Assembly (NCBI GenBank): GCA_905234535.1
Contig: CAJOII010000039.1
Coordinates: 1 to 37,365, forward strand
Origin: an uncultured Ruminococcus sp.
Lineage (GTDB): Bacteria > Bacillota > Clostridia > Oscillospirales > Acutalibacteraceae
Direction: 5' to 3'
Length of the DNA stretch: 37,365 nt
The position numbers and the translations under genes were made by a program. Shown one piece after another: positions 1 through 37,365 of the stretch. The notes beneath the pieces were generated by a model. It saw only the letters and a list, made by a program, of their open reading frames with translations. It searched no databases and had not been told where the DNA came from. Position 1 is the first letter of the stretch, and every line of letters begins with the position of its first letter.

Positions 1-247
1 TATGGGAGGTGATATATTCTCTGAGCTCCCTGCGCGCCGCCGCGTCATCGGGCCACGAGGGCATATCTCTGACATTTTTGCTCTCATAGGACAGATTTAT
101 CGCGATGAGGATCATCTCATCCGGATCAGAACCTTTGATGACCTCTTGCAGTCGTGGAAAAATCTTGTTGTTCTCCGCACTCGCTGTTATCACGAGACAG
201 GAGCATAAGAGAAGAACGGTTAAAAACTGTGATATTATTTTTTTCAT
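1..247 (-). CDS. N-terminus of a secreted protein (partial, runs off the window edge)
   Basis: Minus-strand ATG at 247 reads MKKIISQFLTVLLLCSCLVITASAENNKIFPRLQEVIKGSDPDEMILIAINLSYESKNVRDMPSW..., a signal-peptide-like start, open to base 1. Not in the ORF track because it has no stop in the window. Confidence 0.7.
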   Translation of the reverse strand, partial: MKKIISQFLTVLLLCSCLVITASAENNKIFPRLQEVIKGSDPDEMILIAINLSYESKNVRDMPSWPDDAAARRELREYITSH

Positions 248-307
248 AGTGATAGCTCCTTTTTGTCGTTTTTTCAGCTTCTATAGATATAACGGATAGA
301 TTTCCGT

Positions 308-739
308 TTATTCTAAACTCACAAGATATCTCTGGATTTTGGTCGCGTCGATAATGGTGCGATCGCCGTCGAGGTCATAGTCTGAATAATAGCTTACGGG
401 AATAGATAAAACCCCGAGCGGTTTCTTGATCTCGTCGTTGAGATCTCTGAGACTGGCGAGACACTGCTGGATCATCGTAGCGTCGACAACGGTGATCTTG
501 TTGTCGAGATCTACATCACCCAGAAGCCTGCCATAGGAGGTGGCGTTGAACACCTCTTCCATCCCGTCATAGCTTTCAAAGTCGACTTTCAGAATATCGA
601 TGAATTCATCCTTCTCCACATCATAGATGCCGCAGCCAAAAGTGAACGGTTTATTCTCGCCGCTTGTGACGATCACTCTGCGCGACACAAGATGCACACT
701 TTCAGACGCTGTGACCTCATCGGTATACGCTTTGATCAT
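308..739 (-). CDS. C-terminal part of a dockerin type I-containing protein (probably the same gene as 753..1709, frameshifted)
   Basis: Two dockerin-type Ca-binding repeats: GDVDLDNKITVVDATMIQQCLASL and SDYDLDGDRTIIDATKIQRYLVSLE. Confidence 0.8.
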   Translation of the reverse strand: MIKAYTDEVTASESVHLVSRRVIVTSGENKPFTFGCGIYDVEKDEFIDILKVDFESYDGMEEVFNATSYGRLLGDVDLDNKITVVDATMIQQCLASLRDLNDEIKKPLGVLSIPVSYYSDYDLDGDRTIIDATKIQRYLVSLE

Positions 740-752
740 TGCCCAGTCGATC

Positions 753-1709
753 TCAATACAACTCGTCGTAAGAAACGAGCTGTCTCATCCCTAATTTCTG
801 CAGGAATTTATCCTTATAGAGATACTCTGTCTCTGAGGGTTCTGTCGGCTCTGCCTCTGACGGCAGGATCGTAGGAGGCTCTTCGGTCGGATCCTCGGAG
901 ACAGCCGCTGAGGGCAGCTCTGTCGGGGTGTCGTCAAGGGGAGAGACAAACTCGACCTTGATGACCTTTTTTAGGGGATCCGAGCCCATCGCGACCCAGT
1001 CGTTCTCTCCGTCGCCGTTCGGGCGCAGGGTGATGCGGTACCATCCGTCTCGGTCGACCGTGATGTTGTTATCCACACCGTCCGGATACCAGCCGTTTTC
1101 GGCGATCGTTGTTTCATCCTTGGAATAGACGACCTTGAAGCTTTCTGAGTGATGAAAAAGCGTGACAAGGGAGTATTCCTCATACGAAGACGCTTCGTTC
1201 TTTTGGAAGAGGAAGACGGTCTTGACCGGCATGAACTTCCACTGTGTGATATCGCCGACAAGATAGTAGCCGGGCTCGGGCGCGGTCTCGATCTTGACGA
1301 CCTTCTTTGAGGGATCGCTCACCATCGCGGTCCAGTCGTCCTCGCCGTCGCCGTTCGGGCAGAATCGAATCGTCACTTCGCCGTCTTTATCAACGGACAG
1401 GTCGTTGCCCATCCCGTCGGGGTAGAGATTGTCTTCACCGATCGTGGTGTGGGTATCGTCAAAATACGCGATCTTGAACTGATCCTTTGCGGACAGGGTG
1501 AGGGTGATCGTGTATTCTTCCGTGACTCTCTGCTCCGTATTTCTCTCAAGCAGATAGGCGGGGTCAGCCTGCCAGCCGTTCATCGAGCCGACTAAGTAGT
1601 ATCCGGCGGGGTCAGCCGGACCGGCGCCTTCATCCTCTGCGAACGCGGGCACCGTCATCAGCGTCAGCATCAGTGCGGCGATCATTATAATCGACAGGAT
1701 CTTCTTCAT
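753..1709 (-). CDS. Secreted protein with two tandem starch-binding-like modules (N-terminal part of the frameshifted dockerin protein)
   Basis: Signal peptide MKKILSIIMIAALMLTLMTVPAFAEDE; two related about 100-aa modules (GYYLVGSMNGWQ...YPDGMGNDLSVDKDGEVTIRFCPNGDGEDDW and GYYLVGDITQWK...YPDGVDNNITVDRDGWYRITLRPNGDGENDW); Pro/Glu/Thr linker. Confidence 0.75.
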   Translation of the reverse strand: MKKILSIIMIAALMLTLMTVPAFAEDEGAGPADPAGYYLVGSMNGWQADPAYLLERNTEQRVTEEYTITLTLSAKDQFKIAYFDDTHTTIGEDNLYPDGMGNDLSVDKDGEVTIRFCPNGDGEDDWTAMVSDPSKKVVKIETAPEPGYYLVGDITQWKFMPVKTVFLFQKNEASSYEEYSLVTLFHHSESFKVVYSKDETTIAENGWYPDGVDNNITVDRDGWYRITLRPNGDGENDWVAMGSDPLKKVIKVEFVSPLDDTPTELPSAAVSEDPTEEPPTILPSEAEPTEPSETEYLYKDKFLQKLGMRQLVSYDELY

Positions 1710-1810
1710 GATAATCTCTCCTTTTGTTATAGAATCGTCAGCGTATCAACGCTTCTATATCTATAACGGATCAGGGTGCGTTTTTTATACAAATATTTGA
1801 AAAAATTTTT

Positions 1811-1852
1811 AAAAATAAAAAAAGAATGGACGCCGCGATCAAAACGGCGTCC
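1811..1852 (-). terminator. Rho-independent terminator downstream of the ECF transporter gene
   Basis: Minus strand GGACGCCG TTTTGATCG CGGCGTCC followed by ATTCTTTTTTTATTTTT. Confidence 0.8.
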
Positions 1853-1862
1853 GTATCCTTTA

Positions 1863-2537
1863 TTACATGCTGATGATGCCCGAAAAGATCAGCATCACGA
1901 GCGCGAGGGTGATGACCATCAGCGCCGAGACGCATATGATCAACACGGTGTTGGTCTTCTTGTGCTCGGTGTCGTTAGACTTCCGCTCTTCGATCAGGTG
2001 CGACTTTCTCAGCGCTGTGACGACACCCTTGTATAAGAGCAGGATCAGCGCCGAGTTGAGCGCCGCCTTGAGGAGGTTAAACGGGATCAACAGCGGCACG
2101 AACAGCTCTAAGACCGCCTCCCGCTCGATCCCCATGAAGATGGGGGTGAGGATGTAGTTCCACAGAAGCATCACGACGAGCATCGAGAGAGAGCCCGCGA
2201 TCAGCCCGATGATCGCTCTGCCTAAGGTCTTCTTCCTCCAGTAGATGACCGCGCTGATGCCGACGAACACCCCCGAAGAGAGGAAGTTCATGAGTAAGCC
2301 GATCAGCCCTGTGGAGCTGACGGTGACCATCTCGATCAAACAGACGACCAAGGACATCACGAGCCCCTGAACGGGTCCGAAGATGAACGCGCCGATGGTG
2401 AGGATGACATCCTTCGGTTCATAGGTCAGAAACCCGCCGATCCCGGGGATCCTCAGAAAGATATCCGCGGCGACCGCGAGCGCCGAGAGCATCGCCATAC
2501 ATAGAACGGCCTTGAGCCTTTTGTCAGTTGTTTTCAT
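1863..2537 (-). CDS. ribU: ECF transporter S component, RibU-like riboflavin transporter (start reassigned to MKTTDKRL)
   Basis: MKTTDKRLKAVLCMAMLSALAVAADIFLRIPGIGGFLTYEPKDVILTIGAFIFGP... is typical of ECF S components; an FMN riboswitch lies directly upstream. Confidence 0.8.
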   Translation of the reverse strand: MKTTDKRLKAVLCMAMLSALAVAADIFLRIPGIGGFLTYEPKDVILTIGAFIFGPVQGLVMSLVVCLIEMVTVSSTGLIGLLMNFLSSGVFVGISAVIYWRKKTLGRAIIGLIAGSLSMLVVMLLWNYILTPIFMGIEREAVLELFVPLLIPFNLLKAALNSALILLLYKGVVTALRKSHLIEERKSNDTEHKKTNTVLIICVSALMVITLALVMLIFSGIISM

Positions 2538-2579
2538 GTTTTCTCCTTTGCGTTTGCCGCAAGATATGATTTGGATTTG

Positions 2580-2614
2580 AAAAAAGCTCCCGGAATTTAG
2601 GGGTTCCGAGAGCT
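2580..2614 (-). terminator. Terminator hairpin of the FMN riboswitch expression platform
   Basis: Minus strand GCTCTCGGAACCCCTAAATTCCGGGAGC followed by TTTTTT, between the aptamer and ribU. Confidence 0.75.
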
Positions 2615-2636
2615 TAAACGCATTTTTGATGCTTTT

Positions 2637-2766
2637 CATCATATCTTCTCTCATCCGGACTTGACCTTATACAGGCTTACCGTCGGTTACGGAATCTCAC
2701 CGTATCGTGCTTGCGCTCGCAGACTATACTGCCGGTCGGGAATCTCACCCTACCCCGAAGATAATA
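2637..2766 (-). promoter_or_regulatory. FMN riboswitch (RFN element)
   Basis: Minus strand ATCTTCGGGGTAGGGTGAGATTCCCGACCGGCAGTATAGTCTGCGAGC...GATACGGTGAGATTCCGTAACCGACGGTAAGCCTGTATAAGGTCAAGTCCGGATGAGAGAAG matches RFN consensus blocks. Confidence 0.95.
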
Positions 2767-2830
2767 TTCAGTTATCAACACTGATATTATATGCCCTATG
2801 CCGCGTGTTGTCAAGAGCTTAAGGCTCCCT

Positions 2831-3559
2831 TTACCAAAGGGAGCCTAATATTTTTCCCGTTGCACAGCCGTCTTTGACGCCGGTGCGGTCGATAAGGATG
2901 CCGTTTTTGTCATAGTCCGGATGGAGCATGATCTCGGTGTTGTCGGGGATGACGCCGCCCTCGATATCAGAGAGTCTTCCGAAGTGATCGGATGTGACGA
3001 AGCCCTGCTCGCGCCAGTATTCATTCGGGATGCGCCCGTCTATGATCTTCGGGCGCGACGGGGTATCAAAGGTGCGGTTCAGGCGGATCCTTCGGATGCC
3101 GTGTTGTCTGCACACTTTCGCGGCGATCGGCGCAAGGTGGGTGAAGGTATGGATATAGTGGTGAGAGTCGGCGTGGGTGATGCGGATCCCGGCATTCTCG
3201 AGCCGCGCCGCCTGCGCGCTGAGTTCTCTGTATACTGCTGCTTTTTCCGCATCTGTCAGCGAGCGGGGTCTCTTCAGATACGCTTTGTGAAATTTGCCGT
3301 CTATGACAAAGAGAGGGATCTCTCTGATGTCTACGGTGATCGGTTCTCCTTCGGTCAGGTTCAGATGGATCCCGATCCTGTCGTCAAAGCCCTTTTCTCT
3401 TGCGAGCGCGACCGCTTCAGAGAAGTATTCTCCCGTCGCCATCATCGTGGTGTCGGTGAGGATATCTCGCGCGAATGCCTCGGCGATCGCCAGAGAACAG
3501 CGCTGATTCATCCCGAAGTCATCGCCGTTTAGGATCAGACCGTTCATCGTGTCACCCAT
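2831..3559 (-). CDS. ChbG/YdjC-family carbohydrate deacetylase
   Basis: MNGLILNGDDFGMNQRCSLAIAEAF...GIHLNLTEGEPI...HADSHHYIHTFTHLAPIAAKVC. Confidence 0.85.
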   Translation of the reverse strand: MGDTMNGLILNGDDFGMNQRCSLAIAEAFARDILTDTTMMATGEYFSEAVALAREKGFDDRIGIHLNLTEGEPITVDIREIPLFVIDGKFHKAYLKRPRSLTDAEKAAVYRELSAQAARLENAGIRITHADSHHYIHTFTHLAPIAAKVCRQHGIRRIRLNRTFDTPSRPKIIDGRIPNEYWREQGFVTSDHFGRLSDIEGGVIPDNTEIMLHPDYDKNGILIDRTGVKDGCATGKILGSLW

Positions 3560-4083
3560 CAGTCAAGCCCGACGATCGCGCCGGTCCTGCCCTTCATAAA
3601 GAACAAGAGCTCGATGAGTCCCGTGTTGTACGGTACGAACTGACCCTTCTTCATCATGGTCATGATCTCTTCCTTGGTGGCGTATTTCGCGTCGCGCACC
3701 TCTTCGTACTGGAGCTTGAGCTCAGAGACGGGGATGTCCTCCTCGATGAGGTAGATCTCGTTGAAGCCGGTCTTGAAGTGGATGGTGACCGACGGACGAC
3801 GGTCGGAGAAGTCGACCTTGACGCCCATCTCTTCGAAGAGCTCGCGCTCGATCGCTTCAGCCGAAGTATCTCCCGCGAGCGCAGCGCCTCCCGCGGTAAG
3901 GTCCCACATGCCGGCGTAGCCGTCCTTGAAGGTCTGGCGCTGCTGAATGAGCATCTTGCCCGATCGGTCAAAGATGCACACATGCACCACCAGCCGATAG
4001 AACCCCTCGGGGATCTTCGTGTGCCGCTCGACCGTCTTGCCGGTGAGCACCCTGTCCTTGGTATAAAGATCGATTCGCTCCAT
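3559..4083 (-). CDS. NUDIX hydrolase
   Basis: Nudix-box-like GGAALAGDTSAEAIERELFEEMGVKVD with an upstream WDLTAGG. Confidence 0.85.
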   Translation of the reverse strand: MERIDLYTKDRVLTGKTVERHTKIPEGFYRLVVHVCIFDRSGKMLIQQRQTFKDGYAGMWDLTAGGAALAGDTSAEAIERELFEEMGVKVDFSDRRPSVTIHFKTGFNEIYLIEEDIPVSELKLQYEEVRDAKYATKEEIMTMMKKGQFVPYNTGLIELLFFMKGRTGAIVGLD

Positions 4084-4168
4084 GCTGACCTCCTTAGACC
4101 CGTTTCACATCACAAAAATATGCTTTAAGCTATTATACCAAAAGAGCGGGTGCTTGTCTATAGCAAAA

Positions 4169-4193
4169 GCGGCCGCAGATACAGCGACCGCTA
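4169..4193 (-). terminator. Probable terminator downstream of the Mrr remnant
   Basis: Minus strand AGCGGTCGC TGTATCT GCGGCCGCT followed by TTTG. Confidence 0.5.
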
Positions 4194-4210
4194 AAGTAAA
4201 TGTTTTTTGA

Positions 4211-4369
4211 TTATATCTCATCAGCGAAAAAATCGGTGTCGATCTTCTTGACTTCGTAGATTTCTTCTGTTGAAACTCCTACATTGTGTTTGATCATTAA
4301 TCGCGTCAAGGTTGTACCGTCTACCAGTACCACCTTGGCACCTAATAAGTTGCTGACATATTTGATAAT
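4211..4369 (-). pseudogene. C-terminal remnant of an Mrr-type restriction endonuclease
   Basis: Minus frame reads IIKYVSNLLGAKVVLVDGTTLTRLMIKHNVGVSTEEIYEVKKIDTDFFADEI*, resembling the conserved Mrr C-terminus (VLIDGxxLxxLMIxxNVGVS...YExKKID.DYF); no start, and a stop lies immediately upstream. Confidence 0.7.
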
Positions 4370-4502
4370 TTATTTTTGATTACTCTGTCGTTTAATCAAG
4401 TAATCATCTATAGGCTATATGCATGATATGTTATCCTGTGCCGTAAGGTGCATATTATGACAAGAATATACCGCATACAAAAGGTATATGTCACAAAATC
4501 TG

Positions 4503-5657
4503 TCAAGATCTTATATCGCTGTGAGTCAGCAAACATACTGATTCGACATGCTTTGTCTGCGCGAACAGATCGAACGGATAGCAGGTCTGTGCTTTGTAGC
4601 CTTTGTTCCGTAGTATCGCGATATCGCGCTTCTGGGTGTCGATGTTGCAGGAGATGTAGACGATCCTTTTTGGGCAGAGCTTTGAGAGCGTATTGAGGAA
4701 CGAGAGGGAGCAGCCCGCTCTGGGCGGGTCGATGAGGGCGACATCGATCGGGATGTGCTGTTCTCTGAGCGTCTTGATATAGTCCTTCGCGTCCGCCTGA
4801 GTGAACCGGATATTCTCGATGCCGTTTAAGCGCGCATTTTTCTCGGCGTCTCTGACCGCCTGCGGGTTCTGCTCGACCGAGTAGACCGTCTTCGCCTGAT
4901 CCGACGCGCAGATGCCGATGGTGCCGACCCCGCAGTAGGCGTCGAGGACATTCTCGTTACCGGTCAAAGCAGCGAGCTCGACCGCCTTCTGATAGAGCCG
5001 CTCGGTTCCGATGGGATTGATCTGATAGAACGACTGCGGCGAGATGAGAAAGCGCTTCTCACAGAGGACATCGGTGATATATCCGTTCCCGAAGAGCACC
5101 TCCTGCACATTGCCGGTGAAGAGCTTCTCGTCGCTCTTGTTCACACACAGCACAACGGTCGTGATGAAGGGGCACGCCTTCAACAGCGCTGAGACGAAGG
5201 TCCTCTTCGCGGGGAAGACAGGGGAATTGCCGTTGATGACCACCATCAGCTCACCGGTGGAGAACGCCTCTCGGATCACCGCGCTGCGGATGTAGCCCGT
5301 ACCCTTGTAGTAGTCATAGGGTCTGAGCTTGAAGGATAAGAAGAGCTTACAGAGCGCTCTCGCGACCGTATTTGCGTGCTCTGTGCATAGCAAACAGTCG
5401 TCGGTCTCAGAGATCGTATGCGTCGTCGACTTATAGATGCCGTAGGTGATGCGGCTGCCCGATTTTTTGAAGACAAACTGCGCCTTGTTGCGGTAGCGAA
5501 GGGGAGAATCACAGGGCGTAATCCGCTCGACCTTGCAGAAAGGAGAGAGCGTTCTGATACAGCGCTTCTGTTTGAACAACAGCTGATCGGAGTAGCTTAG
5601 GTTGCTCAGCTGACAGGCGCTGCAGGATCTTATGTTTTTGCAGATCATCTCGGACAT
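4503..5657 (-). CDS. 23S rRNA (uracil-5-)-methyltransferase, RumA/RlmCD family
   Basis: LISPQSFYQINPIGTERLYQKAVE, VLDAYCGVGTIGI, ALIDPPRAGCS, IVYISCNIDTQKRDI. Confidence 0.9.
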   Translation of the reverse strand: MSEMICKNIRSCSACQLSNLSYSDQLLFKQKRCIRTLSPFCKVERITPCDSPLRYRNKAQFVFKKSGSRITYGIYKSTTHTISETDDCLLCTEHANTVARALCKLFLSFKLRPYDYYKGTGYIRSAVIREAFSTGELMVVINGNSPVFPAKRTFVSALLKACPFITTVVLCVNKSDEKLFTGNVQEVLFGNGYITDVLCEKRFLISPQSFYQINPIGTERLYQKAVELAALTGNENVLDAYCGVGTIGICASDQAKTVYSVEQNPQAVRDAEKNARLNGIENIRFTQADAKDYIKTLREQHIPIDVALIDPPRAGCSLSFLNTLSKLCPKRIVYISCNIDTQKRDIAILRNKGYKAQTCYPFDLFAQTKHVESVCLLTHSDIRS

Positions 5658-5768
5658 ATGCTCATCTCCTTCGAATATTTGCCATTATTTTAGCATAGTT
5701 TTTGACAGATGTACAGAAAAATCCGAGCCGACGACAGTTTATTTTTACATATCGGAAAAAACTGTAAC

Positions 5769-5797
5769 TTGATTAATGTATTCAAAAACGGTATAAT
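5769..5797 (+). promoter_or_regulatory. Promoter TTGATT-17-TATAAT
   Basis: TTGATT at 5769-5774, 17 nt spacer, TATAAT at 5792-5797. Confidence 0.7.
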
Positions 5798-5804
5798 GAT
5801 TTCT

Positions 5805-7055
5805 ATGGATAAAATGAAAGTGAAATCTGCCCGACCGAAAAACGGCAGAAGACTCAACAGAAACAAAATCCGATTCCTTTTGATTATGACGCTGTCGACC
5901 GTGGTCGCCGCAGCGGTTATTTTTGTGTCTGTTGTCGCGATCGTCAACTTCATATCCGACAGAAGCTCCGCCTTAAGAGAGCCCACGCAGGTGGTAAGCT
6001 CCATAGAGAACAATCAGGAGATCACCCTGACCCTTGCAGAGGGTGATGTCTGTAAACTGGCGCTGCCTGAATCCGTGGATCTTTCTCAGGTGGAATTTGT
6101 ATCCTCTGACGAGAAGGTCGTCAGGGTAGACAGCTCCGGCAGAGCGGACGCCCTCTCAGAGGGAGAGGCGAGCGTGACCGCTTCGTCCAACGGTTTCTCC
6201 GCTGTGTGTGACTTCAAGGTCGAGGGCAAGGCTGAGATCACCCGTCCCGACGAGATCACCACCGCGATCACCGCAAACGAGGATGTTCTCACAGAGAATC
6301 AGAAGAGCTCGAAGAGCGGCCTCTACTCCATCACCGTCAACCGCCGCACCAACACCGTGACGGTCTATACCTATGACAAGAACAAGAAGTACACCGTTCC
6401 GGTGCGCGCGATGGTGGCCTCCTGCGGCACTAAGGGCGATGATATCACGCCAACCGGCGACTATCATATCTACTTTAAAGAGAACTGGCACGGGCTCTAC
6501 GGCAATGTCTACGGGATGTATGTCTCGGGCTTTCAGGGGCCGTATCTCTTCCATTCGATCCCATATGCAAAGTCAGGTCATCACGATACCTTGAAGGTCG
6601 ACGAGTTCAACAAGCTCGGCGAGAACGCCTCTCAGGGCTGTGTGCGGATGATGGTTTCGGATGTCAACTGGATCTTCAAGAACTGTCCGATGAATACCCC
6701 TGTTAAGGTAATCGACGACAGCGAGAAGGCGGATCCCTTAGGCACCCCCGCCACCGTGAAGATCAGCGGCACTGTCAAATGGGACCCCACCGATCCCGAC
6801 AAGCGCAACCCGTATCTCGACAAGATGCCCGAGATCCTCGGCGCGAAGGACAGGACCATGAAGAAGGGCGAAGAGTTCAAGGCGTTCGACGGTATCACCG
6901 CGAAAGATATCTGCGGCAACGACATCACCATCAAGCTCGAGATGATGGGGAGCGTTCTTACCGATAAGCCCGGCGAGTACTATGTTACCTACTCCGTGAC
7001 CGACGACTTCTCGCTCAAGACCTCTGTCACCGTATGCGTCACTGTAGAAGAATAA
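5805..7055 (+). CDS. L,D-transpeptidase (YkuD/ErfK) with an Ig-like region and an immunoglobulin-like C-terminal domain
   Basis: N-terminal TM segment; HSIPYAKSGHHDTLKVDEFNKLGENASQGCVRMMVSDVNWI contains the HxxS.GC.R catalytic signature. Start placed at MDKMKVKSARPKNG. Confidence 0.85.
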   Translation: MDKMKVKSARPKNGRRLNRNKIRFLLIMTLSTVVAAAVIFVSVVAIVNFISDRSSALREPTQVVSSIENNQEITLTLAEGDVCKLALPESVDLSQVEFVSSDEKVVRVDSSGRADALSEGEASVTASSNGFSAVCDFKVEGKAEITRPDEITTAITANEDVLTENQKSSKSGLYSITVNRRTNTVTVYTYDKNKKYTVPVRAMVASCGTKGDDITPTGDYHIYFKENWHGLYGNVYGMYVSGFQGPYLFHSIPYAKSGHHDTLKVDEFNKLGENASQGCVRMMVSDVNWIFKNCPMNTPVKVIDDSEKADPLGTPATVKISGTVKWDPTDPDKRNPYLDKMPEILGAKDRTMKKGEEFKAFDGITAKDICGNDITIKLEMMGSVLTDKPGEYYVTYSVTDDFSLKTSVTVCVTVEE

Positions 7056-7082
7056 GCGTTTTATTCTGTATAGTATAAAAAA

Positions 7083-7122
7083 TCCTACCGTTTTAATCGA
7101 TCACGGTAGGATTAATTTTTTG
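7083..7122. terminator. Bidirectional terminator between convergent genes
   Basis: AATCCTACCGT TTTAATCGATC ACGGTAGGATT flanked by A-rich and T-rich tracts. Confidence 0.8.
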
Positions 7123-7135
7123 TTATTTAAATCTG

Positions 7136-8183
7136 TTATTCGTCGGTATCGAGATATTCTTCCGATTCGTCGAACTGTTCCGCTGAGCTGTCGTCATCGG
7201 AGTCGGTATCCTGTGCTTCGGTCTCTGCCTCTGTCTGAGGCTCGGTGACCTCTTCAGTCTCAGCCTCGGTCTCTTCGTCGGGGGTCGCCTCCGACTGGAC
7301 GAACATCACATTGATCATATTGTAGACGGTGTCGAAGATGGTGGTTCCCTGGCGGGAGAAGTTCTTGAGCGGCACCTGATAGGTTCTGCCTGATGAGAGC
7401 GCCGTGAGCTTTGAGAGCGCTTCGTCGTTTCTAAGATACTCAAGAACCTTCTCGTCGTCATAGAAGATGTAGGTGGGCGTGCCCATCTTCAGCTGTTCGG
7501 TAACAACCAGCTCGTCTTCCTGATTTGAGAAGGTGTTCAGAGCACCGGTATAGGAGAAAAACTGTGCCGCCATCGAACCCTTCGGGAAGGTGCACAGCGC
7601 GCCTCTCTCGTCGATGTAGAGATACGCCTGTGTCTTGACGACGCCGGAGACGGTCTTTTTGAAGGAGCTCAGGGTGTTGATCAGGTCGTCATATGCCTCT
7701 TCGCCTTTTTCTTTACCGGTCACCTTGCCGCCGATCACGGTGCCGAGGTTGCTGTACAAGGTCTTGAGATCGTCCATCGTCTCAGCGTTTGAGAAGGAGA
7801 CGACGGTGACGCCCGCTTCACTGAGCTTGTCTCTCGACTTCTGTGAGAGGGTCTCGTCCGCGATGACCAGATCGGTCTCATAGCTTGTGATGGTGTCGAT
7901 GCTGGGATTGTCCGCGGTGCCGACAGAGGGGACGATTTTTAAGAACTCCTGGTCACAGCCGTAGCCCTTGCCGACCATCTTGACATCATAGCCGATGTAG
8001 GATACGATGTCGGCGAAGTTGTCGTTGAGCACGACGATGTTCTTCGGCTCCGACTTGATGGTGACATCCCCGATCGTCAGCGGGAAGTCCTTTGAGCCTA
8101 CCCCGGAGCAAGCGGAGAAGATCACCGCCGTCGAGCACAGCAGAGAGAGCGTTAATATCAGAGAAATGATTTTTTTTATCATA
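7136..8183 (-). CDS. ABC transporter periplasmic-binding lipoprotein (FepB/BtuF-like) with an acidic C-terminal tail
   Basis: Lipobox-like LLCSTAVIFSACSG; KNIVVLNDNFADIVSYIGYDVKMVGKG...; C-term EETEAETEEVTEPQTEAETEAQDTDSDDDSS. Start reassigned to MIKKIISL. Confidence 0.8.
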
Positions 8184-8308
8184 AATTCAACTCCGTCATC
8201 AAAATGTTTCATTTTGTGTTGCTATGATGTATTATAATGCTTTTTACGGCCATAGTCAATTTATTCGGGGCGGTTTTGAGAATAATTTAAAAAAATTTCA
8301 AAAAATGC

Positions 8309-8337
8309 TTGCATTTTTGAAAGAAGTGTGCTATGAT
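8309..8337 (+). promoter_or_regulatory. Promoter for the stand-alone 5S rRNA unit
   Basis: TTGCAT (8309-8314), 17 nt, TATGAT (8332-8337). Confidence 0.7.
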
Positions 8338-8365
8338 AACTAAGCTGTCAGAGAGACAGTGACAG

Positions 8366-8473
<108 letters not shown>

Positions 8474-8482
8474 TAAAGGCTT

Positions 8483-8509
8483 CCACCCAGTAGGGTGGTT
8501 GTTTTTTTA
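8483..8509 (+). terminator. Terminator of the 5S rRNA unit
   Basis: CCACCC AGTA GGGTGG followed by TTGTTTTTTT. Confidence 0.85.
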
Positions 8510-8517
8510 TATAGAAT

Positions 8518-8645
8518 CGCCGAGCGCCGGAGCCTCGTCCTCATCGGCTCTGCTCGATGAAATGACCCCTTCGGTCATTTCTGTACTCGCTCTGCCATTC
8601 GTCCTCTCCCCAAAATTCGGGGAATTTTCGGGATCCCGTTATTAC
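8518..8645 (-). repeat. Dispersed intergenic repeat, copy C (inverted)
   Basis: Minus strand TAACGGGATCCCGAAAATTCCCCGAATTTTGGGGAGAGGACGA..., nearly matching TAACGGGGCCCCCGAAATTCCCCGAATTTTGGGGAGAGGAGGA at about 25697-25740. Confidence 0.7.
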
Positions 8646-8733
8646 GGATCGAGACGGGACCGCCCAGAGGACACACCGTGTCCGACGGGTGGTTAGTCGA
8701 GCAGGAGTTATACGAGGATCAGCGGAGAGTTCG

Positions 8734-8856
8734 GGTACCCAAAAACGCCCCGCGTTTTTGGGAGAGGAGGAGCCGCCACACGACACGAGCTGAGAAAGCG
8801 GTCATTCTTGACCGCTTTCGGCAAGTACGGCGAGCGACGACGAAGGCGTGACATTG
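8734..8856 (+). repeat. Dispersed intergenic repeat, copy A (upstream of sir2)
   Basis: TTTTTGGGAGAGGAGGAGCCGCCACACGA...AAAGCGGTCATTCTTGACCGCTTTCGGCAAGTACGGCGAGCGACGACGAAGGCGTGACATTGA; related to copies at 25685 and 32129. Confidence 0.7.
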
Positions 8857-8902
8857 AAGAGCTCTCATAGCTTTAAAATTCATAAAATAACAGGAGATCA
8901 TC

Positions 8903-9625
8903 ATGACAGACAAGATCGAAGAACTGAGAAGCATCATAGAAGGCTCGAAGAGGATCGTCTTCTTCGGCGGCGCGGGGGTATCCACCGAGTCGGGGATCTC
9001 CGACTTTCGCTCACAGGACGGTCTGTATCATCAGAAGTACGACTATCCTCCCGAGGAGATCCTGAGCCACAGCTTCTTTGTACATAAGCCCGGGGAGTTC
9101 TACCGCTTTTACAGAGAGAAGATGCTCTGCCTTACGGCAAAGCCCAACAAAGCGCATCTGACACTCGCGAAATGGGAGAAGGACGGCAGGCTGCTCTCAG
9201 TCGTCACCCAGAATATCGACGGTCTGCATCAGGCGGCAGGCAGCAAGCGCGTCCATGAGCTTCACGGCTCGGTCTTGAGAAATTACTGCATGAAGTGCCA
9301 CCGCTTCTATGATGTGGACTTTATCGCTGAGAGTGAAGGCGTGCCTCAGTGTGAGTGCGGCGGCATCATCAAGCCCGATGTTGTGCTCTACGAAGAGCCG
9401 CTTCCTACAGATGTGGTAGAAGAAGCGGTCTATGATATCAGCCGTGCCGACACGCTGATCATCGCGGGCACCTCTCTGACGGTTTATCCCGCGGCGTCGT
9501 ATATCCGCTATTTCAGAGGGAATCATCTTGTCCTTATCAACCGTGACGAGACCCCGTATGACTCTCACGCGGATCTTGTGATCCACGACAAGGTCGGAGA
9601 GGTGCTCGCGTCACTGCATATTTGA
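8903..9625 (+). CDS. NAD-dependent protein deacylase, Sir2 family
   Basis: GGAGVSTESGISDFRSQDGLY, TQNIDGLHQAAGS, ELHGS, CxxC pairs, GTSLTVYPAASY. Confidence 0.95.
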   Translation: MTDKIEELRSIIEGSKRIVFFGGAGVSTESGISDFRSQDGLYHQKYDYPPEEILSHSFFVHKPGEFYRFYREKMLCLTAKPNKAHLTLAKWEKDGRLLSVVTQNIDGLHQAAGSKRVHELHGSVLRNYCMKCHRFYDVDFIAESEGVPQCECGGIIKPDVVLYEEPLPTDVVEEAVYDISRADTLIIAGTSLTVYPAASYIRYFRGNHLVLINRDETPYDSHADLVIHDKVGEVLASLHI

Positions 9626-9696
9626 CCGTATAATTCGAGCATATTCCGATATGCTAATCATAGAAAGAGAAAATCAGAGAATATCAAGGAGGAATC

Positions 9697-10239
9697 ATGA
9701 TGTCCAATCCGTACGAAGGAACACAGACAGAGAAGAACCTTAAGGCGGCTTTTGCCGGAGAATCCGAGGCGAGAAACAAGTATACTTTCTTCGCGTCCAA
9801 GGCGAAGAAGGAGGGATTTGAGCAGATCGCTGCGCTGTTCTTAAAGACCGCCGACAACGAGAAGGAACACGCGAAGATGTGGTTCAAGGAGCTACAGGGT
9901 ATCGGAGATACCAAAGCGAATTTAGGCGCCGCCGCAGACGGCGAGAACTACGAGTGGACGGATATGTACGAGGGCTTTGCGAAGACCGCCGAGGAAGAGG
10001 GCTTTCCGGAGCTCGCGGCAAAGTTCAGGATGGTCGGCGAGATCGAGAAGCACCACGAGGAGCGCTATCGCGCGCTGCTTCATAACATCGAGACCGCCAA
10101 AGTTTTTGAGAAGAGCGAGGTCAAGGTGTGGGAGTGCCGCAACTGCGGACACATCGTTGTCGGCACCAAGGCGCCCGAGGTCTGTCCCGTTTGCAGTCAT
10201 CCGCAGAGCTACTTTGAGATCCACGCGGAAAATTATTAA
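9697..10239 (+). CDS. Rubrerythrin
   Basis: [29 protein letters not shown], ExxH motifs, C-terminal rubredoxin-like [31 protein letters not shown]. Confidence 0.95.
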
Positions 10240-10251
10240 AATCAAAAAAAT

Positions 10252-10285
10252 AAGCTGAGCAGCTTTTTAGTTGCTCAGCTTTTCT
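10252..10285. terminator. Terminator between convergent genes
   Basis: AAGCTGAGCA GCTTTTTAGT TGCTCAGCTT TTCTTCTTT. Confidence 0.8.
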
Positions 10286-10288
10286 TCT

Positions 10289-11053
10289 TTATTCGGGCTC
10301 ATTCGATTCGGGTTTCTTTTTTGTTCTCCTGCCGATCAGGATCCCCGCTGTCAGAAGAGCGGCGACAGCAAATGCCGAGAGGGAGCCGATGAGGATCGGC
10401 CTAAGGATGCTCTCGTCTTTGCGGGAGAAGTCGACGACCTTCTCGGAGACGCTCCTTGAGGAGCTTAGATCAGAATCACCCGCTTTGCCGGAAGAAGACG
10501 AAGGGGATCTTGCAGACGACGCGCTCTTTGAGCCGGAAGACCGATACGAGGAACGGCGGGTCGATGACGCGGACGCGCCTGCGTTATTACCGAGCGTCAG
10601 GCTGAGAATATGCGCGTTTGAGAAGGAGAACGCCCGCTCATCCGAGCCGATACCCGACAGAGGGGTAACGGTCACTGCGGTCTCGCCGTTTTTGAGCGCT
10701 TTGAGCTTGATGGTGAACAGGGTACCCGACTTTGGCTGTGTGCGGGAGTAGATCAGAGAAACCTTGCCGTCCTTCTGAGAGAAGCGGACGAAGTCCTCGC
10801 TGTCATCGGCAGTCGCCGACCGAAACTCGATGAAATCCGGATCAAAGGAGATCTCTGTATCCAGCGCGCCCATAGATATATTCGCGCTGACCGAGATGTA
10901 GAAGTTCCTGCCTGCTTTCAGCGTCCCGCTCTGTGAGAGCGAGATGTCCGCTTCTTCAGAGAAGACATGGAGAGAGCCCGCCGAAAGCAGGATACAGAGG
11001 ATAACCACCGTCAGCAGTACGCTCTGAACCGCTCTTTTATACGGCGTTTTCAT
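10289..11053 (-). CDS. Membrane-anchored cohesin-like domain protein
   Basis: Signal peptide, cohesin-like SFDPDFIEFRSAT...SRTQPKSGTLFTIKLKALKNGETAVTVTP, Ser-rich linker, C-terminal TM LIGSLSAFAVAALLTAGILIG then RRTKKK. Confidence 0.65.
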   Translation of the reverse strand: MKTPYKRAVQSVLLTVVILCILLSAGSLHVFSEEADISLSQSGTLKAGRNFYISVSANISMGALDTEISFDPDFIEFRSATADDSEDFVRFSQKDGKVSLIYSRTQPKSGTLFTIKLKALKNGETAVTVTPLSGIGSDERAFSFSNAHILSLTLGNNAGASASSTRRSSYRSSGSKSASSARSPSSSSGKAGDSDLSSSRSVSEKVVDFSRKDESILRPILIGSLSAFAVAALLTAGILIGRRTKKKPESNEPE

Positions 11054-12708
11054 CAGACCTTTTTCTTCTTGCCGTAGGTTTTGCGGTTTTTCCTGACGGG
11101 GATGAAGTTTACCTTGCTGTCCATCAGATCCAGCGCGCCCCACGCGGCGAAGGGGATTAACAGGATGATATAGGTCAGGATATACTGGCTCTTTCCCTCA
11201 AACAGAAGATGGTACAAGAACGCGCCGTAGAGTATGAGCGGCAATAGGATCTTGCAGATGTCCGTCTTCTTTCGGATCATCAGTGCGATAATCCCGTACG
11301 CGAAGAGGAAGAACAGCATCTGCATATAGAGATCAAAGTATCCGCCTAAGAATTTGCCCAAGTCGCTGTCATAGATATCGCTGACGATGCCGGTTGGAGT
11401 ATCGGTGTTGTAGTGGCGCTTGACCTTGCTGACCCAGACGCTCTCATAGGTCGTCTCATTCCACTGGCTTAAGATCTTCTTCGAGAAAAAGTCGTATCCC
11501 TTTGAGGTGTCGGCGGAAAGGGCATCGAGACGGTTCTGTATATCCATCTTTGCGGCGGCATTCGCGGCATTCGTGTCAAAGCCGTTGTTCATGAAGGTCC
11601 TCATACCGATGTCCGTATACCATCCGGGCGCCATGTAGCTTTCCTGCAGGCCGACATCGAGGTATAAGGTCTGAGAGACGCCGGAACCGTACTGCTCACC
11701 GCTTCTGTTCTCATAGGAGAGGATGACGAGCTTGCTTGCGCCCACGACACAGACGGAGGCGATGAGGATGAACGCGATGCTTTGCCACTTCTTCTCTTTG
11801 ATCGCGTGGATCAACAGCACGATGCCGAAGGCGACCAAGTAGATCATATTGTTATATTTTGCGAGCGTTGCGAAAACGAGCAGGATCCCCGACGGGATCA
11901 GCATCAGCCATCGATCGGACTTCATATATCTGATCAAGAAGTAGCTCGCCCAGATCGCGAGACTCATGCCCATGATGTTGCCGTAGGGAAAGGGGGTGAA
12001 GAGAATGGGCTGGAGGCATCCGATCATCATTACGATCGCGATGAATTCGATCGCTTTGCGCTCAAAGAGGAGCTTCGTGATCTTCGCGATACCGAGATAC
12101 GCAAGGGAGAGACAGATCACATTGATCACTTCGAGCGGGATAGCGGTGGATACGCCGAAGACGCGGTAGATCATCTCACAGATGAAGACAAACCCGAGCT
12201 GGAACGGATAGAACAAAAAGTATGAGTTGTTCCCATAGTAGTCATGGTTATAGAAGAGCGCGTTTGAGGTGAGCCCCGTGTAGTTATCCTGCGCGGCGCC
12301 CGTCGCGGCCTCGAAGACATTCGCACTGTCGGCGGCGGGGACACACTGGACATTGAGCACCCAGATCAGTCCGAGGATCAGTACATACAGGACCAGCGCG
12401 ATCTCCATTACTCGCATATTCACGCGGGCAAAAAAGTCGTAGTATCTTCTGCATAGGAAGATGACGGCGAAGATGATCGCCATCAGCATCAGATTCAACA
12501 GAACATTGTCCCCCTGATAGAGGATATGTTCGTTGATATACGCATTAGGATCGATCTCGCTTGTCTGAAAAATGCTCATCAAAGCGACAAATCCGAACGC
12601 GAGAAACACCAGTACCGAGATGATGCTGACGATGATCCGTTCGACAACATCCTGCCACCTGCGCGCCGCGATCGTCGCGGGGGCGTTATTTTTGATTAAT
12701 TTTCCCAT
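11053..12708 (-). CDS. Polytopic membrane protein, GT-C/GT39-like glycosyltransferase
   Basis: Multiple TM segments; long luminal-type loop; NSYFLFYPFQLGFVFICEMIYRVFGVSTAIPLEVINV. Stop overlaps the start of the cohesin-like gene (TGATG). Confidence 0.55.
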   Translation of the reverse strand: MGKLIKNNAPATIAARRWQDVVERIIVSIISVLVFLAFGFVALMSIFQTSEIDPNAYINEHILYQGDNVLLNLMLMAIIFAVIFLCRRYYDFFARVNMRVMEIALVLYVLILGLIWVLNVQCVPAADSANVFEAATGAAQDNYTGLTSNALFYNHDYYGNNSYFLFYPFQLGFVFICEMIYRVFGVSTAIPLEVINVICLSLAYLGIAKITKLLFERKAIEFIAIVMMIGCLQPILFTPFPYGNIMGMSLAIWASYFLIRYMKSDRWLMLIPSGILLVFATLAKYNNMIYLVAFGIVLLIHAIKEKKWQSIAFILIASVCVVGASKLVILSYENRSGEQYGSGVSQTLYLDVGLQESYMAPGWYTDIGMRTFMNNGFDTNAANAAAKMDIQNRLDALSADTSKGYDFFSKKILSQWNETTYESVWVSKVKRHYNTDTPTGIVSDIYDSDLGKFLGGYFDLYMQMLFFLFAYGIIALMIRKKTDICKILLPLILYGAFLYHLLFEGKSQYILTYIILLIPFAAWGALDLMDSKVNFIPVRKNRKTYGKKKKV

Positions 12709-12732
12709 TTTGATTGCTCCGTTATTTCGATT

Positions 12733-13062
12733 CTAAATTTTTGAATTTGCTTTGAGAAACGCTTTTCCCTGATCGATGAAGATCGACTTCTGCTCCTGCG
12801 TCATAGAGCGAAAGACTCTTAAAAGCTCGTCCTCCAACGCTCCGCCGCGCTCTTTCTCGGGCGCGTCAAGCAGGTAGTCGGTCGACACATCAAAGTACCC
12901 CGCCAGCTGCTTCAAGGTATCAAAGTCGGGCTGACTGATGCCCTGTACATAGCCGCCCATCGTAGACGGCGCGATGTTGAGGTCTTTGGCGACCTGTTTT
13001 TGTGTCAGATTCCGTTCTTCGATCAGCAGTCGAAGTTTCTCGCAGAAAAGCATATTTCTCAC
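12733..13062 (-). CDS. XRE-family HTH transcriptional regulator
   Basis: KLRLLIEERNLTQKQVAKDLNIAPSTMGGYVQGISQPDFDTLKQLAGYFDVSTDYLLD. Confidence 0.92.
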   Translation of the reverse strand: MRNMLFCEKLRLLIEERNLTQKQVAKDLNIAPSTMGGYVQGISQPDFDTLKQLAGYFDVSTDYLLDAPEKERGGALEDELLRVFRSMTQEQKSIFIDQGKAFLKANSKI

Positions 13063-13179
13063 CTCGAAACTATTGTAATAGAAGTGACGGGAAAATTGTG
13101 TTAAAATACTAAAAACTCGTTGTCAAAACGAATAAATGGTTTGCTGCTGTCAAACAGCTTCTTTGGGATAAAAAAGAAA

Positions 13180-13210
13180 CCGACGCCGAAAATATCGGTG
13201 TCGGTGAATA
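13180..13210 (-). terminator. Terminator downstream of the tetR gene
   Basis: Minus strand CCGACACCGA TATTT TCGGCGTCGG TTTCTTTTTT. Confidence 0.75.
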
Positions 13211-13231
13211 TGTCATATTAGGTTAATTGTT

Positions 13232-13789
13232 CTATTCGGAGAGATCCTCCAACAAAAAACCGAAGAGATTCTTCCTCAGCTCGATGAGCTTCTTGAAGTT
13301 TTCGGCGTAGCCGGGCTTGAGCCCGTTGTCGCACCAGTCGATGATAAAGCCGAAGCACATACACTTGTAGTAGTTGATCAATAGCTCCCGCTCTTCATCC
13401 GTCACCTTGCCCTCGGGGACGGCGGAGGTTACCATCGTCTTCGACACATGGCGGCACAGACGCATCAGGCTGCGCTCATAGATGAAGCGCCTGTCGGAGT
13501 TGTAGACATGCATCGCGGCGGTCTTGATCTGAAGAACGAACTCTACCGCGACCTCTACGCCCTGTTCCAAGGACGCGATCGAGGGGTACTTCTCGATCAG
13601 CTCGTCGACCATCTCGGTCATCATCTCCTCTAAAAGCGCGGTAATATCTTCGTAGTGATAGTAGAAGGTGTTTCTCGATACCCCGCAGAGAGTGGTGATA
13701 TCTCTGACGGTGATCTGATCGATCGATTTTTTCGAAAGCAAGGTAAAGAAGGATTCTTTGATTGCTTTTGTCGTGAGATTGGACATCAT
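13232..13789 (-). CDS. TetR/AcrR-family regulator, divergent from the MMPL transporter
   Basis: LTTKAIKESFFTLLSKKSIDQITVRDITTLCGVSRNTFYYHYEDITALLEEM. Confidence 0.9.
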   Translation of the reverse strand: MMSNLTTKAIKESFFTLLSKKSIDQITVRDITTLCGVSRNTFYYHYEDITALLEEMMTEMVDELIEKYPSIASLEQGVEVAVEFVLQIKTAAMHVYNSDRRFIYERSLMRLCRHVSKTMVTSAVPEGKVTDEERELLINYYKCMCFGFIIDWCDNGLKPGYAENFKKLIELRKNLFGFLLEDLSE

Positions 13790-14067
13790 ATTCCTCCCGC
13801 AAAAGAACTGCCTCTATTATATGCCAAAAGCGTTCTTTCGTCAATGGACAAAATTATTTCAAAAAACCCCTTTTCTTTTTTTAAAAAGTGCGTTATAATA
13901 GCAGCAGTGCTCAGTTAGCATATGCTTACTCGCTTCTGTTGTATTTGGGCAAAAGCGGTTATCTGCGCAAAAACAGCACACTCGCCAAGGTTTGTGTATG
14001 TTCAAAACCGCTAAAAACGACTATAGTATATTAGCAATATTAACCAAATGCTTTAGAAGGTGAAAGA

Positions 14068-16143
14068 ATGAAGCTTGCTCGAACGATTGTCAGGTTCAGA
14101 GTCCCGATCGTGATCATCGCGCTTATTTTGCTGATCCCGTCGTTCATCGGGATGCTCTCTACCCGCATCAACTACGATATGCTGACCTACCTGCCCGAGA
14201 CGATGGATACGGTCAAGGGTCAGAATCTGATGATGGAAGAATTCTCCAAGGGAGCGTTCTCGTTCATCGTTGTGGAAGGCATGGAGGATAAGGATGTCTC
14301 CGCTCTCGTCGACGATATCAAAGAGGTCGACCATGTCGATACCGCTCTGTGGTACTCGAGCTTCGCGGATATCAGCATCCCGAAGGAGCTCCTGCCCGAC
14401 AAGATCTACGATGCGTTTAACAACGGCGACTGTACCCTGATCGCGGTGTTCTTTGATACCTCGACCTCGTCCGATGAGACGATGGACGCGATCAGAGAGC
14501 TGAGAGCGGTCACCGGCAAACAGTGCTTTGTTTCGGGTCTTTCTGCGCTTGTGACGGATCTGAAGGATCTGTGCGAAAGGGAGGAGCCCGTCTATGTCGC
14601 GATCGCGGTTGCGCTGGCGCTTGCCGCGATGATGCTGTTCCTCGACAACTGGCTGACCCCGGTGGTGTTTCTTCTCTCGATCGGGATGATGATCGTCCTG
14701 AACTTAGGCACGAACTTCTTCCTCGGCGAGATCTCCTATATCACCAAGGCACTCTCAGCGGTCTTGCAGCTCGCGGTCACGATGGACTACTCGATCTTTC
14801 TGTGGCACAGCTACAACGAGCAGAAGCGCCTCTATGAAGACAAGAAAGAAGCCATGGCGGTGGCGGTGCACAACACCTTCACCTCTGTCTTAGGCAGTTC
14901 GGTCACCACGATCGCGGGCTTCATCGCCCTGTGTTTTATGACCTTTACTCTGGGCAGAGACCTCGGTATCGTGATGGCGAAGGGCGTTCTGTTCGGCGTC
15001 TTGGGATGTGTGACGGTGTTGCCCGCGCTGATCCTGATCCTTGACCCCATCCTTGTCAAGACCGCGCACCGCTCACTGATCCCGGATATGAAGAAGTTCT
15101 CGTCGGGACTGATCAGGATATTCCCCGTTTTTCTGATTATTTTTATATTATTGATCCCGCCCGCGTTCTACGGCTATTCCAAAACAAACAGCGAGGTCTA
15201 CTACGATATGGCGCAGTGCCTGCCTGAGGATATGGAGTTCGTCATCGCAAACACGAAGCTCAGCGACGAGTTCGATATCGCCTCCACCCATATGGTGATG
15301 ATCGATTCCTCCACCGATCAGAAGGATGTCCGCGAGATGTGCCGCGAGATGGAAGCGGTCGACGGCGTGCGCTATGTGCTCTCGATGGAGTCTCTGATCG
15401 GATCGTCGATTCCCGAAGAGGTCATCCCCGAGAAGCTCAAGAGCGTGCTCGAGTCGGACAACTGGGAGCTGCTTCTCATCAACTCCGAGTATCACGCCGC
15501 GTCAGACAAGGTGAACGCCCAGATCGACTCTCTCAACGCGATCCTGAAGAAATACGACGAGGGCGGTATGCTCATCGGCGAGGCGCCGTGTATGAAGGAT
15601 ATGATCGAGACCACGGGTCACGACTTCGAGGTCGTCAACCTCGTCTCGATCCTCGCGATCTTCGTGATCATCGCGCTGGTCGAGAAGAGCATCTCGCTGC
15701 CGTTTATCCTGATCGCGGTGATCGAGCTCGCGATCTTTATCAACTTAGGACTGCCGCATTATTTAGGCCAGTCGCTGCCGTTCATCGCGCCCATCTGCAT
15801 CTCCACCATCCAGCTCGGCGCGACCGTCGACTACGCGATACTGATGACGACCAGATACAAGACCGAGCGCCTCTCGGGTAAGGATAAGAGGTCTTCGGTT
15901 ACGGCTGCTCTGTCGAGTTCGATCCCCTCGATCATCGTCAGCGGCATGGGGCTGTTCGCCGCCACCTTCGGTGTTGCGGTCTACTCCGATATCGACATCA
16001 TCAGCTCGATGTGTATGCTGATGGCAAGGGGCGCCGTCATCTCGATGCTGTGTGTTATCTTCATCCTGCCCGCGCTCTTGATGCTGTGCGACAGGCTCGT
16101 CTGCGTGACAACATTGAAAATGAAATCCTGTATTAAATCATAG
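14068..16143 (+). CDS. MMPL-family RND-type transporter
   Basis: Two 5-6 TM blocks flanking soluble domains; TMDYSIFLWHSYNEQ, GSSVTTIAGFIALCFM, GATVDYAILMTTRYK. Confidence 0.92.
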   Translation: MKLARTIVRFRVPIVIIALILLIPSFIGMLSTRINYDMLTYLPETMDTVKGQNLMMEEFSKGAFSFIVVEGMEDKDVSALVDDIKEVDHVDTALWYSSFADISIPKELLPDKIYDAFNNGDCTLIAVFFDTSTSSDETMDAIRELRAVTGKQCFVSGLSALVTDLKDLCEREEPVYVAIAVALALAAMMLFLDNWLTPVVFLLSIGMMIVLNLGTNFFLGEISYITKALSAVLQLAVTMDYSIFLWHSYNEQKRLYEDKKEAMAVAVHNTFTSVLGSSVTTIAGFIALCFMTFTLGRDLGIVMAKGVLFGVLGCVTVLPALILILDPILVKTAHRSLIPDMKKFSSGLIRIFPVFLIIFILLIPPAFYGYSKTNSEVYYDMAQCLPEDMEFVIANTKLSDEFDIASTHMVMIDSSTDQKDVREMCREMEAVDGVRYVLSMESLIGSSIPEEVIPEKLKSVLESDNWELLLINSEYHAASDKVNAQIDSLNAILKKYDEGGMLIGEAPCMKDMIETTGHDFEVVNLVSILAIFVIIALVEKSISLPFILIAVIELAIFINLGLPHYLGQSLPFIAPICISTIQLGATVDYAILMTTRYKTERLSGKDKRSSVTAALSSSIPSIIVSGMGLFAATFGVAVYSDIDIISSMCMLMARGAVISMLCVIFILPALLMLCDRLVCVTTLKMKSCIKS

Positions 16144-16155
16144 GAGGTTTTTGAT

Positions 16156-18291
16156 ATGAAACAACTCATCAAAGTATTATCGGTCACACTGTGTGTGATG
16201 ATCGTTCTGCTCTCGGCGGTGACCACCGCTTTCGCCTTTACTCTGAGCTCGGCGCCCGCAAGCGGCGAAAAGGGCGTGAAGGCTACCCCCGACGAAGCAA
16301 AGAAGGTGTTTAAGGACGAGAGCGTCTATGTGATGGCGTCCGCGGACGGCACGGTGGAGAAGATCATCGTCTCCGACTGGATTCAGAATAAGGATCACAG
16401 GGACACGATCACCGATTTCTCGAACCTGAAGAATATCAAGAACTTAAAGGGCGACGAAAGCTATACCCTCAACGAGGAGAATATGCAGGTCTGGAATACG
16501 GGCGGTAAGGATCTTTATGTCGAAGGCGAAGGGGAAGAGCCGCTGCCCGTCGACCTCTCGGTCTCCTACAAGCTCGACGGTAAGAGCATCTCTCCCGATG
16601 ATCTCAAGGGCAAGTCCGGCAGGGTGACCATCCGCTTTGACTATGAGAACAAAGAGTACAGAACCGTCGAGATCGACGGCAAGAAGGAGAAGATCTATGT
16701 TCCCTTCGTGATGCTCACGGGGCTTCTCTTAGACGGCGACAAGTTCTCCGATGTCGAGGTCACGAACGGAAAGGTGATCTCTGACGGAGACCGCACCATC
16801 GTCGCGGGTCTCGCGTTCCCGGGTCTCTCCGACAACTTAAAGCTTAATTTTTCCGAGCTGGAGATCCCGGACTATGTGGAGATCACCGCGGAGACAGAGG
16901 ACTTTGAGCTTGGTTCTACGATCACGATCGCGGTGAACGATGTCTTTAACGATATCGATACAAGCGATCTTGATCAGATCGATGATATGAAGGACTCGAT
17001 GGCCGAGCTTGATACGGCGATGGGCGCCCTGATCGACGGATCAAGTGCGCTGTACGACGGACTGTCCACACTGCTCGAGAAGTCGGGCGACCTCGCTGAC
17101 GGGATCGATCAGCTCTACTCGGGCGCTCAGGCGCTCACAGACGGCGCCGCACAGCTGAACGCGGGAGCGGTTCAGATCGATACCGGCGCGCTCGATCTCT
17201 CCTTAGGACTCTCACAGCTTTCCGACAATAACGCCGCGCTCAGGGGCGGCTCACAGCAGGTCTTCTCATCCATCCTCGCTGCCGCGCAGAAGACGCTCTC
17301 GGAGCAGGGCCTCGAGGTCAAAACGCTGACCGGAGAGAATTATCAGCAAGTATTGGGCGGTCTGATCGAGCAGCTCTCCGACGAGAATGTCAGAGCTCAG
17401 GCAGAAGCTGCCGCGAAGGATCAGGTATCTGCCGCCGTCGAAGCCGAGCGGGATACGGTCACCGCAGCCGTCACCGCCGCGGTCAGAGAATCGGTCGAAG
17501 CGAAGGTCAGACAGGCGGTCGAGGCACAGATCCGTGCCGCGGTGATCGCATCGCTGGGCTACACGGTCGAAGAATACGAAGCCGCCGTCAGCGCGGGGCT
17601 TGTTGATGATCAGACCGTCACTCAGGTCGAAGCCGCCGTCACCGCTCAGCTTCAGAGCGAAGAGATCGAGGCGGGCGTTCAGGCGAAGACCGACGAGAAT
17701 ATGAACTCAGACGAGGTCAAAGCGCTGATTGCGTCGACTGTCGATGAGAAGATAGAAGCGCTCATTGAAGAACAGCTTCTGTCCGACACAGTCCAAAACG
17801 CGATCAAAGACGCGCTCTCCAAAGCAAAATCCGGCAGAGAGCAGATCAAAAACCTGATTACTCAGCTCGATGCGTACAGCGCGTTCGATACGGGCATCGG
17901 CACCTATACCGGCGGTGTGTCTTCAGCGGCTCAGGGCGCAGCCGCACTGTCCAAAGGCACCGCTCAGCTTTCAAAGGGCTCTGAAGATCTCAAGACGGGA
18001 TCCAAGGCGCTCAGTGACGGAATCCTGACCCTTAAGAATGGCGTGCCCGCGCTGGTCGAAGGCGTCTCGAAGCTCACGGACGGTTCGATGCAGCTCTCAG
18101 ACGGTCTCAAGACCTTCAACGAAGAGGGTATCTCAAAGATTACCTCCTTCTTCTCCGACGATCTCTCTACGCTCTCCGCGCGCCTCAGAGCGACGGTGGA
18201 TGTCTCAAAGAGCTACAAGACTTATTCCGGTCTCTCCGATGAGATGGACGGCGAAGTGAAGTTCATCTACAAGACGGCGTCTATTGAATAA
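16156..18291 (+). CDS. Secreted heptad-repeat protein (YhgE/X-X-X-Leu-X-X-Gly type), MMPL partner
   Basis: Signal peptide; repeats such as LSTLLEKSGDLADGIDQLYSGAQALTDGAAQLNAGAVQIDTGA and LKTGSKALSDGILTLKNGVPALVEGVSKLTDGSMQLSDGL; 12-nt gap from the MMPL gene. Confidence 0.8.
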   Translation: MKQLIKVLSVTLCVMIVLLSAVTTAFAFTLSSAPASGEKGVKATPDEAKKVFKDESVYVMASADGTVEKIIVSDWIQNKDHRDTITDFSNLKNIKNLKGDESYTLNEENMQVWNTGGKDLYVEGEGEEPLPVDLSVSYKLDGKSISPDDLKGKSGRVTIRFDYENKEYRTVEIDGKKEKIYVPFVMLTGLLLDGDKFSDVEVTNGKVISDGDRTIVAGLAFPGLSDNLKLNFSELEIPDYVEITAETEDFELGSTITIAVNDVFNDIDTSDLDQIDDMKDSMAELDTAMGALIDGSSALYDGLSTLLEKSGDLADGIDQLYSGAQALTDGAAQLNAGAVQIDTGALDLSLGLSQLSDNNAALRGGSQQVFSSILAAAQKTLSEQGLEVKTLTGENYQQVLGGLIEQLSDENVRAQAEAAAKDQVSAAVEAERDTVTAAVTAAVRESVEAKVRQAVEAQIRAAVIASLGYTVEEYEAAVSAGLVDDQTVTQVEAAVTAQLQSEEIEAGVQAKTDENMNSDEVKALIASTVDEKIEALIEEQLLSDTVQNAIKDALSKAKSGREQIKNLITQLDAYSAFDTGIGTYTGGVSSAAQGAAALSKGTAQLSKGSEDLKTGSKALSDGILTLKNGVPALVEGVSKLTDGSMQLSDGLKTFNEEGISKITSFFSDDLSTLSARLRATVDVSKSYKTYSGLSDEMDGEVKFIYKTASIE

Positions 18292-18417
18292 CAGATTGAT
18301 CCCGATCGCGCGGTGCGGTCGGGATTTCCTTTTCGTCTGATCTTTATATGGACACGGGAGCTTTTCTCTGTTATAATAAAAAAAGAAACTTTTACGGATC
18401 GAAAAGAGGTTTTTGCT

Positions 18418-18654
18418 ATGTCTTTTTTCCACAGAGATACCGGATCCTTCAGAGGGCGGTTTGAGACATCCTCCTATGACCCCGAGCGGCAGACCGCGGT
18501 GATCAGGAGCTCCGTCTGCACCGGCGAGAAGGTCGCGGGCTTCAAAGACAAAAAAGACGGACACTTCACCGAGGTGATGCTTATTCGCTCCAAGAAGGAT
18601 GAAGAAGAGTTCAAGCGAACTTATCATATCGACACATTGAAGGTAGAATACTGA
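18418..18654 (+). CDS. Small conserved protein of unknown function
   Basis: MSFFHRDTGSFRGRFETSSYDPERQTAVIRSSVCTGEKVAGFKDKKDGHFTEVMLIRSKKDEEEF; upstream TTATAAT and GAAAAGAGG. Confidence 0.65.
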   Translation: MSFFHRDTGSFRGRFETSSYDPERQTAVIRSSVCTGEKVAGFKDKKDGHFTEVMLIRSKKDEEEFKRTYHIDTLKVEY

Positions 18655-19346
18655 TGAATACAGAGCTCAAGGATTTACTGATCGACAGCAAAGAGGACTT
18701 GATCGACGCGATCGACAGGTTCGGCTTTCTGCCGTTCTTTGAGAACTCGATCGCGGGCTTCTCGATTGAAGAGCATATCACGCAGGACTCCTGGTATGAT
18801 CCGTCTACAGGAGAGTGGAGCGCGTGGGAGTGGAAGGGTCCCGTCATCCGCGAGACCGGCTGCGCCTACGGTAAGTTCTTTGAGAAGAAGGCGTGCTACA
18901 TCAGCCGTGAGTGGTTCTTCGATTTTGCGAACTACCGCCGCGACGGCTATGACTTTGACGCGCGCTACGACGACGGGCTCGCCCCCTTGAAGGATAAGCA
19001 GCTCTACGATCTGATCGAGAGAGAAGCGCCCATCCTTTCGAAGCGGCTCAAGGAGCTCGGCAATTATCGCAAAGGCGGGGTCAAGGGATTCGATACCATG
19101 ATCAACCGGCTGCATAGCCAGTGTTATGTGCTGATAAGCGACTTTGTCTATATGAAGGACAGGTACGGCAACCCCTACGGCTGGGGCGTCGCGGAGTATT
19201 CTACGCCCGAGCGGTTCATGGGAGAGTTTTTTAAAGAGAATGTCTACAGCCGCACCCCCGAAGAATCCTACGAGCGGATCCTATCACATATGCAGAAGTT
19301 CCTGCCCGATACGGATATCACGACGCTCAAAAAGTTCTTGAAGTGA
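18654..19346 (+). CDS. Hypothetical protein, AlkZ-related-like
   Basis: Complete ORF, ATG overlapping the previous stop; DSWYDPSTGEWSAWEWKGPV, ISREWFFDFANYRRDGYD, YGNPYGWGVAEYSTPE. Family by recollection only. Confidence 0.6.
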   Translation: MNTELKDLLIDSKEDLIDAIDRFGFLPFFENSIAGFSIEEHITQDSWYDPSTGEWSAWEWKGPVIRETGCAYGKFFEKKACYISREWFFDFANYRRDGYDFDARYDDGLAPLKDKQLYDLIEREAPILSKRLKELGNYRKGGVKGFDTMINRLHSQCYVLISDFVYMKDRYGNPYGWGVAEYSTPERFMGEFFKENVYSRTPEESYERILSHMQKFLPDTDITTLKKFLK

Positions 19347-19443
19347 TCACGGGGGATGATCGGAGAACCGGTCCGCGCCCGATGAGATAAGAATTACGGA
19401 CGAAGCCTTTCGCTATACGCGGAAGGTTTTCTTTTAGAATAAA

Positions 19444-19476
19444 ATACAGGCTGTGAGTGAGGCTCACAGCCTGTAT
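19444..19476 (-). terminator. Terminator downstream of the amt-PII gene
   Basis: 14-bp perfect stem ATACAGGCTGTGAG/CTCACAGCCTGTAT; on the minus strand followed by TTTATTCTAAAAG. Confidence 0.65.
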
Positions 19477-19612
19477 AACTTCAGAAAGCCCGTCAATAAT
19501 ATCGTGCCTAAGGAGCTTTTATCTTTGTGATGTGATAGGTTGGTAAAGGAAACTATACCTATTGATGATAAGAGAGCGGATCGGGGCTTTCGAAAGTCCT
19601 TACAAATGCTGC

Positions 19613-21334
19613 TTATTCATCGCCCTGCAGCGCGTCATAGCCTTCTTCACCGGTGCGGATCTTGACGACATTCTCCACATCATAGACAAAGATCTTGCCG
19701 TCGCCGATATGGCCGGTATAGAGCGCCTTCTTTGCGGTCTCAATGACATCTCTGACCGGTATCGCCGAAACGACCATCTCTACCTGCATCTTGGGAAGCA
19801 GGTTCGTCTGCATCGGAACACCTCTGTAGTATTCGGGCTTGCCCTTCTGGGTACCGTAGCCCATGACATGGGTGACGGTCATGCCGGTGATACCGAGCTT
19901 CGCCATTGCTCTCTTGAGCTTTTCAAAGCGCGCTTCTTTTAGGATGATCTCGATCTTCGTGAATTTATGATCGCCCTTTTCAAAGTTGGGTACGGTCTTG
20001 ACCTCGACCGCCTCCGCGAGGGGGGTATCACCCGTGACGACAGTGATGTCTTCGCCGTAGGCGCTGTAGTCCTCGCTCTGCGCCATGAAGCCCGCGTAGG
20101 CAGAGGGCAGACCATGCTCAGTGATATCGAGACCCATGATCTCTTCTTCGGCGGACGCTCTGAGCCCGACGGTCTTCTTGATGATCTTGAAGGTGATGAT
20201 CATCATGACCGCCGCGTACGCGGCGACAGAGACAAAACCTAAGAGCTGTAAGCCGAGCTGTGTAAAGTCGCCGGTGTAGAACAGGCCGGAGAGTCCGGCG
20301 GGAGCGTCGGGATTTGCGAGCAGACCGACCGCGATCGTACCCCAGACGCCGTTTGCCATATGGACGCCGACCGCGCCGACGGGATCGTCGACATGGATCT
20401 TCATATCGAGCACCTCGACGACGACAACGACCAGGATGCCGGATACGATACCGACAACGGTCGCGCCGATGGCGTCTAATGCGTCGCAGCCTGCCGTGAT
20501 ACCGACTAAGCCCGCGAGCGACGCGTTCAGACACATAGAGACATCGGGCTTGCCGTTTTTGATCCATGTGAAGATCATGGTGGTACAGGTCGCGACTGCG
20601 GGAGCGATCGTGGTGGTCAGGAAGATCGACGCGAGTTCACTGGGAGTGGTCGCCGCCGCGCCGTTGAAGCCGTACCAGCCGAGCCACAGGATGAAGCAGC
20701 CCAAAGCGCCGATGACGATGTTGTGACCGGGGAAGGCGTTGACCTTTATCACCTTGCCGTTCTCGTCGCGCTCGTATTTACCGAGCCTCGGACCTAAGAT
20801 CCAAGCGCCCACCAGTGCCGCGATACCGCCGACCATGTGGATCGCGCAGGAACCGGCATAGTCATGAAAGCCGAGCTGAGAGAGCCAGCCGCCGCCCCAG
20901 ATCCAGTGGGCTTCGATCGGGTAGATGAATAAGGAGATCACACCCGAGTAAATACAGTATGCGCTGAACTTCGTGCGTTCTGCCATCGCGCCCGAAACGA
21001 TCGTTGCGGTCGTCGCGCAGAAAACGAGGTTGAATACGAATGTGGACGCGGCGGTGAAGTCGCCGTTTGAGGGGGATGCGATAAACTCCTTGAAGTGCGT
21101 GATCAGATCCATGTTCGGGATACCGATCAGCCCGAAGAGCGTATCCTCACCCATCATGATGGTGTAGCCCAAGAGCGCGAACACCACCGTACCGATACAG
21201 AAGTCCATCAGGTTCTTCATGATGATGTTGCCGGCGTTTTTCGCGCGGGTGAAGCCTGCCTCCACCATCGCGAATCCTGCCTGCATCCAGAATACCAGCG
21301 CGGCTCCGATCAAAAACCAAAATTCTACTGTCAT
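19613..21334 (-). CDS. amt: Ammonium transporter Amt fused to a C-terminal PII (GlnB/GlnK) domain
   Basis: MTVEFWFLIGAALVFWMQAGFAMVEAGFTRAKNAGNIIMKN... Amt core; C-term KFTKIEIILKEARFEKLKRAMAKLGITGMTVTHVMGYGTQKGKPEYYRG...HIGDGKIFVYDVENVVKIRTGEEG is a PII domain. Confidence 0.93.
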   Translation of the reverse strand: MTVEFWFLIGAALVFWMQAGFAMVEAGFTRAKNAGNIIMKNLMDFCIGTVVFALLGYTIMMGEDTLFGLIGIPNMDLITHFKEFIASPSNGDFTAASTFVFNLVFCATTATIVSGAMAERTKFSAYCIYSGVISLFIYPIEAHWIWGGGWLSQLGFHDYAGSCAIHMVGGIAALVGAWILGPRLGKYERDENGKVIKVNAFPGHNIVIGALGCFILWLGWYGFNGAAATTPSELASIFLTTTIAPAVATCTTMIFTWIKNGKPDVSMCLNASLAGLVGITAGCDALDAIGATVVGIVSGILVVVVVEVLDMKIHVDDPVGAVGVHMANGVWGTIAVGLLANPDAPAGLSGLFYTGDFTQLGLQLLGFVSVAAYAAVMMIITFKIIKKTVGLRASAEEEIMGLDITEHGLPSAYAGFMAQSEDYSAYGEDITVVTGDTPLAEAVEVKTVPNFEKGDHKFTKIEIILKEARFEKLKRAMAKLGITGMTVTHVMGYGTQKGKPEYYRGVPMQTNLLPKMQVEMVVSAIPVRDVIETAKKALYTGHIGDGKIFVYDVENVVKIRTGEEGYDALQGDE

Positions 21335-21364
21335 ATGATCACCTTCCAAATATAAATGAATTGA

Positions 21365-21398
21365 CAAAGGCGTACTCCGAAAACAGAGTACGCCTTTG
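21365..21398. promoter_or_regulatory. Leader hairpin of amt containing the CAAAGGCGT box
   Basis: CAAAGGCGTACTC CGAAAACA GAGTACGCCTTTG, 13-bp perfect stem, 30 nt upstream of the amt ATG. Confidence 0.6.
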
Positions 21399-21460
21399 CT
21401 TGTTTTGCGCAAGACAGACATTTCAGGTTTGTTATACTAATCCTTGATAAAGGATCAGTA

Positions 21461-23287
21461 TCATTCCACCGTAACGGATTTTGCCAGATTACGGGGTTTG
21501 TCAACATCGTTGCCTTTGTTGACCGAGGTATAATACGCGAGAAGCTGCATCGGAACGGTCGCGACCATCGGCATCAGCACCTCGTATCGCTTCGGAATGC
21601 GGATGAGATAATCGGCGGCGTCCTTATCGATGTCCGCCTCTTCGTCACAGATGACGATCGTCATCGCGCCGCGTGCCTTGACCTCCTTGATGTTCGACAC
21701 GGTCTTTTCGATCAACCTGTTCTGGGTCGCCACGGCAATCACCGGCATTCCTTCTTCCACCAGCGAGATGGTGCCGTGCTTGAGCTCGCCCGCCGCATAA
21801 GACTCCGAGTGGATGTAGCTGATCTCCTTGAGCTTCAAGGAGCCCTCCATCGAGAGCGCGTAGTCAAGCCCTCTGCCGATGTAAAGAAGGCTGTCCGCGG
21901 TGATCAGCTTGGTCGAGATATACTGGCATTGGTCAACGACCTTATCGATCGTTTCCTTGATGACATCGGGGATGCGCGTAAGCTCCGCTGTCAGCCGCTG
22001 ACACTTGCCCTTGTCGATCTTGCCTTTGGCGTAAGCCATCTCGAACGCCAAGAGATAGATGACCGCAAGTTGTACCATGTACGCCTTGGTAGAGGCGACG
22101 GCGATCTCGGGACCCGCGTGGGTATAGATGACCATGTCCGCTTCTCTCGCGATCGAGCTGCCCTTGACATTGACGATGGCGAGCGACTTTGCGGCGGTGC
22201 CTTTGACGAGGTTCAGGACCGCCTTGCTGTCGGCGGTCTCGCCCGACTGGCTGATGATGATGACGAGGTCGCCCTCGCCGATCAGCGGATCGCGGTAGCG
22301 GAACTCCGAGGCGATATCGACCGTGACGGAGACGCGCGCGTATTTTTCGATGATATACTTGCCTACCATGCCGGCGTGCATCGCGGTGCCGCAGGCGACG
22401 ATGAAGATATTGTTGACATCTCTGAGGGTTTCGGGAGTGATGCCGCACTCGGAGAGGTTGGGCATGCCGTCCTCGATACGCGGAGTGATGGTGGTCTTGA
22501 CCGCTACGGGCTGCTCGTGGATCTCTTTGATCATAAAGTGAGGATAGCCGCCCTTTTCAGCAGAGTCCTCATCCCAGTCGGCGGTTTTGAGCTCTTTCTC
22601 TACCATTCTGCCGTGCAGATCGCAGAAGGTGACGGAGCCGTTCCTGAGCACCGCGATCTCACCGTACTCGAGCAGATAATAGTCCTTCGTATATTTGATG
22701 ATTGCGGGGACATCGGAGGCGATGAACGCTTCTCCCGTACCCTGACCGACGATCAGAGGAGACTCACACCGTACGGCGTAGACCGTCTCGGGACGGTCCG
22801 CGAAGATAATCCCCAGCGCGAACGAACCGCGTACCTCGTGAAGAGTTCTGCGGATCGCGCGGACCGGGTTGCCGTCGTAGTAGAAGTCTAAAAGCTGCGC
22901 GACGACCTCGGTGTCGGTGTCAGAGAGGAACTCGGTCCTCTCGTTCTCTATCAAAAACTTCTTGATGTCCTTGTAGTTTTCGATGATGCCGTTGTGGACG
23001 ATGGTGACGCGGCGCCCCGAGTGTGGGTGGGAGTTGACATCCGACGGCTCGCCGTGGGTCGCCCAGCGGGTGTGACCGATGCCGGCGTGACCCTTGGGCC
23101 TTTTCTCCTTCTCCATCTTGGCGACCAGGTCCGTGAGCCTGCCCTTTGACTTCGCGACCTCGATCTTTCCGTTCTCAAAGACGGCGATTCCCGCTGAGTC
23201 ATAGCCTCTGTACTCGAGCTTCGTCAGCGCCGAGACCAGCACATCGGTACAGTCACGCGGCCCTACATATCCTACGATTCCACACAT
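21461..23287 (-). CDS. glmS: Glutamine--fructose-6-phosphate aminotransferase (isomerizing)
   Basis: MCGIVGYVGPRDCTDVLVSALTKLEYRGYDSAGIAV..., GHTRWATHGEPSDVNSHPH, SIS domains, C-term DKPRNLAKSVTVE. Confidence 0.97.
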   Translation of the reverse strand: MCGIVGYVGPRDCTDVLVSALTKLEYRGYDSAGIAVFENGKIEVAKSKGRLTDLVAKMEKEKRPKGHAGIGHTRWATHGEPSDVNSHPHSGRRVTIVHNGIIENYKDIKKFLIENERTEFLSDTDTEVVAQLLDFYYDGNPVRAIRRTLHEVRGSFALGIIFADRPETVYAVRCESPLIVGQGTGEAFIASDVPAIIKYTKDYYLLEYGEIAVLRNGSVTFCDLHGRMVEKELKTADWDEDSAEKGGYPHFMIKEIHEQPVAVKTTITPRIEDGMPNLSECGITPETLRDVNNIFIVACGTAMHAGMVGKYIIEKYARVSVTVDIASEFRYRDPLIGEGDLVIIISQSGETADSKAVLNLVKGTAAKSLAIVNVKGSSIAREADMVIYTHAGPEIAVASTKAYMVQLAVIYLLAFEMAYAKGKIDKGKCQRLTAELTRIPDVIKETIDKVVDQCQYISTKLITADSLLYIGRGLDYALSMEGSLKLKEISYIHSESYAAGELKHGTISLVEEGMPVIAVATQNRLIEKTVSNIKEVKARGAMTIVICDEEADIDKDAADYLIRIPKRYEVLMPMVATVPMQLLAYYTSVNKGNDVDKPRNLAKSVTVE

Positions 23288-23327
23288 TATTGATACCTTC
23301 CTTCGGTCTTGATGATACTATTATATA

Positions 23328-25421
23328 TCATCTCACGCCGAAAAGCAACTCACCATATGTCGGCAGCGGCCAGAGCTCTGCGTCTACGACCGCTTCGGCG
23401 GCGTCGGCGTACTCTCTGAGAACATCCATCTGCGGCAGGATCTCGTCGCGGACGAAGTTCGCCTGCTCGATGATATCGTCGATATGGCCGAGGTGGTCCG
23501 CAAGACGCTCGAGCACGCCCATGTTCGCGCTCATCTCGTCGCACGCGGCGGAGAGCTTCTCGATATTCTGCGTTTCATACGCGCAGCTGATGTTCTCGGA
23601 GAGCGCCTTCTTCATGGTCGCGTTTTTTAAGAGCTTCGAGAGATAGGTCTCGATCGCGGGGAGGATCTGCTTGCCGGTCATATCGATCATGGTCAGCGCC
23701 TCAATGTTGACCTGCTTGACATAGTTTTCGAGCATAATCTCGAGGCGGCTCTCAAGTTCTGCCTTGCTGAAGACCTTATGAGAGGTCAGCATTGTGACAT
23801 TCTTCTCATCCAGCAGATGCGGCATCGCGTCGGCAGTGGTCTTAAGATTCGACAGACCGCGTTTTTCGGCTTCTTCCAGCCACGCGTCGTCATAGCCGTT
23901 GCCGTTGAAGATGATGCGCTTGTGGGCTTTGATGGTGTCACGGATGAGGTTGTGGACATCGTTCTCAAAGTCTTCGGACTTCTCCAGCATATCCGCGAAC
24001 CCTCTCAAAGACTCTGCGACCGCGGAATTAAGCATCATATTGCAGCAGGCGATGGAGTTCGATGAGCCGAGCATACGAAACTCGAATTTGTTGCCCGTGA
24101 ACGCGAAGGGTGAGGTGCGGTTTCGGTCGGTGGTGTCTCGTCTGAACTGCGGCAGGACATCTACGCCTAACTTCATATACTTCTGCTTTGCGCCGGCGTA
24201 TTCGGTTTCGTTCTCGATCGCGTCCAAGACGCCTGAGAGCTCATCGCCGAGGAAGATAGAAATCACGGCGGGGGGCGCTTCGTTCGCGCCTAAGCGGTGA
24301 TCGTTGCCGGCTGTCGCGACAGAGAGCCTCAAAAGATTCTGATACTCGTCGACCGCTTTGATCACGGCGACTAAGAACAGTAGGAACTGCACATTCTCAA
24401 ACGGCGTCTCACCGGGGGTCAACAGGTTGAGCCCTGTATCGGTGCCGATCGACCAGTTATTGTGCTTGCCCGAGCCGTTGACGCCCTTGAAGGGCTTCTC
24501 GTGTAAGAGACAGACCAGACCGTGCTTCTGCGCGACCTTCTGCATGATCTCCATGGTCAGCTGGTTGTTGTCGGTTGCGACATTGGTGGTGGTGTAGATG
24601 GGCGCGAGCTCATGCTGAGCGGGCGCGACCTCGTTGTGCTGTGTCTTCGCCAAGATCCCGAGCTTCCACAGCTCGTCGTTCAAGTCTTCCATATAGGCGA
24701 GCACGCGCGGCTTGATGGTGCCGAAGTAGTGATCGTCTAATTCCTGACCTTTCGGGGGACGCGCTCCGAACAGGGTGCGTCCGGTGTAGATCAGGTCTTT
24801 GCGCTTTGCGTACAGCTCCTTGGGGATCAGAAAGTACTCCTGTTCGGGACCGACGGAGGTGACGACGCGCTTGACATCTTTATTACCAAACAATTTTAAG
24901 ATACGCAGCGCCTGCGTGTTCAATGCCTGCATCGATCTGAGCAGCGGGGTCTTCTTATCCAGCGCGTCTGAGCTGTATGACGCGAACGCTGTCGGGATAC
25001 ACAGGGTCTTGCCCTTGATGAAAGCGTAGGAGGTAGGATCCCACGCGGTGTAGCCTCTCGCCTCGAAGGTAGCTCTCAGTCCGCCGGAGGGGAAAGAAGA
25101 CGCGTCGGGCTCGCCCTTGATCAGTTCTTTGCCCGAGAACTCCATGATCACCCTGCCGTCGGGAGAGGGTGAGATAAAGGAATCGTGCTTCTCGGCGGTG
25201 ATGCCGGTCAGCGGCTGGAACCAGTGAGTGTAGTGGGTCGCGCCCTTCTCGATCGCCCAGTCCTTCATCGCGACCGCCACGGCGTTCGCTACCGTCAGAC
25301 TCAGCTGTTCGCCGTCGTCGATGGTCTTTCTCAGCTTCTGATAGATCTTGCCGTCTAAGCGCTCCTTCATGACCTTGTCGTCAAATACCAGACTTCCGAA
25401 ATACTCTGCTACATTAGCCAT
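23328..25421 (-). CDS. glnN: Type III glutamine synthetase
   Basis: [22 protein letters not shown]..., [65 protein letters not shown]. Confidence 0.95.
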
Positions 25422-25441
25422 ACAGATAACTCCTTCCAAAA

Positions 25442-25481
25442 CAAAAAAATAGGCGCCTCGAGCGATTTGCTCAAGACGCCT
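25442..25481 (-). promoter_or_regulatory. Leader terminator/attenuator of glnN
   Basis: Minus strand AGGCGTCTTGAGC AAATC GCTCGAGGCGCCT then ATTTTTTTGTTTT, between the promoter and the SD GGAAGGAG. Confidence 0.8.
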
Positions 25482-25498
25482 TTGTCTTTACGAGTTGC

Positions 25499-25527
25499 AT
25501 TATACGCTCTTGAAACGCTTTTGTCAA
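25499..25527 (-). promoter_or_regulatory. glnN promoter
   Basis: Minus strand TTGACA-17-TATAAT, both hexamers exact consensus. Confidence 0.9.
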
Positions 25528-25589
25528 GCCTGAATTTTATAAATTTTGCAACTTTTTTAATTTTTCCTGCATTTTCTTTAAAAATATAA

Positions 25590-25618
25590 TTGACAACCGC
25601 ATCCTGTGATGCTATAAT
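25590..25618 (+). promoter_or_regulatory. glt operon promoter
   Basis: TTGACA (25590-25595), 17 nt, TATAAT (25613-25618), exact consensus. Confidence 0.9.
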
Positions 25619-25642
25619 GATCGGGTAATGAGCAAAGGCGTT

Positions 25643-25680
25643 CATTTAGGGTACAGCCCTAAGTGGCGTCTTTTTTATTT
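25643..25680 (+). promoter_or_regulatory. Leader terminator/attenuator of the glt operon
   Basis: CATTTAGGG TACAG CCCTAAGTG then GCGTCTTTTTTATTTTT, about 20 nt after the expected TSS and 140 nt before the first ATG. Confidence 0.65.
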
Positions 25681-25684
25681 TTGA

Positions 25685-25812
25685 GCCGAGCGCTTTATAA
25701 CGGGGCCCCCGAAATTCCCCGAATTTTGGGGAGAGGAGGAGCCGACACACGAGCAGGAGAGCGGTCAAATGTGACCACTCTCAGCGAGTACGGCGCGCGA
25801 CGGCGAGGGAAA
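25685..25812 (+). repeat. Dispersed intergenic repeat, copy B (in the glt leader)
   Basis: TTTTGGGGAGAGGAGGAGCCGACACACGAGCAGGAGAGCGGTCAAATGTGACCACTCTCAGCGAGTACGGCGCGCGACGGCGAGG; compare copies A and C. Confidence 0.7.
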
Positions 25813-25823
25813 GGAAGATATAT

Positions 25824-26924
25824 ATGATGAGAGAGGGAGAATTTCGAAATCCGTCCGGCTGCGCGATCGCGGCTGAGATCTCGAGAGAGGGCAGACGCTT
25901 CTCGGCAGAAAAGATCATCGAGAGTATGATCCCGATGCACGACCGTTCCAACGGTCTCGGCGGCGGCTTTGCGGGTTACGGCATTTATCCGAAGTACAAG
26001 GACTTCTTCGCGTTTCACCTGTTCTTTGACGACAGGCATGTCAAGAAACAGGTCGAAGAGTATCTGAAAGAACGCTATGAGATCGTCTTATCCGAAGAGA
26101 TCCCTACGCGCAAGATCCCCGAGATCACCGACGAGCCGATCATCTGGCGCTATTTCTTGAATCCGCTGAGATCGGTTTTGAGATCGGCGCAGTTGGATGA
26201 GAAGGAGTTTACCGCGCGCGTGGTTATGCACATCAATACAAAAGTAGACGGCGCGTATGTCTTTTCCTCCGGAAAGAACATGGGCGCATTCAAGGCGGTA
26301 GGCTTTCCGGAGGATGTCGGGCGCTTCTATATGCTCGACAAGTATGAGGGCTACAGCTGGACCGCTCACGGACGCTATCCGACCAACACCCCCGGCTGGT
26401 GGGGCGGCTCGCACCCGTTCGGACTTCTGGACTATTCGGTCGTTCATAACGGCGAGATCAGCTCTTATGACGCGAACCGCCGCTTCATCGAGATGTTCGG
26501 CTACAAATGTACCTTGCAGACCGATACCGAGGTCATGGCGTATATCGCCGATTTTCTCCTGCGGCGCAAAGGGCTCAGCCCGGAGGAAATGGCAGAGGTG
26601 ATCGCGGCGCCCTTCTGGTCGACGATCGAGAAGAAGAGTGAGGAGGATCAGGCGAGGCTGACCTACTTCCGCGCGGTCTACTCATCCCTCCTGATGACGG
26701 GGCCGTTTTCCATCGTGGTTGGCTATACCTGCGGTCTGATGGCCTTAAACGACCGCCTCAAGCTCCGCTCGATGGTAGCGGCAGAAAAGGATGATATGGT
26801 CTATATCGCTTCTGAGGAGACCGCGATCCGCATCATGTCTCCCGAGGTAGACAGGATCTGGTCGCCCGCGGGCGGCGAGCCTGTGATTGTGAATGTAAAG
26901 GACGGTGTATCAAATGCCGGTTAA
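25824..26924 (+). CDS. Glutamate synthase glutaminase (class II GATase) subunit
   Basis: PSGCAIAAEIS with candidate nucleophile Cys, MHDRSNGLGGGFAGYGIYP, GRYPTNTPGWWGGSHPFGLLDYSVVHNGEISSY, QTDTEVMAY. Confidence 0.9.
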   Translation: MMREGEFRNPSGCAIAAEISREGRRFSAEKIIESMIPMHDRSNGLGGGFAGYGIYPKYKDFFAFHLFFDDRHVKKQVEEYLKERYEIVLSEEIPTRKIPEITDEPIIWRYFLNPLRSVLRSAQLDEKEFTARVVMHINTKVDGAYVFSSGKNMGAFKAVGFPEDVGRFYMLDKYEGYSWTAHGRYPTNTPGWWGGSHPFGLLDYSVVHNGEISSYDANRRFIEMFGYKCTLQTDTEVMAYIADFLLRRKGLSPEEMAEVIAAPFWSTIEKKSEEDQARLTYFRAVYSSLLMTGPFSIVVGYTCGLMALNDRLKLRSMVAAEKDDMVYIASEETAIRIMSPEVDRIWSPAGGEPVIVNVKDGVSNAG

Positions 26925-28419
26925 TTATATGTTGCCCGAGTTCGAGGTAGAGCGCTCGGACTATCGCTGTATCCGCTGCCGCGTCTGTGAGCGCCAGTGC
27001 TCAAACGGCGTGCATCGTTATGACATCGACGGCGATGTGATACTCTCTGACGAGTATAAATGCGTGGACTGTCAGCGGTGTGTATGCCTCTGTCCGACCC
27101 ACGCGCTCAAGATCAAGAAGAACGAAGCCTCTCTCAGAGAGAACTTCAACTGGAAGCAGAACACAATCCTCGAGATCTATAAGCAGGCGAACACCGGCGG
27201 CGTGCTCCTGAGCTCCATGGGCAACCCCGAGCCGTTTCCGGTCTACTGGGATAAGATCCTGATCAACGCATCTCAGGTGACGAACCCCTCCATCGATCCC
27301 CTCAGGGAGCCGATGGAGACGCGTGTGTTTTTAGGGAAGAAGCCCCACGATATCACGCGCGATGAGAACGGCAATATCAACACAGAACTCCCGCCGCAGA
27401 TAGAACTTGAGCTTCCCGTGATGTTCTCCGCGATGAGCTACGGTTCGATCAGCTACAACGCGCACAAGAGCTTGGCTACCGCCGCAGAGGCGCTCGGCAT
27501 CTGCTACAACACCGGTGAGGGAGGTCTGCACGAGGACTTCTATCAATACGGCAAGAATACGATCGTTCAGGTCGCGTCGGGGCGCTTCGGCGTTTATAAA
27601 GATTACCTCGAAGCGGGCGCCGCGATCGAGATCAAGATGGGTCAGGGCGCAAAGCCCGGCATCGGCGGACACCTGCCCGGCGCGAAGGTCCAGGCGGATG
27701 TCTCTAAAACGAGAATGATCCCCGAGGGGAGTGACGCGATCTCTCCCGCGCCGCACCACGATATCTACAGTATCGAAGATCTGCGTCAGCTGGTCTTCTC
27801 CTTAAAAGAAGCGACAGACTACAAGAAGCCCGTTATCGTCAAGGTAGCGGCGGTCCATAATATCGCCGCCATCGCCTCCGGTATCGCAAGATCCGGCGCG
27901 GACATCATCGCGATCGACGGCTTCAGAGGCGGCACCGGAGCGGCTCCCACGCGCATACGCGACAATGTCGGCATCCCGATCGAGCTTGCCCTCGCGGCGG
28001 TCGACAAGCGCCTGAGAGACGAGGGTATCAGACAGAATGTATCGCTCGTCGTCGGAGGGTCGGTGCGGTCGGCATCGGATGTCGTCAAGGCGATCGCCTT
28101 AGGCGCGGACGCGTGTTATATCGCGACCTCAGCGCTCTTGGCGCTCGGCTGTCACCTCTGCCGCACCTGCCAGAGCGGCAAGTGCAATTGGGGCATCGCG
28201 ACACAGGATCCGGAGCTTGTCAAAAGGCTGAATCCCGAGACCGGCAAAGAGCGGCTTATTAACCTTTTGACGGCATGGAAGCACGAGATCAAAGAGATGA
28301 TGGGGCTCATGGGGATCAACTCCATCGAAGCCCTGCGCGGTAACCGATTGATGCTGCGCGGGGTAGGACTAAACGAAAAGGAGCTTGAGATTCTCGGTAT
28401 CTCACACGCGGGCGAATGA
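26914..28419 (+). CDS. Glutamate synthase FMN-binding (synthase) subunit with N-terminal 2x[4Fe-4S]
   Basis: CIRCRVCERQC and CVDCQRCVCLCP; MFSAMSYGSISYNAHKSLATAAE, NTGEGGLHEDFYQYGKN, QGAKPGIGGHLPG, IDGFRGGTGAAPTRIRDNVGIP. Confidence 0.93.
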   Translation: MPVNYMLPEFEVERSDYRCIRCRVCERQCSNGVHRYDIDGDVILSDEYKCVDCQRCVCLCPTHALKIKKNEASLRENFNWKQNTILEIYKQANTGGVLLSSMGNPEPFPVYWDKILINASQVTNPSIDPLREPMETRVFLGKKPHDITRDENGNINTELPPQIELELPVMFSAMSYGSISYNAHKSLATAAEALGICYNTGEGGLHEDFYQYGKNTIVQVASGRFGVYKDYLEAGAAIEIKMGQGAKPGIGGHLPGAKVQADVSKTRMIPEGSDAISPAPHHDIYSIEDLRQLVFSLKEATDYKKPVIVKVAAVHNIAAIASGIARSGADIIAIDGFRGGTGAAPTRIRDNVGIPIELALAAVDKRLRDEGIRQNVSLVVGGSVRSASDVVKAIALGADACYIATSALLALGCHLCRTCQSGKCNWGIATQDPELVKRLNPETGKERLINLLTAWKHEIKEMMGLMGINSIEALRGNRLMLRGVGLNEKELEILGISHAGE

Positions 28420-28850
28420 AGAGAGTATATGTACATGAAGAATGGTGCCTCGGGTGTCATCTCTGCGAATACAACTGCGCCTTCTCAAACTCGGGGCTGA
28501 CCGATATGGTCAAGGCGCTGAAGAGTAAGAAGATCACGCCCCGGATCCATGTCGAGGACGACGGCAGGATCCACTACGCGGTGTCCTGCCGCCACTGTGA
28601 GGATCCCTTGTGTATCAAGGGCTGCATCTCCGGCGCACTGAGTAAAGGCGCTGACGGCGTTGTTACCATCGACCACGATAAGTGCGTCGGGTGTCTGAGC
28701 TGTATGCTGCTGTGCCCCTACGGCTCGATCACGACCGATGAGAACGAGACGGTGCTCAAGTGTGAGCTTTGTATCAAAAACGGCGGTATCCCGAAGTGTG
28801 TTGAGGGCTGTCCGAACCGCGCGATCGTCTTTGAGGAGGTAGAGGAATGA
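28416..28850 (+). CDS. 4Fe-4S ferredoxin-type electron transfer subunit
   Basis: CLGCHLCEYNC, CRHCEDPLCIKGC, CVGCLSCMLLCPYGSI, CELCIKNGGIPKCVEGCP. Confidence 0.92.
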   Translation: MKRVYVHEEWCLGCHLCEYNCAFSNSGLTDMVKALKSKKITPRIHVEDDGRIHYAVSCRHCEDPLCIKGCISGALSKGADGVVTIDHDKCVGCLSCMLLCPYGSITTDENETVLKCELCIKNGGIPKCVEGCPNRAIVFEEVEE

Positions 28851-30085
28851 AGTATGTGATCATTGGGAACGGTCCCGCCGCGGTATCCTGCATCGACGGG
28901 ATCCGCAGCATCGATCAGAAGGGCGATATCACCGTTATCTCCAAAGAGGCGCACAGAGCCTACTTTCGGCCGCTGATCTCTTATTATCTTGAAGGCAAGA
29001 GCAAGGAGAAGAATATCTATTGCAGAGCAGATGACTTTTATCAGAAGAATCATGTCGAGACTGTCCTCTCGGAGGCGGTCGCGATCGATAGGGATCATAA
29101 GATCGTCTCTTTGTCGGGCGGAGAGAATATCGCTTATGGCCGGCTGTGTATCTGCTCAGGTTCGTCGCCGTTTGTGCCGCCCATGAAGGGGCTCAATACG
29201 GTGGAGAAGAAGTTCACCTTTCTCACCATCGACGACTCGTTCGCGCTTGAGCAGGCGGTGAATGAGAACAGCCGTGTGCTGATCATCGGCGCGGGGCTCA
29301 TCGGGCTCAAGTGCGCCGAGGGACTCAGAGACAGAGCGAAAAGCGTCACTGTCTGTGATCTCGCTCCGCGGGTACTCTCATCGATTCTCGACGACGAGTG
29401 TGCTTCTATCGTGCAGCAGCATTTAGAGAAGTGCGGCATACAGTTTTCGCTTTCGAATACCGCGGAGTTCTTTGACGGCGGTACCGCGCATATGATGGAC
29501 GGCTCCGTTATCGATTTCGATGTGCTCGTCCTCGCTCTGGGCGTACGCCCGAACATCGGCTTCTTCAAGGATGCGGGCGGCGAGTGTAACCGCGCGATTC
29601 TTGTGGACAACAGTATGAAGACATCTATCGAAGATATCTATGCCGCGGGCGACTGTGTAGAGCAATATGATATTTCTTATGGAAAAAAAAGAATCATGGC
29701 GCTGCTTCCGAACGCGAACATCGGCGGCTTTATAGCAGGCGTGAATATGGCAGGCGGCAGCAAGGCGTTCGACAACGCTGTTCCGATGAACTCTATCGGT
29801 TTCTGGGGGCTGCACATGATGACCGCAGGGACCTACGCAACCGGCGGGGATGCCAAGATGATCGAAGAAAAGAGCGAGAAGAGCATCAAGCGCTTCTTCG
29901 TCAGGGACAACAGACTCATCGGCTTCATCATCATCGGCGATGTAAAGAGCGCCGGAATCTACACGAATCTCGTGCGGTCTCAGACCGATCTGAGCGATCT
30001 CGATCTGAGCGCTCTGATCAAAAATCCGAATTTGTTACCTTTTTCTGAAAAATATCGTAGAAAAACGCTGAGAGGAGTGGTATAA
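28847..30085 (+). CDS. NAD(P)/FAD-dependent oxidoreductase (NirB/rubredoxin-reductase-like)
   Basis: MKYVIIGNGPAAVSCIDGIR, VLIIGAGLIGLKCAEGL, DIYAAGDCVEQ. Confidence 0.9.
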   Translation: MKYVIIGNGPAAVSCIDGIRSIDQKGDITVISKEAHRAYFRPLISYYLEGKSKEKNIYCRADDFYQKNHVETVLSEAVAIDRDHKIVSLSGGENIAYGRLCICSGSSPFVPPMKGLNTVEKKFTFLTIDDSFALEQAVNENSRVLIIGAGLIGLKCAEGLRDRAKSVTVCDLAPRVLSSILDDECASIVQQHLEKCGIQFSLSNTAEFFDGGTAHMMDGSVIDFDVLVLALGVRPNIGFFKDAGGECNRAILVDNSMKTSIEDIYAAGDCVEQYDISYGKKRIMALLPNANIGGFIAGVNMAGGSKAFDNAVPMNSIGFWGLHMMTAGTYATGGDAKMIEEKSEKSIKRFFVRDNRLIGFIIIGDVKSAGIYTNLVRSQTDLSDLDLSALIKNPNLLPFSEKYRRKTLRGVV

Positions 30086-30807
30086 TGGTATCGTTAGACG
30101 CTAAAGTGTTAAATCATCAAAGCCTAAATCAGCAGATCAAGTCCGCGGGAGAGGAGATCGAGCTCGATAATGTCCTCGGTCAGCGATTCATCGCCGCGGG
30201 CGTGTCCGACAAGTCTATCGAGATCCACGGCACTCCCGGAAACGCCTTGGGCGCGTATTTAAACGGCGCTGTCATCAATGTCTACGGCAACGCGCAGGAC
30301 GCGGTGGGCGATACCATGAACTCGGGACAGATCAATGTGTTCGGCAATATCGGCGACGCGGCAGGCTACGCGATGCGCGGCGGCAGGATCTTTGTCTTGG
30401 GGAATGCGGGATATCGCGCCGGCATCCATATGAAAGCGTACAAAGAGCACATTCCCGTGATGATCATCGGCGGCAAGGCGGGCTCGTTCTTAGGCGAGTA
30501 CCAGGCGGGCGGCATCATCATCGTGTTAGGACTTTCTGATGATGACAGCGATATCGTCAGCAACTTTCCCTGCACCGGTATGCACGGCGGCAGGATGTAT
30601 CTCAGGTCCAAGTGCGAGGGGATCCACTTTCCTCATCAGGTGACGGCAAAGACCGCCGATCATGAGGATATCGATGATATCCGCGGCTATGTTACCGAAT
30701 TCTGTGAGATATTCGGATATGATGCCGAAGAGATCTTAGATGCGGACTTTACGGTGATCACTCCCGACAGCCGCAATCCCTATCAGCAGATGTATGTAGC
30801 GAATTGA
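30085..30807 (+). CDS. Glutamate synthase GXGXG-domain subunit
   Basis: GAYLNGAVINVYGNAQDAVGDTMNSGQINVFGNIGDAAGYAMRGGRIFVLGNAGYRAGIHMK, a beta-helix repeat of the GltB C-terminal domain. Confidence 0.92.
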   Translation: MVSLDAKVLNHQSLNQQIKSAGEEIELDNVLGQRFIAAGVSDKSIEIHGTPGNALGAYLNGAVINVYGNAQDAVGDTMNSGQINVFGNIGDAAGYAMRGGRIFVLGNAGYRAGIHMKAYKEHIPVMIIGGKAGSFLGEYQAGGIIIVLGLSDDDSDIVSNFPCTGMHGGRMYLRSKCEGIHFPHQVTAKTADHEDIDDIRGYVTEFCEIFGYDAEEILDADFTVITPDSRNPYQQMYVAN

Positions 30808-30820
30808 GCAGGTCAATTCG

Positions 30821-30850
30821 AGTGAATAGTGAATAGTGAATAGTGAATAG
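30821..30850. repeat. Tandem heptanucleotide repeat (GAATAGT x4)
   Basis: GTGAATAGTGAATAGTGAATAGTGAATAGTGA in the gap between the GXGXG and GS-like genes. Confidence 0.9.
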
Positions 30851-30913
30851 TGAGGGTGGACTCCGTCCACACCTGATTCCGGTTTCTTATTCATAAGAAG
30901 TGAGGTAGTTACT

Positions 30914-32125
30914 ATGACTCAATCCGAACAGGAGATCATGCAGTATATCGAAGAGGAGGATGTCAAGTTCATCCGGCTCGCGTTCTGTGATATCTACGGC
31001 GCGCAGAAGAATATCTCTATCCAGCGCGGCGAGCTTTCACGCGCGTTTGAGCACGGCATTGCGATCGACGCATCGTATATCGCGGGCTTCGGCGGAGACT
31101 ACGGTGAGGATATCTGGCTCCATCCCGAAGCGGATACCATCACGGTGCTCCCGTGGCGTCCCGAACACGGCAAGGTGGTCAGGATGTTCTGCACCCTGAG
31201 CTTCGCGGACGGTACACCGGTAGACGCCGACACCCGCACGATCCTGAAGAATGCGGTCACATATGCGCGGCAGAAGGGTTATCGCTTCCACTTCAAGTCT
31301 CAGCTGCAGTTCTATCTCTTCAAGACCGATGAGAACGGTGAGAGTACACACACACCCTACGATTACGCGGGATATATGGATATCGCGCCGCGCGACAAGG
31401 GCGAGAATGTCCGCCGTGAGATCTGTCTGACCTTAGAGCAGATGGGTATCACGCCCGAGAGCTCTCATCACGAGGCAGGCCCCGGTCAGAACGAGATCGA
31501 CTTCACCTATGCCGATCCGCTGACCTCGGCGGACAACACGGTCACCTTTCTCTCTGTTGTCCGCACGATCGCTGCGAGAAACGGGCTGTACGCTGACTTC
31601 TCTCCCAAGCCCTTTGCCGACAAGTCCGGCTCGGCGCTGCATATCACCATGTCGATTCACTCAAAATCAGGCGAGGATGTAACAGACTACGCGATCGCGG
31701 GGATCCTGAGAAGGATCAGCGCGATGACGGTATTTTTGAATCCGACCGACGACAGCTACCGCCGTTTCGGACGGCTCAAAGCGCCGAAATATATCACATG
31801 GTCGTCGAAGAACCGCGCCCAGCTGATCTCGGCACAGCTGACGAAAAACGGCAACCCGTGTCTGCAGCTGCGCTCTCCCGATCCGGAGGCGAACCCGTAC
31901 CTTGCGTTCGCTCTGATGATCTATGCGGCGGTGGACGGCATCAAGCAGCAAGAGGAGCTTCCGCCCTCTACCGATAAAGATGTGCTGTTGATGACTGCCG
32001 AAGAGCAGAAGAACTATGCTCTTCTGCCCGATACGATCGATAAGGCGAGAACAGCGGCATATGACAGCGGATTCATCAAGAAGAATATCCCCGACAGTGT
32101 GGTTAAGGCTTATTGTAATAAATAA
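30914..32125 (+). CDS. Divergent glutamine synthetase type I-like protein with substituted active-site residues
   Basis: GS-I scaffold recognisable (VKFIRLAFCDIYGAQKNISI, ESSHHEAGPGQNEIDF, LRSPDPEANPYLAFALMIYAAVDGIK) but SQLQFYLF, SGSALHITMS, NRAQLISAQ and LQLRSPDP in place of canonical motifs. Confidence 0.85.
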   Translation: MTQSEQEIMQYIEEEDVKFIRLAFCDIYGAQKNISIQRGELSRAFEHGIAIDASYIAGFGGDYGEDIWLHPEADTITVLPWRPEHGKVVRMFCTLSFADGTPVDADTRTILKNAVTYARQKGYRFHFKSQLQFYLFKTDENGESTHTPYDYAGYMDIAPRDKGENVRREICLTLEQMGITPESSHHEAGPGQNEIDFTYADPLTSADNTVTFLSVVRTIAARNGLYADFSPKPFADKSGSALHITMSIHSKSGEDVTDYAIAGILRRISAMTVFLNPTDDSYRRFGRLKAPKYITWSSKNRAQLISAQLTKNGNPCLQLRSPDPEANPYLAFALMIYAAVDGIKQQEELPPSTDKDVLLMTAEEQKNYALLPDTIDKARTAAYDSGFIKKNIPDSVVKAYCNK

Positions 32126-32128
32126 GAA

Positions 32129-32157
32129 ACGCCGAGCGAGGACGAAGGCGTGACACT
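32129..32157 (+). repeat. Tail of the dispersed repeat, copy E (upstream of the ANTAR gene)
   Basis: GCCGAGCGAGGACGAAGGCGTGACACTGA vs GGCGAGCGACGACGAAGGCGTGACATTGA at 8828-8856. Confidence 0.6.
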
Positions 32158-32192
32158 GACGATTTTCTACAGAAAAGGAGTGAAGGGAGCTT

Positions 32193-32774
32193 ATGGCGTT
32201 GGAAGAACGGATGTATCACGCGCTGATCGTGTCACGGTCTGAGAATTTCAAGAAAGAGATCGGCTCCCTTCTGACTGTGGAGCGATTTCGAAAAGACTAT
32301 GCCGACAGCGCCTCTGAAGCGCGCAGGAAGCTCTTGGAGCGCTCATTTGACTTCGTTATCATCAGCGCACCGCTGACGGATGAGTTCGGCTCAAGACTCG
32401 GTGTGGATATCAGCGGGACCCCGGGCTCGATCGCGGTGCTGTTTGTGACGAGCGATGTATATGAGGAGATTGTCCACAAGGCGTCTCCTCACGGCGTGTT
32501 TATCATCAAGACGCCCGCGTCCCGCTCGGTCGTGATCCGGTCGATGGATCTGCTGATCTCGGCGCGCGAGCGGCTCAGAGCCGTCGAAAAAAAGGCGGGC
32601 AAGGCACAGAGCAAGATCGAAGAGATCCGCGTCGTCAACAAGGCGAAGTGGTTTTTGATCGATAACGAGAACATGGGTGAGAACGAAGCGCATAAGTATA
32701 TCGAGAAAGTCGCCATGGACGCAGGAATCACAAAGAAGCAGGCGGCGCAGATGATCATTGAGAAGTACAGTTAA
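32193..32774 (+). CDS. ANTAR-domain RNA-binding antiterminator with receiver-like N-terminal domain
   Basis: N-term ALIVSRSENFKKEI...DFVIISAPL; coiled coil; C-term IEEIRVVNKAKWFLIDNENMGENEAHKYIEKVAMDAGITKKQAAQMIIEKYS is an ANTAR domain. Confidence 0.88.
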   Translation: MALEERMYHALIVSRSENFKKEIGSLLTVERFRKDYADSASEARRKLLERSFDFVIISAPLTDEFGSRLGVDISGTPGSIAVLFVTSDVYEEIVHKASPHGVFIIKTPASRSVVIRSMDLLISARERLRAVEKKAGKAQSKIEEIRVVNKAKWFLIDNENMGENEAHKYIEKVAMDAGITKKQAAQMIIEKYS

Positions 32775-32810
32775 TAATCTCTTAAGGGAAAGACTTAAGG
32801 AAGGTGTATT

Positions 32811-34406
32811 ATGACAAAATATATTTTCGTAACAGGCGGTGTGGTATCGGGCCTCGGCAAGGGTATCACCGCCGCTTCTTTGGGAAGACTTTTGAAGGCG
32901 CGCGGGCTCAAGGTCGCGTCCCAGAAGCTCGACCCCTACATCAATGTCGATCCCGGCACGATGAGCCCTTATCAGCACGGCGAGGTGTATGTCACCGAAG
33001 ACGGCGCCGAGACCGATCTTGACCTCGGCCACTATGAGCGCTTCATCGACGAGGATCTGAATAAGTACTCAAACCTCACCACCGGCAAGGTGTACAGTAA
33101 TGTCATCAGCAAGGAGCGCAAGGGAGAGTATCTCGGTAAGACCGTGCAGGTCATCCCGCACATCACCGACGAGATCAAGCGGTTCATCTATAATGTCGGC
33201 AAACAGACCGACGCGGATGTCGTCATCACCGAGATCGGCGGCACCATCGGCGATATCGAAAGCCAGCCCTTTATCGAGGCGATCCGTCAGGTCGGCCACG
33301 AGGTCGGCGTGGAGAACCGTCTTTATATCCATGTGACCTTAGTTCCGTATCTCAAGGCGTCCGGAGAGCATAAGAGTAAGCCCACTCAGCACAGTGTCAA
33401 GGAGCTGCAGGGCCTTGGGGTATCGCCCGACATCATTATCTTAAGATCTGACGAGCCGATCGTCGACAAGGGGATCTTCGACAAGATCGCGGGCTTCTGT
33501 AATGTATGGCCAGACTGTGTCATCGAGAACCTGACTCTGCCGATCTTATATGAAGCGCCTCTGATGCTTGAGAAGGCGCACATCTCCGACATCGTCTGTC
33601 GGGAGCTGAACTTAAAGTCCCATAAACCGGACCTTAGCGACTGGGAGCATATGGTCGAACGCATCAAGACCCGCGAGCGCACCGTGAAGATCGGCTTGGT
33701 CGGCAAGTATGTTGAGCTGCACGACGCGTATCTCTCTGTCGCCGAAGCGCTCCGTCACGCGGGCTACTATCAGAACTCCTTCGTCGATATCGACTGGATC
33801 GACTCGGAGAAGATCACCGATGAGACTGTGGAGGATCTGCTCGGCAGTTTAGACGGTATCATAGTGCCCGGCGGCTTCGGTCAGCGCGGGATCGAAGGGA
33901 TGATCACGGCGGCAAAGTACGCCAGAGAGCATGATCTGCCGTACTTCGGCATCTGTCTCGGAATGCAGATCGCCGTCATCGAGTACGCGCGCAATGTCGC
34001 CGGCATCAAGGACGCAAACTCCGGCGAGTTCTCTCAGAGCGCGACGAAGGTGATCGACTTCATGCCCGATCAGAACGACGAGATCGATAAGGGCGGCACC
34101 CTGCGTCTCGGCGCGTATCCCTGTGTAATCCAAACGGGGACCGCCATGGAGCGCGCTTACGGGATGAGCGAGATCAGCGAGCGCCACCGCCATCGCTATG
34201 AGTTCAATAACGACTATCGCGATACGCTGAAAGAAGCGGGCTTGACCCTCTCGGGATTCTCCCCCGACGGCAGGCTGGTCGAGACGGTGGAGCTTACGGA
34301 TCGCCCCTTCTACATCGGGGTGCAGTATCATCCGGAGTTCAAGTCAAGACCCAATAAGCCGCATCCACTGTTCTCCGAGTTCATCAAAGCGGCGCTCGGA
34401 AAGTAG
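32811..34406 (+). CDS. pyrG: CTP synthase
   Basis: [78 protein letters not shown]; GATase [19 protein letters not shown]. Confidence 0.98.
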
Positions 34407-34420
34407 GATCGCTGAGATAA

Positions 34421-34447
34421 GGAGCAGTTTTCAGACTGCTCCTTTTT
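34421..34447 (+). terminator. Terminator downstream of pyrG
   Basis: GGAGCAGT TTTCAG ACTGCTCC TTTTT. Confidence 0.85.
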
Positions 34448-34460
34448 GATGTGACAGATA

Positions 34461-34490
34461 TTGACAGCGTTCGATTGGGCGTGATAAAAT
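34461..34490 (+). promoter_or_regulatory. Promoter of the MATE gene
   Basis: TTGACA-18-TAAAAT. Confidence 0.6.
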
Positions 34491-34541
34491 TAATGTAATA
34501 TTCGGCAGACGAATGTGAAGAGATAGATCATACGCGCTGCG

Positions 34542-35981
34542 ATGAAAGAGGATGAACCCGTGTCCGCGCACAGAAAAGGCAAAATAAAAAAGCGAAAACA
34601 GACATCTCAATATGAAAAAATGACCCGGACGCCTATCTCAAAGCTGATACTCGCCCTGTCAGTTCCGGCGATCATCTCCATGCTCGTCACAAATATCTAC
34701 AACCTGGTCGATACCGCCTTTGTCGGTCAGCTGGGGACGAGCGCGAGCGGCGCCGTGGGGATCGTGTTCGGATTTATGGCGATCATCCAGGCGGTCGGAT
34801 TCATGTTCGGTCAGGGCGCGGGGAGCATCCTCTCGCGCTCGCTCGGCAGAAGGGATAGGGAGAGCGCGTCCGCTCACGCTTCGGCGGGCTTCTTCTCGTC
34901 GTTTCTGTTCGGTATCCTCATCAGCGCGATCGGGTTCATTTGGCTTGATGATATTGTGATGTTCTTAGGCAGCACGGCGACGATCGCCCCCTTTGCCAAG
35001 ACCTATATCTTCTATATCCTGATCGCGACGCCCTTTATGTGTTCGAGCCTGACGCTCAACAATTTTCTGCGTTATGAAGGAAAAGCGAGCCTCGGAATGA
35101 TCGGGTTGATGGCGGGCGCGGTGCTGAATATGGCGGGCGACCCGATCCTGATGTTCGGATTCCATATGGAGATCGCGGGCGCGGGACTGTCTACCGCTTT
35201 GAGCCAGGGTGTCAGCTGGGGGATCCTCCTGTGGATGTTCCTCTCCGGCAAGACCGAGTCGAAGATCAGCTTTAAGAACGCGAGAAAGATCACCCTGAGG
35301 ATGTTTCTGAATATCGCGGCGACGGGATTTCCGAGTATGCTCAGGCAGGGGCTCAACAGCCTGACGACCGTGCTTCTGAACGCTCAGTGCGCCGCATACG
35401 GCGACGCGGCGGTGGCGGCGATGAGCATTGTATCCCGCATCATCTTCTTCGCGTTTTCGATCGCGCTCGGGATCGGACAGGGGTTTCAGCCGGTGTCCGC
35501 GTTCAACTACGGCGCGGGAAAATATTCTCGTATCAGAAAGGGCTTTGTGTTCACGGCGCTTGTCTCAGAGGGGATTATCCTCTTGGGCAGCGCGGCGCTT
35601 GTGATCTTCTCCGGCGGGTTGATCGCGCTGTTCCGCGATGATCCTGATGTCATCGAGATCGGCACCAGAGCGCTGGTTCTGCAGGCGCTCGCGACGCTGG
35701 TGCTGCCGCCGTGTATGACGACGGAGATGCTCTTCCAGAGCACCGGCAAGCGCTTGGGAGCGACGCTGCTGTCGGCGGTGCGAAGCGGGCTTCTGTTCAT
35801 TCCGTCGCTGATGATCCTGTCCTCGCTTCGGGGGCTCAGCGGCATACAGGAGGCACAGCCGGTGTCGCTCTTGCTGTCTGTGCCGATTACGGTTATCTTT
35901 GCCGTGTGGTTCTTTAGAAAGCTGCCGAAAGACGACATCGAAGACCATCTGCCTGAATCAGATCAGAACACCGATCCATAA
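34542..35981 (+). CDS. MATE-family efflux transporter
   Basis: PISKLILALSVPAIISMLVTNIYNLVDTAFVGQLGTSASGAVGIVFGFMAIIQAVGFMFGQGAGSILSRSLGRRD. Confidence 0.95.
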   Translation: MKEDEPVSAHRKGKIKKRKQTSQYEKMTRTPISKLILALSVPAIISMLVTNIYNLVDTAFVGQLGTSASGAVGIVFGFMAIIQAVGFMFGQGAGSILSRSLGRRDRESASAHASAGFFSSFLFGILISAIGFIWLDDIVMFLGSTATIAPFAKTYIFYILIATPFMCSSLTLNNFLRYEGKASLGMIGLMAGAVLNMAGDPILMFGFHMEIAGAGLSTALSQGVSWGILLWMFLSGKTESKISFKNARKITLRMFLNIAATGFPSMLRQGLNSLTTVLLNAQCAAYGDAAVAAMSIVSRIIFFAFSIALGIGQGFQPVSAFNYGAGKYSRIRKGFVFTALVSEGIILLGSAALVIFSGGLIALFRDDPDVIEIGTRALVLQALATLVLPPCMTTEMLFQSTGKRLGATLLSAVRSGLLFIPSLMILSSLRGLSGIQEAQPVSLLLSVPITVIFAVWFFRKLPKDDIEDHLPESDQNTDP

Positions 35982-36016
35982 AATCAAAAGTAAAAGATAG
36001 TTAAAATTACAAAAAG

Positions 36017-36047
36017 AACAAGGTACTCAACTGAATACCTTGTTTTC
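36017..36047. terminator. Terminator-like hairpin after the MATE gene
   Basis: AACAAGGTA CTCAACTGAA TACCTTGTT TTC, with AAAAAG on the other side. Confidence 0.65.
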
Positions 36048-36478
36048 TGAATTGCGGGAGTGGGAGGTCTACTTATTTTGCGAGCTTGATCGTGAGGAGC
36101 GGCCCGTCCCGATCCTCGTCGCGTGTCGGCTGACTTCGCCTCGGGCTGCTCGGCTCGTCATCCGCGCGCTTTGGAGGACACCGTTCACCGAAAACAATTC
36201 ACCGGATTGTTTTCGACTCACTGACCAAACGAGCAAAAGTACCCATCGATAGCATAACCCGCAGATCGTGTTTCGCTTCTTGTAAAAAAGAACAAGGCGC
36301 CCTGTCGGACACCTTGCGATTTTGGTACGTTGCACCAAAAAAGATATTATGTTTTTTGTGTTATCGGGAGCGTTTTCTCCTTCATAAACCAGGAGTCAAG
36401 AAGATGACTCTTAGTTTATTCTGTTTCTACGCACTTCTGATATAATACTTCTTGTAATAACAGTTTGCTGCAGCCCTC

Positions 36479-37290
36479 TCAGACCCTTACAATGATTTTT
36501 CCATTGACCCTGCCTTCGTCCTGGGCGATGATCGCTTCGCGGATGTTTTCAAAATTGAACACCATGCCGCTGACGGGGATAAGTTTATGGCGGTGCAGGA
36601 AAGCAAAGATATCATCCATGACCGGCTGAGTCGGGTAGTTGGAGAAGAAGCCGGTGAGATAGACGCCGTTGGGGATGTCCTTGATGGGATCAAATCCGTT
36701 CAAGGCATAGACGCCGCCCAAAAGCCCGGTCTGGCAGACGATTCCACCCTTTTCCACAGTGGTCAGCGTATCCTTCAGATTGCGGGGACCGATCAGGTCA
36801 AGAGCCTTGGTGATACCGTTTACCTTTCCCGCCAGTTTGCCTTCATCAATGACAGCCTCGTTCGCTTGGGCAATCAGCGGCAGCTTATCCTCTCTATGGG
36901 TAGTGGCGATCACTTTACAGCCCAATGCCTTGGCGATCTGTAAGGAAGCATACCCAAGCGCACAGGTCGCACCACGGATCATCAGCGTATCTTTCGCCGT
37001 CAAATGCAGGCATTCAAACAAACTGCCCCAAGCAGTAAAATACGTTTCCGGAACGGCTCCAAGCGCTTCCCATGACAGCTCGCTGCTTATCGGGAAAACG
37101 ATCCGTCGTGGCAAAAGCGCGTATTCGGCGTAACTGCCGTTGAAGCTGCGTCCCATACCGCCCATCAGCGCCACGATCTTTTGCCCGACAGCAAGTCCGC
37201 CGTCGGAGGGATCGGCAATCTCGCCCACGCATTCGATGCCGGGGATAATCGGTTTTTGGATATAGTCGATATAATGATATCAGGCTACAG
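36479..37290 (-). pseudogene. Zinc-type alcohol dehydrogenase/quinone reductase (MDR family), N-terminus apparently frameshifted
   Basis: YIDYIQKPIIPGIECVGEIADPSDGGLAVGQKIVALMGGMGRSFNGSYAEYALLP...MIRGATCALGYASLQIAKALGCKVIATT; in-frame TGA upstream and coding continues in another frame (ANGDIFVKQ). Confidence 0.7.
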
Positions 37291-37365
37291 TTTTTTGCTT
37301 GCTTTACAAAGATGTCGCCATTTGCCTGACCGCCGCTAAGCAGTCCTTGTCGTGATTAGTGATGA

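Follow-up and report, generated by a model that had tools for sequence, protein, structure and literature searches.

The GlnA-like gene at 30914-32125 (+) of the window, by which we mean the whole 37,365-nt stretch of Ruminococcus DNA analyzed here, appears to encode a catalytically dead derivative of type I glutamine synthetase (GS-I) that works with an ANTAR antiterminator in a nitrogen regulatory switch, as its sensor subunit. We assign this reading a probability of about 0.6 on the basis of comparative sequence analysis. An earlier note on this DNA had proposed a pseudoenzyme with an ANTAR-linked regulatory role, and the proposal is supported by a distinct clade, purifying selection, repeated catalytic losses with the ANTAR gene kept, and leader attenuators that resemble ANTAR targets.

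The open reading frame is intact and encodes 403 aa, with both GS domains (PF03951 and PF00120) scoring above their Pfam cut-offs. Against the NCBIfam GlnA equivalog the protein scored 281.8 bits, far below the cut-off of 429.15. Its AlphaFold model is a confident GS-I fold (pLDDT 90.5) that matches Methanosarcina mazei GS (8tfk) with a TM of 0.94. Residue equivalences were taken from an alignment to B. subtilis GS and other GS of solved structure and are given with Salmonella numbers in brackets, the roles of the latter being those we take to be established by GS-I structural work: Q130 (E129), Q132 (E131), E187 (E212), E194 (E220), H243 (H269), R284 (R321), K289 (flap E327), R301 (R339), S306 (R344), C316 (R355), Q318 (E357) and R320 (R359). 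The metal ligands E129, E131, E212, E220, H269 and E357 accordingly read Q, Q, E, E, H and Q. The alignment and the codons (cag at 31301-31303 for Q130, 31307-31309 for Q132 and 31865-31867 for Q318) confirmed the reading of the earlier note that Gln stands at both ExE positions and in place of the ExRSPDP Glu; the intact frame, its coordinates and codons, and the motifs SGSALHITMS and NRAQLISAQ, the latter replacing NRSxLIRIP, were likewise found as claimed when the sequence was re-read. The earlier note missed C316 and a change in the flap that carries the catalytic Glu, where a shorter GRLKAP (K289) stands in place of PGYEAP. Two arginines that contact the ATP phosphates are gone (R344 to S306, R355 to C316), and ammonia residues are lost as well as those for metal and ATP. 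The amino-acid subsite (R284, R320 and H243) is intact and the metal ligands E187 and E194 are kept. Based on these residues, the gene most likely encodes a catalytically dead GS-I derivative, with loss of activity predicted. A perfect tandem repeat, AGTGAAT x4.7, lies at 30821-30853 between gltB3 and the GlnA-like gene.

The gene follows a split glutamate synthase (GOGAT) on the forward strand, consisting of gltB1, the class-II glutamine amidotransferase subunit (25824-26924, PF00310); gltB2, the FMN/FeS subunit (26905-28419, PF01645); a 4Fe-4S electron-transfer subunit (28416-28850, PF13247); a FAD/NAD(P) oxidoreductase subunit (28847-30085, PF07992); and gltB3, the GXGXG subunit (30085-30807, PF01493). 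The presumed catalytic Cys of GltB1 is residue 13 (SGCAI) instead of the N-terminal residue, which may make processing necessary. Encoded on the reverse strand are a type III glutamine synthetase (GSIII; 23328-25439, PF12437/PF18318), downstream of it glmS (21461-23287), named from its translation alone, and an ammonium transporter fused to a PII (GlnK) domain in one polypeptide (19613-21421, PF00909 and PF00543). The catalytic motifs of this GSIII are intact in translation (GPEQEYF, GANEAPP and KFEFR), making it likely a real GS, and a second GSIII is present on contig C3; real GS activity is likely supplied by these GSIII enzymes. Elsewhere in the window are an FMN riboswitch (2639-2766, -), upstream of an ORF at 1863-2654 whose sequence resembles a riboflavin-type transporter component, and a 5S rRNA gene (8365-8457, +). 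A search for tRNA genes in the 37,365-nt window returned none.

To place the window protein among its relatives, at least 558 were identified in a GTDB genome scan, of which the best 80 were taken with their flanks; a further 89 sequences came from a search across the class. The aligned family forms a series: 11 rows are complete GS-I with a PGYE flap, 22 have a short flap with Glu, 88 have a short flap mostly with Lys, and 31 have lost at least one metal ligand. The losses vary by lineage and include Q/Q, E129R with E357Q, E220R with E357T/K, E131K/N with E212A/Q, E129K and others; the alignment blocks around the lost ligands are clean. One origin for all catalytic losses was ruled out (AU p 2e-49), and parsimony requires at least nine changes; eight may suffice if the Q and R types are sisters with a common origin, as may be the case (AU 0.70). 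The GlnA-ANTAR pair is widespread in Clostridia, and metal ligands have been lost there several times with the ANTAR gene retained. A second pseudo-GS lineage (L195, L196, L201, L207 and L197) has E129R, E357Q or S, mostly D50N, and no R355, together with an ANTAR gene and an adjoining GSIII. Other metal-lost lineages that are still paired with ANTAR are L225 and L229, and L224, L226 and L230 (E220R; E212A/Q with E131K/N). Locus L199 (3599-6999) carries a short-flap GlnA-like gene in tandem with a complete GS-I, and ANTAR comes next; this may be an intermediate of duplication.

The window sequence belongs to the Q-type, carried by one group of Ruminococcus from rumen and gut. In a tree of 154 dereplicated members of the GlnA-like family, the Q-type sequences formed one group with an SH-aLRT of 100 and a stem branch 0.67 long. 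Lost clade-wide are the metal ligands at Q132 and Q318, the ATP-phosphate arginines at S306 and C316, and the flap Glu at K289. Q130 was found solely in the window genome and in G050:C21, the other Q-type members reading SELQ or SEMQ, and by this distribution it is a recent addition confined to two genomes. The Gln pattern marks the clade at Q132 and Q318 and not at Q130, and the earlier "isosteric Gln at three metal ligands" comes down to two clade-wide changes and a later third. Nor is isosteric replacement the rule, since the other independent losses are to R, K, S, T, N or A.

These patterns bear on the rival reading that survives best, in which the protein remains catalytic but has altered its substrate or its use of metal, for instance as a gamma-glutamyl ligase or transferase. 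The retained R284, R320, H243, E187 and E194 would suit such an enzyme, other GS relatives are generally known to make gamma-glutamyl amides, and most members of the wider family have changed no catalytic residue other than the flap Glu. However, two metal ligands and two ATP-phosphate arginines are gone throughout the Q-type clade and no catabolic or biosynthetic partner gene adjoins, and we consider this reading improbable, if the least so of the rivals.

The gene that does adjoin encodes an ANTAR antiterminator (32193-32774, +; PF03861, 47.4 bits against a cut-off of 27.3). Its ANTAR domain is C-terminal, after a receiver-like domain and a coiled coil, and by structure comparison the protein folds like EutV, Rv1626 and AmiR, the last of which has been solved in complex with the ligand sensor AmiC. 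The phospho-acceptor Asp of the receiver is replaced by Ser58; among 189 relatives it is lost in 184, with Asn in 170 and Asp in 5. The phosphorylatable Asp of the EutV type is absent, and from this residue the receiver is predicted not to be phosphorylated in the normal way. We ruled out that the pseudo-receiver is peculiar to GlnA-linked ANTARs: Asn was also found in 17/17 of the ANTARs read from related genomes with no GlnA-like gene at hand, so the pseudo-receiver alone is no proof of dependence on the GlnA-like protein, and such ANTARs can work without it. Two GOGAT operons (L141 and L144) have the ANTAR gene directly 3' of gltB3, no GlnA-like gene and a pseudo-receiver that is kept, indicating that another input must exist there.

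Linkage of the two genes was nevertheless extensive. ANTAR lay directly within 450 bp of the GlnA-like gene at 90/112 loci, many of the remainder being second paralogues near GSIII or at contig ends, and next to it in ~82/89 loci of the class-wide sample, as read by eye. Among 100 sampled genomes of the genus, which are related and whose counts are therefore not independent, 21 encoded a GlnA-like protein and 21/21 of these a cognate ANTAR (at least 40% identity). Two further genomes, G043 (where it is at a contig end) and G074, had a cognate ANTAR and no GlnA-like gene. The GOGAT subunit gene gltB2 was absent from 12 of the 21, and four genomes carried gltB2 with no GlnA-like gene. In one GOGAT-less lineage the GlnA-ANTAR pair is duplicated and sits among glmS, GSIII, amt and a gene read from its sequence as a putative NADP-glutamate dehydrogenase. 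Judged by gene content, the constant partner of the GlnA-like gene is the ANTAR gene and not GOGAT. A role as a GOGAT subunit is disfavored, as the pair outlives GOGAT. More broadly, that the gene sits in the operon of the split glutamate synthase, both in the window and across many Clostridia, could reflect a pseudo-GS that is a structural or allosteric partner of a GOGAT or GSIII complex instead of the ANTAR protein; we think this unlikely, slightly more so than a modified enzyme, given the 12 of 21 genomes that keep the pair without glutamate synthase, the four with the converse arrangement, and copy numbers that track ANTAR in most genomes.

Candidate targets for the ANTAR protein were found in the divergent intergenic region, where each strand has a perfect sigma-70 promoter and an intrinsic terminator ~25 nt or less beyond it. 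The operon from gltB1 to the GlnA-ANTAR pair has a promoter at 25590-25618 (+, 12/12 consensus) and a leader attenuator at 25621-25681 (+), in which the hairpin AAUGAGC[AAAGGC]GUUCAUU overlaps the terminator at 25642-25666. On the other strand, the GSIII-glmS-amt genes have a promoter at 25499-25527 (-, 12/12 consensus) and an attenuator at 25441-25497 (-), with the hairpin AAGAC[AAAGGC]GUCUU overlapping the terminator at 25481-25451. In both leaders the AAAGGC hexaloop hairpin and the terminator share bases and are mutually exclusive alternative folds. The loop fits the A1/G4 rule of known ANTAR targets, whose hexanucleotide loops have A first and G fourth (PMC3369931). In the window and its relatives, ~23 such elements were found in 60 upstream regions compared to ~0.7 expected, upstream of gltB1 in 6/8, stand-alone GlnA-like genes in 7/19, GSIII in 5/14, amt in 4/9 and glmS in 1/10. 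The stems differ between elements and covary at 6/7 pairs, a pairing that is partly by construction since elements were chosen by loop and stem. Covariance-model searches of the 1.93-Mb genome returned two matches below E 0.01, both nitrogen leaders and both members of the training set (E 1.8e-11 for the gltB1 leader and 7.7e-9 for the GSIII leader). The best matches in relatives that carry the pair were within the same gene cluster; in eight GlnA-less genomes there were none in four and one or two weak matches in the others. A hexaloop attenuator was also seen at L042 2961-3017 (-), upstream of the putative NADP-glutamate dehydrogenase gene of the GOGAT-less lineage. No Rfam family covers either leader. 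Described ANTAR targets carry two hexaloop hairpins (PMC8164766), whereas the Ruminococcus nitrogen leaders have one each; the tandem dual-hairpin motif was absent from them, with three chance-like matches elsewhere, ruling them out as canonical dual-hairpin targets.

If the protein is a sensor, 2-oxoglutarate (2-OG) is its favored ligand on sequence grounds, with glutamine a distant second and other ligands sharing what is left. In M. mazei GS, 2-OG activates from a subunit-interface site formed by F24, R26, R87, R172', R173' and S189' (PMC11957540), and the site in MtGS is F18, R20, R88, R174, R175 and S191 (PMC10799026). Alignment to 8s59 showed that the equivalents in the GlnA-like protein, F19, R21, R82, R167, R168 and S184, are all kept, and the full MtGS set was present in the window and in 30/31 metal-lost rows. 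Where the family has Phe and Arg, at the first and third of these positions, the GS of B. subtilis and Listeria carry Tyr and Thr, and their Glu at MtGS position 34 is said to clash with 2-OG. At positions 34/94 the metal-lost rows have Ser or Ala and Val (one Ala), with no clashing residue; Ser/Ala at position 34 holds for the family. Across the 31 metal-lost rows, 1/186 of the 2-OG cells was changed compared to 137/310 catalytic cells. Four of the six scored residues, F24 and R87 excepted, also occur in B. subtilis GS, and in a post hoc control random sets of equally conserved non-catalytic positions did as well with P 0.03, a modest margin; conservation by itself does not make a decisive case for the 2-OG site.

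The glutamine alternative, which the earlier note had named, is that the former active site of the pseudo-GS binds glutamine as its signal, as in the established circuit of Bacilli in which feedback-inhibited GS acts on GlnR/TnrA (PMC9249791); the retained amino-acid subsite agrees with this. However, the glutamine-feedback Arg of B. subtilis, R62, which locks the flap, is lost in nearly all short-flap members and is Gly in the window, the flap Glu that it locks is also gone from the window clade, and replacing this Arg is reported to abolish glutamine inhibition (PMC10799026). With R62 gone and the archaeal 2-OG site conserved, we rank 2-OG above glutamine and regard glutamine sensing as a poor prospect.

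The residue pattern is neither a sequencing or assembly error nor a matter of chance, as it recurs in independent genomes. Pairwise dN/dS (NG86) of the GlnA-like gene was 0.06-0.08 in four species pairs, close to that of pyrG and gltB, at a synonymous divergence to the four near relatives of ~1-1.5, which is near saturation. That the gene is functionless and decaying is scarcely credible: one relative (G057) has a disrupted copy, but these ratios, a residue pattern kept over tens of genomes, and duplication of the gene with its ANTAR in one lineage all stand against it. The disrupted copy (L038, 3376-4592) is broken near the C-terminus, perhaps through assembly error. Recent decay is ruled out by the dN/dS together with the SH-aLRT 100 clade, bearing out the earlier argument for selection over random decay. 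Orthologs with canonical ExE and ExRSPDP do exist in the same operon (G010 and G088, 56-57% identity), which the earlier note had tied to recent decay; the change nevertheless marks an old, well-supported clade and not the decay of one genome.

A dead GS fold with 2-OG and amino-acid sites, an ANTAR protein that lacks the phosphorylation site, and a hairpin exclusive with a terminator fit one switch. By analogy with AmiC-AmiR or NasS-NasT, the pseudo-GS probably senses 2-OG and thereby controls the ANTAR antiterminator. Under nitrogen shortage, 2-OG rises as the signal of that shortage; the ligand, most likely 2-OG, would bind the pseudo-GS and change its assembly, which would alter how it holds the ANTAR protein. 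ANTAR protein that is free or activated may then stabilize the hexaloop hairpin so that no terminator forms, and the nitrogen-assimilation genes would be transcribed, a sign of effect that we infer. The transcripts with an exclusive hexaloop hairpin are those of glutamate synthase and GSIII and, in relatives, the GlnA-ANTAR pair, amt and gdhA. More tentatively, and at somewhat less than even odds, GS may repeatedly have become a dedicated 2-OG sensor across Clostridia, controlling an ANTAR antiterminator that works at one-hairpin attenuators ahead of GSIII, GOGAT, amt and gdhA.

To our knowledge, nitrogen sensing in Clostridia is not settled and no counterpart of GlnR/TnrA or NtrBC is known there. 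Our literature search, limited to open-licence papers, found no description of a pseudo-GS paired with ANTAR. If the proposed switch is real, many gut and rumen genes annotated as glutamine synthetase make no glutamine, which affects metabolic models, and the family would be a clear bacterial case of a central enzyme serially converted to a regulator. A genetic hint comes from C. thermocellum, where removing the type I GS gene that neighbors the GOGAT cluster, in the words of a title, "deregulates nitrogen metabolism" (ref. 27 of PMC9888227), a result that such a switch may also explain.

A GS-derived sensor acting on an RNA antiterminator would be a third ligand-to-ANTAR wiring beside AmiC-AmiR and NasS-NasT. 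AmiC-AmiR of Pseudomonas aeruginosa is similar in that a ligand sensor is encoded with an ANTAR protein, and of the solved relatives of the window ANTAR, AmiR is one of the closest; however, AmiC has a periplasmic-binding-protein fold and a solved complex, whereas here the sensor would have a GS fold and the complex is a predicted one. NasS-NasT of Paracoccus and others also joins a nitrogen-signal sensor to an ANTAR protein on leader RNA (PMC3795266), but NasS binds nitrate/nitrite and is no GS relative. The 2-OG-activated archaeal GS of M. mazei and M. thermolithotrophicus share the fold (TM 0.94) and identical 2-OG residues (PMC11957540, PMC10799026), yet they are active enzymes turned on by 2-OG, and the GlnA-like protein lacks catalytic ligands. 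Lastly, in Bacilli a GS-I conveys nitrogen status to GlnR/TnrA and shares one operon with GlnR (PMC9249791); that GS is active, signals glutamine with R62 and the Glu flap, and has a DNA-binding partner, whereas the GlnA-like protein has lost catalysis and R62 and its partner is RNA-binding.
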